Source of the DNA: an uncultured Clostridia bacterium
Lineage (GTDB): Bacteria > Bacillota > Clostridia > Christensenellales > UBA3700
Assembly: GCA_947246685.1 (NCBI GenBank)
Contig: CAMXSN010000002.1
Coordinates: forward strand, 85,485 to 149,484
Length of the DNA stretch: 64,000 nucleotides
Reading direction: 5' to 3'
This document shows positions 1-64,000 of the stretch, piece by piece (the first letter of the stretch is position 1; each line of letters begins with the position of its first letter). The position numbers and the translations under genes are program-made. The notes beneath the pieces are model-generated. The model saw only the letters and a list, made by a program, of their open reading frames with translations, was not told where the DNA came from and ran no database searches.

Positions 1-18
1 ATAATAAAGAGGTTTTGT

Positions 19-642
19 ATGTACTTGGTATTTTTGGGCGCGCCCGGCGCAGGCAAAGGGACGCAGGCGACAAGAGTATGCGAGAAGTATAATATTCCTC
101 ACATCTCCACGGGAGATATTCTGAGGGCAAACATAAAAGCAGGCACTCCTTTGGGTGTGGAGGCAAAAGGCTATATCGACAAAGGACTGCTTGTGCCTGA
201 CGAAGTTGTGATCGGACTTGTCAAAGACAGGCTCGCACAGGAGGACTGCAAGCAAGGTTTTTTGCTAGACGGTTTTCCCAGAACGCTTGAACAAGCCAAG
301 GCGCTTAACGGTTTTGCCCGTATAACCAATGCCGTAAATATCGAGGTCGACGAGGAACTCGTCGTCAAAAGAATAGCGGGGCGCAGAATGTGCAAATGCG
401 GAGAGAGCTATCATATATCGTGGTATAACTCGGATGTATGCGCAAAATGCGGCAGCAAACTCTATCAGAGAGACGACGACAAAGAGCAAACCGTCAAAGC
501 AAGACTCGACGTGTATAAAAAGCAAACCGCTCCGCTTATCGAATATTACGCTCAAACGGGCGTACTGTCAAATGTGGACGGAGCGCAAGAAATGCAAAAA
601 GTCTTCGAAGATATCGTGAGGGTAATCGATGATAACGATTAA
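19..642 (+). CDS. adk: Adenylate kinase
   Basis: N-terminal P-loop GAPGAGKGTQ, LLDGFPRT motif, Cys4 zinc LID (CKCG...CAKCG); agagg RBS upstream. Confidence 0.98.
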   Translation: MYLVFLGAPGAGKGTQATRVCEKYNIPHISTGDILRANIKAGTPLGVEAKGYIDKGLLVPDEVVIGLVKDRLAQEDCKQGFLLDGFPRTLEQAKALNGFARITNAVNIEVDEELVVKRIAGRRMCKCGESYHISWYNSDVCAKCGSKLYQRDDDKEQTVKARLDVYKKQTAPLIEYYAQTGVLSNVDGAQEMQKVFEDIVRVIDDND

Positions 643-1375
643 GACGCCCGCCGAGATAGATCTGATGAGAAAGGCTAATCAAATTGTAAGAGATACGCTT
701 AATCTTATCGGAGACAGCATCAAAGAGGGGATGACGACAAAACAGTTGGACAGGCTGGCATACGATTATATTGTCAAATGCGGAGCTAAACCTTCTTTTC
801 TCGGATATAACGGATTTCCCGCTTCTATATGCACATCCGTCAACGAACAGGTTGTGCACGGCATACCGTCGGAAAAAGTCATAATCAAAGACGGAGACAT
901 TGTCAGCGTGGATTGCGGCAGTATTTATAAAGGCTACAACGGCGACGCGGCAAGGACTTATCTTATAGGCAACGTCGGCGAGGATGCGAGAAAACTCGTT
1001 GAGATAACTCAACAGTCTTTTTTCGAGGGAGTTAAGATACTGCGCGAAGGAGTCAGGCTGGGCGATTTGGGACACGCTATTCAGAGTTTTGCCGAAAGTC
1101 ACGGCTACGGAGTTGTAAGAGCGCTCGTAGGTCACGGCATCGGCAGAGATATGCACGAGGATCCCGAAGTGCCCAATTACGGCAGAGCAGGACACGGAAT
1201 GCGTCTGAGGAAGAATATGACCATCGCCATAGAACCCATGATTAATATGGGTACGCACGACGTCTATATGCTCGACGACGGATGGACTGTGGTAACGGCG
1301 GACAATTTGCCGTCGGCGCATTATGAAAATACGGTATTGATTACCGAAGACGGGGCGGAGATACTTTCGCTGTGA
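629..1375 (+). CDS. map: Type I methionine aminopeptidase
   Basis: MAP family sequence (ICTSVNEQVVHGIP, GHGIGRDMHEDPEVPNYG, MTIAIEPM); overlaps adk stop. Confidence 0.97.
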   Translation: MITIKTPAEIDLMRKANQIVRDTLNLIGDSIKEGMTTKQLDRLAYDYIVKCGAKPSFLGYNGFPASICTSVNEQVVHGIPSEKVIIKDGDIVSVDCGSIYKGYNGDAARTYLIGNVGEDARKLVEITQQSFFEGVKILREGVRLGDLGHAIQSFAESHGYGVVRALVGHGIGRDMHEDPEVPNYGRAGHGMRLRKNMTIAIEPMINMGTHDVYMLDDGWTVVTADNLPSAHYENTVLITEDGAEILSL

Positions 1376-1383
1376 GGTATGCA

Positions 1384-1638
1384 ATGGCAATAGGCGTGGG
1401 AGACGTGGTTCAATCGAAGTCCGGACACGACGCGAAAAAGTATTTTGTCGTCATAGCGACGCTCAACGAATCGTACGTGCTGATTGCAGACGGTAAAACG
1501 CGAGGAGTCGACAGCCCCAAACAGAAAAATGTCAGACATCTCAGATTGGTGGAAAGCGCTACCGATAATCAGCGCTCTCAAACCGTCGACGATAAGAGTA
1601 TCGCGCTCAGGATCAAAAAATTGTCCGATATCGAATAG
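1384..1638 (+). CDS. KOW-domain (L14e-like) RNA-binding protein
   Basis: Small KOW-like protein between map and infA, a typical Firmicutes position; ATG at 1384 preceded by GAGG (the track's GTG start at 1372 is less likely). Confidence 0.75.
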   Translation: MAIGVGDVVQSKSGHDAKKYFVVIATLNESYVLIADGKTRGVDSPKQKNVRHLRLVESATDNQRSQTVDDKSIALRIKKLSDIE

Positions 1639-1647
1639 GAGGTAAAT

Positions 1648-1869
1648 ATGTCCAAAGAAGACGTAATCGAAGCTGAAGGAAAGGTAATCGAAGTATTGCC
1701 CAACACCAATTTTAGAGTAGAGTTGTCGAACGGACACGTAATAGTTGCGTATCTGTCGGGAAAATTGAGAAAAAATTACATCAAGATTCTCGAAGGCGAC
1801 GCAGTCAAAGTAGAATTAAGCCCATACGACCTTACAAAAGGCAGAATTGTATGGCGTAATAAGAACTAA
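1648..1869 (+). CDS. infA: Translation initiation factor IF-1
   Basis: S1-fold IF-1 sequence ([58 protein letters not shown]). Confidence 0.98.
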
Positions 1870-1884
1870 CGGAGGATTATAACA

Positions 1885-2001
1885 ATGAAAGTTAGACCAT
1901 CAGTAAAGCCTATGTGCGATAAATGCAAGGTTATCAAGAGAAACGGAGCGGTCATGATCATCTGCTCCAAATATAAAAAGCATAAGCAAAGACAAGGCTG
2001 A
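1885..2001 (+). CDS. rpmJ: 50S ribosomal protein L36 (38 aa, below ORF-track cutoff)
   Basis: Hand translation [38 protein letters not shown]; Cys-containing zinc-ribbon form; GGAGG upstream. Confidence 0.96.
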
Positions 2002-2036
2002 TTATATATCAGACCTGGAATTTATAAGTAACGTGC

Positions 2037-2073
2037 AATGAAGGGTTATGGAAAATCCATAATTCCTTTATTT
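2037..2073 (+). terminator. Probable intrinsic terminator after rpmJ
   Basis: Hairpin AAGGGTTATGGA-AAA-TCCATAATTCCTT followed by TATTT. Confidence 0.5.
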
Positions 2074-2107
2074 GCGTAAAAAAACGTGAAAAAGTGTATA
2101 ATAACGC

Positions 2108-2136
2108 TTGCGAAACTTATTAAATCGTGTTATAAT
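2108..2136 (+). promoter_or_regulatory. Sigma-A type promoter for rpsM operon
   Basis: TTGCGA - 17 nt - TATAAT. Confidence 0.75.
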
Positions 2137-2272
2137 ACACAAGCTATAATGACATTAATCGTTGGGGAGCGGCTAATAGGTTGTTTCATTCCGAACACAA
2201 CAGACAATCTAACTTCTCATAGCGTTTAATAATATAATAACATTAACTTATTAAATTATTGGAGGTATTTTC

Positions 2273-2644
2273 ATGGCTCGTATTAGTGGCGTTGATTTGC
2301 CAAATGAGAAAAGAGTAGAAATCGGTCTTACCTATATTTACGGTATCGGTAGAGTGACTTCCAACAAAATTCTCGCTGATACAGGTATAAATCCTGACAC
2401 AAGAGTCAGAGATTTGACTGATGAAGAAGTAAACAAGATACGTGAATATATCGACCGCAACAATATTATGGTTGAGGGCGATTTGAAGCGCGATATCAAG
2501 ATGAACATTAAGAGATTGCAAGAGATTGGCTGCTACCGCGGTGTAAGACACCGTAAGGGATTGCCGGTTCGCGGTCAAAGCACGAAGCAAAATGCTCGTA
2601 CCAGAAAAGGTCCGAAAAAGACCGTAAGCCGTAAGAAGAAATAA
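2273..2644 (+). CDS. rpsM: 30S ribosomal protein S13
   Basis: [26 protein letters not shown]...[21 protein letters not shown]. Confidence 0.99.
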
Positions 2645-2657
2645 GGAGGGTTAAGAT

Positions 2658-3053
2658 ATGGCAGTTGCTAAGAAAGTTACAAAGAAACGTACTGTAAACA
2701 AGCGTCGCGGCGAGAACGGATGCGCTCATATCCACGCCTCTTTCAACAACACGATAGTTACCATTACCGACACGCAGGGTAATGCGATCAGTTGGTCCAG
2801 CGCAGGTAAGCTCCAACTCAGAGGCAGCAAGAAATCCACTCCGTTTGCAGCTCAGATCGTCAGCGAAGACGCAGGTAAAGTAGCATACGACAGCGGTTTG
2901 AGAAACGTTGAAGTATACGTTAAGGGACCGGGCAGCGGTAGAGAATCCGCTATCAGAGCTCTTCAAAACGTGGGATTGAACGTTACGCTCATCAAAGACG
3001 TATCGCCTATTCCGCACAACGGTTGCCGCCCGCCAAAGCGCAGAAGACTGTAA
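2658..3053 (+). CDS. rpsK: 30S ribosomal protein S11
   Basis: [28 protein letters not shown]...[17 protein letters not shown]. Confidence 0.99.
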
Positions 3054-3070
3054 TAAGGAGGTAGAAACAT

Positions 3071-3694
3071 ATGGCTAGATATACAGGACCCGATTGCCGT
3101 CAATGCAGACGCGAGGGCGAAAAATTATTTTTGAAAGGCGAGAAATGCTATTCCGAAAAGTGTCCTTTCGTAAAAAACAGCACTCCTCCGGGACAGCACG
3201 GAGCGGCGCGTAAAAAGAACAGCGAATACGCAACTCAGTTGAGAGAAAAGCAGAAGACCAAGAGAATCTACGGACTTTGCGAGAAGCAATTCAGAGGATA
3301 TTATGACAAAGCCGAAAGAATGAGAGGCATTACCGGTGAGAACATGCTTATCCTTTTGGAAAGACGTCTCGACAACACCGTATACCGTTTGGGACTCGCT
3401 TCGTCGAGATCTATGGCAAGACAGATTGTCGCTCACGGTTTAATCACCGTTAACGGCAAAAGCGTAAATATTCCGTCCTTCCTTGTGAAGAAAGGCGACG
3501 TAATAGGCGTCAAAGAAAACAAAGCCGACAAAAAGGTATTCAGCGGAATCAAGGAGGCTAAGACGCTCAATCTTCCAAAGTGGTTGACTTTTGACAACGC
3601 TACGATGACGGGCAACGTAATCGCACTGCCTGAGAGAGCAGACGTCGAGCAGAAGATTGAAGAGCACATGATCGTCGAGTTGTATTCTAAGTAA
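3071..3694 (+). CDS. rpsD: 30S ribosomal protein S4 (N-terminal Cys4 form)
   Basis: [25 protein letters not shown]...S4 domain [31 protein letters not shown]. Confidence 0.99.
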
Positions 3695-3738
3695 TACGAT
3701 TTGAACGTGTGCCACATCATTGAACAAGGAGGCTTACA

Positions 3739-4692
3739 ATGATAGAGATTCAAAAACCAAATATCAATAGAGAAGACCTTGATGCAGGCAAAAGAACCAA
3801 ATATGAAGTAGAACCTTTGGAAAGAGGTTTCGGTACGACTCTCGGCAACAGCTTGAGAAGAATACTTTTGGGATCTTTGCCGGGAGCCGCTCCTGTCGGT
3901 ATCAGAATCAACGGAGTTCAGCACGAGTTTACTGCAATTGCCGGCATCAAAGAAGACGTAACCGACATAATTCTCAATATCAAAGGACTTGCAGTAAAAG
4001 CGCATACCGACGATAAGAATTTCAAACAGCTTTGCACAATCAATAAATATACTCCGGGTATCGTTACGGCAGCTGATATTTCTCACAGCGACGATATCGA
4101 AATACTCAATCCCGAGCTTGAAATATGCACTCTCGACGAGGGCGCAAGCATCGAAATGGAGATTTATATAGGCGTTGGCAGAGGATACGTCGGCGCAAGC
4201 GAGAATAAGGACGAGGAGCAGGGCATCGGATATATACCCGTTGATTCCATCTTCACTCCCGTTATCGCGGCAAGTTATCAAGTGGAGAGCACCAGAAAGG
4301 GACAGGATATTAACTATGACAAACTCACGGTTGACGTGACCACGAACGGTACCGCTTCTCCTAACGAAGTAATAAGTTTGGCAGCCAAAATTATGAACGA
4401 TCACCTCGGAATTTTCGTTAAGCTCGTTGATAATATGGCAGACAGAGAGATCCTCATCAGCCAGGACAACGAGTCGCAGGCTAAGATTTACGAGACTGTG
4501 ATAGAGGATTTGGATTTGTCCGTAAGATCTTACAATTGCCTTAGAAGGGCGGGTATCAATACCGTTAAGGATCTTATAGAAAAGACTGAAGACGATATGC
4601 TTAAAGTGAGAAATCTCGGTAAGAAATCGCTCGAAGAAGTCATGAAGAAAATCGACGACCTTGGTCTTAAACTCAAAGACAAGGACGAATAA
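3739..4692 (+). CDS. rpoA: DNA-directed RNA polymerase alpha subunit
   Basis: RpoA NTD (ERGFGTTLGNSLRRILLGSLPGAAP) and CTD (SVRSYNCLRRAGINTVKDLIEKTEDDMLKVRNLGKKSLEEV). Confidence 0.99.
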   Translation: MIEIQKPNINREDLDAGKRTKYEVEPLERGFGTTLGNSLRRILLGSLPGAAPVGIRINGVQHEFTAIAGIKEDVTDIILNIKGLAVKAHTDDKNFKQLCTINKYTPGIVTAADISHSDDIEILNPELEICTLDEGASIEMEIYIGVGRGYVGASENKDEEQGIGYIPVDSIFTPVIAASYQVESTRKGQDINYDKLTVDVTTNGTASPNEVISLAAKIMNDHLGIFVKLVDNMADREILISQDNESQAKIYETVIEDLDLSVRSYNCLRRAGINTVKDLIEKTEDDMLKVRNLGKKSLEEVMKKIDDLGLKLKDKDE

Positions 4693-4709
4693 TTGGGAGG
4701 TAGAGACAA

Positions 4710-5234
4710 ATGGCAAGAAAGTTGGGTAGAACAGCCGAAGAAAGAATGGCCATAATCAGAAATCAAGCCTCAGAACTATTGTGGTATGGTTCCATCGAGA
4801 CCACGGTTGACAGAGCAAAAGAGGTTAGAAGCTATGCAGAGAGTATGTTGACTCTTGCAATAAATACTTATAGCGATACCGTTAAAGTTACTAAGACGGT
4901 AAAGAACGAAAAGGGCGATAAAGTCGAAAAAGAATTTATCAACGACGGTCCTAAGAAGTTGGCTGCAAGAAGAAAACTTATGGCAAGTCTCAGAGATTTG
5001 CAAGAGATTAAAGCGGAAGGCGAGAGCAAGAGTGCCTATAAGGAAAGAACCAAAGACGTCAATCATCCGCTTATCGAAAGAATTTTCAGAGAGCATGCGG
5101 TTTTCTATGCGGATCGCGCGGAGAAACTCGGTCAGAGAGGCGGCTATACCCGTATCATCAGACTCGGTCAGAGAAGAGGCGACGGCGCAGAAATGGCAAA
5201 ACTCGAGCTTGTTAGAAATACCGAGAAGAAGTAA
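4710..5234 (+). CDS. rplQ: 50S ribosomal protein L17
   Basis: RKLGRTAEERMAIIRNQASELLWYGSIETTVDRAKEVR...RGGYTRIIRLGQRRGDGAEMAKLELV. Confidence 0.98.
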   Translation: MARKLGRTAEERMAIIRNQASELLWYGSIETTVDRAKEVRSYAESMLTLAINTYSDTVKVTKTVKNEKGDKVEKEFINDGPKKLAARRKLMASLRDLQEIKAEGESKSAYKERTKDVNHPLIERIFREHAVFYADRAEKLGQRGGYTRIIRLGQRRGDGAEMAKLELVRNTEKK

Positions 5235-5258
5235 CGGAGAGCTTGAATCAGAATTAAG

Positions 5259-5288
5259 GGAACGTTCCAAACGGACGTTCCTTTTTTT
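5259..5288 (+). terminator. Intrinsic terminator after rplQ
   Basis: GGAACGT...ACGTTCC stem followed by T7. Confidence 0.85.
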
Positions 5289-5353
5289 GCTTTAATTCAA
5301 CAAAATTTTGTTAAGCTATTTCTTTTTTTGCGCGCGTATGATATAATGATAAT

Positions 5354-6427
5354 ATGAAAAAAATTAAGCCATTGTTAGGATTTTTAGTATGTATCGTTTA
5401 CGGGTTGTTGGCGATCACGGTAGTAGTGCCTATGATAGTTACTGCCTGCATTTGCAAATTCGCTTTCGGCAGGAGAGTCGAGAGAGCCAGGAAATATCAG
5501 ACGACCGACGATTTCCCCAATCTCAAGAGTTATCCCGTTAAATTTATAAGCGGGAAGAACAAACTCGACGCATATTTTGTCGTGGATAAAGACGTGACTC
5601 AATACAAAGCTGTCATGATTATGGTTCACGGCATAGGTTGCAGCAGAGCAAGCTACGTCAACAGATACGATTATTTTGCCAAAAAAGGCTATATAGTCTT
5701 TGCATACGACAGCACCGGCACTTGCGAGAGCGAGGGCAAGGGGTTGCGCGGATTGCCGCAGACTCAGGTGGATTTTGAGCGCGCGATAGAATACGTGAGC
5801 GGCATAGAGGAATTAAAAGGCTATAAGCTATTTGCTTACGGACACAGTTGGGGCGGTTACGGCACTGCGTCGGAGCTCAATTCCCCCGTCGCACAGAAAC
5901 TTGACGCCGTTGCGACTTTGGGCGGCTTCAACGACATATGGAGTTGCGCAAAATATCAACTGGGCAAATACGTCACAGGCGCGATAGTTCTTGCCAAGCC
6001 TTGGCTTTATCTATATTATATTATGATTTACGGCAAGAGAGCGGTATATACGGGTATCAAGGGCGTCAACGCTTATAACAAGCCTGTTTTAGTAATGCAT
6101 TCCAAAGATGATTTGACGGTCAAATTTAGGGATTCTGTCGCTGTACATCAGGATGAAAACACCAATCCGCAAGCGGAATTCGTGATATACGAAGACAGAG
6201 GTCATACTCTTTCGCGTCCGCCGGAAATCGAAAGATATATCCAAAAATTACATTACGGCAAAAAGATTCCGCTCAAATTGGGCAAGGGTAACGTATTCGA
6301 GTACAATCTTAACTGTTGGTACGAATTGTGCGATACCGAAACCGTCTATATAATCGACAACGACTTTATGGACAGTGTCAACGCGTTTTTTGAGAAACAA
6401 TTAGACAATACCGAACAGGTTGCTTGA
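5354..6427 (+). CDS. Alpha/beta hydrolase (lysophospholipase-like), N-terminal TM
   Basis: MVHGIGCSR, nucleophile elbow AYGHSWGG, late His in EDRGHTLSRP; hydrophobic N-terminus. Confidence 0.85.
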   Translation: MKKIKPLLGFLVCIVYGLLAITVVVPMIVTACICKFAFGRRVERARKYQTTDDFPNLKSYPVKFISGKNKLDAYFVVDKDVTQYKAVMIMVHGIGCSRASYVNRYDYFAKKGYIVFAYDSTGTCESEGKGLRGLPQTQVDFERAIEYVSGIEELKGYKLFAYGHSWGGYGTASELNSPVAQKLDAVATLGGFNDIWSCAKYQLGKYVTGAIVLAKPWLYLYYIMIYGKRAVYTGIKGVNAYNKPVLVMHSKDDLTVKFRDSVAVHQDENTNPQAEFVIYEDRGHTLSRPPEIERYIQKLHYGKKIPLKLGKGNVFEYNLNCWYELCDTETVYIIDNDFMDSVNAFFEKQLDNTEQVA

Positions 6428-6884
6428 TATGTTGGTATTTCTCAAGAAATACACAGATTTGACAGTTGCCAAGAAAGCTATTCTCAATGAATATTCCGCT
6501 AGGTCAGGCAAGGTTTGCGCTATCGAGTATTCGGAAAGCGGCAAACCGTACGTTATCGCAGACGGACAGCAATGCTCGTGCGTGTCAATAAGTCATACGG
6601 ACGGCGTACTCGCGATGGCGTTTTCGCAGCGGGAAGTGGGCGTGGATATTGAGAGAGCTGACAGAAAGATAAAAATCAAGCAATGTCCCGATATCGAGAG
6701 TTGGACAAGGATAGAGGCGTATTGCAAGATGCTCGGCGTCGGACTGTCCAAAAGTATGCTGACGTCGCCGATTCCCGATAAGGGAACGTCTACGCGCAGA
6801 GTGGGCGAATACGTTATGAGCGTGTGCTCTGAGGACGAAAGCGTAGAAATCGTCACTTTGATTGACAATATCTGTGAGGAATGA
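6420..6884 (+). CDS. 4'-phosphopantetheinyl transferase-like protein
   Basis: SISHTDGVLAMAF, VGVDIE, and W-x(n)-EAYCKMLGVGL match the PPTase superfamily motif order; directly upstream of an ACP gene. Confidence 0.75.
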   Translation: MLDMLVFLKKYTDLTVAKKAILNEYSARSGKVCAIEYSESGKPYVIADGQQCSCVSISHTDGVLAMAFSQREVGVDIERADRKIKIKQCPDIESWTRIEAYCKMLGVGLSKSMLTSPIPDKGTSTRRVGEYVMSVCSEDESVEIVTLIDNICEE

Positions 6885-6890
6885 TATAAT
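6862..6890 (+). promoter_or_regulatory. Promoter for acyl carrier protein gene
   Basis: TTGACA - 17 nt - TATAAT, inside the 3' end of the PPTase-like ORF. Confidence 0.8.
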
Positions 6891-6934
6891 CTTTAAGTAA
6901 CAAACTCACAGTCAAATACGGAGGTTCTTTATTT

Positions 6935-7162
6935 ATGGTACTTGAAAAGTTGAGTAAAATCGTGTCCGACCAACTTGGTATGGAGCAAAGCAAAATTACT
7001 ATGCAGACTTCGTTGAAAGAAGATTTGCTTGCCGATTCTCTTGACATCGTCGAGATAATTATGGCAATCGAAGAGCAATTCGATATTCAGGTAGACGACG
7101 ATGACGCGCTTGCATTTAAGACTATCGCTGACGTAGTAAATTATATCGAATCAAAATCTTAA
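6935..7162 (+). CDS. acpP: Acyl carrier protein
   Basis: DSLDIVEIIMAIEEQFDIQVDDDDA phosphopantetheine attachment motif. Confidence 0.95.
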   Translation: MVLEKLSKIVSDQLGMEQSKITMQTSLKEDLLADSLDIVEIIMAIEEQFDIQVDDDDALAFKTIADVVNYIESKS

Positions 7163-7210
7163 ACGGAACGCGGTATCGCTACCGCAATTAAGAGTTGACG
7201 ATTGAAATAA

Positions 7211-7242
7211 AAAGAGTATCCTTGACGGGATACTCTTTTTGT
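7211..7242. terminator. Terminator between convergent acpP and leuB (likely bidirectional)
   Basis: AAAAGAGTATCC-TTGAC-GGGATACTCTTTTT. Confidence 0.85.
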
Positions 7243-7258
7243 ATTTATTTTGCTTAAT

Positions 7259-8323
7259 TTAGATATTCTTTATAATCAAGTCGGTGATTTCTCTTGTTCC
7301 CAGCACTTCGCGTCCCTCTTCGCGCAGGTCTGCCGTTCTTGCGCCGCCGTTGAGAGTTTTTTCGACGGCATTCTCAATCGCGTCTCCTTCTTCCATTAGA
7401 TTGAAAGCATATTTGAGCATCATAGCGGCAGAAAGTATCGTCGCTATCGGGTTGGCGATATTTTTTCCTGCTATAGTAGGCGCGGAGCCGTGTATGGGTT
7501 CGTACAGTCCTCTTGTAGTTTCGTTGATAGACGCGGAGGGGAGTATTCCTATACTGCCTACGCATTGCGACGCAAGATCAGAGAGTATGTCTCCGAAGAG
7601 ATTGCCTGTGACTACGACGTCGAATTGCGACGGCTCTCTGACGAGTTGCATAGCCATGTTATCTACGAGCACGTCTTCAAGCGTCACGTCGGGATAATCT
7701 TCGTGAATTTCGTGTACGACTTTTCTCCACACGCCCGACGTCTTGAGCACGTTGGCTTTGTCTACGGAAGAAACTTTACCGCGTCTTTTCTGCGCAAGTT
7801 CAAAAGCCGTGCGGCATATGCGTTCGATTTCCAATTCGCCGTAAGCCATTACGTCGTAGCCTTCTCTGCCCATTTTTCCGTCGCGTATGCCTTTCTCTCC
7901 GAAATATATTCCGCCTATAAGTTCTCTGACTACCATTATATCTATGTGCTTAGGATTTTTGAGAGGGCACACGTTTGCCAATGCGTCGAACATCTTTGCA
8001 GGACGGAGGTTAGCGTATAGTTCCATTGCTTTTCTCACGCCGAGCAACGCTCTTTCGGGTCTCAGTTCGTAGGGCAGGTTGTCGTATTGCGGACCGCCTA
8101 CAGCTCCTAGCAATACGCTGTCGCTTGCCAAGCAGACGTCGAGACTTTCTTTGGGAAGAGGTTCGCCGTATTTATCGTAAGCGCAGCCTCCGCATATGCT
8201 TTCCGTAAAGTTGAATTTGTGATTGTATCTTTCGCCGATTTTGGTCAGCACGTTCATAGCCGAAGAAGTAACTTCGGGACCTATGCCGTCGCCTTTGATT
8301 ACGGCAATGTTAAATGTGCTCAT
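7259..8323 (-). CDS. leuB: 3-isopropylmalate dehydrogenase
   Basis: IKGDGIGPEV, LGAVGGP, VDKANVL, LYEPIHGSAP. Confidence 0.97.
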   Translation of the reverse strand: MSTFNIAVIKGDGIGPEVTSSAMNVLTKIGERYNHKFNFTESICGGCAYDKYGEPLPKESLDVCLASDSVLLGAVGGPQYDNLPYELRPERALLGVRKAMELYANLRPAKMFDALANVCPLKNPKHIDIMVVRELIGGIYFGEKGIRDGKMGREGYDVMAYGELEIERICRTAFELAQKRRGKVSSVDKANVLKTSGVWRKVVHEIHEDYPDVTLEDVLVDNMAMQLVREPSQFDVVVTGNLFGDILSDLASQCVGSIGILPSASINETTRGLYEPIHGSAPTIAGKNIANPIATILSAAMMLKYAFNLMEEGDAIENAVEKTLNGGARTADLREEGREVLGTREITDLIIKNI

Positions 8324-8332
8324 ATAAACTCC

Positions 8333-8821
8333 TTAAATCTTTTTTTCCTTGATCGCATTGATCAATCCGCCGCATTCGATAATATTCTGAATGAATTTGG
8401 GGAAAGGCTGCGCCTGATACGTTTTGTTTGCCGTTATATTCGTTATCACGCCCGTATCAACGTCAACGCTGACTTCATCGCCTTGATTTATGTCGTCGAC
8501 AGCTTGAGGACATTCGAGAATATACAGTCCTATATTTAGCGCGTTGCGATAAAAAATTCTTGCAAAAGATTTTGCGATAACTATGGATACGCCGCAGCCT
8601 TTGATCGCTATCGGAGCGTGTTCTCTAGATGAGCCGCATCCGAAATTTTTGCCTGCGACCATTATATCGCCCTCTTTGACTTGCGAATAAAATTCGGGAT
8701 TGGTATATTCCATGCAGTGCTTTGCAAGTTCTTTAGCGTCGAACGTCGACAGATACGTTGCCGGCACGATTACGTCGGTATCTATGTCGTCGCCGAATTT
8801 ATATACTTTGCCTTTAATCAT
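8333..8821 (-). CDS. leuD: 3-isopropylmalate dehydratase small subunit
   Basis: [21 protein letters not shown]...[18 protein letters not shown]. Confidence 0.97.
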
Positions 8822-10106
8822 AATTAACCTCCAATTTGCTTTCGCAAGTAAGTTTGCCTGCGATTGCGCTGGCCATAGCAGTTGCGGGGGAGGCGAGATA
8901 AATATAGCTGTCTTTTGCTCCCATTCTGCCGATAAAATTACGGTTGGTCGTAGTCACGGCGACTTCGCCGCTCGCAAGTATTCCCATATGTCCGCCTAGG
9001 CAGGGACCGCACGTCGGAGTAGAGACTATTGCTCCGCCTTGTATAAACGTCTTGATATATCCTTTTTCCATCGCTTCGAGATAAATCTTGTTGGTCGCAG
9101 GGATTACGATAACGCGCACGTTGGGATTGACTTTTTTACCTTCCAACACTCTTGCCGCGTCTGCCAGATCCGACAGTCTTCCGTTGGTGCAAGATCCTAT
9201 TATTACCTGATCTATCGCGATGTCTTCTTTGATATCTTCTACTGCTTTGGTATTCGACGGAAGATGCGGGAAAGCGACCGTCGGTTTGATTTTCGACAGG
9301 TCTATATCAATTATTTGCTCGTAAGCGCAGTCGTCTCCCGCGCTCATTTTCTCAAATTCTGTTCCGCAAGTCTCTTTGACGTACGCTTGCGTCGCGTCGT
9401 CAATGGGGAATACGCCGTTTTTAGCGCCGCATTCTATAGCCATGTTGCATATTGTAAATCTATCGTCCATAGTCAAGTACGTTACGCCTTCGCCTGCAAA
9501 TTCTATTGATTTATACAGAGCGCCGTCCACGCCTATCATTCCTATGATATGCAGAATAACGTCTTTTCCCGAGATATATCTGCTTGGTTTGCCGATCAAA
9601 TTAAATTTAATGGCCGAAGGCACTTTAAGCCATACTTTGCCGGAGAGCATAATTCCTGCAATATCCGTGCTGCCCACTCCGGTAGAAAACGCGCCTAGAG
9701 CGCCGTACGTGCACGTGTGAGAATCCGCTCCTATTACTACCGACCAAGGTTTTGCAATTCCTTTTTCAGGCAGCAGAGCGTGTTCTATGCCCATTGAACC
9801 CACGTCGAAGAAATTCTTCACGCCTTCTTTTCTTGCAAAAGCCCTCACGCATTTGCATTGTTCGGCAGACTTGATATCGCGGTTGGGAGTAAAGTGATCT
9901 AGCACAAAAGTAACTTTGTCCGCGTCATAGAGCTTGCCCCCGCTTTTGTTGAATACGTCTATCGCGACAGGCGCGGTAACGTCGTTGGAAAGCGCCGTGT
10001 CCACTTCTACCAGCGTAAGCGTGCCGGGCGAAAGTTTGACTGCGGCCTCGTCGTAAGAGACAGAGAGTTTTTTAGCTAATATCTGTTGAGTCATCGTCAA
10101 TTTCAT
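8814..10106 (-). CDS. leuC: 3-isopropylmalate dehydratase large subunit
   Basis: Aconitase-family motifs ([44 protein letters not shown]). Confidence 0.97.
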
Positions 10107-10139
10107 AGCCGTATCTCCTTAAAATAAATTACAGATATT

Positions 10140-10168
10140 ATTATAAATATAATGCGCGCAAAAGTCAA
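10140..10168 (-). promoter_or_regulatory. Promoter for leuCDB
   Basis: Minus strand TTGACT - 17 nt - TATAAT, short 5' UTR before leuC. Confidence 0.75.
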
Positions 10169-10209
10169 CCGTAGGAAAACATATACCAAGACGAGTAAAT
10201 TAAATTATC

Positions 10210-10236
10210 AAAAAAACTGCCCGAGACTATCGGACA
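10210..10236 (-). terminator. Intrinsic terminator of the SH3-like surface protein gene
   Basis: Minus strand CTGTCCGA-TAGT-CTCGGGCAG followed by T7. Confidence 0.75.
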
Positions 10237-10262
10237 GCCTTTGATATTAAATACAGTGGCAA

Positions 10263-11984
10263 TCAGTTTTTTGCCGTCAGCTTTCGCTTTCTTACCACGA
10301 GCAGAATCGTTACCGTCAACGCAAGCGCTACAACGACCGCAGGTACGGTTATCGCAAGCGCAAGCTGCCATGAGGTAAGTCCGCTCGGTTTGACGTTTAC
10401 CGTTTTGACGTAGGCGGTTTTGCCTTCGTATATAATAGTAGTCCAAGGGTTTTTCTTGTCGTATTTAGCTTTGAGATATACTTGGCTGCCTTCGGCAAGT
10501 TCGGTTACCACGGCGCTTTGTTCATCAGGCAGAGAATATATCTTGACGTATTCTCCCAGCTTGGGCGAGGTCAATTTAACTGATTTTGACAGGACGGGAG
10601 CGTGCAGAGCGGTAAACGGAGATAAGGAAAGTTCTTTTACGTATCCGTATTGAAGATTGTTCTCCCCGTCGATATATCCCACTTTATACCATCCCCATTT
10701 ATAATCGCCGTCCTGAGCCACGTTGTCTACCACTATCAGCTGAGTATAAATAGATTCATACGAAATCACAGAATTTGCCTTGTCGTCTATAGGGTATTTA
10801 TATATAGGGGTGTTGGCGTGCAGCGGCTGAGCGTACATACCTATCGGATTATCTTTGACGGCAGGGCAGTAAGTCATTGACGTTGATTTGCGTATATATC
10901 CCAATATTACTTTGGATTCGGCGTCGTCGTAATAATATACGTAATAGAAAGAATCCACTTCGTTGAGCACCAGTATATATGCGTTTGTGGGCAAGGACGT
11001 AAGCACTTGCAGATGCCTTGGCGAGGAATATACGGTTGCGCTTGCGCCCGTCTTATATGCTTTGAGCACGTCATAGACTTCGGGATGGGTGTATACGGTC
11101 GTGTCGAAAGAACTGTAATAATTGAGCGTTCCGTCGACGTATTCATAGATATTGACGGAATTGAGATTGGATTTTATATAAACGTAATTTACGTTTCTCG
11201 ATTTATCGATAGTCGACGTGAGTTTGCTGTCGGCATTGGTGCTGCCTGTTAGTACGGATTTAATTTCGTTGGAGCCTGCGGAATATTCCGACACTTCGTC
11301 ATTATCTAGCAGGAGAAGTCTTTCGCCTGATATGGTCAATTCGGTGAATTCTCCTTCTCTTTTCAGATAATCGTCCAAAGTCTCTTCGTATAGATTCTGT
11401 TTGGTGATCTCATACAAATTGCCGTCGATGATACAGTACAGTTTGTCAGAAATACAGAAATCCGTCGCCGCTGCAAAAAGTCCGTTGAAAGAAACGTATT
11501 TAGGCTCGACGTGTTCGGTATCGTGAATGTCAAAAGACAACACGGTATGTTTGTTCATCGCATAGAAATTGCCGTGTTCGTCGGCGTACAAAGCCAACGG
11601 CGCGTCGTTGGCAAAATTTTGATTAGTATAGGAAATCTTTTGTATTGATTTTCCGTCGTACTGATACGCAAACAGCATATGCGTATCGCCATATCTGGCA
11701 ATAGCGACAATATCGGTGCCGTTCATTGCAAGCGAAGTAAATTTGTCGAAATCCGTTTGCTCTTCATATTGTATGACTTTGTTGTCCTTTGCGACGCTGA
11801 GAGTTTTGCCTTTGGTATAGGCGAAAATATCCGAATAAGCGGCAAGAAGACTTCCGCCGTCGAGCGATACGGATACGTTGACGTTTTCCGCAAATACCGC
11901 GTCTTCGGCAGAAAAGGCCGAAGTCAGCGCAATTGCGCACATACAGCATAAAATCAATATCGGAAGCAATGTTTTCTTTTTCAT
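10263..11984 (-). CDS. Secreted/membrane-anchored SH3-like repeat protein
   Basis: Signal peptide, two SH3b-like segments, single C-terminal TM with basic tail (LALAITVPAVVVALALTVTILLVVRKRKL). Confidence 0.7.
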   Translation of the reverse strand: MKKKTLLPILILCCMCAIALTSAFSAEDAVFAENVNVSVSLDGGSLLAAYSDIFAYTKGKTLSVAKDNKVIQYEEQTDFDKFTSLAMNGTDIVAIARYGDTHMLFAYQYDGKSIQKISYTNQNFANDAPLALYADEHGNFYAMNKHTVLSFDIHDTEHVEPKYVSFNGLFAAATDFCISDKLYCIIDGNLYEITKQNLYEETLDDYLKREGEFTELTISGERLLLLDNDEVSEYSAGSNEIKSVLTGSTNADSKLTSTIDKSRNVNYVYIKSNLNSVNIYEYVDGTLNYYSSFDTTVYTHPEVYDVLKAYKTGASATVYSSPRHLQVLTSLPTNAYILVLNEVDSFYYVYYYDDAESKVILGYIRKSTSMTYCPAVKDNPIGMYAQPLHANTPIYKYPIDDKANSVISYESIYTQLIVVDNVAQDGDYKWGWYKVGYIDGENNLQYGYVKELSLSPFTALHAPVLSKSVKLTSPKLGEYVKIYSLPDEQSAVVTELAEGSQVYLKAKYDKKNPWTTIIYEGKTAYVKTVNVKPSGLTSWQLALAITVPAVVVALALTVTILLVVRKRKLTAKN

Positions 11985-12062
11985 ATTTAGTATTATAGCA
12001 TACCGCGCGAAAAAATTAAAGCAAAAAATATACGCGCAAAAAATAAATGTGACAAAGAAAGA

Positions 12063-12091
12063 TTGATACCTTGCAAAGTTTGTGCTAAAAT
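12063..12091 (+). promoter_or_regulatory. Promoter for RpoA-CTD/WG-repeat gene
   Basis: TTGATA - 17 nt - TAAAAT. Confidence 0.65.
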
Positions 12092-12123
12092 ATCTTTGAA
12101 TATAATTCTGAATAAGGTAACAG

Positions 12124-13083
12124 ATGTCAAAAGGAAATTTTTATTACAAAAACAAGAATAGGAAGCGCGGAAGCAATCAGGAATTTCGCAGCGAAAACGA
12201 AATTCTTTCTCAAAGTAAAGCTAAGCGCGAGGATCTGCTGAGACCCATAGAAGATCTGCAATTGAGCGAGAATACTTACAATGCTCTCAAAGCGGGCAGG
12301 ATTGTCAATCTTTCCGATTTGGCGTGCCGTACGTTCAGGCAGATGTATAAGATACAGAATATCGGCAAAAAGAACTGTATCGAGATTTCCAAGGCAATGG
12401 CAAAATATTCCGTGACGTTTGCTCCCGAAAAAGAAGAAGACGCAGTTCGCGGGGATGCTCAGCGCAATAACGCGCCCAATGCGCTCGCAAAAGACAGAGA
12501 CAAAAAGATCAAAGACAGCAGACGCGACGAAGGGAGACGCGAAAACCGCGACGCCAATAAAAATAAAAACAAAGGCGAGAACGCGCATCTCAACGACTAT
12601 CTTACAAAACTTTATGCAGGTATGTCGCTTTCGGAGATATTGATGGGAAAACGCAGCCGTCCCGCTGTCGAGAAAATCGACAAACCTCAACTGACGGAAA
12701 AAAGTCTCGTCAAATTTTGCCGCAAAGGCAAATGGGGCTACAAAGATTGGAAAGGCAACGTTATAGTTCCTCCGCTATATGAAGAGGCGTTTGGATTTTT
12801 TGAAGAGAGAGCGTGCGTTGAAAAAGAAGGGAAGTTGGGATATATTGACAGAGAGAATAATCTCGTTATAGATTTCAAATACGACTGCGCAACTTCTTTC
12901 AGCGAGGGACTTGCCTCTGTGACGGTAGGTGAAAAAAGCGGATATATCGACGCCGACGGAAATCAGATTGTCGATTTTATATACGATATTGCAACGCCGT
13001 TTTCGGGCGGCAAAGCTATCGTGAGAGCGGACGACAGATGGGGAGTTCTCAGCAGAGAAAATCTCAGCGTATTCTGGAGATAG
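12124..13083 (+). CDS. RpoA-CTD-like helix-hairpin-helix domain plus WG-repeat protein
   Basis: IEDLQLSENTYNALKAG...IQNIGKKNCIEI resembles RpoA CTD; C-terminal WG repeats (GKWGYKDWKGNVIVPPLYEEAFGF, GKLGYIDRENNLVIDFKYD, EKSGYIDADGNQIVDFIYD). Confidence 0.8.
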   Translation: MSKGNFYYKNKNRKRGSNQEFRSENEILSQSKAKREDLLRPIEDLQLSENTYNALKAGRIVNLSDLACRTFRQMYKIQNIGKKNCIEISKAMAKYSVTFAPEKEEDAVRGDAQRNNAPNALAKDRDKKIKDSRRDEGRRENRDANKNKNKGENAHLNDYLTKLYAGMSLSEILMGKRSRPAVEKIDKPQLTEKSLVKFCRKGKWGYKDWKGNVIVPPLYEEAFGFFEERACVEKEGKLGYIDRENNLVIDFKYDCATSFSEGLASVTVGEKSGYIDADGNQIVDFIYDIATPFSGGKAIVRADDRWGVLSRENLSVFWR

Positions 13084-13144
13084 TTTATCGTTGGAATCAA
13101 TCGGGGACGGGCGGTCCGTCAAATAAAATTACGGAGATATTAAA

Positions 13145-13528
13145 ATGCAGAAACAGAGATTGTTGGAAAACGCTTTATTGGTAATGAACAATGCGCACGC
13201 GCCGTATTCGGGATATAAAATCGGTTGCGCGGTAATGGGCGAGAGCGGTAAGATTTACGTAGGTTGCAATATAGAAAACGTCAGTTACGGCGCTACGATT
13301 TGCGCCGAGCAGGTTGCCATGGGCACCGCTATCGCGGGTAGCGAACACGGATTTATGGCAATGGCGATCGTTGGATCGGGAGAGAATATGCCGTATCCGT
13401 GCGGTATTGTCAGACAGTTTATCAAAGAGTTTTGCAGCGATTTGATAATATACGTATCCAACAGCAAAGGCGACGTGGTAGAGACCAATATCAGCGAGCT
13501 TTATCCCGACAGTTTCGATATGAAATAA
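13145..13528 (+). CDS. cdd: Cytidine deaminase
   Basis: APYSGYKIGCAV, CNIENVSYGATICAEQVA, PCGIVRQFIKEF. Confidence 0.95.
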   Translation: MQKQRLLENALLVMNNAHAPYSGYKIGCAVMGESGKIYVGCNIENVSYGATICAEQVAMGTAIAGSEHGFMAMAIVGSGENMPYPCGIVRQFIKEFCSDLIIYVSNSKGDVVETNISELYPDSFDMK

Positions 13529-13556
13529 AAAGTTTGTAAATTTGTTAAGGAGCAAT

Positions 13557-15527
13557 ATGGAAAAGAAAAAGTATTATATCACCACGCCGATTTATTATCC
13601 AAGCGGCAAGTGGCATATAGGCACGTGCTACACGACGATAATCTGCGACGCATTGGCGAGATTCAAACGTATGCAGGGTTACGACGTGTTTTATTTGACG
13701 GGCACCGACGAGCACGGTCAGAAAATACAGAAAGTAGCGGCTTCTTGCGGCGTAGAGGTCAAGTCATATATCGACGGCGTAGTGGACGAATTGAAGAAAC
13801 TTTGGCAGTTGCTTGATATTTCTTACGACAAATTTATCAGAACTACCGACGCCGATCACGAAAAAGCCGTGCAAAAGATTTTCGACGTACTCTATAAAAA
13901 AGGCGATATATATAAGAGCGAATACGAGGGATGGTATTGCACGCCTTGCGAGGCGTTTTGGACAAAGACTCAGCTCGTCGACGGCAAATGTCCCGATTGC
14001 GGCAGAGAAGTGGAGCTGACGAAAGAGGAGAGTTATTTCTTCAAACTCAGCAAATATCAGCAAAGAATACAAAAGCTTATCGAAGAAGATAAAGAATTTT
14101 TGCAGCCTACTTCCCGACAGAATGAAATGCTCAACAATTTTATCAAACCGGGATTGCAGGATTTGTGCGTATCGCGCACTTCTTTCGATTGGGGCGTAAA
14201 GGTTCCTTTCGATCCCAAGCACGTCATATACGTGTGGATCGACGCGCTTACCAACTATATCACTGCGCTCGGTTACGGAAGCGACGACGAGAGTCTGTTT
14301 AACAAATATTGGCCCGCCGACGTGCATATGATGGGCAAAGAAATAGTCAGATTTCACTCTATAATCTGGCCCGCGATACTTATGGCTTTGGATTTGCCGT
14401 TGCCAAAAAAGGTTTACGGACACGGTTGGCTGATGTTCAACAACGACAAGATGAGCAAGTCAAAAGGCAATATCGTCGATCCGTTTATACTATGCGAGAG
14501 ATACGGCGTTGACGCTTTGAGATATTATATGCTCAGAGAAGTACCCTTCGGGCAGGATGGGAATTTTACTAACGAGATATTCCTCAAACGCCGCAACAGC
14601 GATCTTGCCAACGATCTTGGCAATTTGGTATCGCGCGTTACCGCTATGGTAAGCCAATATTTTGACGGAGTAATTCCCAAGCCTTCGATCAAGCAAGATG
14701 TCGATTTGGATCTGATTGATTTGGCGCAAAAGACTTATCCCGAAGCGGCGGCGTATATGGACGAGATGCGCGCTCCCGAAGCATTGGAGAGCATATTCAG
14801 ATTGATCCAAAGAGCTAATAAATATATTGACGAATGCACGCCGTGGATTCTTGCAAAAAGTCAGGACGGCAGAGAAAGGCTCAAGAGTGTGCTGTATAAT
14901 CTCTGCGAGACGATAAGGATATCGGCGGTTATTCTTCAACCGTTTCTCACGCAGACTCCCGCCAAAATTTTCACCAAGTTGGGATTGCAAGAGGGCAAGC
15001 TGACGTCCTTTGAATCTATCGAAAAATTCGGAGCGGATATAGCCGGATTGAAAGTGGATAAGGGAGAACAGCTTTTTGAGAGAATCGATATAGCAAAGGA
15101 ATTGAAAGTTATGGATGAGATACTCGAACAACAGAAAAAGATTGCTGCAAAATCGCAAGCTGAGAGCGCCCAAAAAGCTGACAACGTCGTGGACGTTTGC
15201 ATGATTGGCATAGAAGAATTTGAAAAAGTTGAGCTCAAAATAGGTACGGTTGTCGATTGCAGAAAGGTAGAAAAAGCAGACAAACTGTTGTGCAGTAAAA
15301 TAGATTTGGGTGAGCGCGAACCGCGTACCGTTGTCAGCGGAATCGCAAAATATTATACGCCCGAAGAAATGATCGGCAAGCAAGTCGTCGTAGTGACTAA
15401 TCTCAAACCTGTTAAATTGAGAGGTATCGAGTCGCAAGGCATGGTGCTTTGCGCGAGCGACGAGGATGGCAATCTCGCCCTCATTTCGCCGATAAAGTCT
15501 ATGAAATCGGGCAGCGAGGTCAGATGA
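13557..15527 (+). CDS. metG: Methionyl-tRNA synthetase with C-terminal tRNA-binding domain
   Basis: YYITTPIYYPSGKWHIG, KMSKSKGN, C-terminal EMAP-like domain; AAGGAG upstream of ATG 13557. Confidence 0.97.
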   Translation: MEKKKYYITTPIYYPSGKWHIGTCYTTIICDALARFKRMQGYDVFYLTGTDEHGQKIQKVAASCGVEVKSYIDGVVDELKKLWQLLDISYDKFIRTTDADHEKAVQKIFDVLYKKGDIYKSEYEGWYCTPCEAFWTKTQLVDGKCPDCGREVELTKEESYFFKLSKYQQRIQKLIEEDKEFLQPTSRQNEMLNNFIKPGLQDLCVSRTSFDWGVKVPFDPKHVIYVWIDALTNYITALGYGSDDESLFNKYWPADVHMMGKEIVRFHSIIWPAILMALDLPLPKKVYGHGWLMFNNDKMSKSKGNIVDPFILCERYGVDALRYYMLREVPFGQDGNFTNEIFLKRRNSDLANDLGNLVSRVTAMVSQYFDGVIPKPSIKQDVDLDLIDLAQKTYPEAAAYMDEMRAPEALESIFRLIQRANKYIDECTPWILAKSQDGRERLKSVLYNLCETIRISAVILQPFLTQTPAKIFTKLGLQEGKLTSFESIEKFGADIAGLKVDKGEQLFERIDIAKELKVMDEILEQQKKIAAKSQAESAQKADNVVDVCMIGIEEFEKVELKIGTVVDCRKVEKADKLLCSKIDLGEREPRTVVSGIAKYYTPEEMIGKQVVVVTNLKPVKLRGIESQGMVLCASDEDGNLALISPIKSMKSGSEVR

Positions 15528-16297
15528 TAATAGATTCGCATTGTCATCTTAGCGATCCGAGACTGGCAGACCAAATCGGACGTATCCACAATGAATTGAA
15601 GTCTTTCGGCATAGAGAGCGTATTCGAAGTGGGTTATGACCTGCAAAGCTCGGCGTCTGCAGTTGAGTTGAGCGAAAAATACGACGATATTTTCGCGATA
15701 GTCGGTACGCATCCGCACGATGCAAAAAGCTTTGACGACGACAGCAGAGATTTTTACGTCAAAGCCGCCGCAAAGCCGAAGACCGTCGCAATAGGCGAGA
15801 TTGGTTTGGATTATTATTACGATCTTTCCCCAAGGCAAATTCAGAAAGAAGTTTTCGCCGCTCAAATAGCGTTGGCGCATGAAGTCGGATTGCCGATAGT
15901 CTTGCACGTTCGCGACGCATATAAAGACGCATGCGACGTATTGTCCGCTTGTTCCGATATGCTGACCGACGGAGTGCTGTTGCACTGTTATTCTTCGAGC
16001 GCGGAGATGTTAAAACAATTCAATAAATTTGACTGTTATTATGCGCTCGGCGGAGCGATTACTTTCAAAAACGCCAAGAAAGACGACGTAATATCGGCGA
16101 TACCGGAGGAAAGACTTTTGGTCGAGACGGACTGTCCGTATATGACGCCCGTGCCTTACAGAGGGCAGCCTAACGAACCTAAATACGTCAATATGGTAAT
16201 TGACAAAATCGCGCAGGTCAGAGGAGTATCGAGAGAGCGTTTAATTGAGATAGTCAATCTCAACACACGAAGACTTTTTACCAAATACGACCGTTAA
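15524..16297 (+). CDS. TatD family hydrolase
   Basis: MIIDSHCHLSD, IGEIGLDYYYD, LHVRDA, LVETDCPYMTP; ATGA overlap with metG. Confidence 0.95.
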   Translation: MIIDSHCHLSDPRLADQIGRIHNELKSFGIESVFEVGYDLQSSASAVELSEKYDDIFAIVGTHPHDAKSFDDDSRDFYVKAAAKPKTVAIGEIGLDYYYDLSPRQIQKEVFAAQIALAHEVGLPIVLHVRDAYKDACDVLSACSDMLTDGVLLHCYSSSAEMLKQFNKFDCYYALGGAITFKNAKKDDVISAIPEERLLVETDCPYMTPVPYRGQPNEPKYVNMVIDKIAQVRGVSRERLIEIVNLNTRRLFTKYDR

Positions 16298-16306
16298 GAG
16301 GAAGAA

Positions 16307-16903
16307 ATGAAAAACACATACGTTTACGTAGTCGACAACAATATATATATCAATCTTACCAACCGTTGCAGCAACCGTTGTGAATTCTGCGTGCGTTATT
16401 ATGACAAACCGATCTACGGCGATCTTTGGATAAAGGATGAGCCCGACGCTGATACTGTGATTGATATTTTGAGCAAGGATTACGACGTTTCCGCTTTCGG
16501 AGAAGTAGTGTTCTGCGGTTACGGCGAGCCTACGTATAGATTCGACGCGATTGAGAAAATAAGCAGTTACGTGCACTCCAAAGGCGGTAAGACGAGGATT
16601 AATACCAACGGACAGGCCAACGAAATTTTGGGAGAAGATATTTCCGAGAGAATATCCAAATGCATTGACACGATCAATATATCGCTCAATGCCACCGATG
16701 CGAAAAAATACGATAAGATATGTCACAGCGATTACGGAGAGCGCGCGTTCGATATAATGTTGGACTTTGCAAAAAAATGCGTTCGATGCGGCGCTGACGT
16801 AGTGTTGAGCGTTGTCGACGTGATAGGCGAGGAAGAAATCGCCAAAGCGCAAACGATTGCCGACGAAGTGGGCGCCAAGCTGAGAGTGAGAACCTTGCTT
16901 TGA
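16307..16903 (+). CDS. Radical SAM protein, TatD-associated family
   Basis: CSNRCEFCVRY cluster motif, CGYGEPTYR; directly downstream of tatD. Confidence 0.88.
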   Translation: MKNTYVYVVDNNIYINLTNRCSNRCEFCVRYYDKPIYGDLWIKDEPDADTVIDILSKDYDVSAFGEVVFCGYGEPTYRFDAIEKISSYVHSKGGKTRINTNGQANEILGEDISERISKCIDTINISLNATDAKKYDKICHSDYGERAFDIMLDFAKKCVRCGADVVLSVVDVIGEEEIAKAQTIADEVGAKLRVRTLL

Positions 16904-16939
16904 GCTAGGCAAACCGTTTGGCAAATTAATTATAGAGAT

Positions 16940-17767
16940 ATGAGCGATATAAAACGCATTCTTACAGAAAACAATTTTAGATTTAATAAGCAGTTCGGAC
17001 AAAACTTTATCACGGACACCAATCTTCTTCAAGCTATGGTCAAAGACAGCGGAACGCAGAAGGATGACGTTGTTGTGGAAATAGGTGCCGGCGCGGGTAC
17101 TCTGACAAGAGAGCTTGCCGCGGCGGCAGGCAGAGTTATTGCTTTTGAGATCGACAGAAATCTCGTTCCCATTCTATCGCAGACGCTCATAGGTCTTGAC
17201 GATAAAGTCGAAGTCGTTTTTAGAGATATACAAAAGGTCAGCGATGAAGAACTTGACGAAATGCTCGGTGGAAGAAATTATAAAGTCGTAGCTAATTTGC
17301 CGTATTATATCACAACTCCTATTATTATGAGGTTTCTCGAAAGACAGAAAAAGCCCGACAGTATCACCGTGATGATTCAGAAAGAGGTTGGGCAAAGGCT
17401 TACTTCTCAGGCGGATTGCGGAGATTACGGCGTAATTACGCTATCTATTGCTCTCGAAGGAAAGGCGCGCATCATGCGCGACGTGCCGAGATATATGTTT
17501 ACTCCTCAGCCCAACGTGGATAGCTGTATCGTGCGCATAGATCTTGACGATGACTATTCTCAAGTTGATAAGCCCAAAGTTAAAAGGATTATCCGTTCGG
17601 CTTTTGCGATGCGCAGAAAGACTTTGGTCAACAACCTTGCAAGCGGTTTGGGACTGGCAAAAGATCGGGTAGAGAGCGCGCTTCAAGATATGCAGATTGA
17701 CGCGCGTATTCGGGGAGAGGCGCTGACAGTCGATCAGTTTATTGCGCTTGCCGATTATTTTGATTAA
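16940..17767 (+). CDS. rsmA: 16S rRNA dimethyladenosine transferase
   Basis: KQFGQNFITDTNLL, VEIGAGAGTLTRELA, VANLPYYITTPI. Confidence 0.97.
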   Translation: MSDIKRILTENNFRFNKQFGQNFITDTNLLQAMVKDSGTQKDDVVVEIGAGAGTLTRELAAAAGRVIAFEIDRNLVPILSQTLIGLDDKVEVVFRDIQKVSDEELDEMLGGRNYKVVANLPYYITTPIIMRFLERQKKPDSITVMIQKEVGQRLTSQADCGDYGVITLSIALEGKARIMRDVPRYMFTPQPNVDSCIVRIDLDDDYSQVDKPKVKRIIRSAFAMRRKTLVNNLASGLGLAKDRVESALQDMQIDARIRGEALTVDQFIALADYFD

Positions 17768-17927
17768 TTTACGACAAATATTTGTCTTTGATTAATTTTT
17801 ATCTAACATGACTTAGTTAGTTATAATGTGTTAGACGTTTACGTCATTTTTTGCGGCAAAATATTTTTCGCTTTTCATACATATTTACCTGCGCAGCAAC
17901 ATACGTTATTGTGTACGGAGGTAAAGT

Positions 17928-18830
17928 ATGGTTATCTTAAAAAAAATTGTAATAATGACGGAATACGGCAAGAGCGGCTGTTCCGGTATTGTCAAATTTG
18001 AAAATTTTGCGGGAAGGACAAGTTGTTTTGTAAGGATTCTCGGTATGAGCGGCAACGGAGTTATTTGCATTAAGTGCGGAGACGACGTCATGTATTGCTC
18101 GGATATATTCGAGGGCGAATATCATTTCAATGCGTTGTATGACCTCAACAAAACTATACAGATAGTTGCGCTTAAAGAAGGTTCTATCGTATGCTTAGGC
18201 AGTAATAGGGGAAGATTTTCTCCGACTGCGATTATGACGGATATCCATAGATACTTTGCCAATATGCCGTCTGCAACGGTTGAATCCGATCAAGAAATTC
18301 AGATGGCGCAAAGTGAATTTTCGGACGAGTCTTTCAAAGATCTGGCAGATAATAACGCTAACATAGTACCTGTCGAGGAAAAACCCGATTTAGATAACGT
18401 CGCAGAGACGCAGTCTGTATGTGAGCAGATCGAGGAAATCGCCGCAGAAGAGACGATACAGGAAGTTAAGGCCGAACCGAAAAAAGTAGGTAGAACCAAA
18501 AAGGCCGAACCATTTTATAAAAAGATCGAATCCAATATGCAGGAACTGTTTGATAAAAATCAAAAGGATGAGGAACTCACTTTGCTTATGCCCGGCAGCA
18601 AATGGGCGCGAGTGCCGATAGAGGGCGACGGATATTACGTCGTCGGCATAATATACAATGATGACGTGCCCGATATCATTTGCTATGGAGTTCCGGATAA
18701 GGACGACAGCAATCCTCCGCAAAACAGCAGTGATTGCAGACAATGGATGGAGATAGAAAATGGCGGCAGAGGATATTGGATGATGTATCAGTCGGCTCAG
18801 ACAGGCGAAACGCTGACTATGCAAATCTGA
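17928..18830 (+). CDS. Uncharacterised protein with conserved clostridial-type C-terminal domain
   Basis: Long ORF with GGAGG RBS; C-terminal PGSKWARVPIEGDGYYVVGIIYNDDVPDIICYGVP...GYWMMYQSAQTGETL. Confidence 0.6.
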   Translation: MVILKKIVIMTEYGKSGCSGIVKFENFAGRTSCFVRILGMSGNGVICIKCGDDVMYCSDIFEGEYHFNALYDLNKTIQIVALKEGSIVCLGSNRGRFSPTAIMTDIHRYFANMPSATVESDQEIQMAQSEFSDESFKDLADNNANIVPVEEKPDLDNVAETQSVCEQIEEIAAEETIQEVKAEPKKVGRTKKAEPFYKKIESNMQELFDKNQKDEELTLLMPGSKWARVPIEGDGYYVVGIIYNDDVPDIICYGVPDKDDSNPPQNSSDCRQWMEIENGGRGYWMMYQSAQTGETLTMQI

Positions 18831-18846
18831 TTAACGTCTCAAATAT

Positions 18847-18873
18847 TAAAAGCGGGCTTGTCCCGCTTTTTTC
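18847..18873 (+). terminator. Intrinsic terminator
   Basis: AAAAGCGGG-CTTGT-CCCGCTTTTTT. Confidence 0.9.
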
Positions 18874-18945
18874 ATATGTTATCAATTTGTTAGATAGCTA
18901 TAAAATAGCGCGTACTCTGACATTTAGGCAGTCTAATTAATTGGA

Positions 18946-18990
18946 TTAGATATTTTGACTACGCTATCGCTCCGCTCAATATGACAGGAC
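18946..18990 (-). repeat. Palindromic repeat element, half copy A (inverted)
   Basis: Reverse complement GTCATATTGAGCGGAGCGATAGCGTAGTCAAAATATCT matches the left arm of the copy at 19269. Confidence 0.7.
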
Positions 18991-19052
18991 TTTTTAGTTA
19001 AGTATCTTAGAAAAGAATAACAAACATCGTTAAACTTGCAAATAAACACTAA

Positions 19053-19200
19053 TGTCATTCTGAGCGAAACGTAGTGAAGTCGAACGGGTCTCAACAATAT
19101 AAAACATATGGATGAGATGCTGACGCGATTGACGTTAATAGCATAACGTAGCAATCGCTATACCGTCGCTTTGCTCCTTACGACTACGCTCAGAATGACA
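19053..19200. repeat. MITE/REP-like palindromic element B (148 bp)
   Basis: Perfect 14-bp terminal inverted repeats TGTCATTCTGAGCG...CGCTCAGAATGACA plus internal hairpin. Confidence 0.85.
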
Positions 19201-19268
19201 AAATAAAAGTCAATAAACAAACTTACGATAGTAATAACAATCTTAGTTGAATTGCCAAATGTCCTTTA

Positions 19269-19356
19269 TGTCATATTGAGCGGAGCGACAGCGCAGTCGA
19301 AATATCTCAACAGTATTTTATACTGATGAGATTTTTCCACTACGGTCGAAATGACA
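19269..19356. repeat. MITE/REP-like palindromic element C (88 bp)
   Basis: TGTCATATTGAGCGGAGCG... hairpin ATCTCaaCAGTATtttATACTGatGAGAT ...ATGACA. Confidence 0.75.
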
Positions 19357-19372
19357 TTTCACAGATATGATC

Positions 19373-19425
19373 TGTCACCATAAGCAAAACGAAGTAAAGT
19401 CGAATGGGTCTCAACCGTTTTATAG
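19373..19425 (+). repeat. Degenerate partial copy D of the palindromic element
   Basis: TGTCACCATAAGCAAAACGAAGTAAAGTCGAATGGGTCTCAAC aligns with TGTCATTCTGAGCGAAACGTAGTGAAGTCGAACGGGTCTCAAC of copy B. Confidence 0.65.
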
Positions 19426-19560
19426 AGAGTTTTTATATTTAGTTTTAATTATCATGATTGCTAATTGTCTATAACCTTCTACCACTATTTTTTCTCAAAG
19501 CGCAAAATAATACAAAAATGGAAGAAATTTTCAGTGAATAATTACAAAATTCCAAAAAAA

Positions 19561-19694
19561 GTGTACTTTTCCTGACTGTAAATTTATGTCTTAAATAGGA
19601 CAAATTATTACATTTTTATACATATTACATTATACTATTTCCCCCTGTCGTTTACAATACTTTTCGGTCAGGAAAAGTACACCTTTCCTGACCG
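19561..19694. promoter_or_regulatory. Inverted-repeat array upstream of the surface protein gene
   Basis: Perfect 16-nt inverted repeat GTGTACTTTTCCTGAC (19561-19576)/GTCAGGAAAAGTACAC (19667-19682) and overlapping perfect hairpin CGGTCAGGAAA-AGTACACC-TTTCCTGACCG (19665-19694). Confidence 0.7.
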
Positions 19695-19708
19695 AGGATG
19701 AAACGGAT

Positions 19709-22700
19709 ATGGAAAAGTTTACCAAAAAAAGGAATATAGTATACGCGTTCATATGCATAATAGCGGTATTATGCTTGACGATGAGTTGCATAACGGCGGT
19801 AAGCAGGGAGAATAGATCCGCAGACGCGGCGGTAATATCGTCGTATGCGCAAGTGGCAGGCGGCACGGATTTGTTGTTGGCAGATTATAAGACAAGAGAC
19901 AACGTTGTATTCAACGGTAAGGTGCTGAGTGACTTATACGAAAAGATATCGGGAAAAGGCAAAGTATACAACGACGTATTAAAGGATTCTAACTCAGCTA
20001 AAGCGGGCACCGCGCAGGGTTCTATTCACACAGGTTTGGATTCCAATGATATTCGCGGAAACAACAGTGGGCAGAACGTAGTAGTGACTTTAGGCGGATT
20101 GAAATGGTTAGTGACGTCACTGTCGACAGGAACGGACGATAAGGGCAATACTGTGCCTATCGCTACGCTTTGGCTTGTCGACGGACTGTTCAACAGCAAA
20201 TGGAATACGTGGAGCGCGGATAATTTCACGTACGATTATCCGTCGTCGATGTATTCGTCGAGTTACGTAAGGGCGAGACTTCTCAACGGCGTAGCGTCTG
20301 ACGGAAGCGAAGCAAAATATATAGGATCGGCAAACGCAAGTACGCTGACTTCGTTGACAAAAGAAGAAAAACAGACGGATTACGCGCTCAATCCTTTTAT
20401 ACTCAACGCTACAGAGAATGCAGACGGAACGAAAGACAGAAGCAATGGAAGTATAACGGATTTTCTTATCAAGCCTAAGCAGGTATCGTATCAACTTACA
20501 CAAAATATGCGAGAATTGGATACTGCGACAACTAAGAATGGATGGGACAACGGTCAAAACGACGCTTTAGCGGAGATAAATACTGGATGGTATAATAATA
20601 CTGTAAAGGACATTCAGAACAAGTCTGGTGGAGTGGACGGACAGGGATACTACGCTTGGGGTGAAGACTATATATGGTTGCCTAGCTGGTTAGAAACCGG
20701 ATGGAATGTTGGTTCGGGATTCAAAGGTTCCAACGGACTATGGAATACTGATATTGCAATGAGAAGCAGCAGTAATATTTCCAGATTGCGATCAGGACAT
20801 TGCTACGGCGCTCTTAAAGCCTATGGTCTAGAGGCATCGGGCGCATACCATAATTCTGTGGTAGATGCCGCCGAATATTCTGTACGGCCTGCTATACATT
20901 TGAATTTAGCTTCTGCAGATGAGAATTCCGCGACATTGGTGAGCGCGCCTATTGCGACGACCAAGGTCTATGACGGCACGGCTCAGGACGTGTCAGATCA
21001 AAGTTGGTTTACGGCAATTTTCGCGGATAAGTCAAAGATGCAAGTAAGATATGTGGATAATACGGGAAATCCCTCTTCTGTCGTAGACGTGGGAACGTAT
21101 ACGGTAGAGTTTACAATTAAGGATACGGATAAGTTGCAATGGTCTAACGCACCCGACGTAAGCAAAGGCGAAACGGATTTTGTACGTAAGATCAACTTTA
21201 CAATAACTCAAAAGCCAATAACGGTAACGGCGATGCTGGGGAGCGATAAACTACCCAAAGCAGAGTTAGCGGATATAAACGAGATTTGCCCTAATGATTC
21301 GCCTCCGTCCGAGGATTTCCTATATTTTCAATACACCAGCATAGGCAGTACGGCGCCGTATGATTCGCCTATTATGCCAACGGCAAAGGGAGATTATCGA
21401 GCAACGGTAAAGATAAAGAACAGTAATTACAAGACAAAAGAGACGTATTACGTAGACTTCTCAATAAGCGAGAAGAGAGTAGCTATGCCGATTTTTACCA
21501 ATCCTGGCTTGGATAGCTTGGTATATACCGGAACGATGCAGATGTTGACGTTGTCTACGCTAATAGACGGAGTGGAATACGGGGACTATCTAATCATCGA
21601 AAAAGCTAGCGGCGGCGAGAATGCGAATTATGAGTTTGCGGATGACTCGCACAAGACTATTAAAGTAACAAATGCGGGAGAATACGAGCTGGTAATCAAA
21701 CTTAACCAAGAAGCGGGAGCTTGTCGTTGGTTAGACCAAGCGGATGCAAAAGACAGGAAGTTGAAATTTACCGTAGCTCCCAGAACCATAAATTTGGACG
21801 TAACGGACGACAAAGGAAATACGGGTGCGCTCAGCGTAAACGGCGGTAACAAACTCAAAATAATAGCGGAGGCAATGAGCTCTTTTGTTGGTAATGACGG
21901 CGGCACAGTCAAGGCGAAATTCTATGCAAAATACGGAGAAGTGAAGATAGCTTTGACCGAAAGCATAACTATACTAGATGACGATACTATGGAAATCGAG
22001 TTGGGCACGCATGAATTAACGGGCGGAGCAACTTGGAAATTAGTAGTAGAGTCGGAGAATAACAATTACGAATTTGTTACTGACACGGATATAGAAGTTA
22101 AGCAGACGAGCGGTAATACGAAAGTGTCGTGGAGATTGAAGATCGGCGGCGCAGTAAAAGACAGAGTGAGCGCAGAGTTGAGCGACACAGACTTGACGTA
22201 CGGGAAGACGCTGACGTATGACGGAAAGGAGTATGAGTTTGTATTAACACATCCTGACGAATACGAGATAGATAAGACGTTTGGAACGAATGGATACAAG
22301 AATTCAGTAGGGAAGGACGCCGGAAGTTATATAACGGAAGTGCAGCTGAAAGAAAAAGGCACCGGAGATACGATAATCTTCATAATGCGCTGGGAGATTG
22401 AGAAGGCAAAATTCGATCTCAGCGCGGTAAAATGGAAGGGCAACGGACAGTTGGAATATGACAAAGTCAACGGCTCCGAAGCCGTGTTGGAGAACGTGCC
22501 TGAGGGATTGAAACCCATATATCAAGACAACACGGGACAAAACGTGGGAGACAATATCTATGCAAAGATAATTGAATTCCAATTCGACAGTGCATATCCC
22601 GACGTTGCGGACAATTATATCCTGCCCGACGAAACCGATCCGACCACGTATATCGAGGATTCTAGCTCGCCGTTTGAATGGAGCAAGACTTGCTCTATAA

Positions 22701-24991
22701 TCAAGGCGGTCATCAAGACGGGCGGTTGGAAGAATAAGAGCGTAACGGACAGCAACGGAAAAGCGTTTGACGTGTTGGTGTTGAGAGATCCTAGATCCGA
22801 CGGCGGAATTGTGGAATACGAGTATTACGAGACGGATTCCACGGGCAAGATAATAGATCCGACAAAACCGATAAAAGAGAGCGATCTGGTATGGAGCGGA
22901 GAGGAGTCAAAATATTATATAGCCAAGCCTATATTGCAAGACACCAACAACTATGAGTTGGAGAATCCTGAGGCAGTATCTAAGGTATTCCGAATAGGCA
23001 AAGACTTGACGAAAGTGCAGGTGAGCCTGGAAAAGAGCGAGATGGAATACAACAGTAATCCCAGACACGCGAAGATAAAGGTAGCGGACGGCAAGCTGCC
23101 GACGAATGCGTTTGACGTGACGTATTACGAGGGTTATGCAAAGTTAGCAACCGCGCCGACCAACGTGGGCAAGTACAGAGTGGAGATCAGCATAAAGAAC
23201 TCGTATATAGACAAGTACCAAATAGACGGCGAGTTTGAATTTGATTATGAGATAGTCAAGGGCAAGATTGATACTACGTGGAATACGCAGTATAAGCCTC
23301 CGGTACTCAATCTGAAATACGGACAGATCAAAGGGATAGAGTATGAGATAAGAGACGCAGAAGGGAACGTAATAGCAAACGTGAACGACTTGAAGGTAGG
23401 AGAGGAGTACACGATAATAGGAAGGATCAAGGGGGATCAGCAGAACAACTATGAATTTGCGGGAGGAGCGTTGGAGACGCAACCGCAGACGTTTAGTATA
23501 GCGGCGGGAGAAACGTTGAGAGATCCCAACAGTCCCAACCATCCAGCATATCCAACGGTAGATCCGGATTTACCGACGGATCCGGAAGATCCTAGCGACC
23601 CGACAAAGCCTACGGAACCGGGGAAAGAGGGAGATACAGACTTTGCCAAGGTAGGAGAGTTCGTAAAGAAATGGTGGCAGGTAATAGCTAGCGGAGTAAG
23701 TATAGTATTAGCATTCATCTTCTTCGGTAAAGGAATAGGATATGCGAGCAAGCGGAAACAAGCCAAGAGAACTATCGAGAGCAAATACAAGACAGTATAT
23801 GCAACGGGCTTGTTTGGCTTGACTATGACCAATTGGACAGTAATAGCAAGCGTATTGATGGGCGTAGCTGTACTGGGGCTTGTATTTATGATAATAGAGA
23901 AAACGTTATATTCAAAGACGCAGAGAGAACTCGAAGACGCCAAAGACGAATTTGAGCGAAATAAAGAGGACTCTGAAATTCGTCGAAGAGAAGAGGAAGA
24001 TAGAAGACGCGAAGACGAGAACAGGCGCCGCGACGAAGAGATGAAGATGATGTTTATGCACATGATGGGCGGCGCAGGCGCTAATATGGGCAGCGGCGGC
24101 GCGCAAGGAGCGGCGTACACTGTGCAGAGCGGAATAGGAGCGGAAGAGATAAGAGGAATAATATCCGAGACGGTAACGGCGTTACTGCCGGGCGTTCAGC
24201 AGTTGTTGCCCCAACAGGCGTCCTCTTCGTTAAGCGACGAAATGATTAAGTATATAGCTGACAGTCTTAAGGAAAATAAAGAAGAAATACGCAAGAACGA
24301 CGAGACTATAAAGCAGATGATGCGCAATCAAGAAATGCTGATGCACAAGATACTCGAATTATCTGCTCAGAATAACGCGGGGAATACTCAAGTCGTAGAA
24401 AAGATAGTCGAGAAACCTGTAGAGAAGATAGTCGAAAAAGAAGTTCGCGTAGAAGTACCTGTGGAAAAGATTGTCGAGAAAGAAGTAATCAAAGAAGTCA
24501 AAGTCGAGGTGCCCGTCGAAAAGATTGTAGAGAAAGTGGTGGAGAAAGCAGTACCGGTAGCGGCAGCTCCCAAAGCCAAGAAAGAAGTAGCTCCTAGACT
24601 TACTCTTGACGAAGCGTATGAGAAATTGAGTAAGCAACAGAAGAAGTTCTTTGACGGATTGAGAGAATACGCAATGAAGAAAGAAAAGTGTAAGGAGAAG
24701 AAATCGACGTACAATATTTTATTGGGACAGTCATCGGTAAATCCGTTAGTGAAGTTGACGATAAAGAAAGACGTGACTGTAGCGTTGTTCAAGATGGAAG
24801 ACGAGTATTTGAAAGACATAAGACGCAACGCAGGAAGCGACGGAACGAAAGTAAAAGTTAAGGAGACAGAAGTAGCGATAGGAGACGCGCAAGCGTACGC
24901 AACGGCAAAAGAGATGATAGATTTGAGAGAGGATCAGATAGAGAGATATCAGGACTTCCTCAAAGAACAGAGATCTATGAAAAATCGGTAA
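19709..24991 (+). CDS. Giant membrane-anchored surface protein with MBG-like repeats, two C-terminal TMs, VEK-repeat coiled coil and conserved cytoplasmic domain
   Basis: N-terminal TM, DUF6273-like domain (LGGLKWLVTSLS...SVRPAIHLNL), MBG/Ig-like repeats (TKVYDGTAQDVSD), TMs near 23.7-23.9 kb, E/R-rich coil, (VEKIVEK)n. Confidence 0.8.
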   Translation: MEKFTKKRNIVYAFICIIAVLCLTMSCITAVSRENRSADAAVISSYAQVAGGTDLLLADYKTRDNVVFNGKVLSDLYEKISGKGKVYNDVLKDSNSAKAGTAQGSIHTGLDSNDIRGNNSGQNVVVTLGGLKWLVTSLSTGTDDKGNTVPIATLWLVDGLFNSKWNTWSADNFTYDYPSSMYSSSYVRARLLNGVASDGSEAKYIGSANASTLTSLTKEEKQTDYALNPFILNATENADGTKDRSNGSITDFLIKPKQVSYQLTQNMRELDTATTKNGWDNGQNDALAEINTGWYNNTVKDIQNKSGGVDGQGYYAWGEDYIWLPSWLETGWNVGSGFKGSNGLWNTDIAMRSSSNISRLRSGHCYGALKAYGLEASGAYHNSVVDAAEYSVRPAIHLNLASADENSATLVSAPIATTKVYDGTAQDVSDQSWFTAIFADKSKMQVRYVDNTGNPSSVVDVGTYTVEFTIKDTDKLQWSNAPDVSKGETDFVRKINFTITQKPITVTAMLGSDKLPKAELADINEICPNDSPPSEDFLYFQYTSIGSTAPYDSPIMPTAKGDYRATVKIKNSNYKTKETYYVDFSISEKRVAMPIFTNPGLDSLVYTGTMQMLTLSTLIDGVEYGDYLIIEKASGGENANYEFADDSHKTIKVTNAGEYELVIKLNQEAGACRWLDQADAKDRKLKFTVAPRTINLDVTDDKGNTGALSVNGGNKLKIIAEAMSSFVGNDGGTVKAKFYAKYGEVKIALTESITILDDDTMEIELGTHELTGGATWKLVVESENNNYEFVTDTDIEVKQTSGNTKVSWRLKIGGAVKDRVSAELSDTDLTYGKTLTYDGKEYEFVLTHPDEYEIDKTFGTNGYKNSVGKDAGSYITEVQLKEKGTGDTIIFIMRWEIEKAKFDLSAVKWKGNGQLEYDKVNGSEAVLENVPEGLKPIYQDNTGQNVGDNIYAKIIEFQFDSAYPDVADNYILPDETDPTTYIEDSSSPFEWSKTCSIIKAVIKTGGWKNKSVTDSNGKAFDVLVLRDPRSDGGIVEYEYYETDSTGKIIDPTKPIKESDLVWSGEESKYYIAKPILQDTNNYELENPEAVSKVFRIGKDLTKVQVSLEKSEMEYNSNPRHAKIKVADGKLPTNAFDVTYYEGYAKLATAPTNVGKYRVEISIKNSYIDKYQIDGEFEFDYEIVKGKIDTTWNTQYKPPVLNLKYGQIKGIEYEIRDAEGNVIANVNDLKVGEEYTIIGRIKGDQQNNYEFAGGALETQPQTFSIAAGETLRDPNSPNHPAYPTVDPDLPTDPEDPSDPTKPTEPGKEGDTDFAKVGEFVKKWWQVIASGVSIVLAFIFFGKGIGYASKRKQAKRTIESKYKTVYATGLFGLTMTNWTVIASVLMGVAVLGLVFMIIEKTLYSKTQRELEDAKDEFERNKEDSEIRRREEEDRRREDENRRRDEEMKMMFMHMMGGAGANMGSGGAQGAAYTVQSGIGAEEIRGIISETVTALLPGVQQLLPQQASSSLSDEMIKYIADSLKENKEEIRKNDETIKQMMRNQEMLMHKILELSAQNNAGNTQVVEKIVEKPVEKIVEKEVRVEVPVEKIVEKEVIKEVKVEVPVEKIVEKVVEKAVPVAAAPKAKKEVAPRLTLDEAYEKLSKQQKKFFDGLREYAMKKEKCKEKKSTYNILLGQSSVNPLVKLTIKKDVTVALFKMEDEYLKDIRRNAGSDGTKVKVKETEVAIGDAQAYATAKEMIDLREDQIERYQDFLKEQRSMKNR

Positions 24992-25172
24992 ATACTCTAC
25001 AAACTAATTTAATGAGCGTCGGTAGTCAAACCGGCGCTTGTTTTATCTATTATTAGGATTTGGATAGTACACAGAAAAGACATTGTGGGGTAATTTATTG
25101 TAAATAAATTATCATTATGATATGATTATTGTATCAATATTTAATTTTTATTAAAGAAAGTGGAATTATCGA

Positions 25173-26792
25173 ATGAAGATATTTAGAAATCAGCTTTGCC
25201 CGTGTAGGAGCGGGAAAAAATACAAAAATTGTTGTTCAATAAAAAACTATAAAAATAAAGAAAATCTAGAAAAATTGAATAAGTTTTACGCTTCTCTAAA
25301 ATACATAAATGATAGTTTGCTTAAAAGAACAAATTGTATTGATTATATAGATGCAAGTTTTTCAGATACTTTAGATTTATCTATTACTTGCAATGCATTG
25401 AGTTTAATCAAAAGTATCCTGCAAAATAATTGTTACTCAATTACGAACGCACTGAATTTGAGAAATATTATAGAATGCATTACTTTAATAAATATGAACG
25501 AGAAAGGGACAATTTCTGAGCAACAAAAAGAATTATTATCTGAGCAATATAAAATTATCGAATATTATATTTATGTTTTAGATGGAAGTGAAGAGTTTGA
25601 AGAATTAATAGATAAGCAAGATTTGTTACGTCGCTATGAGGAAGGAAAAAACGCTTTTTTTAAAAATGGAGTCAATGAACATAAAATAAAAAAAATTGCG
25701 AAAACGCGTATTCCATTTTTGTGTGAGGAAAAAGTTAATTATAATAAATTAATAAAGATTAATTGTCCCGAATTTCTTGACGATTATGTTATTTTATCTA
25801 AGATCGTTCATCCGTCTAGTTACATACGCATAGAAGATAAAACAAAATATGAAACTATAGTTAAAAAAATCGTTAGAATGCTTTTTGATAGATACTCCAT
25901 TGATAAATGTGGCGATAAGCTATCTTTTGATGACGAGCAAAGCGAAATATATTCAGATTCCAACATTGTAGCGTTGAGATTAAAGGAAATATTAAAGGAA
26001 CAATGTAAAGAATTGTATAGTTTGTCGAATTATTTGAAAGTTAATAAACATAATGAAGAAATAGATTATTTAATCGGTTTGCTTGATGAACTATTGTTAG
26101 TTATATATGATGTAAACACTGATTCTCAATTAGGCTACTGCGAAAATGCAAAAATTAAATATAAGGTAATAGCAGAATTGTTAGCATGTTATAATAATAT
26201 ATTATTAAAATTACTTGATAAATCATTTAAAGGTTACTATTTTAAAATGCTGACGTATCATGAACTCTTAAAAAACGATAAACAGGAAGAATCGGATTTT
26301 GTTGTTGAGAACAGTTTTCAATTGTTTCAGCAACAATTTTCGCAAAGCAGCATAGATAAACATGAATTTGCCAAAAAATTCAAGAAGCCGCTTGGTTATT
26401 TAATGGATGATAAGGGCATCCCTCCAACATATATGTCATTAGTTAAAGAATATTTGGCAAGTCTGTACGGAGAAGAGAGATTTGCAGATAAAAATATTTT
26501 TATTAAAAATTTTATGTTTTTGACATATAAAGAAAGTAATTATATGTCTCATGGAAGCGGTTATTTATATTTTGTAAATATAGGAGCATGGAATGACGAC
26601 GTATCTGTAATTCGATTCATTGATTATGCCGTATGTGAGTTATTAGACAAAATTAGTAATTTATATAAGAAAAATAATAAGTATAAACAAATTCCGGATA
26701 GGTTGGAAAAAAGCGTTAAAATATTGAGACGTCTTTATAATGAAAAAATGTATATGTGTATTGATAATCCTAAAAGAGTTAAAAATAATTGA
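25173..26792 (+). CDS. SEC-C zinc-motif protein of unknown function (possibly DUF5677-like)
   Basis: N-terminal CPCRSGKKYKNCC SEC-C motif; markedly AT-rich gene. Confidence 0.65.
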   Translation: MKIFRNQLCPCRSGKKYKNCCSIKNYKNKENLEKLNKFYASLKYINDSLLKRTNCIDYIDASFSDTLDLSITCNALSLIKSILQNNCYSITNALNLRNIIECITLINMNEKGTISEQQKELLSEQYKIIEYYIYVLDGSEEFEELIDKQDLLRRYEEGKNAFFKNGVNEHKIKKIAKTRIPFLCEEKVNYNKLIKINCPEFLDDYVILSKIVHPSSYIRIEDKTKYETIVKKIVRMLFDRYSIDKCGDKLSFDDEQSEIYSDSNIVALRLKEILKEQCKELYSLSNYLKVNKHNEEIDYLIGLLDELLLVIYDVNTDSQLGYCENAKIKYKVIAELLACYNNILLKLLDKSFKGYYFKMLTYHELLKNDKQEESDFVVENSFQLFQQQFSQSSIDKHEFAKKFKKPLGYLMDDKGIPPTYMSLVKEYLASLYGEERFADKNIFIKNFMFLTYKESNYMSHGSGYLYFVNIGAWNDDVSVIRFIDYAVCELLDKISNLYKKNNKYKQIPDRLEKSVKILRRLYNEKMYMCIDNPKRVKNN

Positions 26793-26925
26793 TTTTTAGC
26801 TGTATATCCATTGTAAAATGTATTTGATGATGGAACAAACATGTTGCCTAATATTAATTAATGTGTTAAAATATAAGCAGTTCATAATGTTACACAAATA
26901 ATATACTCTATTTGGAGGTGATATT

Positions 26926-27144
26926 ATGAATAACATAAAAGAATTGGATAAGGCGAAATTAGCGCTAAATGCTTATCGATTGATTTTGGATTCGCAGTTT
27001 ACTTTTGAACAAGTAGCAAGCAGTTTGAATATATCCGAACGTGAGATATATTATTGGGGCGAAGGCAAACGGTTTCCAAATCTAAGACATGTTTACGTTT
27101 TATCGCAGTTATTCAATGTTCAGATTGAAAGCATCCTTGTTTAA
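26926..27144 (+). CDS. Small helix-turn-helix protein
   Basis: FTFEQVASSLNISEREIYYWGEGKRFPNLRHVYVLSQLFNVQIESIL; GGAGGTGAT RBS. Confidence 0.75.
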   Translation: MNNIKELDKAKLALNAYRLILDSQFTFEQVASSLNISEREIYYWGEGKRFPNLRHVYVLSQLFNVQIESILV

Positions 27145-27163
27145 GGATGCTTTCCTCTTTTTG
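27127..27163 (+). terminator. Terminator overlapping the stop codon of the HTH gene
   Basis: GAAAGCATCCTT-GTTT-AAGGATGCTTTC-CTCTTTTT; TAA stop (27142-27144) lies within the hairpin. Confidence 0.85.
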
Positions 27164-27248
27164 AACAGTTGTGCATTACAAATTCAACAAAAAAATGTTA
27201 TAATCAAATAAAAGATAATAAAAATTGTTATTGAGGGGGATAATTATT

Positions 27249-27563
27249 ATGTCTAAATATACAGTTAAAGAATTGTGGGAAAAGCGTTATAAAAAAACTG
27301 AAGAAGTATACGATTATGCAGGGAGATTAATGAAAAAGTCTGCATGCGGTGATGGAAATAGTTCTTATCAGCCGACTATCGATCATATTAGACCGATTTC
27401 AAATGGTGGAAAATATATTGATGGCAATATAGAAATTTGTCATCGCAAAATCAATGAAGAGAAGGGTGATTCTTTTCCCAATTGGACGGCAAATGATAGG
27501 CATTTTCAAGCTAAAAAGGTGAAAGGCAAATCAAACGAATACGAAATACATGAAATCTTATAA
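27249..27563 (+). CDS. HNH endonuclease-like protein
   Basis: PTIDHIRPISNGGKYIDGNIEICHRKINEEKGDSFPNW, HNH/beta-beta-alpha-metal motif; ATG with GAGGGGG upstream. Confidence 0.8.
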   Translation: MSKYTVKELWEKRYKKTEEVYDYAGRLMKKSACGDGNSSYQPTIDHIRPISNGGKYIDGNIEICHRKINEEKGDSFPNWTANDRHFQAKKVKGKSNEYEIHEIL

Positions 27564-27574
27564 GGAGGTAGAAT

Positions 27575-27751
27575 ATGAGTAAAGGACGTGGAGTATCTGG
27601 CAAAACGCATACCGCACAACAATGCGATGATTATGCCAACCAGAATAATCCGAATAATTCGGCGTATAAAGCCAACAGCAACAATCGCGCAAATCAATGC
27701 AATCCCAACAGCAGCGCATATAAGAGCAGCAGACAAAACAGCGCGAAGTAA
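27575..27751 (+). CDS. 58-aa Asn/Gln/Ser-rich small protein (not in ORF track)
   Basis: Hand translation MSKGRGVSGKTHTAQQCDDYANQNNPNNSAYKANSNNRANQCNPNSSAYKSSRQNSAK; strong RBS AAGGAGG; internal ~17-aa repeat. Confidence 0.8.
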   Translation: MSKGRGVSGKTHTAQQCDDYANQNNPNNSAYKANSNNRANQCNPNSSAYKSSRQNSAK

Positions 27752-27827
27752 TATTATAGCCGACGAAATGTCTGCTATAATATTTGGCGCATTATTAATA
27801 TTATTTCAAAAAATTTTTTCAAATTAA

Positions 27828-27856
27828 TTGACACAGCGATTTTGCCGTCATATAAT
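27828..27856 (+). promoter_or_regulatory. Promoter of asnB T-box transcript
   Basis: TTGACA - 17 nt - TATAAT. Confidence 0.85.
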
Positions 27857-27862
27857 CAAAGT

Positions 27863-28130
27863 GTAAAGCTAAGATTGAGAGAAGTAGTATCAGTCTACTG
27901 CACACAGTGATTCGAGGACAGTGAAAACTCGATTGCAGCCTGAGATGAATAACACTCATGAGCGCAAACCGAAATCGTATTTTGAGAGTAGGAGAGACGG
28001 GGAGGCCCGTTACAGCCCAAGCTTTTGTCAGAAAGTAAAAGTGGTCGATATACCCGTATCGACAAGTTAGGTGGCACCGCGGATAACAGCATTCGTCCTA
28101 AAATAAGGATTAATGCTGTATTTTTTTTGG
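27863..28130 (+). promoter_or_regulatory. T-box riboswitch leader (Asn) upstream of asnB
   Basis: Canonical AGGTGGCACCGCGG at 28069-28082; terminator ACAGCATT..AATGCTGT + T8; candidate AAC specifier at 27951-27953. Confidence 0.93.
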
Positions 28131-28141
28131 AGGTGCGCTAT

Positions 28142-29722
28142 ATGTGTTCGATTATGGGTTATGACGGCAAAGATTTAACGTTGGAGGAGTTCGGTTCTGC
28201 TCTGAACGCCACAATTTCAAGAGGTCCCGACGATACGAGGATAATTGCAAACGATTCGGTGATATTAGGATTTCACCGACTTTCGATAATGGGACTGACC
28301 GACGATGGGATGCAACCTTTTTCGCTCGGCAAAGACATGGTTGTGTGCAACGGTGAAATATACGGTTTTCGTGAGATAAAAGAAAAGTTGCAACCAAAAT
28401 ATACGTTTAAGTCCGACAGCGACTGTGAAATAATATTGCCGCTATATAGGGAATTCGGGCTGGAAACGTTTAAGCGTCTCGACAGCGAGTTCGCTATGAT
28501 ACTGTATGATTCCAAGCATGATAAATTGATTGCGGCGAGAGATCCGATAGGTATCCGACCGTTGTTTTACGGATACGGCAAGAGCGGTAAAATCGCATTT
28601 GCAAGCGAAGCAAAAAACTTGGTTGCATTATGCGACAAGGTCATGCCGTTTCCTCCCGGGCACTATTATATTGACGGCAAATTCGTGCGATATTGCGACG
28701 TGACTAGCGTTGAGGAATACGTCGACGGCAGTTTGGATGAGATATGCGGAAAGATTCACGACAAACTTGTTAAGGGCATAGAAAAACGTTTGGACGCGGA
28801 CGCGCCGTTGGGATTCTTGCTGTCGGGCGGCTTGGATAGTTCGTTGGTTTGTTCGATAGCGCAAAAGTCGCTCGGCAAGCCTATAAAAACTTTTGCGATC
28901 GGTATGAGCGAAGACGCCATAGATCTCAAGTATGCAAAAGAAGTTGCCGAATATATCGGCAGTGACCACAGTGAGATAATTATTACAAAAGACGACGTTC
29001 TGTCGTCTGTGGAAGAAGTAGTAAAGGTTTTGGAAACTTTTGATATCACCACTGTTCGCGCAAGTATAGGTATGTATCTTATATGCAAGGCAATCCGTGA
29101 AAGAACCGACGTGAGAGTATTGCTAACCGGAGAGATTAGCGACGAATTATTCGGTTACAAATATACGGATTTCGCTCCGTCGGCAGAAGAATTTCAAAAA
29201 GAAGCGGTCAAGCGAATAAGCGAACTCTATATGTACGACGTACTTCGCGCAGACAGATGCATATCCGCAAACTCGCTTGAAGCGCGTGTGCCGTTTGGAG
29301 ATTTGGATTTTGTCAAATACGTCATGTCGATTTCACCTTCCAAGAAGCTCAACACTTACGGCAAAGGCAAGTATTTGCTTAGGCGCGCATTCGAGGGGGA
29401 CTATCTGCCGGAATCCATTCTTTACAGAGAAAAAGCCGCCTTTTCCGATGCGGTCGGGCATTCTATGGTGGACTATCTCAAAGAATACGCAGAAAAAAAG
29501 TATTCGGACGAACAGTTTGAGAAATTGAGCGATAAATATTCTTATCACGCTAAACCGTTTACCAAGGAAAGTTTGCTCTACAGGGAAATATTTGAAAAAT
29601 ACTATCCGAAACAGGCAGAGATGATATCTGATTTTTGGATGCCGAATAAATCATGGAAAGGATGCGACGTGTCCGATCCGTCGGCGCGAGTGTTGTCTAA
29701 CTACGGCGATTCGGGAAAATAA
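28142..29722 (+). CDS. asnB: Asparagine synthase (glutamine-hydrolysing)
   Basis: MCSIMGYDG (N-terminal Cys nucleophile), RGPDDTR, LLSGGLDSSLV PP-loop; GGAGG upstream of ATG 28142. Confidence 0.96.
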   Translation: MCSIMGYDGKDLTLEEFGSALNATISRGPDDTRIIANDSVILGFHRLSIMGLTDDGMQPFSLGKDMVVCNGEIYGFREIKEKLQPKYTFKSDSDCEIILPLYREFGLETFKRLDSEFAMILYDSKHDKLIAARDPIGIRPLFYGYGKSGKIAFASEAKNLVALCDKVMPFPPGHYYIDGKFVRYCDVTSVEEYVDGSLDEICGKIHDKLVKGIEKRLDADAPLGFLLSGGLDSSLVCSIAQKSLGKPIKTFAIGMSEDAIDLKYAKEVAEYIGSDHSEIIITKDDVLSSVEEVVKVLETFDITTVRASIGMYLICKAIRERTDVRVLLTGEISDELFGYKYTDFAPSAEEFQKEAVKRISELYMYDVLRADRCISANSLEARVPFGDLDFVKYVMSISPSKKLNTYGKGKYLLRRAFEGDYLPESILYREKAAFSDAVGHSMVDYLKEYAEKKYSDEQFEKLSDKYSYHAKPFTKESLLYREIFEKYYPKQAEMISDFWMPNKSWKGCDVSDPSARVLSNYGDSGK

Positions 29723-29768
29723 CAAGTTGCCGAAGTGCAAAAATATTGTGAAAAAATAAGAAAATCCG

Positions 29769-29797
29769 TTGACAAACATATTTTGTTGGCGTAATAT
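29769..29797 (+). promoter_or_regulatory. Promoter of trpB T-box transcript
   Basis: TTGACA - 17 nt - TAATAT. Confidence 0.75.
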
Positions 29798-29802
29798 ATT
29801 GA

Positions 29803-30040
29803 TATAACAACACAAACCGTTGAAAAAGAAGAGTAACTGTCACAAGTTAACTTTACAGAGAGTCGCAGGCGGTGAGATGCGATGAGTTGGCGGACAGCGA
29901 ATGGACTTTTGAGGGCAGAGTAATGTCTGACGGAATCCCCTCGTTAGTGGGAAGATGCGTGATGGCGCGTCGGGTGGCGTAAAAAACAAGACGATCAATA
30001 CGGTCTTGTCCCGAATGTATAGGGACAAGACTTTTTTTAT
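29803..30040 (+). promoter_or_regulatory. T-box riboswitch leader (Trp specifier), non-canonical antiterminator
   Basis: Stem I-like CAGAGAGTCGCAGGCGGTGAGATGCG, specifier context GAATGGAC (TGG 29902-29904), CGGGTGGCGTAAAAAA and terminator GTCTTGTCCC..GGGACAAGAC-T7 (30003-30038). Confidence 0.82.
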
Positions 30041-30064
30041 AAATCAAATTAGGAGGACACGAAA

Positions 30065-31432
30065 ATGGCAAAAATACCGCACAGATTTTATCTAACAGAG
30101 GAGCAGATGCCTACGCAATGGTATAATCTAAGAGCGGATATGAAACAGCAGCCCGATCCTTTGCTCAATCCTTCGACGCTTAAGCCTGTGGAAGAGCAAG
30201 ATCTCTATCCTATATTCTGTAAAAAACTCGCTCATCAGGAAGTCGATTGCACGACCAGATATTTCGATATACCCGAGGAAGTGCTCGATATGTATAAGAT
30301 ATTCAGACCGTCGCCTCTTTGCAGAGCTTATAATCTGGAAAAAGCGCTCGGCACACCCGCAAAGATATATTATAAATTTGAAGGGAACAACACCTCCGGC
30401 AGTCACAAACTCAATTCCGCGATTGCTCAGGCGTACTATGCAAAAGAGCAAGGGCTTACTTCTTTGACGACGGAGACGGGAGCAGGTCAGTGGGGTACAG
30501 CGCTGTCGGAAGCTTGCGCGTATTTCGGACTTCCGCTTGATATATTCATGGTAAAAGTATCTTACGAACAGAAACCTTTTAGAAAAGCCGTAATGCAAGT
30601 GTTTGACGGAAACGTTATTCCCAGTCCGTCGACGACTACGCAGGTGGGCAAGAAGATTCTTCAGGATAATCCCAATACGTCGGGTTCTCTCGGCTGCGCA
30701 ATATCGGAGGCCGTGGAGAAAGCCGTCAATACCGAGGGCTGCAGATACGTGCTGGGCAGCGTGCTCAATCAAGTGCTGTTGCATCAATCTATTATCGGTC
30801 TTGAAAGCAAAAAAGCTATGGAAATACTTGGCGAATATCCCGACGTCGTTATCGGTTGCGCGGGAGGCGGTTCCAATTTGGGCGGCTTGATAGGCGCGTT
30901 TATGCAAGACAAAATTCTCGGCAAATCCGACACTAGATTCGTAGCGGTAGAGCCGGCGTCCTGTCCGTCGCTGACGAGAGGCAGATATGCTTACGATTTC
31001 TGCGATACGGGCAAGATTACGCCTCTTGCAAAGATGTATACTCTGGGCAGCGGCTTTATACCGTCGGCTAATCATGCAGGCGGATTGAGATACCACGGTA
31101 TGTCTCCCATTCTCTCAAAACTCTATCACGACGGATATATGGAAGCGGTGTCTTACGAGCAGACGAAAGTGTTTGAAGCCGCCGTACAATTTGCTAAATG
31201 CGAGACGATCCTTCCCGCTCCGGAATCCGCTCATGCGATCAAAGGCGCTATAGACGAAGCCTTGAAATGCAAGGAGAGCGGAGAGGCAAAGACTATTTTG
31301 TTTGGACTTACGGGCACAGGATATTTCGATATGAAAGCATATTCGGAGTATTTGGCAGGCAATATGACCGATTACGTTCCTACAGACGAAGATTTGGAAA
31401 AAGGTTTTGCGACGTTGCCCGATATAAAATAA
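30065..31432 (+). CDS. trpB: TrpB2-type tryptophan synthase beta-like PLP enzyme
   Basis: YYKFEGNNTSGSHKLNSAIAQAYYAKEQG, TTETGAGQWG, GCAGGGSNLGG; long N-terminal extension typical of TrpB2. Confidence 0.93.
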   Translation: MAKIPHRFYLTEEQMPTQWYNLRADMKQQPDPLLNPSTLKPVEEQDLYPIFCKKLAHQEVDCTTRYFDIPEEVLDMYKIFRPSPLCRAYNLEKALGTPAKIYYKFEGNNTSGSHKLNSAIAQAYYAKEQGLTSLTTETGAGQWGTALSEACAYFGLPLDIFMVKVSYEQKPFRKAVMQVFDGNVIPSPSTTTQVGKKILQDNPNTSGSLGCAISEAVEKAVNTEGCRYVLGSVLNQVLLHQSIIGLESKKAMEILGEYPDVVIGCAGGGSNLGGLIGAFMQDKILGKSDTRFVAVEPASCPSLTRGRYAYDFCDTGKITPLAKMYTLGSGFIPSANHAGGLRYHGMSPILSKLYHDGYMEAVSYEQTKVFEAAVQFAKCETILPAPESAHAIKGAIDEALKCKESGEAKTILFGLTGTGYFDMKAYSEYLAGNMTDYVPTDEDLEKGFATLPDIK

Positions 31433-31494
31433 GAGTAATGCGGTTTTTTTAAACCGCATTAATTAATGTCAAAATATTTAGGAGTCATCAATAT

Positions 31495-31806
31495 ATGGAA
31501 AAAGATTTTTCATGTCCGCCCAATCATATAGGTTTTTCTGCAAAAAAGCTGTTTGGCGAAATGGGCGAGATTGCAGACGGCGCGATAGCGTATATAGAAA
31601 AAGACGGGGGCGGTCCTATCGAACTTCATACGCATAAACACAGCCATCTTTTTATCGTTGTAAAAGGACGGGCAAGGATTGATATGGACGACAAACAAAC
31701 GGTAATTAATGAGAATGGGTCTTTTTTAGTTGATGGCAGCGTTCCGCATTCGGTATGGAACGATTGCGACGAACAGACCGTGATGATAGGAATTTCCGTT
31801 AAATAA
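31495..31806 (+). CDS. Cupin-domain protein
   Basis: HTHKHSHLFIVVKGRARIDMDD, DGSVPHSVWND. Confidence 0.8.
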   Translation: MEKDFSCPPNHIGFSAKKLFGEMGEIADGAIAYIEKDGGGPIELHTHKHSHLFIVVKGRARIDMDDKQTVINENGSFLVDGSVPHSVWNDCDEQTVMIGISVK

Positions 31807-31905
31807 TTATATATATATTCCAATTAAGGCAGTCGACTTGATGTCGGCTGCTTTGCTTATGTGAATAATATATAAGAGATTTTATAATTTTTTTTGCAAA
31901 AATCC

Positions 31906-31934
31906 TTGACAGCAATACCCCGAGGGGGTATAAT
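31906..31934 (+). promoter_or_regulatory. Promoter of csoR-cadA operon
   Basis: TTGACA - 17 nt - TATAAT. Confidence 0.88.
31915..31931. promoter_or_regulatory. CsoR-type operator 1 between -35 and -10
   Basis: Perfect palindrome ATACCCC-GAG-GGGGTAT. Confidence 0.85.
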
Positions 31935-31949
31935 TAAGAAAAATGAAAG

Positions 31950-31966
31950 ATACCCCCATAGGGTAT
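31950..31966. promoter_or_regulatory. CsoR-type operator 2 downstream of -10
   Basis: ATACCC-CCATA-GGGTAT, same 17-nt length as operator 1. Confidence 0.75.
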
Positions 31967-31978
31967 AAGAGGTGTAAT

Positions 31979-32263
31979 ATGGATTGTAAACGCGAAGGAT
32001 GCGATTTGACTGCAAAGCTGACTGCGAAACTGTCGAGAATAGAAGGACAGGTAAGAGGCGTCAACAAAATGGTGCTTGACGAAAGAACTTGCGAAGATAT
32101 ACTAGTGCAGCTTGCCGCTGTGACCAAGGCGCTTGAAGGTGTGGCAAAAGATCTGCTCAATCACCATATAAATCATTGCGTTTTGGACAGTATTGAAAAC
32201 GGCAAAATAGAGGATACTCTCGACAAACTCGCTGTGGCGATAGAATATTATTCAAAGATTTGA
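31979..32263 (+). CDS. CsoR/RcnR family metal-sensing repressor
   Basis: LSRIEGQVRGVNKMVLDERTCEDILVQLAAVTKALEGVAKDLLNHHINHCV; AAGAGG RBS before ATG 31979. Confidence 0.92.
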   Translation: MDCKREGCDLTAKLTAKLSRIEGQVRGVNKMVLDERTCEDILVQLAAVTKALEGVAKDLLNHHINHCVLDSIENGKIEDTLDKLAVAIEYYSKI

Positions 32264-32271
32264 GGTGACAG

Positions 32272-34398
32272 ATGAAAGAGGAAAAAAATAACGGACATAT
32301 CGAAGAGGGCGGACATATTCACGGCGGAAATTGTTCTCACGGATGCGAACATACGCAACACGGCAATCACGGGTGCGATTCGCATTCGCACGAACACTCT
32401 CACGCCCATTCTCACGGCGAAGGTTGCTCGTGCGGTCACGGCCATGCTCATGAGGGGCACGGACATTTATGCGCATGTTGCGACGATACGCCGATCAGTA
32501 TAGATAAAAAACAAAAAGTATGGCAGATAGATATCAGAGATCTTGTATGCATACTCGTATCTGCGGCGTTTCTCATCGCCGCGCTGATAGTTGATAAAAT
32601 TGTCGGAGAAAAGTTGTTCTGGCTGTATTTTGCATTATATTTGATTGCCTATGCGGCGGTTGCATGGAAGAGTATGGCAGAGGGCTTCGAGGGATTGTTG
32701 CACAAAGACGTTTTTAATGAAAATACGCTTATGAACGTGGCGTCTATCGGCGCGTTCTGCATAGGCGAATTCGAAGAAGGCGTGTTGGTAATGTTGCTCT
32801 ATACTATAGGCGAAGCCGTGCAGGGAATTTCCGTGAGAAAATCCAAAAAGAGCATAGGAGAATTGTTGGATATCAAGTCCGAGCATTCCAATCTTTTGCA
32901 TGAAGACGGTTCGTCGCTCGTCGTGGAGACTTCGTCGCTTAAGATCGGAGATAAAGTGCTTGTAAAAGTCGGAGAAAAAGTGCCCGTCGACGGCACTTTG
33001 GTTGAAGGCGAGTCGACATTCGATTATTCCAAATTGACAGGCGAAAGTTTGCCAGTAAGCAAGATGCTGGGCGAAGAAGTCTTCGGCGGAACGATAAATC
33101 TTCATTCGACCGTGGTATTACGCGTAGACAAAGAAGAGAAGGATACAACTTCGTCAAAAATATTGAAATTGGTCGAGGAGTCTCAGCAGAACAAGCCGAA
33201 GACCGAAAAGTTCGTACGCAAATTTGCCAAGATTTATACGCCCATAGTATTCGCGTTGGCGCTTGCAATAGCAGTTGTATTGCCGCTTGTCAAAGCATGG
33301 GATATATCGTGGACGGATTCTATAAGAAAGGGATTGGTATTCTTGGTAATCTCATGTCCGTGCGCGTTGGTGATATCAACTCCGTTAAGCTATTTCAGCG
33401 GTATAGGCGCGGCGTCGAGAAAGGGAGTATTGGTCAAGGGCGGCAATTATTTGGAAATGCTGGGAAAAATCGAGGAAGTATGTTTTGATAAGACGGGTAC
33501 TCTGACCGAAGGCAAATTGCAGGTAGTGACGGTCTATTCAACGGATGAAGAAAAAATAAAAGATATAGCAGGCGCGTGTGAAAGTCTATCCAATCATCCT
33601 ATAGCCAATTGTATCGCTCAGTATTGTCAAAGCAAAGCCGAAGCGCGCAACGCTCGGGAAATTGCCGGCAAAGGAGTAGTGTGCGATATAGACGGGAAAA
33701 TCGCCGTATGCGGAAGCCGTAAATTGCTTGAAGAATACGGAGCAGACGTGATCGACAAAGTCGAGGGAGCCTATACCGTTGTATACGTTGCTTACGACGG
33801 AGAATATCTAGGTTATTTCTGCATTGCCGATAAGGTGCGCGAAAGTTCCAAGAACGTAATAGAATGGTTGAAATCCAGGGGTATAGCGACCACTATGCTG
33901 ACAGGCGATAATGCGGCTGTGGCAGAACAAGTAGGCGCTAGTCTGGGAATTGACAATTGCAAAGCGTCTATGATGCCGCAGGAAAAGTGCGATTACGTCA
34001 GATCAAAAGTAGAAGAAGGCAGACGAATCATGTTTGTCGGAGACGGACTCAACGACGCACCTGCTATTAAGAACGCTACGCTGGGCGTATGCGTTAGCGG
34101 AATGGGCAATGACGCAAGCGTCGAAGCCAGCGATATGGTGCTGATAGGCGGAAATATAGACAGATTGACCGACGCGTTCAAGATAGCCAAAAAGACAAGG
34201 CGTATCATAGCTCAGAACATAGGTCTCGCGCTTGGCGTCAAGCTGGCGATAATGATAGTGTGTATGTTCGTCAATCCGTGGATGTGGCTGGCGATTGTAG
34301 CGGACGTCGGAGTGACGCTTGTGGCTATATTCAACAGTATGAGAGCGCTAAGATCGGGAAGAACCAAAAATAACGCAACGCGATCGAACGTCGGATAA
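32272..34398 (+). CDS. Heavy-metal P1B-type ATPase (Zn/Cd/Pb type) with His/Cys-rich N-terminus
   Basis: SCPCALVIS, DKTGTLTEG, GDGLNDAPA, terminal ADVGVTLVAIFNSMR; His-rich N-terminal ~60 aa. Confidence 0.95.
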   Translation: MKEEKNNGHIEEGGHIHGGNCSHGCEHTQHGNHGCDSHSHEHSHAHSHGEGCSCGHGHAHEGHGHLCACCDDTPISIDKKQKVWQIDIRDLVCILVSAAFLIAALIVDKIVGEKLFWLYFALYLIAYAAVAWKSMAEGFEGLLHKDVFNENTLMNVASIGAFCIGEFEEGVLVMLLYTIGEAVQGISVRKSKKSIGELLDIKSEHSNLLHEDGSSLVVETSSLKIGDKVLVKVGEKVPVDGTLVEGESTFDYSKLTGESLPVSKMLGEEVFGGTINLHSTVVLRVDKEEKDTTSSKILKLVEESQQNKPKTEKFVRKFAKIYTPIVFALALAIAVVLPLVKAWDISWTDSIRKGLVFLVISCPCALVISTPLSYFSGIGAASRKGVLVKGGNYLEMLGKIEEVCFDKTGTLTEGKLQVVTVYSTDEEKIKDIAGACESLSNHPIANCIAQYCQSKAEARNAREIAGKGVVCDIDGKIAVCGSRKLLEEYGADVIDKVEGAYTVVYVAYDGEYLGYFCIADKVRESSKNVIEWLKSRGIATTMLTGDNAAVAEQVGASLGIDNCKASMMPQEKCDYVRSKVEEGRRIMFVGDGLNDAPAIKNATLGVCVSGMGNDASVEASDMVLIGGNIDRLTDAFKIAKKTRRIIAQNIGLALGVKLAIMIVCMFVNPWMWLAIVADVGVTLVAIFNSMRALRSGRTKNNATRSNVG

Positions 34399-34531
34399 CG
34401 GTAAAAAGCTTTTGTATCAACAAAATATATGCGTTGTAGCATAACGCAATAAAATTCTATAAATTAACCGTACAGTTAACTCAATATCTTGTAAAAAATT
34501 ACTGAAATTGTCGATAATTTTGCGATATAGG

Positions 34532-34560
34532 TTGACTATACGGTTTTTATGTTCTATAAT
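34532..34560 (+). promoter_or_regulatory. Promoter for small kinase-like gene
   Basis: TTGACT - 17 nt - TATAAT; -35 overlaps an inverted-repeat half site. Confidence 0.7.
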
Positions 34561-34705
34561 ATGTGCGGAAGAATGGCGCATATTGTAAGATTTGCAATGT
34601 CGTGATTCGACTTGCGGCGACTTTTGGCTTTGAACTGCAAAGTAAGTATTGTCAAAGTCGTCTAATGGGAACGCTGAAGAAAAAAGTTTTCCGATACGGT
34701 AAATT

Positions 34706-35377
34706 ATGAGAGATTACGAAATTATTTCGACGCTGTCTTCCAAGGTCAAAACTGTATGCAAGGTTGCTAGTTGCGGAGAGATCTTTATTCTCAAAGAATA
34801 TCCCACTTGCGAAGACGCTTTGAAAGAAGCGCAGATCGTCAACAGTGTGGCTATGACGGGATATGCGCCCAAAGTTATTGAATGCGAAGGAAATAAAGCG
34901 CTGTACGAATACATTGACGGCGAGAGCTTTTACGACAGTTTTCGCTTGGCGACGATGACGGACGACGCGCAAAGTATGGAATTGCTTGCGACAAGGCTGT
35001 CAATATTTCTGCAAATGATCTATTCGCTGACTGATTGCGTGATGAAAGATATAGATTTTCGCAATTACATAGTCAAAGACGGCAGGGTCATAGGAGTGGA
35101 TTTTTCTCAGGTCGACAACGGTATGCCGTATGAAGATCTTGCAAGCGCGATAGTTTTTGCGTTGATCAGCAGCGTCGGAGAATACTACGATTCTTTTCCA
35201 TTTGTGCAGAAGCTGCTTGAATGTTTCAAATTGACTATGTTCGACGTGATCAACGAGGTCAAGTCAAAGTTGGAAAAAGTCAACGCGGTTGCCAGAGATA
35301 AGATTGATATGGACATGCTTATCGACGCTTTGGCAAGATTTGATGAGAAAGGTGTGGATTGGCGAAAGTTGATCTAA
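34706..35377 (+). CDS. Small protein-kinase-fold protein (RIO/Bud32-like)
   Basis: Catalytic-loop-like MKDIDFRNYIV and metal-binding-like VIGVDFSQVDNGMPYEDLASAIVFAL. Confidence 0.65.
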   Translation: MRDYEIISTLSSKVKTVCKVASCGEIFILKEYPTCEDALKEAQIVNSVAMTGYAPKVIECEGNKALYEYIDGESFYDSFRLATMTDDAQSMELLATRLSIFLQMIYSLTDCVMKDIDFRNYIVKDGRVIGVDFSQVDNGMPYEDLASAIVFALISSVGEYYDSFPFVQKLLECFKLTMFDVINEVKSKLEKVNAVARDKIDMDMLIDALARFDEKGVDWRKLI

Positions 35378-35402
35378 TATATTAATTTAGGAGGTATGTG
35401 TT

Positions 35403-35609
35403 ATGAAGTTTGCAGAAAGATTGAAGGAGCAAAGACTGATAAACGGCTACAACCAAGAATACTTGGCAAAGTATATGCAGGTGTCGCAGGTGTCTATCAG
35501 TAACTGGGAGAGAGGCGTAAAGGAGCCTAGCTATCAGGCTTTGATAGATTTGTCTAATCTGTTCGGAAAATCCACTGACTATATGTTGGGCTTAAAAGAC
35601 AACGATTAA
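35403..35609 (+). CDS. XRE-family HTH regulator
   Basis: FAERLKEQRLINGYNQEYLAKYMQVSQVSISNWERGVKEPSYQALIDLSNLFGKSTDYMLG. Confidence 0.93.
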   Translation: MKFAERLKEQRLINGYNQEYLAKYMQVSQVSISNWERGVKEPSYQALIDLSNLFGKSTDYMLGLKDND

Positions 35610-35651
35610 TAAAGAATGTAAGTGTGTATATAGTTTTAGGTTAGTTAGTAT

Positions 35652-35680
35652 AAGAAAAGAGGCGTTGCCTCTTTTCTTAT
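35652..35680. terminator. Bidirectional terminator between convergent genes
   Basis: AAGAAAAGAGGC-GTT-GCCTCTTTTCTT. Confidence 0.85.
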
Positions 35681-35681
35681 T

Positions 35682-36410
35682 TTATAGATTATTTTTATTG
35701 TACAGTATTTTTGCTTCGTCGGTCATATTTCCGAGTTCGTCATAGACGACGAGTTTTGACACTTCCATTCCGTGTTTTCCGCATTTTTTACAGCGCATTA
35801 CAAAAGTGTCGGCGGTTTTGGAGAACTTTGGATATATCAAAGTTAGATTTTTAGGGATAAGTAGATTTTGCGCGCAGTCGGCTATAACTTCCGCCATTCG
35901 CTGCGTCTTATGTATTATATAAAATTCTCCTCCGTATTTAAGTATCTTTGAGGCGTTTTCTATTATTTGATTGAGAGAGCAGGTGCTTTCATGGCGGGAG
36001 AGCGCTATTTGCGGTGATTCTCTTGTTTCGCCGCTTGATCGCGAGAAGTACGGCGGATTGCATACTACCGTCTCTACGCTCTCTTTTCCGAGAAGAGCGG
36101 GCGCGTTGCAGATATCGTCGTTGATAATTTGAATTTTGTCTTGTAGATTGTTGAATTCGACGTTTTCTTTCGCCAAGTCTGCCACTTCTTTTTGCAATTC
36201 TATTCCGATTATTTTTTTGCAAGGAATTTTCGCGCTGAGCAGAATAGCTATCACGCCGTTACCGCAGCCGAGGTCTACGACGGTATCTCCGTAAGCGCAT
36301 CTTGTCATATTGGCCAACAGCACGGCGTCGGAAGTAAAACAATATCCGTCCTTAAATTGTTTTATTTTGAGATTGTTGCATTGCAAATCGTCGATTCTAG
36401 TCTCGTTCAT
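35682..36410 (-). CDS. SAM-dependent methyltransferase, TrmN6-like
   Basis: VVDLGCGNGVIAILLSAK, VVCNPPYFSR. Confidence 0.88.
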   Translation of the reverse strand: MNETRIDDLQCNNLKIKQFKDGYCFTSDAVLLANMTRCAYGDTVVDLGCGNGVIAILLSAKIPCKKIIGIELQKEVADLAKENVEFNNLQDKIQIINDDICNAPALLGKESVETVVCNPPYFSRSSGETRESPQIALSRHESTCSLNQIIENASKILKYGGEFYIIHKTQRMAEVIADCAQNLLIPKNLTLIYPKFSKTADTFVMRCKKCGKHGMEVSKLVVYDELGNMTDEAKILYNKNNL

Positions 36411-36572
36411 ACAACTATAATACTATAAAAACGCTCCGCCGTCAAAAAAATCTAGGTCCCGACCATATATAAATTATCAGTTTGAAAAAAACATTATCGA
36501 TATTAATTGATATTTATGCCCGTTTGGGTTAATAATATAGTTAAGTCAAAATAAATTCGGAGGTACGGACAA

Positions 36573-36728
36573 ATGAAATACGTTTGTAAAGTATGCGGTT
36601 GGGAATATGACGAGGAAGTCGGCAGCGATGAACTCGGAATTGCTCCCGGAACAAAATGGGAAGATATCGAAGAGGATTTTTCCTGCCCGCTTTGCGGAGT
36701 CGGAAAAGAAAATTTCTCCCAAGAATAA
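36573..36728 (+). CDS. Rubredoxin (51 aa, below ORF-track cutoff)
   Basis: Hand translation [51 protein letters not shown]; two CxxC knuckles. Confidence 0.95.
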
Positions 36729-36730
36729 GC

Positions 36731-36752
36731 AAGACGCCTTCGGGCGTCTTTT
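36731..36752 (+). terminator. Terminator after rubredoxin
   Basis: AAGACGCC-TTCG-GGCGTCTTTT. Confidence 0.75.
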
Positions 36753-36860
36753 GCATAGAGCAAACGCGAGATACTTTTATTTGCGGGAAAGTCAATGTCG
36801 GGCAAGTTAAATGCGCGGCAACGTGTTGATATTTCGGCGCCGTTGTGTTATTATACGCAT

Positions 36861-37562
36861 ATGGAAAAGAGATTGACTTTGTTGATAGACGCCGACGATA
36901 CGGTGCTGGATTTTGCCAATTCGGAGAGAGATTCGATTATTCTTATGTGCAAGCAGTTCTCCATCCCGCATGAGCAAGAGGTAGCGGATGAGTTTAAGAG
37001 AATAAACAGAAAAATGTGGGATATGTTCGAGCTGGGACAAATTACGCGCGAGCAGATATTCTACACAAGATTTGCTCAATTGTTTGAGAAGTTTGACGTT
37101 GTCGGCGTAGACCTGTACGCGGCGGGCGACGCTTACAGAGAAAATATGGTTTGCACAAAGCGAATAATATACGGAGCGCGGACGTTTTTGACCAAGGCAA
37201 GCCGTAATCATGACTTGTATTGCGTTACAAACGGCATAACTCGCACTCAGAAAATGCGTATGCAAGCAAGCGGATTGGGAAAATATTTCAAGAAACTTTA
37301 TATTTCCGAGGAGATTGGATTGGCGAAACCCTCCCGCGAATATTTCCAATACGTATTGAATGACATAGGAGATATCAGTCTCGATAGCGTCTATATTATC
37401 GGCGATTCTTTGACGTCCGACGTTCAAGGCGGGATCAACAGCGGTATTAAGACGATTTTGTTTAACAGGGAAGGTAAAGCCATAAAGGACGTTCGTCCCG
37501 ATTATCAGGCGAGGAGTTTTGCCGAGTTGGATAAGCTCATAGTCAAGCTTTCCCGAGATTAA
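36861..37562 (+). CDS. HAD-family hydrolase, YjjG-like
   Basis: LLIDADDTVLDF, YCVTNGITRTQKMRM, GLAKPSREYF, IIGDSLTSDVQGG. Confidence 0.9.
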   Translation: MEKRLTLLIDADDTVLDFANSERDSIILMCKQFSIPHEQEVADEFKRINRKMWDMFELGQITREQIFYTRFAQLFEKFDVVGVDLYAAGDAYRENMVCTKRIIYGARTFLTKASRNHDLYCVTNGITRTQKMRMQASGLGKYFKKLYISEEIGLAKPSREYFQYVLNDIGDISLDSVYIIGDSLTSDVQGGINSGIKTILFNREGKAIKDVRPDYQARSFAELDKLIVKLSRD

Positions 37563-37580
37563 TTAACAATAGGAGAAGAT

Positions 37581-38756
37581 ATGAAAGATTTTGAATTTTC
37601 TTTGCCTACGTCGATAAGATTTGGCAAAAACGCTTTGCAGGCTTTGGGAGAAGAGCTAGGCAAGCTAAACAGCTCGCGCGTGCTGATATGTTACGGTTCC
37701 GACAGAGTTGAGAAAAACGGACTTTTATCGCAGATCGAAGATATATTGGACAGACAGGGTATTATCAGCGCAAGATTCGGAGGAGTTAAGGCAAATCCGA
37801 GACTTGAGCACGCGCTAGAGGGAGTAAAACTAGCGAGAAAATTTGCGCCCGACTGCATTTTGGCGGTGGGCGGAGGTAGCGTAATAGACACTGCCAAAGC
37901 AATATCAATCGGCGCGGTCAACGATGGAGATCTATGGAAGATATGGCGCTATGAGATACCGTATGACAAAGCGCTTAAAGTCGGTTGCGTGCTTACCATA
38001 CCGGCTGCGGGCAGCGAGACGAGCGACAGCGCTGTGTTGACAAACGAAAGGATTTCTGACAAGAGGGGACATTCCAGCCGCAAATTTGTATGTTCGTTTG
38101 CAATAATGAATCCCGAGTATTCTCTTACTTTGCCAAAATATCAGATAGCCTGCGGTATTGTAGACATAATGATGCACACTCTTGACAGATACTTTTATTC
38201 TCCCGTCATACAGAGTAATATGATGAGCGATTCGATAGCCGCTGCAGTGATGAAAAACGTCGTTGTCAACGGCAAAAAAGCATACGAAAGAGCCAACTAT
38301 GACAATATGTCAGAACTTATGTGGGCGGGCAGTCTGTCGCATAACAACCTTACGGGATTGGGCGGCGGCAGAGAATTTGCCGTTCATCAGTTGGGACACG
38401 AACTCAGCGCTATGTTTGACGTGGCTCACGGCGCGAGCCTTTCGGCGGTGTGGGGAAGTTGGGCGAAATATATGCTCAATAGAGATCCGCAGAGATTTGC
38501 CAAGTACGCCGCCGACGTATGGCAAATATTCGGAGAAGGAAAAGATGCCGCGCTTGCCGGCATAAGAGCTACGGAAGATTTTTTTGCAAGTCTCGATATG
38601 CCGATTTCGATTGGCAGACTTGTGGGAGTGCAGGAAGATAGTATATTGCGCGAGCTTGCGTATAAATGTTCTCGCGGCGAGACCAGAGTGGTCGGAGAAT
38701 TCGGCAGACTGGATAAACAGGATATATATAATATATATAAGATGGCAAACGAATAA
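37581..38756 (+). CDS. Iron-containing alcohol dehydrogenase (butanol dehydrogenase-like)
   Basis: FSLPTSIRFGKNAL, AVGGGSVIDTAKAI, AVHQLGHELSAMFDVAHGASLSAVW. Confidence 0.94.
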   Translation: MKDFEFSLPTSIRFGKNALQALGEELGKLNSSRVLICYGSDRVEKNGLLSQIEDILDRQGIISARFGGVKANPRLEHALEGVKLARKFAPDCILAVGGGSVIDTAKAISIGAVNDGDLWKIWRYEIPYDKALKVGCVLTIPAAGSETSDSAVLTNERISDKRGHSSRKFVCSFAIMNPEYSLTLPKYQIACGIVDIMMHTLDRYFYSPVIQSNMMSDSIAAAVMKNVVVNGKKAYERANYDNMSELMWAGSLSHNNLTGLGGGREFAVHQLGHELSAMFDVAHGASLSAVWGSWAKYMLNRDPQRFAKYAADVWQIFGEGKDAALAGIRATEDFFASLDMPISIGRLVGVQEDSILRELAYKCSRGETRVVGEFGRLDKQDIYNIYKMANE

Positions 38757-38770
38757 TGCAAATGACTAAC

Positions 38771-38803
38771 AAAAAACCGCTCGAATTGCCGAGCGGTTTT
38801 TCT
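38771..38803. terminator. Bidirectional terminator
   Basis: AAAAAACCGCTCG-AATTGC-CGAGCGGTTTTT. Confidence 0.88.
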
Positions 38804-38813
38804 ATTTGATATT

Positions 38814-39752
38814 TTATTTTCGTTTTATCGCTTTGAGGGTTTTTTCTACTATGTCGTCGACAGTAAGGTGAAATTTCTGTGAAAGATACGGCATTTTGCC
38901 TACCTCGCCGAATTCGTCCATTACAGCTACGCTTTCCATTGGTACCGGACACTTTCCGACGATGACTTCCGCCACAGAGGAATACAGACCGTTGCGTATA
39001 TTATGATTTTCCGCAACCACGATAGCGCCCGTGGATTTTGCCGCTTCGACGATAGCTTGCTCGTCAATGGGTTTCCAAGTGAACGTGTTGAGCACGCCGA
39101 CGTCGTAACCGAGCTCTTTGAGCTTTTGGCTTGCTTCTACGGCTTTACTTACCATGATGCCCGAGGCGATTATCGTAGCGTCTTTGCCTTTGGATACCGT
39201 CTTGGCTTTGAACAGGTCAAAACTTTCGTTTTCGCTAAATACCGTCTCGGCTTTCTTTCTTTGCAGTCTTATATACGTCGCGCCCTTGTATGCTATGATT
39301 TGCGGCATAAGCGCTTTGAGCATTGCGCTATCTGTGGGTTCAACGCAGAGCATATGAGGTATGCCTCTCATAATACCCATGTCCTCGAGCGGCATATGGG
39401 TGCCTCCGTTGATTTCCGCGCATATACCGGGATCGGTGCCTACGATTTTGACGTTTTGTCTGCTATATGCCACGCTGATAAATACTTGGTCGTAACATCT
39501 TCTAGTAGCAAACGTGCCGAAAGAAGAGCAGAACGGGATTTTGCCGCAGGTAGCAAGTCCCGCCGAAATTCCCACCATATTCGCTTCGGCTATGCCGACA
39601 TTGAAGAATCTGTCGGGATAAGCTTTTTTGAACGGTCCCGTCTTGATACAGTTCATAAGATCGGCTTCGACGACCACTATGTCTTGATTTGTCTTTGCCT
39701 CGTCGATAAGACTTTGGCAATATACTTCTCTCATTTCGAAATTATCTTGCAT
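38814..39752 (-). CDS. Transketolase C-terminal subunit
   Basis: VVEADLMNCIKT...FNVGIAEANMVGISAGLATCGKIPFCSSFGTFATRRCYDQ. Confidence 0.94.
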   Translation of the reverse strand: MQDNFEMREVYCQSLIDEAKTNQDIVVVEADLMNCIKTGPFKKAYPDRFFNVGIAEANMVGISAGLATCGKIPFCSSFGTFATRRCYDQVFISVAYSRQNVKIVGTDPGICAEINGGTHMPLEDMGIMRGIPHMLCVEPTDSAMLKALMPQIIAYKGATYIRLQRKKAETVFSENESFDLFKAKTVSKGKDATIIASGIMVSKAVEASQKLKELGYDVGVLNTFTWKPIDEQAIVEAAKSTGAIVVAENHNIRNGLYSSVAEVIVGKCPVPMESVAVMDEFGEVGKMPYLSQKFHLTVDDIVEKTLKAIKRK

Positions 39753-39753
39753 T

Positions 39754-40578
39754 TCAGTCTTTCTCCTTTCCGCAGTACGCGCGCCATTGTTCTTCGCTTA
39801 TCGCCATAGAGTGGCATCCGTAGCCTTTGCAGGATACGAAATCCGCGCCGTAGCCTTTGATTGTGTCAAGCACGATCAGAGAGCACTTATTTTTTGTATT
39901 CAGCGCCTGATATATCGCTTTTTCGATTTGTTCAATATCGTGTCCGTTAATTCTCTGAGTATGCAGATTGAACGCTTGTCCTTTTGCGTCGAGCGGTTCA
40001 ATAGAGTTAATATCTTTAGTCATTCCGTCGATCTGCATGCCGTTGTTGTCTACGAATATCACGAGATTGTCAAGGCAGGCGTTGCCCGCGTACATGAGCG
40101 CTTCCCATACCTGACCTTCCTGCGATTCGCCGTCTCCGAGAATACAGAAAACCTTGTAATCTTTTTTGTCGATTTTTGCTGCGAGCGCCATTCCTATCGC
40201 GCAGCTCAGTCCCTGTCCGAGAGATCCTGCGGTCATATCTATTCCCACGGTCTTATTCATATCGCAGTGAGAGGGCAGATTAGTACCCGGTTGATTGAGC
40301 GTCTTTATCTCGTCGAGAGGGAAGTAACCTTTATCCGCAAGTACGCTGTAAAGAGCCGGACCGGCGTGTCCTTTGCTCATGACGATTCTGTCTCTGTCGG
40401 GATTGCAGGGATTTTTCGCGTCTACGTTTGCAACGTCGTAATAGAGTACCGTCAACAGATCCACGATACTCAGCGCGCCGCCTATATGACCTACGCCAAG
40501 TCTGCCGATCATTTCCACGGTGAGCTTGCGTACGTCGAGCGCTTTTGATTGAAGAAACTCCAATTTTTCGCTATCCAT
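39754..40578 (-). CDS. Transketolase N-terminal subunit
   Basis: GHIGGALSIVDLLTVLYYD, SKGHAGPALYSVLADKGYF, GDGESQEGQVWEALMYAG. Confidence 0.94.
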   Translation of the reverse strand: MDSEKLEFLQSKALDVRKLTVEMIGRLGVGHIGGALSIVDLLTVLYYDVANVDAKNPCNPDRDRIVMSKGHAGPALYSVLADKGYFPLDEIKTLNQPGTNLPSHCDMNKTVGIDMTAGSLGQGLSCAIGMALAAKIDKKDYKVFCILGDGESQEGQVWEALMYAGNACLDNLVIFVDNNGMQIDGMTKDINSIEPLDAKGQAFNLHTQRINGHDIEQIEKAIYQALNTKNKCSLIVLDTIKGYGADFVSCKGYGCHSMAISEEQWRAYCGKEKD

Positions 40579-40841
40579 AATTTCTCCTTAAAAGATATGT
40601 TTGCTTTCTGATGCTTTCAAGCATAATCATTTTAACACTAAATCGATTAAATACAAAGTATTTTCGACACGATTTTACCAAATTTGCGCCGAGTCGTCGG
40701 TCAAATCGGCGACTTGGCGCGACCTCCTTGCAAATTGTAATAAAAAATTTGTCGACTTGCAAAAATATTAACGATTTTTTTGTGATAAAAGCATCGGATA
40801 TGGAAATAATCTGGAAGTAATAAAATAACGGAGGTACAACA

Positions 40842-42080
40842 ATGAATCCTTTTGAATTAAAACCGAAGCCGCTAGAAAGTTGTTTTTGCGACTGGTCGTG
40901 TCTCAATTCCAAACCTTATGACAAAGAAGAGGTAAGTCCCTATACAAAGCTGAGAATAATTCTCATGAACGGCACCGAATACGAGTCCGTCAATTTTCTG
41001 CACAGATTTTCCAGAAATTGCGACAATAACGACATAAGAAGACAGCTTGCCGGCGCAAGAAGGGTGGAACAGCAACAGCAAAAACGTATTGCGAGCTTGA
41101 AGCCTATGAACGAAAATATTCTCGAACACACAATAGGTTACGAACATCTTGCGGTTGATTTGACCGCCGTGCTAGCTCAGCGCGAAAAGAACGGTTACGT
41201 CAAGCAGGCGCTCGACTTTGCGTTGCTTGAGGACTTTGATCATCTATACAGATATGCGGATCTTTTGGAAATGGAACAGGGCGTAAAGGCGCAGAAACTC
41301 GTGGGAGAATACGTGGAAATTATGCCGGGAAGACCTACGATTGCCGAACATAGACATCCTTTCGACAGCATAAGATACCATATCAACAGCAAAAACAGCG
41401 ATATGATAACGGTGCTCAACACTATGATTATCACCGCGGCAGAACAGCAAACTATGAATTATTATATGAATCAGGGCGCATTCTACGACCAGTCCAAACT
41501 CGGCAGAGAGCTTTATACGGAAATCGCTATGATTGAAGAACAGCACGTCACACAGTACGGTTCGCTTATGGATACCAACTGCACTTGGCTAGAAAATCTC
41601 CTTATGCACGAATACTGCGAAGCGTATCTGTATTATTCGTGCTTCAAAGACGAGAGCGACAAGGCTATAAAGGCGCTTTGGGAAAGCCTTTTCGAGCAGG
41701 AAGTCAGTCATTTGCACATTGCAAAAGATCTTCTCAGAAAATATGAGAAAAAAGATTGGGAGCAGTTGATTCCCAAAGGCGATTTCCCCGAACTTCTATC
41801 TCTTCATTCTTGCAAGGATTATATCCGTCAGCAACTTGAAACGGTCAGTCTGACTGCAGACAGAGAAAATTACGTCGACGTAGCAACAAAGAGCAAAGAT
41901 TCCGATTTTTTCACCTATCAAAATATTGTCAATTCCAAGACGGCAAACGTAGCTTCGCATAAAGTTATCGACGATTATATCGACAAGAAGGGTATCGATT
42001 ACCGTTATCAAATTGCCGAACATCCTGTTGAGGAGTTGCGCAACAGACACAAGGATAATACCAGCGTCGGATTGAGATAA
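40842..42080 (+). CDS. Ferritin-like superfamily protein of unknown function
   Basis: Repeated helical acidic/His motifs (LLEDFDHLYRY, IAMIEEQHVTQYG, EQEVSHLHIAKDLL); GGAGG RBS. Confidence 0.6.
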   Translation: MNPFELKPKPLESCFCDWSCLNSKPYDKEEVSPYTKLRIILMNGTEYESVNFLHRFSRNCDNNDIRRQLAGARRVEQQQQKRIASLKPMNENILEHTIGYEHLAVDLTAVLAQREKNGYVKQALDFALLEDFDHLYRYADLLEMEQGVKAQKLVGEYVEIMPGRPTIAEHRHPFDSIRYHINSKNSDMITVLNTMIITAAEQQTMNYYMNQGAFYDQSKLGRELYTEIAMIEEQHVTQYGSLMDTNCTWLENLLMHEYCEAYLYYSCFKDESDKAIKALWESLFEQEVSHLHIAKDLLRKYEKKDWEQLIPKGDFPELLSLHSCKDYIRQQLETVSLTADRENYVDVATKSKDSDFFTYQNIVNSKTANVASHKVIDDYIDKKGIDYRYQIAEHPVEELRNRHKDNTSVGLR

Positions 42081-42503
42081 AAGGCGTTGTTTCTATCTGA
42101 TTGAATAAGCGGTTGAGGGGAGATATCCCTTCAGCCGCAATTGATTTAGGCGCGTTGCGATTATCGCCGAGATAATAATCGCTTCGATTATCGATATGAT
42201 TGTTGCCGCGTTTGCGTAGTTGAGCATTTTTGCATATCTGTATATGAATACATATACAAGTGTTCATATGCGCAAATGAAGATATATACATACGGCGATA
42301 TGTCGAAATAAGGCAGCAAGAATTTCATTAGAGAAACATCCGCGCCGACCATAGATTTCGACGTACTTAATTAGAATGCCCTTTGCTTTACCGTCAACTA
42401 CAGCGACGTCAATCAAAATACGTTTTTGATGGAGTTCGTCGCTCGTATGTAATAGCGACGGTATAATTCACGCGTATGTTAAATATTATGGAGCGTACTT
42501 TGC

Positions 42504-42532
42504 TTGATTTTGAATGACGTATGTGATAAAAT
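42504..42532 (+). promoter_or_regulatory. Promoter for proS
   Basis: TTGATT - 17 nt - TAAAAT. Confidence 0.65.
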
Positions 42533-42565
42533 ATCAACAAATTCGAGAAACAGAGGTAATCGATT

Positions 42566-44287
42566 ATGTTGTTGAGTAAATTGGTTTGCGAGCGTACTAA
42601 AGAAGCTCCTCAGGACGCCAAAATTAAGAGCCATATTCTGCTTTCCAGAGCGGGATTTATCAAGCAAGTTGCTGGCGGGATTTTTTCGATGACGATGCCG
42701 TGTCAAAAGATGAGCGGAAAAATACAGGCGATAATCAGACAGGAAATGGACGCGCTAGACGGTCAGGAAGTGCTCTTCCCCGTCGTTATGCCGAGAGAAT
42801 TGTGGGAATCTTCCGACAGATACAACACGATCGGCAGCGAGATGGTGAGATTCAAAGACAGATGCGGCAGAGACATGCTGCTTGGTATGACTCACGAAGA
42901 AGCGGCGGTTCATCTTGCCAACCACATAGTAAGCTCTTACGCTCAGCTGCCTATGATGATATATCAGATACAGACCAAGTTCAGAGACGAAGCGCGTTCT
43001 CGCGGAGGACTGATAAGAGTCAGGGAATTTACGATGAAAGACGCATATTCTTTCCACGAGACCAAAGAAGATCTGGAAGAATACTACTACAAGATGTTCG
43101 ACGCGTATTATCGCATTTTTAAGAGAATAGGACTCAAGAGATTTATTGATATCAAATCCGATTCGGGTATGATGGGCGGAAGCGTCGCGCATGAGTTTAT
43201 GCTGTTGACGGAAGTCGGCGAAGACAGTATCGTGCTGTGCAACCATTGCGATTACAGAGCCAATATGGAGGTCGCCGAATGCGAGCTCAGCGCTCCCGAA
43301 TGCGAAAGTGGCCAACTCCAACTCGTCTATACCGGAGAAGATAAGACCATCGAGCAGGTTTGCGGCAGGTTGAACAGCAAACCGGAATTGTCGTGCAAAG
43401 CCGTCGTATTCGCGGTCAAAGGCAGCAGCGATGAAGTTGTCATAGCTTTTGTCAGAGGCGATCTCGAAGTCAACGAGGCGAAGCTCAAAAAAGTTATTCG
43501 CAAAGACGTGGTGGCTTACGAAGGCGGCGTAAATCAAACGGTGGTATGCGGCAATATCGGTCCTTATCAGCTCGACAGTAAAATTACGGTCGTCTATGAC
43601 AAATCGCTCGAAAACGTTAACAGTCTTATAATCGGCGCAAATAAGCCGGAATATCATTACGTCGGATTCAATTTCAAAAGAGATATGCCCGACGCAAACT
43701 TCTACGATATAGCTAAGGTAAAAGCGGGGGCTAAATGTCCCGTTTGCGGCGGAGAATTGAGGATTGAGAACGGAATCGAGATCGGCAATATCTTTCAGTT
43801 GGGCACCAAATATACAAAGTCTATGGATATGACTGTTCATGGAGCCAACGGCGAAAATTTCAATCCGATCATGGGTTGTTACGGCATAGGTGTAGGCAGA
43901 GCAATCGCTTCCGTTGCGCAGGAGTCCAGCGATGAAAAAGGGCTTATACTGCCGATGACAATCGCGCCGTGGCACGTGCATATATGTCCTCTCCGTCTTG
44001 ACGACGAGACGGTTAGTTCAAAAGCGTACGAATTGTATGATCTGCTCAAAAACAGTGGGACTGACGTGCTTTTTGACGATAGAAACGTGGCGGCAGGCGT
44101 AAAATTCAACGACGCAGACTTGATGGGTATGCCCATAAGAGTGGTTATTTCTCCCAAAAGTCTGGCTACCGACGAAGTGGAGATAACTATCAGAAGCACC
44201 AGGGAGAGCAACAAGATAGCTTATCGGGACGCTGTCGAGACTATCAAATCTATTGTAAAATCCGAACTCGACAGGCTCAATGCCTAA
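42566..44287 (+). CDS. proS: Prolyl-tRNA synthetase (bacterial type, with insertion domain)
   Basis: HILLSRAGFIKQVAGGIFSMTMPCQK, FRDEARSRGGLIRVREFTMKDAYSF, GCYGIGVGR. Confidence 0.97.
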   Translation: MLLSKLVCERTKEAPQDAKIKSHILLSRAGFIKQVAGGIFSMTMPCQKMSGKIQAIIRQEMDALDGQEVLFPVVMPRELWESSDRYNTIGSEMVRFKDRCGRDMLLGMTHEEAAVHLANHIVSSYAQLPMMIYQIQTKFRDEARSRGGLIRVREFTMKDAYSFHETKEDLEEYYYKMFDAYYRIFKRIGLKRFIDIKSDSGMMGGSVAHEFMLLTEVGEDSIVLCNHCDYRANMEVAECELSAPECESGQLQLVYTGEDKTIEQVCGRLNSKPELSCKAVVFAVKGSSDEVVIAFVRGDLEVNEAKLKKVIRKDVVAYEGGVNQTVVCGNIGPYQLDSKITVVYDKSLENVNSLIIGANKPEYHYVGFNFKRDMPDANFYDIAKVKAGAKCPVCGGELRIENGIEIGNIFQLGTKYTKSMDMTVHGANGENFNPIMGCYGIGVGRAIASVAQESSDEKGLILPMTIAPWHVHICPLRLDDETVSSKAYELYDLLKNSGTDVLFDDRNVAAGVKFNDADLMGMPIRVVISPKSLATDEVEITIRSTRESNKIAYRDAVETIKSIVKSELDRLNA

Positions 44288-44326
44288 ACCTTTAAGTCCT
44301 TTGTCTTGCGGCAGAGGACTTTCATA

Positions 44327-44355
44327 TTGACTTGCAAATTAGTTAATGGTAGAAT
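44327..44355 (+). promoter_or_regulatory. Promoter for zinc-ribbon membrane protein
   Basis: TTGACT - 17 nt - TAGAAT. Confidence 0.65.
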
Positions 44356-44361
44356 ATAACT

Positions 44362-44685
44362 ATGAAGATATGTCCTAGATGCGGCAATGAAGTGGACGAG
44401 GAGATGATTATCTGTCCACATTGCGGAGAAATACTGCAAAAACCGAGTAATAAGAAATCGAGCGACTCTCTCAACATACATTTGGTAAGAGGTTTGGCGC
44501 TGTTTTCTTTATTATTGCCTATCATAGGACTTATCGTGGGAATTTTGGCAAAAGAGAAATTTCCTATGATATCCAAGATACTGACAAAATTCAGCTTATA
44601 CGGGATAATAATTGCGTTTATGCTGTTGATGCTTGCGCTTATATGTTATCTTGCAATGACATTTACCGGAGTGTCGTATCTGTAA
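44362..44685 (+). CDS. Zinc-ribbon membrane protein
   Basis: N-terminal CPRCGNEVDEEMIICPHCGE and two TMs. Confidence 0.8.
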   Translation: MKICPRCGNEVDEEMIICPHCGEILQKPSNKKSSDSLNIHLVRGLALFSLLLPIIGLIVGILAKEKFPMISKILTKFSLYGIIIAFMLLMLALICYLAMTFTGVSYL

Positions 44686-44745
44686 ATTCATAAAACACCG
44701 CGTTTAGGCGCGGTTTAATTATAAATCGAAATCCAAGAGGCGATA

Positions 44746-45009
44746 ATGAACGAATTGAGAAAGATCCCCAACGTAGGCAAAGCTACGCAAAAAAGTTTGG
44801 AGCAAATGGGATTTTTTACGATAGAATCTCTCAAGGGCGTCAAAGCCGAGGAATTATACGAGAGAGAATGCGCAATTAAAGGTTGCAGCATAGATAGGTG
44901 TCAGCTATATCTGTATCGCGCCGTGGAATATTGGATCAACACGCCCGAGCCTGCGCCCGAGTTGTGCCGATGGTGGAATTGGAAAGACGTAGAGGAGAAT
45001 GATAGATGA
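44746..45009 (+). CDS. Helix-hairpin-helix / Cdd1-like (pathogenicity locus family) protein
   Basis: LRKIPNVGKATQKSLEQMGF...ELYERECAIKGCSIDRCQLYLYRAVEYWI. Confidence 0.78.
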   Translation: MNELRKIPNVGKATQKSLEQMGFFTIESLKGVKAEELYERECAIKGCSIDRCQLYLYRAVEYWINTPEPAPELCRWWNWKDVEENDR

Positions 45010-45377
45010 ATCTGCAAATATTGGATATCGATTTCTGTATATGCAAAATGCCGCTAGAATGCGGATTTGATATGAATTCTCGCTCCTTCGTTTTCTTTGC
45101 AAGAACAGATAGGGAATGTTCCTTGGTATGCGAGCGCGCTTGCGCGCCGCAGAACGCATTGAAAGTTGACGAGGATTGGAGAGCTATTAGAATATGCGCG
45201 GAATTGGATTTTACTTTGGTAGGTATTTTATCGAAAATAAGCGGCGCTTTAGCGCAAAACAAAATTCCTATCTTTGCCGTTTCGACCTACGATACCGATT
45301 ACGTTTTGCTTAAATCCGAATATCTTGAATTGGCTGTCGAAATATTGAAAAATATAGGATACGCCTTTGTGGATTGA
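45006..45377 (+). CDS. ACT-domain protein
   Basis: LDFTLVGILSKISGALAQNKIPIFAVSTYDTDYVLLKSEYLELAVEILKN. Confidence 0.85.
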   Translation: MNLQILDIDFCICKMPLECGFDMNSRSFVFFARTDRECSLVCERACAPQNALKVDEDWRAIRICAELDFTLVGILSKISGALAQNKIPIFAVSTYDTDYVLLKSEYLELAVEILKNIGYAFVD

Positions 45378-45394
45378 TAAATAAGATTTATTAG

Positions 45395-45417
45395 GCTCGC
45401 CTGCGCGAGCTTTTTTA
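45395..45417 (+). terminator. Intrinsic terminator
   Basis: GCTCGC-CTGC-GCGAGC-T6. Confidence 0.8.
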
Positions 45418-45446
45418 TTTTGGCAATTGCTTTTTATAAATTTATA

Positions 45447-45475
45447 TTGATTTTACGGCGATTTTAATTTATAAT
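45447..45475 (+). promoter_or_regulatory. Promoter of membrane protein gene
   Basis: TTGATT - 17 nt - TATAAT. Confidence 0.65.
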
Positions 45476-45496
45476 TAATAACGGAAGGGAGGAATT

Positions 45497-46042
45497 ATGC
45501 AGAATAATAAGAAGAAAATATTGCAATCCGTTATGATAATAGTCGCGGCGTTGTTTATAGTTTTGGGGATTTTATCCGTCGTCCAGGCGACGGGTTCGGA
45601 CGTCGGATTGACTTATATCAGCAAAATAAGCAATATGATTTTGAGATACGTTGTGGTTATCGTCACTAATGCGATAGGTATCATGCTTATGTCTTATGCG
45701 GCGGGAACGTTTGAGGGGAAATTAAAAAATATATTTTCGATCGCAGTTTGCGCTTACAGCACGCTGATGACCATTCCGCTATTCATGGCGTTCATACTTA
45801 TGTTTCCCGTCGGCGCGGGAGCGACGCTTCCCGCATTTCTCGACGATATGGTGCGAGATATAGTCGTTGCCTTTCAACAATTAGTCGGGGGCGACGGATG
45901 GCAATACGTTATCTATACTTTGGGGACGCTAATGGGCGCGGTATTTCTTGCGTTCCCTATATTTTCTACGTATTGCACGGTCAAAGATATTGACGTTATC
46001 GCGATTGTCAAAGTGAAACTGACATCCAAAAAGTCCGATTAA
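45497..46042 (+). CDS. Multi-pass membrane protein, unknown
   Basis: About four hydrophobic helices; GGAGG RBS. Confidence 0.65.
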   Translation: MQNNKKKILQSVMIIVAALFIVLGILSVVQATGSDVGLTYISKISNMILRYVVVIVTNAIGIMLMSYAAGTFEGKLKNIFSIAVCAYSTLMTIPLFMAFILMFPVGAGATLPAFLDDMVRDIVVAFQQLVGGDGWQYVIYTLGTLMGAVFLAFPIFSTYCTVKDIDVIAIVKVKLTSKKSD

Positions 46043-46154
46043 GAAATTAAGCGATTTGTCGTAAAATATACTGCGTCTTTTTGATAAAAATTGCAAATAT
46101 TAAGGCAAAATTAAATTTTCCATATATTTTTTTGAGGAAATATCGATAAACGTA

Positions 46155-46184
46155 TTGATTTTGCCTATTAAAATAAAATATAAT
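46155..46184 (+). promoter_or_regulatory. Promoter for L15-like-domain membrane protein
   Basis: TTGATT - 18 nt - TATAAT. Confidence 0.6.
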
Positions 46185-46248
46185 ATATCTATGATGGACA
46201 ATGCCGAGACGCTGCGCGACAAAGCATTTGCAAAATAGGGGGTTGAAT

Positions 46249-48441
46249 ATGACAAGTGCTGAAAAGAAAGCTCAGAAAGCAGAATTGGCAGCTCAGAAAA
46301 AAGCCGCAAGAGCCAACAAACAAAGCGGCGGAGAGAAAAAGCAGAACAAAGTAGGATTTTATATTGTTTCGCTTTTGAAATATTTCAATATTATCACGGT
46401 TTTGCCGATTACCTGTCTTTTGTACGTGGTATTTTTTGCGACGGATATAGTCGACGGCATATCTTTTCTCGACAGCAACAAAATACCGGTAATAGTCATG
46501 ATAAGTATCATGTGCGCGGCGCTGATGGCATGGACGGGACTTACTTTTAAGAAGAGAAGAGTATGTTCGCTCGACGCGTTTTTGTTGATAGGTTTGCTGT
46601 TGTGTATCGGAATGATATTGCAATGCATTATTCTCAAACATTTTTCGCCTTTTGATAATATCGCGATAATTACGATAATTATGACGGTGTTTGTGCTTGC
46701 GCTTATGACGCTGAGACTTTGTTTGTTCAAGCCGAGCGAGCAAAACAAAAACGACGACGCAAGATACGATGCTAAATCCAAGATTGCAATGTATCTCAAA
46801 GTTATCTTCTCCAAATATGCGTTCTTTATATCGATGCTCTGCATTATGGGCATTTTGCTTATACTTATAATCACGCGTTCGACGATGTTTGAAAAATTTG
46901 AATTCACAGCTACTCAGCTAGAAAAGGTAGTAACGTTTGCGTTTGCGGCGGTTGCGCTTGTGCTTATGGTGGTCGGTTTGTTCATCAGATTGGTAAGAGG
47001 AAGAGCCAATATCGTCGATTGCATGCCTTATATGTTTATTTTGGTTGCCATAGGCGGTTTGATATATTTCATAGGCGTCAGCAATATCTACATGATTTTA
47101 TACATATCCATAGGAAGCGGTATCGTGGGTGTGATATGGTTGCTTTTGTGCCAATATACGTTGCTTATGTCTGTATACAGAAAACGCGAAGGCGTTGAAG
47201 AAATTCCGCAAGAGCCAGCGCCGGCTGAAGAAGTTGCGGCTCCCGTTGAGGAAGAAACGGTATCGGACGTAGCAGAGGAACAACCGATTGCTGAGGAACA
47301 TACGGCGGAAGAGCCCCAGCCTGTTACTGCTGAGGAAACTGTCGAGGAGACTCCCGTCGAAGAACAGCCCGTTCAACCGGTTGAAGAAGACAAAGCGGAA
47401 GAGCCTGTCCAACAGCAAGTAGAAGAGCCCGTTCAGGAAGAGGTAGTAGAGCAACAGCCCGTAGAGGAAGTTCAGCCTGCTCCCGCAGAAGAAGAAAAGG
47501 TGGAAGAAACTCCCGTTGAAGAGCAGCCTGCGGAAGAGCCCAAACCCAAGAAAAAGCCTGCGCCAAAAGTTGTCGAGGAAGAAGACGAAGACGACGATGA
47601 GGATGAAGACGACGGCGAGGGAGAAGAACTCGGAGCGATTAAGAGTGTCAAGCCAAGATGGGATTATGCTACCAAACTAAAATTGACGAGCGACGATATC
47701 AAAGCATTCTATGCGGATATTAAGAACGAACTGTTGTCTTACGGAATCAAAAACAGAGTTAGTAAGACAAAAGAAAACTTTAATAAGGGCCGCGATACGG
47801 TTGCGAGAATAGCGCTTAACGGCAAGACAATGAAAGTGTATCTTGCGCTTGATCCCAAATCTTTGGATGAGAAATACTATCATCACAAAGATATGAGCGA
47901 CAAGAAAGCCGTAGAAGATATCCCGACAATGATGCCCGTGCGTTCTAAGACGGCGGTCAACAAAGTCAAAGAATTGATAGCTATACTTGCGCAAAAGATA
48001 GAGATGCCCAAGAAACCTAAATATAAGAGCAAGGATTTTGCAGAGGAACTGTCCGCAGAAGAATTGACGCTTGCGCAAAGAAAGGGATACGGTTATCTTA
48101 TCAGACCTAACGTCAAACTCGAAGACGTCGAACAGATGCCGGATGATTTTGCCGAGCAGCTTGCCGACGTGACCACAGAAGAATCTAAGACAATGAGATT
48201 TATCAAGACGACCGTAACGCTTGACGAACTCGCAGAACATTTTGACGACGGCGACACGGTTACGATAGACTCAGTCAGAGAGGCAGGTATAGGCGCGCAG
48301 AACGCCAACTATCTCATCGTTGAGGACGGCCCCGTCCTCGGTAAAAAATTGAAAGTATTCGTCGATGAGATCACTCCTAATGCAATCAAGATGATTGCGT
48401 TGGCAGGCGGCGAAGTGTCGCGCATTTGGAGAAAAATGTAA
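46249..48441 (+). CDS. Multi-pass membrane protein with E/P/V-rich linker, conserved cytoplasmic domain and C-terminal uL15-like domain
   Basis: About eight TMs, EEPVEE linker, KLTSDDIKAFYADIKNELLSYGIKNRVSKTKENFNKGRDTVARIALNGKTMKVYLALDP, C-term VTLDELAEHFDDGDTVTIDSVREAGI...GKKLKVFVDEITPNAIKMIALAGGEV. Confidence 0.78.
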   Translation: MTSAEKKAQKAELAAQKKAARANKQSGGEKKQNKVGFYIVSLLKYFNIITVLPITCLLYVVFFATDIVDGISFLDSNKIPVIVMISIMCAALMAWTGLTFKKRRVCSLDAFLLIGLLLCIGMILQCIILKHFSPFDNIAIITIIMTVFVLALMTLRLCLFKPSEQNKNDDARYDAKSKIAMYLKVIFSKYAFFISMLCIMGILLILIITRSTMFEKFEFTATQLEKVVTFAFAAVALVLMVVGLFIRLVRGRANIVDCMPYMFILVAIGGLIYFIGVSNIYMILYISIGSGIVGVIWLLLCQYTLLMSVYRKREGVEEIPQEPAPAEEVAAPVEEETVSDVAEEQPIAEEHTAEEPQPVTAEETVEETPVEEQPVQPVEEDKAEEPVQQQVEEPVQEEVVEQQPVEEVQPAPAEEEKVEETPVEEQPAEEPKPKKKPAPKVVEEEDEDDDEDEDDGEGEELGAIKSVKPRWDYATKLKLTSDDIKAFYADIKNELLSYGIKNRVSKTKENFNKGRDTVARIALNGKTMKVYLALDPKSLDEKYYHHKDMSDKKAVEDIPTMMPVRSKTAVNKVKELIAILAQKIEMPKKPKYKSKDFAEELSAEELTLAQRKGYGYLIRPNVKLEDVEQMPDDFAEQLADVTTEESKTMRFIKTTVTLDELAEHFDDGDTVTIDSVREAGIGAQNANYLIVEDGPVLGKKLKVFVDEITPNAIKMIALAGGEVSRIWRKM

Positions 48442-48464
48442 TCTTATATCCAAGCAACTAATAT

Positions 48465-48495
48465 GACAGCCCCGATATCGGGGCTGTCGTTTTTA
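48465..48495. terminator. Terminator between convergent genes
   Basis: Perfect palindrome GACAGCCCCGATATCGGGGCTGTC followed by GTTTTTA. Confidence 0.88.
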
Positions 48496-48497
48496 TA

Positions 48498-49370
48498 TCA
48501 AAATTTAATCGGACTGTTGTCGAAATCGGGAATGTATTCTTCGCTTGCGCTGTCGCTATCTTGAATAAACGCGTTGTCAAAGCCGAGTTTGCGAGCGTGA
48601 TTTACGGCGATTTTATATTCCAACGGATAAATCTTTCTTGACAGCTCTGGGAAGGCTTTCGCGTTGCCGTAGGGCACGAATTGGCTCATCAGCGAGATAT
48701 AAGTATCTTTTGCCAGGTTGTTTGCCAGCCAGTTAAGCAATCCTACGGTGTTGTCAATATTGTTGGGCAATACCAGATGCCGCACCAGAAGTCCTTTTTT
48801 CATCAATCCGCCTTCTATTACGTCAGTCGGTACGATTTCTCGCATTTTGAGAATCGCATCAGTACATACTTTGAAATAATCGGGGCAGTTGCTGTATTTT
48901 TTTGCCGCCAAATCGTCGGAATATTTGAAATCGGGAAGGAACACGTCGACAAATCCGCGCAGTCTTTCCAACGTCTGCGTGCTTTCGTATCCTCCGCAAT
49001 TATACACTACGGGCAGCGACGGGCGATAGATTTCCGCGGCTTGCAATATTTCGCGTACAAAATGCGTGGGCGTGACTAAATTTATGTTATGCGCTCCGCA
49101 ATCTTCGAGTCTCTTGAAAATGTCGGCAAGGGCTGCAGGCGATATCGCTTTGCCTTTTCCTCTGGATATTTCATAGTTTTGACAGTATGCGCATCTGAGA
49201 TTGCAACCGCTAAAAAAGACCGTGCCGCTGCCTTTTTCGCCTGAGATAATAGGCTCTTCCCATCGATGCAGAGAAACGCGCGCAACTTTCAATGATGTTT
49301 GATCGCAATAGCCTTTTGAGACGATTCTGTCAACGTTGCAATTTCGCGGGCAAATCTTACATTTTTCCAT
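48498..49370 (-). CDS. Radical SAM protein, PflA-like (COG1313-type)
   Basis: CKICPRNCNVDR, GTVFFSGCNLRCAYCQNYEIS. Confidence 0.9.
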   Translation of the reverse strand: MEKCKICPRNCNVDRIVSKGYCDQTSLKVARVSLHRWEEPIISGEKGSGTVFFSGCNLRCAYCQNYEISRGKGKAISPAALADIFKRLEDCGAHNINLVTPTHFVREILQAAEIYRPSLPVVYNCGGYESTQTLERLRGFVDVFLPDFKYSDDLAAKKYSNCPDYFKVCTDAILKMREIVPTDVIEGGLMKKGLLVRHLVLPNNIDNTVGLLNWLANNLAKDTYISLMSQFVPYGNAKAFPELSRKIYPLEYKIAVNHARKLGFDNAFIQDSDSASEEYIPDFDNSPIKF

Positions 49371-49460
49371 AGATAAAGTGTATCATAATGCAAATCGGGC
49401 TGTCAAATTGCTCGCGCATCGAGCTATGTATTGGTACGCAATTTCGTTGAGTTAAAACAA

Positions 49461-49493
49461 AACAGCCGAGGTAACGAATTAACCTCGGCTGTC
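49461..49493 (-). terminator. Terminator of the lipoprotein gene
   Basis: ACAGCCGAGGT...ACCTCGGCTGT with T-rich tail on minus strand. Confidence 0.8.
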
Positions 49494-49512
49494 GTTTTGG
49501 ATAATTAAATTA

Positions 49513-50586
49513 TTAATGCATGAGCGCTTTTGCGAGATCTTGCGGTATTGCCATGATCTTTACGTCGGATTTATTGTATGTAAATCTTTGCTCATAGTAA
49601 TTGTCGCTCGAGCCTTTGAGCTTGAAACTTGTTGGGAGAAGAGTAGCTTCCCACACGTTGGAGTTGATATAATTCTTAATAAGTCCGCAATCCCATATTT
49701 CCATTGTAAGGTGTTTGGACGCATACTTAAACGTATCGGTTCCCGAACTTTTTTTCATGCTTTTGATAGACATCTCAAGGACTCTCTCGTCTTCGCAATT
49801 TATATAGCAATCTACGCGATATATGCCCGTCGACGCGTCGTATGTAATCGAACCTTTGGTGATCGAGTTCTCTATATCCAAATTATCCGTCGTTATGCCT
49901 TTGTAACTTTCGCGGTAAAATTTGGTTTTTTCGTATTCGGCGAGAGTGTACTTAGTTGCTTTGGGTTTGCTGTATTCTATCGCGTTGTAACTAGGGAAAT
50001 TTTTGAGAGAATTCTCATTTTCTTTTCCGTTGGTCGAGAGATAGAAATTCTTATTATCGGGAGAGTAGACTCGCTCGGTAAAGTTCAATACGCTGCTCAG
50101 CGCCTGCACGAGAAAATCGGGCACGGAGCCTTTGCTGCCGTCGGCTTTAATCTCTTCACCGCCGACTACGAGTCCGAAACTGTCGAAGAAATATTCTCCG
50201 TTGTCGAATATTCTCATCTCGCGAGTGTCCATTTTTCCTACGATCTTTCCGCCTTTGCCCCAATTGATTTTAGCCTCGCCTGTGCCATAGGCTCCGGCAG
50301 CGAAAAAGGGCGCGGCTATCGCGTTTTCGTTTGCAAGCAGGAATATGTATTTAATAGATTCAAGCACCTTTGCGTCGGTAGTCTCCGTTTCGCTGAGAGT
50401 GATTTTGTTTTTGTCAACGGCAGTTGCGGCGGCAATTGCCTGAGCGTTGGGCTTTGAACCCATATTGTCGAAATCGAGATTGGCGTCAGCGTCGTTTACT
50501 TTGGGGGCGCAACCGCCGAGCAATATTACGGCGAATATGATGGTAAGTACTACCGTCACTGCGCCGATTTTTACAAATTTTTTCAT
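49513..50586 (-). CDS. Lipoprotein of unknown function
   Basis: Signal peptide with lipobox ILLGGCAPK. Confidence 0.8.
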   Translation of the reverse strand: MKKFVKIGAVTVVLTIIFAVILLGGCAPKVNDADANLDFDNMGSKPNAQAIAAATAVDKNKITLSETETTDAKVLESIKYIFLLANENAIAAPFFAAGAYGTGEAKINWGKGGKIVGKMDTREMRIFDNGEYFFDSFGLVVGGEEIKADGSKGSVPDFLVQALSSVLNFTERVYSPDNKNFYLSTNGKENENSLKNFPSYNAIEYSKPKATKYTLAEYEKTKFYRESYKGITTDNLDIENSITKGSITYDASTGIYRVDCYINCEDERVLEMSIKSMKKSSGTDTFKYASKHLTMEIWDCGLIKNYINSNVWEATLLPTSFKLKGSSDNYYEQRFTYNKSDVKIMAIPQDLAKALMH

Positions 50587-50817
50587 AGACCGTCCCCCGT
50601 CTTCTTACTGTAATAATTATAAAGTAAAATCGGCGTATATGTCAATATCAAATAAGAAATCGCCTTTATATGTAAAAAAATGTATTGCGATTGGATTTGA
50701 AAATTTTGTGTATCTTATGTCTTTTTCTCAAATAATTTGCGTTAGAAAACGCTTTAATCGACACATATGCCAAAAAATCTTTAATCAAGTGCACTTTTAA
50801 CATTTTATATTAAATCG

Positions 50818-50846
50818 TTGAGATATTTTGCGATATATGTTAAAAT
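50818..50846 (+). promoter_or_regulatory. Promoter for plsY
   Basis: TTGAGA - 17 nt - TAAAAT. Confidence 0.65.
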
Positions 50847-50871
50847 AGTTGCAAAGAGCAAAGGGGACGGC

Positions 50872-51591
50872 ATGAAGGATATCATATTAAAAGTTTTTCT
50901 TTCTCTGCTTGCTTATTTTGTGGGCGCGATTAATATGGCGACCGTAATCAGCAAGATAAAGGGGAAAAACATTAAAAAGATGGGCAGCGGAAATCCCGGA
51001 ACAATGAACGTTATGCGCAGCATAGGCAAGGGCTGGGGCGCGCTTACGTTTGCGTTTGACTGCGTCAAGGGCGTGGCTTTTGCTCTGATAGGCAGATTTG
51101 CCGTGGACGGCGGTTCAACCGATTGGATGTTTATCCTAGGCTCGCTGACGATTATAGGACACATTTTCCCTGTATATACAAAATTTAAGGGCGGAAAGGG
51201 CGTGGCTACGTCGCTTGGTGTTTTTATGGTGGCGACCCCGATAATCGGACCTTGCGTGTTATTGGGATTGGTGATTTATCTGCTTATATGCAAGATAGGT
51301 TTTATCGGATCTTTTCTTGCGATTACGGCGCTGACCGTAGCAAACTGTATCGTTTACAGGACAAGCATCATTGCTATCGTGTGCTGTCTTATAATATGGG
51401 CACTGATAATACTCAGGCATAAAGACAATATCGACAGATTGATTCACGGCAAGGAAAACACGCTGAGCATAGTGGGAAAGAACGAGGCGAAACAACTTGA
51501 CGGCGATCAGACTGAACCGCAAGACGATTCGTCGGAGAGCGCGGAAGAACGCGGCAGCGACGAAGAGGGCGCTGACAGCGAAAAACAATAG
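50872..51591 (+). CDS. plsY: Glycerol-3-phosphate acyltransferase
   Basis: YFVGAINMATVISKIKGKNIKKMGSGNPGTMNVMRSIG, GHIFPVYTKFKGGKGVATSLG. Confidence 0.95.
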   Translation: MKDIILKVFLSLLAYFVGAINMATVISKIKGKNIKKMGSGNPGTMNVMRSIGKGWGALTFAFDCVKGVAFALIGRFAVDGGSTDWMFILGSLTIIGHIFPVYTKFKGGKGVATSLGVFMVATPIIGPCVLLGLVIYLLICKIGFIGSFLAITALTVANCIVYRTSIIAIVCCLIIWALIILRHKDNIDRLIHGKENTLSIVGKNEAKQLDGDQTEPQDDSSESAEERGSDEEGADSEKQ

Positions 51592-51621
51592 ATAGATAGA
51601 TTGACATAATTTGAGGTGGAT

Positions 51622-52713
51622 ATGAAACTCGGAGTGGTAGGGCTTCCCAACGTGGGAAAAAGCACTTTATTCAACGCAATTACGCAAGCCGGCGCAGAGA
51701 GCGCCAATTATCCTTTTTGCACGATAGAGCCTAACGTAGGCGTCGTAGCCGTGCCGGACGAAAGACTAGATTTGCTTGCAAAACTCTACAACAGCAAGAA
51801 AGTTACGCCGACCGTCTTGGAATTCGTCGATATAGCGGGTCTTGTCAAAGGCGCGTCAAAAGGCGAGGGATTGGGCAATAAATTTCTTTCTCACATAAGA
51901 GAAGTCGACGCGATCGTACACGTCGTAAGATGTTTTGCCGACAGCAATATTACTCACGTCGACGGTAGCGTCAATCCATTGAGAGATATCGAGACGATCG
52001 AATTCGAACTTATTTTTGCCGATATGGAAAGCGTGCAAAAGAGAGCCAACAGAGCGCGTACTTCGGCAAAGGGCGGCGACAAAAAATATATTGTCGAGGC
52101 CGAACTTATGGATAGGATATACGCCGAGTTGGAGAGCGGCAAGCCGGCAAGGCTCATCGATATGACCGATGACGAAAAGGAGATAGCGAGAGATCTGTTT
52201 CTGCTTACGGCAAAACCCGTTATATATGCAGCCAACGTCAGCGAGGACGACGTAGCTTCTAACGGCAATGATTTCGTCAAAGCGGTAGAAGATTACGCGG
52301 GCAAACAGGGGGCGAAGACGGTCGTTATCTGCGCAAAGCTCGAAGAGGAACTTGCGTCTATGGATGACGAAGACAGAGAGTTGTTTAGGGCAGAATACGG
52401 AATAGAGAAAAGCGGTCTGGACAAATTGGTATCCGCGTGCTATGATTTACTCGGTTTGATAAGTTATCTCACCGCGGGCGAGAAAGAGACCAGGGCGTGG
52501 ACGATAACTAAAGGTACCAAAGCTCCTCAGGCGGCAGGCAAGATACATAGCGATTTCGAGAGAGGGTTTATCCGCGCCGAAATAGTTGATTGGAAGGTGC
52601 TGTTGGAGTGCGGTTCTTACGTCGCGGCAAAAGAAAAAGGCAAAGTGAGAAGCGAAGGAAAAGAATACGTAATCAAAGACGGTGACGTAGTGTTGTTCCG
52701 CTTTAACGTATAA
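51622..52713 (+). CDS. ychF: Redox-regulated ATPase/GTPase YchF
   Basis: [35 protein letters not shown]-terminal TGS domain. Confidence 0.97.
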
Positions 52714-52746
52714 GACAGATTTGGACGGCTTAGGAAAAGCGATATT

Positions 52747-54435
52747 ATGGATTATAGAAAGATCATCATTGACAGCATTCAATCGAATTTATATGACAAG
52801 CAGGTTTTGTCGGAGCTAATTGCCGCGCCCAAGGACGCGGGAATGGGCGATTTTTGCATACCGTGTTTCAAATTGGCGAAGGAGATGAGAAAGTCTCCCG
52901 CGGTAATAGCCGAGGAATTGGCGTCGGCGGTAAAGACGGGCGGCATTCTCGAAGAAGTCAAGGCGGTAGCAGGATTTGTCAATTTCAGATTTGACAAGGC
53001 TCGCTTTGCTCAGCAAGTGTTGAACGACGCAATACAAGCAGGAGAGAATTACGGCAAGAACGACGAAGGCAAAGGCAAGACTGTCTGTATTGACTATTCG
53101 TCGGTAAATATTGCAAAGCCTTTTCACATGGGGCATCTACTCAACACGGCGCTCGGCGGAGCAATATATCGCATTTATAAGGCTTTGGGATACGAAGTCG
53201 TGGGCATAAATCATCTCGGCGATTGGGGCACGCAGTTCGGCAAACTTATCGTGGCTTATAAGCGTTGGGGCGACAGGGAAGATATCGAAAAAAGAGGAGT
53301 AAGAGGTCTTGTAGATATTTATGTGAAATTTCATAAAGAAGAAGAGACCTGCCCCGAGCTTTCCGACGAGGCAAGAAGTTGGTTCAAAGCTATAGAAGAC
53401 GGCAACGAAGAGGCGTTGGAACTGTTTGAATATTTTAAGAGGATAACGCTCAAAGAGGTTTCTCGTATCTATGACAGACTGCATATAAGTTTCGACAGTT
53501 ATGCGGGAGAATCTTTCTACAACGACAAAATGCAGCCCGTGCTTGACGAGCTGAGCGATAAAGGACTTTTGGAGACGAGCAACGGAGCTAAGGTTGTCAA
53601 ATTCCAAGATGATACTATGCCGCCTTGTCTGTTGCAGAGATCGGACGGGGCGACTTTGTATGCCACGAGGGATATGGCGGCGGCGTTTTACAGAAAAAAG
53701 ACATACGATTTCGATAAATGTCTGTACGTTGTGGCGTATCAGCAGAATTTGCATTTTCAACAGATATTCAAAGTGTTGGAGATGATGGGCTGTCAGTGGC
53801 ACAAAGATATGATACACGTTGCGCACGGCATGGTGTCATTGGAAAGCGGTTCGATGTCTACGCGCGGCGGCAACGTTGTGTTTTTGGAAGACGTGCTCAA
53901 TACCGCCGTTGCCAAAGCCAAAGCCGTAATAGAAGAAAAAAATCCCATGCTCGAAGGTAAAGAACTCATTGCCGAGCAGGTCGGCGTGGGCGCTGTGCTT
54001 TTCGGCGTGTTATACAACAGCAGAATCAAAGATATGGTATTTTCCTTTGATAAAGTACTCAATTTTGAAGGAGAAACGGGGCCGTACGTTCAATACACTT
54101 ACGCAAGGTGCAACAGTCTGTTTGAAAAGTGCGGCGATATAGGCGAAGAAATAGATTATTCGGGACTTGATAACGAAGAGTGCAGAGCAATAGTTGGATT
54201 GATCGAGAAATATCCCGAGATCATCAAAGAGAGCGCCAAAAAATACGAGCCGAGCGTGGTTACCCGATACGTCGTCGATTTGTCGCAGGCGTTCAATAAG
54301 TTTTATTTCGAGCATAAGGTCAAAGGAGAAGCCGAAGGTATTAAGAATGCAAGATTGCTCCTTACCAAGGCGACGGGACAGGTCGTGGCAAGCGCCTTGT
54401 CTTTGCTGGGAATAGAGACTCCGCAGAAGATGTAA
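52747..54435 (+). CDS. argS: Arginyl-tRNA synthetase
   Basis: DYSSVNIAKPFHMGHLLNTALG, HLGDWGTQFGKL, MSTRGGN. Confidence 0.97.
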   Translation: MDYRKIIIDSIQSNLYDKQVLSELIAAPKDAGMGDFCIPCFKLAKEMRKSPAVIAEELASAVKTGGILEEVKAVAGFVNFRFDKARFAQQVLNDAIQAGENYGKNDEGKGKTVCIDYSSVNIAKPFHMGHLLNTALGGAIYRIYKALGYEVVGINHLGDWGTQFGKLIVAYKRWGDREDIEKRGVRGLVDIYVKFHKEEETCPELSDEARSWFKAIEDGNEEALELFEYFKRITLKEVSRIYDRLHISFDSYAGESFYNDKMQPVLDELSDKGLLETSNGAKVVKFQDDTMPPCLLQRSDGATLYATRDMAAAFYRKKTYDFDKCLYVVAYQQNLHFQQIFKVLEMMGCQWHKDMIHVAHGMVSLESGSMSTRGGNVVFLEDVLNTAVAKAKAVIEEKNPMLEGKELIAEQVGVGAVLFGVLYNSRIKDMVFSFDKVLNFEGETGPYVQYTYARCNSLFEKCGDIGEEIDYSGLDNEECRAIVGLIEKYPEIIKESAKKYEPSVVTRYVVDLSQAFNKFYFEHKVKGEAEGIKNARLLLTKATGQVVASALSLLGIETPQKM

Positions 54436-54462
54436 ATTTATAAAGACATATATAAATAAGGC

Positions 54463-54492
54463 GGCGCGTTCGGTTAATCGAACGCGCCGTTT
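54463..54492 (+). terminator. Terminator after argS
   Basis: GGCGCGTTCG-GTTAAT-CGAACGCGCC-GTTT. Confidence 0.7.
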
Positions 54493-54534
54493 GCCGTTAT
54501 TTTGCATATCGATATCGTAATGATAGCTCTATTT

Positions 54535-55245
54535 TTATCCTATAAAATATATTGACATTGCAAATAGGCATTGTGCCGCATAATAGCTCAATATTATATA
54601 GTAATCATGGTCTTTGTGAAGTTTTGCTTTCGGCGCAAACCATGACAATCCGAGAACCGTGTCCGACGATATGAACAGCACCGTTGCAATCAGCACGACT
54701 ATAGTAAACGCCGTCGCTCCGTTGAGAACTATCAGATTAATAGACGACATAAGCAGTACGCCCAAAGCGCAATAATATATGGTAAGCATTACGTTTTGGA
54801 TAAAAGTTGTAGTAAGAACCTTTTTTGCCGCGAGAATTACGTATACTATAGGCAGAATTGCCACAATCGGCAGGAGATAGAGTTTGATAGGTTGCAACGT
54901 CAGGAAGTTGAACATATAGCATATATGTCCCAGGAAGAAGAAAATAATTCCTACGGTCTGTATCATATTTTTTCTTTGCGGATTTTGTTTGACGTCGTAT
55001 AGGCAGAGAAAAATATCTCCCAGCATGCCGAGAATCAGTCCGACGATTATCGCCAAACCGTAACGCATATCCTCGGCGGCAGGTTGAGAAAGATAGAATG
55101 CGAATATTCCGATGCAAACAAACGTCATCGAGCCGCAGGTTTTTGCCACTAATTCGAAATCAAAAATTTCCTTTGAATGTGAATAGGCTTTTACAACGCC
55201 CAAAATCAAACATATTGCCGCCAAAACATATAATATAGCTTCCAT
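54535..55245 (-). CDS. YhhN-family (lysoplasmalogenase-like) membrane protein
   Basis: GMLGDIFLC...LGHICYMFNFL...FISSDTVLGLSWF...YYAAQCLF; start at the MEAILYV Met. Confidence 0.8.
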   Translation of the reverse strand: MEAILYVLAAICLILGVVKAYSHSKEIFDFELVAKTCGSMTFVCIGIFAFYLSQPAAEDMRYGLAIIVGLILGMLGDIFLCLYDVKQNPQRKNMIQTVGIIFFFLGHICYMFNFLTLQPIKLYLLPIVAILPIVYVILAAKKVLTTTFIQNVMLTIYYCALGVLLMSSINLIVLNGATAFTIVVLIATVLFISSDTVLGLSWFAPKAKLHKDHDYYIILSYYAAQCLFAMSIYFIG

Positions 55246-55313
55246 ATTTATATTAAACCACGAATGCGTGCGTAAAGTCAACATTAAATAATAAACAGCC
55301 GTATATTTGCCAA

Positions 55314-55341
55314 GAAAAATCCCCGCCAGATGCGGGGATCA
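55314..55341 (-). terminator. Terminator of the phosphatase-superfamily gene
   Basis: Minus strand ATCCCCGCATCTGGCGGGGATTTTT. Confidence 0.8.
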
Positions 55342-55345
55342 CTTA

Positions 55346-56665
55346 TTATTTCTTTTTGGAAGAACTAGCGCTCTTGGTTGTCTTCTTATTTGCAGTTGAG
55401 CTTTTTCCTGTTGAAGCGGATTTTTTAGCAGGTGATTTAGAAGCCGCGGTCTTTTTTGCCGCCGTTGTTTTCTTAGCCGCGCTTGCAGTCTTTTTCGACG
55501 AAGTTTTTTTATCTTTTGCGTTTGTCTTTTTTGCCGCGGACTTGGTCGACTTAGTATTCTTGGATTTTGAATTGGCAGTCTTTTTGGACGAGGAATTTTT
55601 GCCTTTTTTAGCGGCTTTTTCCTTTTCTTTTTTGGCGTTTTCTTTGGCTTTTAGTTTAGCCTCTTTGCGTTCTTCCTTCAGAGCTTCTTTCTCTTGGTGC
55701 CGCAATTCGCGGGCAGAGAGGCGAACTTCGCTTTCCGACTCTTCTTTCGCCTTGGATTTTGCTTCCTTTTTAGCGTCTTTTTCTGCTTTGCGTTGTTCGC
55801 GTTTGGTCAAATCCGCATTGTCGTTGTTTTCCTCTTCGGGAGACGGCGGCTTGGGCTTGCCGGTGCGGGCAAGCACTCCGTACAGATGTTTGATATTCAT
55901 ATCGACGGGTATATTTTTGCCGTGCTGTCCGAGCAGATACCATTCTCTGTGAGTGCCGTGGTCCGTAGCGAATCCAAGCAGAGTATTGTGACATCTCCAT
56001 GATTCCTCAACTTGCTTTCCAATCAGCTCGAAAGACGACGCATAGTGGTCGAGAGCTTTTTGAGCGGCATAGGAATTGGGGTGCGAGCGGTGCATAACGT
56101 CGTCGAATTCCTGATTATATACGCATATAAAATCATGCTTGTCCTGTTTGATCAATTCCAGCGTTCTCGCAACGACCGAGCTGTCGTATTCTTCAAGATA
56201 GTAATCCATGTCGCGTCTGTTAAATATTTTGGACATACTTGATTCTTTGACCGCGACGATGCAAGGCTTTTTGCCGGCTCGGATCATTGCGTCGAATATG
56301 CTGTCTATCTTAATCACGGGCTTTTTATATTTGACGATTCCGTGTACTTCCGGACTTGCGCCCGTATACATACTTCCGAAACAAACTGGCGTTTTCGGCG
56401 GATTGACGGAAAGCAACTCGATTTCAAAAGGCGCGTATTTGCGCACTGGCTCGAATTTGTCATAATATTTATCGTAAGTCCATTGACCTATCGCGTCGGG
56501 ATTGAACATTATTATACGGTCGATCTTTTCCGCACCCGTACTTGCCATTATATATCCGTAAAGTTCGTCTATAACGCCTTCGTTCAGCGCAGGCGGATCA
56601 ACGCCCATCGTCTTGCAGAGCGTTGCGGCAATACGGGTTATTTTAGTCGAATTGAAATCCATCAT
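55346..56665 (-). CDS. Alkaline-phosphatase-superfamily protein with long Lys-rich histone-like C-terminal tail
   Basis: N-terminal hydrolase-like fold (DRIIMFNPDAIG, SMYTGASPEVHGI, ATDHGTHREW) followed by KTAAKKTAASKSPAKKSA-type tail. Confidence 0.72.
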   Translation of the reverse strand: MMDFNSTKITRIAATLCKTMGVDPPALNEGVIDELYGYIMASTGAEKIDRIIMFNPDAIGQWTYDKYYDKFEPVRKYAPFEIELLSVNPPKTPVCFGSMYTGASPEVHGIVKYKKPVIKIDSIFDAMIRAGKKPCIVAVKESSMSKIFNRRDMDYYLEEYDSSVVARTLELIKQDKHDFICVYNQEFDDVMHRSHPNSYAAQKALDHYASSFELIGKQVEESWRCHNTLLGFATDHGTHREWYLLGQHGKNIPVDMNIKHLYGVLARTGKPKPPSPEEENNDNADLTKREQRKAEKDAKKEAKSKAKEESESEVRLSARELRHQEKEALKEERKEAKLKAKENAKKEKEKAAKKGKNSSSKKTANSKSKNTKSTKSAAKKTNAKDKKTSSKKTASAAKKTTAAKKTAASKSPAKKSASTGKSSTANKKTTKSASSSKKK

Positions 56666-58275
56666 TATCCCAGTTCCTCCAACAAGGCCGTTCTTTCGGC
56701 TTGTTCCTCTTCCGTGAGCGTGTCGTTTTCTCCGGCGCGCTGTTTTTCAAGGTAATATTTTATTCTCGTCAGCTTTTGGTCGTTGACTTTATATTTAAGA
56801 GACGCCCATATCGCAAGGCTAATCAGCACCAATACGGCAACGGCGAACAGTATGCGAATAGACAGAGTGACTTTCTGCGGGAATTCAAGCAGCAATCCGC
56901 TTGTATCTATTACTTCGTTGTTTTTTTCTGCCGCCGCGATGAGAGCTTTGTTTTTGATTATTTCGCTGTTATATCCGCTGTATCCTACGCAAGCAAGCAC
57001 GATAAGCACTATGCTTTGCGCTATGGCAGTGCCGATTTTTCTCGTAAAGGTCATCAATCCGCTGTAGCTGCCCGTATCTTTGACGCCCGTCTTGAGTTCC
57101 GCGACGTCCTGGGTGTCTGCGAATATCAGCCACGGCATCATTTGCGCTCCGCCGAATCCCGTGCCCATTATCACAGCGCACACAATCAGCAACCAACTTA
57201 TATCGGTGTTGGTCGTATTGGGGAATATCGCCAGTCCGAGCGCGCCGATTATATAGCAGGGCAGTCCCCACCTGAAAGCGAACTGCTTGCCTTTTGTGTT
57301 TTTGAGTTTCATATTGAGCGGATACGTCACCGCCGCCATCACCATCATAGGCGCTACGATAAACAGCGAACTCATTTTCATTCCGAATATAGAGATTTTC
57401 GGTACGACTGCCGTCACGTAATAAAGCACCAATGCGGATATGAAATCATAGCATCCGAACGCCGTAATATACATTATCAGATGATATCTGTAAGATTTGT
57501 TTTTCAGAGGGACGGCATAGCTTTTGAAAGAGAATTTGCTTTTTTTGCTTTTATCGTATGGGATACGTTCTTTGCTGAAAATGCCTGCAAGACAAGTTGC
57601 CGCGCCGAAAATTATTCCGCAAGTCACCGCCACTATAAGGAAAAAGCCTGTTTCGTCTATCACGCCGTAAGCAGATTTGGTATTGCTGATATAAGCGGAA
57701 TATGCCTCTGTTGCGGCGGCAGGTATCATATAGAATGCGCCCGACGCCAATATCGAAAAGATCAGTTTGACGGAATTGGCTTTGTTGCGTTCTTTGAAGT
57801 CGCTCGATATTTCCGCGCTCAACGACGCGTACGGCACTTGCGAAATCGTATTGACCGTGCACAGCAGGAAATATCCGACGCAGGCATAGACTATACGCAA
57901 TGCGGAATTGTTAATGTTTCTTGCCCAAGGCATAAACATAATTGCAAATGCGACGGGTACCAAAGCTCCGCCGATGATAATCCACGGTCTGCGTCTGCCT
58001 AGTTTCGTACGTGTGTTGTCGGATATCACTCCCATCAGAGGATCGGAAATCGCGTCCCAGACTTTGGACACGACGATAATTATCGCGGCATAAAGTTCTG
58101 CATTCGGGATGCCTACGAGAATAAGATTAGTCAGGAAAAATGTCAGCACGACGCCGAGCAGAGCGGCATAGCCTCCGCCGTATATTTCTCCGCTGCCGTA
58201 TGCAAATCTTTCCCATCTCGTCATAGGCGGGATAGCATTTATTTGTTCAGCGCCGTTTTCTTTAATCTCACTCAT
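56665..58275 (-). CDS. GPH-family sugar:cation symporter (MFS)
   Basis: MTRWERFAYGSGEIYGG, VSKVWDAISDPLMGVISDNTRTKLGRRRPWIIIG. Confidence 0.92.
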   Translation of the reverse strand: MSEIKENGAEQINAIPPMTRWERFAYGSGEIYGGGYAALLGVVLTFFLTNLILVGIPNAELYAAIIIVVSKVWDAISDPLMGVISDNTRTKLGRRRPWIIIGGALVPVAFAIMFMPWARNINNSALRIVYACVGYFLLCTVNTISQVPYASLSAEISSDFKERNKANSVKLIFSILASGAFYMIPAAATEAYSAYISNTKSAYGVIDETGFFLIVAVTCGIIFGAATCLAGIFSKERIPYDKSKKSKFSFKSYAVPLKNKSYRYHLIMYITAFGCYDFISALVLYYVTAVVPKISIFGMKMSSLFIVAPMMVMAAVTYPLNMKLKNTKGKQFAFRWGLPCYIIGALGLAIFPNTTNTDISWLLIVCAVIMGTGFGGAQMMPWLIFADTQDVAELKTGVKDTGSYSGLMTFTRKIGTAIAQSIVLIVLACVGYSGYNSEIIKNKALIAAAEKNNEVIDTSGLLLEFPQKVTLSIRILFAVAVLVLISLAIWASLKYKVNDQKLTRIKYYLEKQRAGENDTLTEEEQAERTALLEELG

Positions 58276-58422
58276 ATTCACACTCTTATAATATATTATA
58301 TTTTTATTATATAGGCATTGCGGAGCGAATGTCAATACCCATTGCAAAATATAACTTTGATAATCGGTCAAATCGTCGTTTAAGAGATTTTTTTGTTAAT
58401 ACAAACGCCGTATTCGTTAAGA

Positions 58423-58452
58423 TTGACACGTTCGCATTGCGCGTAGTAAAAT
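58423..58452 (+). promoter_or_regulatory. Promoter for luxS
   Basis: TTGACA - 18 nt - TAAAAT. Confidence 0.65.
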
Positions 58453-58502
58453 AAATGAGATATTTTTCCGCGCCGAAAAGCGGTAGTTCAAGGAGGTAAA
58501 CA

Positions 58503-58925
58503 ATGGACAATATCAAATCGTTTGAGCTCGATCACGACGCTATGTCGCCGGGGTTTTACTGTCTCGGAGAAGCCAACGGAGTATACACTTACGACATGCG
58601 ATTCAAGTATCCGAATAAAGGAGATTATATTTCATATGCGGCGCTGCATTCCATAGAGCATTTGTTTGCAGTCGTGATACGCAACAGCGATATCAAAAAC
58701 AAGGTCGTCTATTTCGGTCCCATGGGATGCAGGACAGGTTGTTATCTGTTGCTTTTCGGCATAGAGGAGATCGAAGCAAAGAAAGTTGTCGTCGAATGCC
58801 TTAAAAAATGTCTCGAGCTCGACTACGTGCCGGGCACAAAACCCAAAGAATGCGGCAATTATCTCGAGCACGACCTTATCGAAGCGCAGCAGGAAATCGC
58901 CCGTTATCTTCAGGTGTTGGAATAG
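58503..58925 (+). CDS. luxS: S-ribosylhomocysteine lyase
   Basis: FELDHDAM, HSIEHLFAVVIRN (HxxEH), FGPMGCRTGCYLLLFG, ECGNYLEHDL. Confidence 0.95.
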   Translation: MDNIKSFELDHDAMSPGFYCLGEANGVYTYDMRFKYPNKGDYISYAALHSIEHLFAVVIRNSDIKNKVVYFGPMGCRTGCYLLLFGIEEIEAKKVVVECLKKCLELDYVPGTKPKECGNYLEHDLIEAQQEIARYLQVLE

Positions 58926-58961
58926 TCGCTTAGCAAAATTTCTGTCAACAAAAGGTGTACT

Positions 58962-59639
58962 ATGGATTTTGCATTGTCTAATTACAGAGTCGATCGCAGA
59001 AAGCTTTTGGATTACGGATTCAAAGAATGCGTCGGCGGATATGTCTTATATATAGAATTAATGAACGGAGAATTTACGCTTCGGTGTTTTTTCGACGGTA
59101 ACAAACTGGCGACCAAATTGTTAGAGAGCGACGGAGAGGAATACGTACTGTTCAACGTTTCCGACGGCGTGGGAGAATTCGTAGGAGAATTGAGAGCGGC
59201 TGCCGAGGAGAAAATCAAAGATATTAAGGAAAAGTGTTTTGAATTCGTCGACGTTAAGGAAAAAGTATTGGCGTACGTTCTCGACAGATACGGCACCGTC
59301 CCCGAATATCCTTGGGCGGACGAAGCAGCGTATGCCGACGCTTGCACGCTAAAAAACGGCAGAGGGAAATGGTACGGCATTATCATGACGGTGCCGTGTG
59401 AAAAATTGGGACTTAAGTCAGGCGGTAATCTCGACGTGCTCAACGTCAAAAATTCGCCTTCGAAGGTGCAAGAGCTTATAGACGGCAAGAACGTGTTTGC
59501 CGCGTATCATATGAACAAAACACATTGGCTCAGCGTGGTATTGGATGCTAATATCCCGTTTGAAAAAGTATCGGAACTTATAGATGAAAGTTTTGCATTG
59601 GCGGGCGCGATTAAAAGCAGAGGAAGAAAAAATGATTGA
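58962..59639 (+). CDS. MmcQ/YjbR-family protein
   Basis: YAWADEAAYADAC-like PEYPWADEAAYADACTLKNGRGKWYGIIMTVP...HMNKTHWLSVVLD. Confidence 0.85.
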   Translation: MDFALSNYRVDRRKLLDYGFKECVGGYVLYIELMNGEFTLRCFFDGNKLATKLLESDGEEYVLFNVSDGVGEFVGELRAAAEEKIKDIKEKCFEFVDVKEKVLAYVLDRYGTVPEYPWADEAAYADACTLKNGRGKWYGIIMTVPCEKLGLKSGGNLDVLNVKNSPSKVQELIDGKNVFAAYHMNKTHWLSVVLDANIPFEKVSELIDESFALAGAIKSRGRKND

Positions 59640-60666
59640 TAGTTACGACGTATTGGTTATCGGCGGAGGTCCGGCAGGCGCGACTGCCGCGAAGACGCTT
59701 GCGGATAGACGCGTCAAAGTTATGTTGGCGGAGAAATGCAAACTGCCCAGATATAAATCGTGTTCGGGAATGTTGATCAAAAAGACTTTGGAATTAACTC
59801 AACTTTATTTTGGCTCTTCGGTTCCGATTGAAGTCGCTTGCGCTCCTTCACAAAACAAAGGCATGGTATTTACCGACGATAATGGCAAAGAGTACGTGTT
59901 TGCTCAAGACGGTCTCAACGTCTGGCGAAGCACATTTGATAATTGGCTGCTGCAACAAGCAAAGCAAAGCGGCGCGCAAATTTGCGACGGGACTTTCGCG
60001 ACGAACGTCGACGATATGGGAGATTGCGTGTCTGTAACGTTGAATGGACGGAAGAGCGGAACGTTTAAGTTTAGATACGTATTGGATTGCGAAGGCGCAG
60101 TAGGCGCCGTCAAGCGGAAATTATTGGGCAAATCTAATAGGAGCGTATATACGTATCAGACGTTTAATACGGGTTCGATTGATCTGGATCACGGTTTTTT
60201 CTACGCGTATCTCCAACCGGAACTTTCTCAGTACGACGCTTGGTTTAACGTCAAAGACTCAATGCTTGTTTTGGGAGTAGCAGTCGAAGATCCCGCGACG
60301 AGGGAATTATACTATCGAAGATTTATATCTTATATGCAAGAAAAACACCATCTCAAGATAGATCGCGAGATAAAGACGGACAAGTGGATTATGCCGCGCG
60401 TCGAGATAGGATGTCCGATCGAATACGGAGAGGGCAGAGTGTTTTTTGCAGGCGAGATAGCGGGATTTCTCAATCCTATGGGAGAAGGTATTTCAGCCGC
60501 TATGGAAAGCGGATATTGCTTAGCCTCCGCCGTGGCAGACAATTTTTTCTGCGCAGACGCGATACTTGATCAATACCGAAAGAGCTGCGCTTCTCTGAGA
60601 GATTACGTTAGACGTCAATGGAGTTTTACGGGGCGTCTGTCAGGTACCTTCAAGGACTACGTATGA
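59632..60666 (+). CDS. FAD-dependent oxidoreductase, geranylgeranyl-reductase-like
   Basis: YDVLVIGGGPAGATAAKTLADR; VFFAGEIAGFLNPMGEGISAAMESG. Confidence 0.9.
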   Translation: MIDSYDVLVIGGGPAGATAAKTLADRRVKVMLAEKCKLPRYKSCSGMLIKKTLELTQLYFGSSVPIEVACAPSQNKGMVFTDDNGKEYVFAQDGLNVWRSTFDNWLLQQAKQSGAQICDGTFATNVDDMGDCVSVTLNGRKSGTFKFRYVLDCEGAVGAVKRKLLGKSNRSVYTYQTFNTGSIDLDHGFFYAYLQPELSQYDAWFNVKDSMLVLGVAVEDPATRELYYRRFISYMQEKHHLKIDREIKTDKWIMPRVEIGCPIEYGEGRVFFAGEIAGFLNPMGEGISAAMESGYCLASAVADNFFCADAILDQYRKSCASLRDYVRRQWSFTGRLSGTFKDYV

Positions 60667-60865
60667 TTGCATTGTTAAGGTTTTGACGGGAATCGACGGG
60701 ATCGGGACTGCGGTTTTCAGCAAAAATATACTTTTGAGACGCCGATAGGCATAGCTTTGCGGCGATTGTTATTTTTTGATATTGACAAATCGAATATTTG
60801 CGGATTAGGATATTATTATTGATTAAAGGCGCTTGGCGCCGCAAAACAATTGAGAAGAGGCGAAT

Positions 60866-62233
60866 ATGGATAAGGATTATATTGTCGAGTGTATATGCGC
60901 GCAGAAGAAAAACAGAGCGTTTTTTGATTGCCGCGCGAGAATCGTCGCTTTGAAAAAATTGCGCGAGAATATTACGCTAATCAAGCAGGATATAATCAGC
61001 GCGCTCAAGGCCGACTTGAATAAAGGCGAAGTAGAAAGTTATATGACGGAGATCGGTATGACTCTCGGAGAATTAAATTACATGCTGAGACATTGCAAGA
61101 GTTTTTCCCGTGCCAAGCGAGTAAAGACCTCGTTGCTTCAATTTCCCGCAAAGAGTTATTCCGTGCCCAGCCCATACGGATGCGCGCTTATCATGAGCCC
61201 GTGGAATTATCCTTTTATGCTGTCTATGGAACCTATGATTGACGCGATTGCTGCCGGTAATACGGTCGTGCTTAAACCCAGCAGATACGCGCCCAACGTT
61301 AGCGCCGTGCTAGACAAGCTCGTCAAGATGACGTTTTCCCAAGATCAGGTAATCGTCGTATTGGGCGGAAGGGAGGAAAATAACTTCCTGTTGGAGCAGG
61401 ATTTTGATTATATATTCTATACCGGAAGTACGTCCGTAGGCAAAATTGTAATGCAGAAAGCCGCGGAAAAGTTTATTCCAGTGACGTTGGAAATGGGCGG
61501 TAAAAGTCCGTGTATCGTCGATTCTAGCGCGGATATTGCTCTTGCGGCGAAAAGGATTGTGTTTGGCAAACTTATCAATGCGGGGCAGGCATGCGTAGCT
61601 CCCGATTTTCTGTACTGCGCGAGAGATATCAAAGATAGTTTGATCGAACAGATAAAGAAACAGATAATCGCTCAATACGGGGAAAATCAAATCGACAATG
61701 ACGATTTTCCAAAGATGATCAATAAGAAACAATTCGATAGAGTCAGTCGATTGATAGATGCCGGCAGAGTGCTTTTCGGCGGAAATGTCGATGAGGATAA
61801 ACTTAAAATCCAGCCAACGCTGATGGAATCGTCTTTTGACAGCGCGGAGATGAACGAGGAGATTTTCGGTCCGATACTGCCCGTAGTCGTATTCGATTCA
61901 ATCGACGAGGCGATCGAGAAGATCAATTCGGGCGCGTCGCCTCTTGCGCTTTATATATTTACTTCCGACAAATCAAATGCAAAAAAGGTAATGAGCGCGT
62001 GCGACTTCGGCGGCGGTTGTATCAATGATACGATTATGCAGATTGCGTCTTCTCACTTAGCTTTCGGCGGTTTGAAACAGAGCGGTTTAGGCTCGTATCA
62101 CGGCAAAGCGGGATTCGACACGTTTACGCATTACAAGAGTATCATTGACAAAAAGACCTGGATGGACGTGCCGGTGCGTTATCAGCCTTACACGGAAGGC
62201 AAATATAAAATTATCAAGCGATTTATGAAATGA
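60866..62233 (+). CDS. Aldehyde dehydrogenase family protein
   Basis: MSPWNYPFML, FYTGSTSVGKIVMQKAA, LEMGGKSPCIV, NAGQACVAPDF. Confidence 0.95.
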   Translation: MDKDYIVECICAQKKNRAFFDCRARIVALKKLRENITLIKQDIISALKADLNKGEVESYMTEIGMTLGELNYMLRHCKSFSRAKRVKTSLLQFPAKSYSVPSPYGCALIMSPWNYPFMLSMEPMIDAIAAGNTVVLKPSRYAPNVSAVLDKLVKMTFSQDQVIVVLGGREENNFLLEQDFDYIFYTGSTSVGKIVMQKAAEKFIPVTLEMGGKSPCIVDSSADIALAAKRIVFGKLINAGQACVAPDFLYCARDIKDSLIEQIKKQIIAQYGENQIDNDDFPKMINKKQFDRVSRLIDAGRVLFGGNVDEDKLKIQPTLMESSFDSAEMNEEIFGPILPVVVFDSIDEAIEKINSGASPLALYIFTSDKSNAKKVMSACDFGGGCINDTIMQIASSHLAFGGLKQSGLGSYHGKAGFDTFTHYKSIIDKKTWMDVPVRYQPYTEGKYKIIKRFMK

Positions 62234-62286
62234 TACAAATATTTGATTTATAACCATAAATATTTAATTTGAGCAATTTATAATCA

Positions 62287-62313
62287 AAAGCCCGACTGAT
62301 TTCAGTCGGGCTT
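62287..62313. terminator. Terminator between convergent genes
   Basis: AAGCCCGACTG-ATTT-CAGTCGGGCTT. Confidence 0.8.
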
Positions 62314-62318
62314 AAACA

Positions 62319-64000
62319 TTATTTATCCGAAGATTTGACGTTGAACATTTTTATCTCGTAAGGTCGAAGATTTATATCGAACGTCGTGTCGGCGTCTATG
62401 CGCGTCGTGTTTTCCGATTGAGAATTGAATTCGGATATCTCGTAATCGCGAGTGTCGAAACAAAGTTTTTTGTTGTCGAACGAATATACCGCGCTGTGAT
62501 TGCCGCTGTTGCGTATAGCCATAATACCTTTTCCGTCGTTGTATGCATAGTAACCGTATACGTTGCATTTTTCCGGCGAGTCGCCGAAGAATCGGCTGTT
62601 TTTGAGTATATCGAAATTATCTTCAGCCCATTTCAAAACGTCGGCGGCGATCTTCCAGCGCTTATCGTCAAACATAGCAGGAGTGAAATACAACTCCACA
62701 AATCCGGTGCCGCGCATCATACACATATAGAGATAGTCTTTGAATTGACTGTAGTCGTAAGTCACGGTGGGGTGCAGTTTGTCGGGGCGTTGGAGATTGC
62801 TCGTCATTGGAGGATTACAGTTGCGTTCGGCGTAGCAGGGCTCGTGATTGTACAGATTGGATACGGGGAATTGCAGTTGTCTCTCTTCAAAAAAATCTCT
62901 GTATCTGCCGTCGCGGTAGTTGAGACATTGAGACAGATTGTCTCCCGTGCCGGCATATCCCATATCGCCGCAGTTGTTGAGCCATATCGCGTCGCACCAT
63001 TTCAAAAACCAAGGACTGCAGTGCGCGTAAGACGTCACGTTGAGAAACACGTCCTTACGCGCCCGTCGTATCCTCTCAAAACCTTTTGTCCATTCTTCCC
63101 AAAGAAACGTATAGAAACCGCGCCCGTCGCCCTTGCCTCGGGGATGTCCGTGAGACGAAGATTTGCACGGCGTGATAGCGAATCCGTCTATTTTGAAATA
63201 GCTGACGTTATATTTTTCGCAGAAGTCAGCCATGCGTTTGCACAGATTGCGTATGTAAGCGGGATTTGCAGTGCATATATCGTGCGATTGACGGCAACTG
63301 GGATAGCCGATCGATTCGAGCAGTTTTGCATATTTTACCGTTTGGCGGGTGTATCCTCCGCGAGGGCCGAACCATACTCCGAAAGTCGAGTCGAGGTCTT
63401 TGGTAAGCGCGCTTTCCGCGTTGAACTCTTGTGGGAATTTGTTGTAGTCGAAGGTCCAGAACTTAGCTTGCGTATAGTCCGTCCATCCGTCGTCGACGAC
63501 GTAACAATCGAGAGGTCTCAGCCCCGCGTTGCCAAGTCCTTTTGCCACCGCGCGGAAAGATTCGCTGATTTTTCGACTGTCGATATTAAGCATATTGTCG
63601 TACCAACTGTTGAATTGAATTCTGAATTTTACGGGCTGAGCGCTGATGGATGAGATATATGTAAAAAAGTCAGCGCGCATTCTGTGGAAATTGTCTTCGT
63701 GTCCGCTGCCTATAACAAAGGGTACGCTTTCGTATTCTCCGCCGGGAGCGAGTTCCTGAAAGCTGCGTTCCGTATAATATCTGCAATAAGCGAATCCGTC
63801 TTCTATTCTATTGTCGGCAGTAGGGAATTCTCCGCCGAAGAACATATCGCTTACGTAATACGGCTGACCCATAGTTGTGATATAAGCAGGTATAAATACT
63901 CTTTTTGTTACTTTCGGCACGGTCCAATTAAATGTATTGGCAGGGACTTTGAATGCGTCGAGTTGGATATATTCTATTACGACGTTAGGTGAAGAAACGC
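62319..64000 (-). CDS. GH36-like alpha-galactosidase-type glycoside hydrolase, 5' end beyond window
   Basis: RIQFNSWYDNM, LDCYVVDDGWTDY, VSYFKIDGFAITP; the frame stays open from 63920 to the window edge (VVIEYIQLDAFKVPANTFNWTVPKV), so the track's GTG start is unlikely. Confidence 0.82.
   Translation of the reverse strand, partial: VSSPNVVIEYIQLDAFKVPANTFNWTVPKVTKRVFIPAYITTMGQPYYVSDMFFGGEFPTADNRIEDGFAYCRYYTERSFQELAPGGEYESVPFVIGSGHEDNFHRMRADFFTYISSISAQPVKFRIQFNSWYDNMLNIDSRKISESFRAVAKGLGNAGLRPLDCYVVDDGWTDYTQAKFWTFDYNKFPQEFNAESALTKDLDSTFGVWFGPRGGYTRQTVKYAKLLESIGYPSCRQSHDICTANPAYIRNLCKRMADFCEKYNVSYFKIDGFAITPCKSSSHGHPRGKGDGRGFYTFLWEEWTKGFERIRRARKDVFLNVTSYAHCSPWFLKWCDAIWLNNCGDMGYAGTGDNLSQCLNYRDGRYRDFFEERQLQFPVSNLYNHEPCYAERNCNPPMTSNLQRPDKLHPTVTYDYSQFKDYLYMCMMRGTGFVELYFTPAMFDDKRWKIAADVLKWAEDNFDILKNSRFFGDSPEKCNVYGYYAYNDGKGIMAIRNSGNHSAVYSFDNKKLCFDTRDYEISEFNSQSENTTRIDADTTFDINLRPYEIKMFNVKSSDK

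Follow-up and report, generated by a model that had tools for sequence, protein, structure and literature searches.

A 64,000-nucleotide stretch of DNA from an uncultured Clostridia bacterium, hereafter the window, carries a gene for a 730-residue membrane protein whose C-terminal end resembles ribosomal protein L15 (uL15), which raises the question of what a ribosomal-protein fold does in such a place. A first-pass annotation of the sequence had suggested that this end might contact RNA or ribosomes at the membrane. The features of the gene and its product are as follows.

46155–46184, + strand, promoter-like site TTGATT-18-TATAAT (consensus match only)
46237–46242, + strand, ribosome-binding site AGGGGG, 6 bases 5' of the ATG
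46249–48441, + strand, gene of the membrane protein with L15-like C-terminus (730 aa, P0001)
46357–47157, + strand, about eight transmembrane helices, residues 37–303
47185–47643, + strand, acidic low-complexity linker of EEPVEEQP type, residues 313–465
47650–48018, + strand, domain A, residues 468–590 (about 120 residues), predicted alpha-beta(5)-alpha
48019–48207, + strand, connector, residues 591–653, with motif E-[AV]-x5-D-[ED]-x-A
48208–48423, + strand, L15-like module (PF00828), residues 654–725
48463–48490, + strand, intrinsic terminator, 12-pair stem followed by a T run

Because it has its own promoter-like site and intrinsic terminator, the gene, which starts with the ATG at 46249, looks like a monocistronic transcription unit. 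A conserved operon around it was rejected on the same grounds and because neighbouring genes vary among relatives, the sole neighbour to stay nearby being a radical-SAM (PflA-like) gene. Directly upstream (45497–46042) is encoded a protein of unknown family with four transmembrane helices; sequence support was obtained neither for a relationship between this protein and the eight-helix part nor for an internal four-helix duplication within the latter. The 730-residue protein begins with a lysine-rich N-terminus on the predicted cytosolic side, and counts of lysine plus arginine in successive loops were 10, 4, 5, 3 and 3 for inner loops as opposed to 0, 1, 2 and 0 for outer loops. From these alternating counts, both termini are predicted by the positive-inside rule to be cytosolic and the C-terminal tail is placed in the cytosol, in agreement with the first-pass description of a membrane-tethered L15-type domain behind an acidic linker; an extracytoplasmic tail is unsupported. 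The L15-like peptide quoted in that annotation is in frame at 48208–48438, whereas the start given for it, 48206, is out of frame.

The resemblance to the C-terminal half of L15, likewise noted in the first-pass annotation, was borne out by profile comparisons. Thus, PF00828 (Ribosomal_L27A), a model of 72 positions with a gathering cut-off of 21.5 bits, matched the whole protein with 30.0 bits and its C-terminal piece with 33.1 bits, the match spanning positions 1–71 and placing the module in the uL15/eL18 superfamily, and the same model matched 18 of 18 divergent homologues tested. A module profile (A1) built from 18 divergent modules ranked uL15 chains of solved ribosomes first among PDB sequences (E 1.1e-8), found true rplO genes across the order in most genomes (mostly E 1e-9 to 1e-13) and matched an alignment of true L15s with an hhalign E of 7e-17; chance resemblance was rejected on these results. 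The profile also matched eL18/L18e, a member of the same Pfam family, but weakly (9e6q_AP, E 1.9e-4) and over the last 36 or so residues only, uL15 being far closer. Against TIGR01071, the model of full-length L15 with a cut-off of 77.95 bits, the 730-residue protein scored 15.7 bits at positions 74–143 only, and the basic glycine-rich N-terminal arm (GRGxGSGxGKTxGKGHKGQ type) that was present in 30 of 30 true L15s is absent from it. An ordinary rplO is located outside the window, 1.3 kb ahead of its start (G000:C2:83717–84145), so that the protein was rejected as the displaced or only L15 of its genome. The profile matches, together with this separate rplO, identify the module at the level of sequence as paralogous to the C-terminal domain of L15 rather than as L15 itself.

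Homology points to an L15-type fold for the module; an AF2 model from five sequences of the tail (pLDDT 39.7) was too poor for fold comparison. In a tree of 87 columns, too few to place the root or the exact donor, one branch with support of 100/98 parted the 41 modules included from the domains of 37 true L15s, a separation that fits a single recruitment.

Differences between the module and true L15 were evident when residues and charges were compared between 52 modules and 30 true L15s from the order. Position 707 is lysine in 28 of 30 true L15s as opposed to aspartate or glutamate in 49 of 52 modules, and position 690 is lysine in 30 of 30 true L15s as opposed to 44% of modules (isoleucine in the window protein). 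Lysine at positions 684 and 704, found in 87% and 67% of true L15s, respectively, gives way to a frequency of lysine or arginine of only 25% and 8% in modules, while K699 is retained in 49 of 52. The last helix, of A-K-E-K-I-E-A type in L15, reads A-V-K-M-I-V-L in modules, with a change in mean hydropathy at positions 713, 715, 717 and 718 from -2.0 to +3.1, and lysine 714 is present in 52 of 52 modules but only 3 of 30 true L15s. Judging from sequence conservation in L15, the altered positions are probably exposed at the surface. The place of the basic arm, 5' of the module, is occupied by the motif E-[AV]-x5-D-[ED]-x-A, which reads PDDFA in the 730-residue protein and in which D and A were each found in 38 of 41 sequences. 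The window protein thus has the marks of the tail family, namely an AvKMIvLtGG helix with its lysine, an acidic residue at 707, the DExA motif upstream and an extreme C-terminal place. Between relatives, dN of the module was 0.011–0.028, lower than that of domain A, and dS was 0.7–1.2, values that show strong purifying selection on the module. In short, while the last 70 residues of uL15 (rplO, TIGR01071; C-terminal domain PF00828) align end to end with the module and have the landmarks G, K and GG in common with it, the module differs in lacking the basic arm, in following a membrane anchor and an acidic linker within one polypeptide, in its charge reversal at 707 and hydrophobic last helix, and in its separate branch of the tree. 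The changed pattern suggests that an RNA-binding fold was converted to a protein-binding one.

In most carriers the module is preceded by domain A, which is also encoded without it at five other places in the genome of the window. Proteins with domain A and no L15-like module were noted at L068–L071 (G000:C7 and C3), with two tandem copies in L069 and a matched frame interrupted by a stop in L068. No match to domain A was found among PDB sequences, and its Pfam matches to YjbR (0.006) and DUF5655 (0.0023) were below threshold. The alpha-beta(5)-alpha order, which was predicted at moderate confidence, is common to YjbR, YdhG (DUF1801), DUF5655 and frataxin-like folds. An AF2 model from seven sequences had a pLDDT of 60, and a Foldseek search with this model gave no significant result (best E 0.16), although the non-significant top entries include YjbR, YdhG/DUF1801 and frataxin. 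Domain A possibly has a fold of the YjbR/YdhG/frataxin type, a lead only, given that all of these matches fall below significance. Matches of domain A or the connector to MalF_P2 and to DUF6530, which was not found in these genomes, were weak, and homology to either was rejected.

The connector and module of the window protein were matched in 35 of 46 genomes of the taxonomic family, representing all six genera, although among the weakest of these matches one is a true rplO (L067). At least 43 genomes, from ten families, carry non-ribosomal modules among the 198 of the order that were scanned, as counted from frames longer than 230 aa or matches above 60 bits, weaker modules possibly lying below the listed matches. 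A search through 300 genomes from the phylum, with a threshold of E 1e-12, returned only the window's own gene and frames of L15 size. The tail family is lineage-restricted, within one part of one bacterial order, and its named near relatives are uncultured Christensenellaceae. The sole IMG/VR contig matched, L133 (IMGVR_UViG_3300032007_003637), encodes a giant surface protein with two copies of domain A and an L15-like module, the same architecture as in the bacterial giant proteins; a viral origin was rejected and this contig is probably a bacterial one misclassified as viral.

Each of the 52 modules read stopped 0–17 residues short of the C-terminus. Carriers, many of which are otherwise unrelated to one another, ranged in length from 242 to 5335 aa and included small proteins with a single transmembrane segment, eight-helix proteins and giant surface proteins, the last of these having one to three transmembrane segments after their MBG (MBG_2), InlB-type (List_Bact_rpt) and Big_2 repeats; one carrier (L123) is a coiled-coil protein without transmembrane segments. 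Up to 13 modules were found per genome, the maximum in G160, where one of 14 matches is its rplO-sized frame. The proteins of this genome (L104–L108), several of which are very large and some of which lie at contig ends, look like a variable surface-protein repertoire. Five G160 paralogues had tails that were 88–95% identical and outer parts that were dissimilar or 25–31% alike, as expected if the constant tails have one constant partner, although the near identity could also stem from recent gene conversion.

Several carriers showed individual peculiarities. In the 3284-aa surface protein of G042 (L066:2738–12589), which has an L15-like module at its tail end, domain A is replaced by two copies of a different domain of about 120 aa that had no significant Pfam match. 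An orthologue in G008 (L056) contains a zinc ribbon (CTECG...CPECG) within its acidic linker. In G003 (L060:972–5618), repeats of InlB/List_Bact type flank the transmembrane segment on both sides; some of these would fall in the cytosol, so that the topology of this protein cannot be read from its repeats alone. A weakly hydrophobic proline/glycine segment precedes the last transmembrane helix in L104, L109, L111, L112 and L133 and may form a hairpin that gives many of the giant proteins three transmembrane passes and a cytosolic end.

These findings are taken, with moderate confidence, to favour a role for the module as a docking or anchoring tail on the cytosolic side that binds a common partner there. 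The transmembrane part, of eight helices in the window protein and one to three in the surface proteins, would place domain A and the L15-like module in the cytosol, where this partner would be bound by lysine 714, acidic residue 707 and the last helix (AvKMIvLtGG) through its hydrophobic face. One constant inner end could thereby hold or organise proteins with very different outer parts.

The suggestion from the first-pass annotation, a membrane-tethered mimic of L15 in contact with ribosomes or RNA, draws on homology over the full L15 C-terminal domain, on the predicted cytosolic side of the module and on the retention of K699, and is further favoured by the basic character (pI about 9–10) of many modules outside the window's subgroup, which might bind nucleic acid. 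It nonetheless appears quite unlikely, since the basic arm is missing, the lysines of L15 at 707, 690, 684 and 704 are lost or reversed, the formerly charged helix face is hydrophobic, the module in the window is acidic (net -5, pI 4.6) and the genome retains a true L15. These changes in charge and hydrophobicity speak against contact with ribosomes or RNA in the manner of L15 and instead favour docking on a protein of the cytosol, and ribosome binding accordingly ranks as less likely than protein docking.

The conserved hydrophobic face and invariant lysine, as well as the many near-identical tails of paralogues within one genome, would also be consistent with self-assembly, in which the hydrophobic helix would dimerise or oligomerise and so cluster carriers in the membrane unaided by a second protein, but this is considered unlikely. 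Least probable is that the module is a passive cap that stabilises the C-terminal fold against proteolysis without a specific partner; a cap would account for the extreme C-terminal place of all modules read, but the conserved residues at positions where L15 is variable or charged, the invariant K714 and the very low dN/dS suggest a specific surface.

An extension of the docking proposal concerns how giant proteins are held at the cell surface. Their MBG_2, Big_2 and List_Bact_rpt/InlB repeats are typical surface repeats, a likeness to LPXTG proteins anchored by sortase, yet in place of the short sorting signal of such proteins they end in one to three transmembrane helices and a cytosolic tail of roughly 200 aa or more, and no sortase gene was found in the genomes that encode them. 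Sortase genes were detected in 72 of the 198 genomes examined across the order and in 0 of the 43 that bear modules, where an overlap of about 16 was expected under independence (hypergeometric 1.5e-10), with a split that follows families. The absence of sortase is thus a lineage pattern between clades that is phylogenetically confounded and does not prove replacement. Of the same 198 genomes, 195 encode penicillin-binding transpeptidases, which indicates that the cells are walled. It is conceivable, although on balance doubtful, that giant variable surface proteins are held without sortase by docking of their constant cytosolic end, consisting of domain A and the domesticated L15 fold, on one inner scaffold, with a tail that is common to polytopic membrane proteins; the carrier in the window, an eight-helix protein rather than a giant surface protein, is not itself a direct case of such outer-domain anchoring.

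No description of the L15-like tail family was found in the open-access literature, and a review on what bacterial ribosomal proteins do outside the ribosome refers to uL15 only as a gene of the spc operon (PMC10931766). For annotation, the family calls for caution; because the modules pass the PF00828 cut-off, that model can name these proteins ribosomal L15 and inflate counts (by 13 non-ribosomal copies in one genome), which also makes plausible the remark in the first-pass annotation that similar clostridial proteins are automatically labelled uL15. TIGR01071, by contrast, cleanly separates true L15 from the L15-like tails. It appears that the fold of a ribosomal protein was put to a non-ribosomal use a single time and later spread over a large family of membrane and surface proteins, and in uncultured, reduced-genome bacteria of the Christensenellaceae type, in which no sortase was found, the resulting tail family offers a handle on surface organisation.
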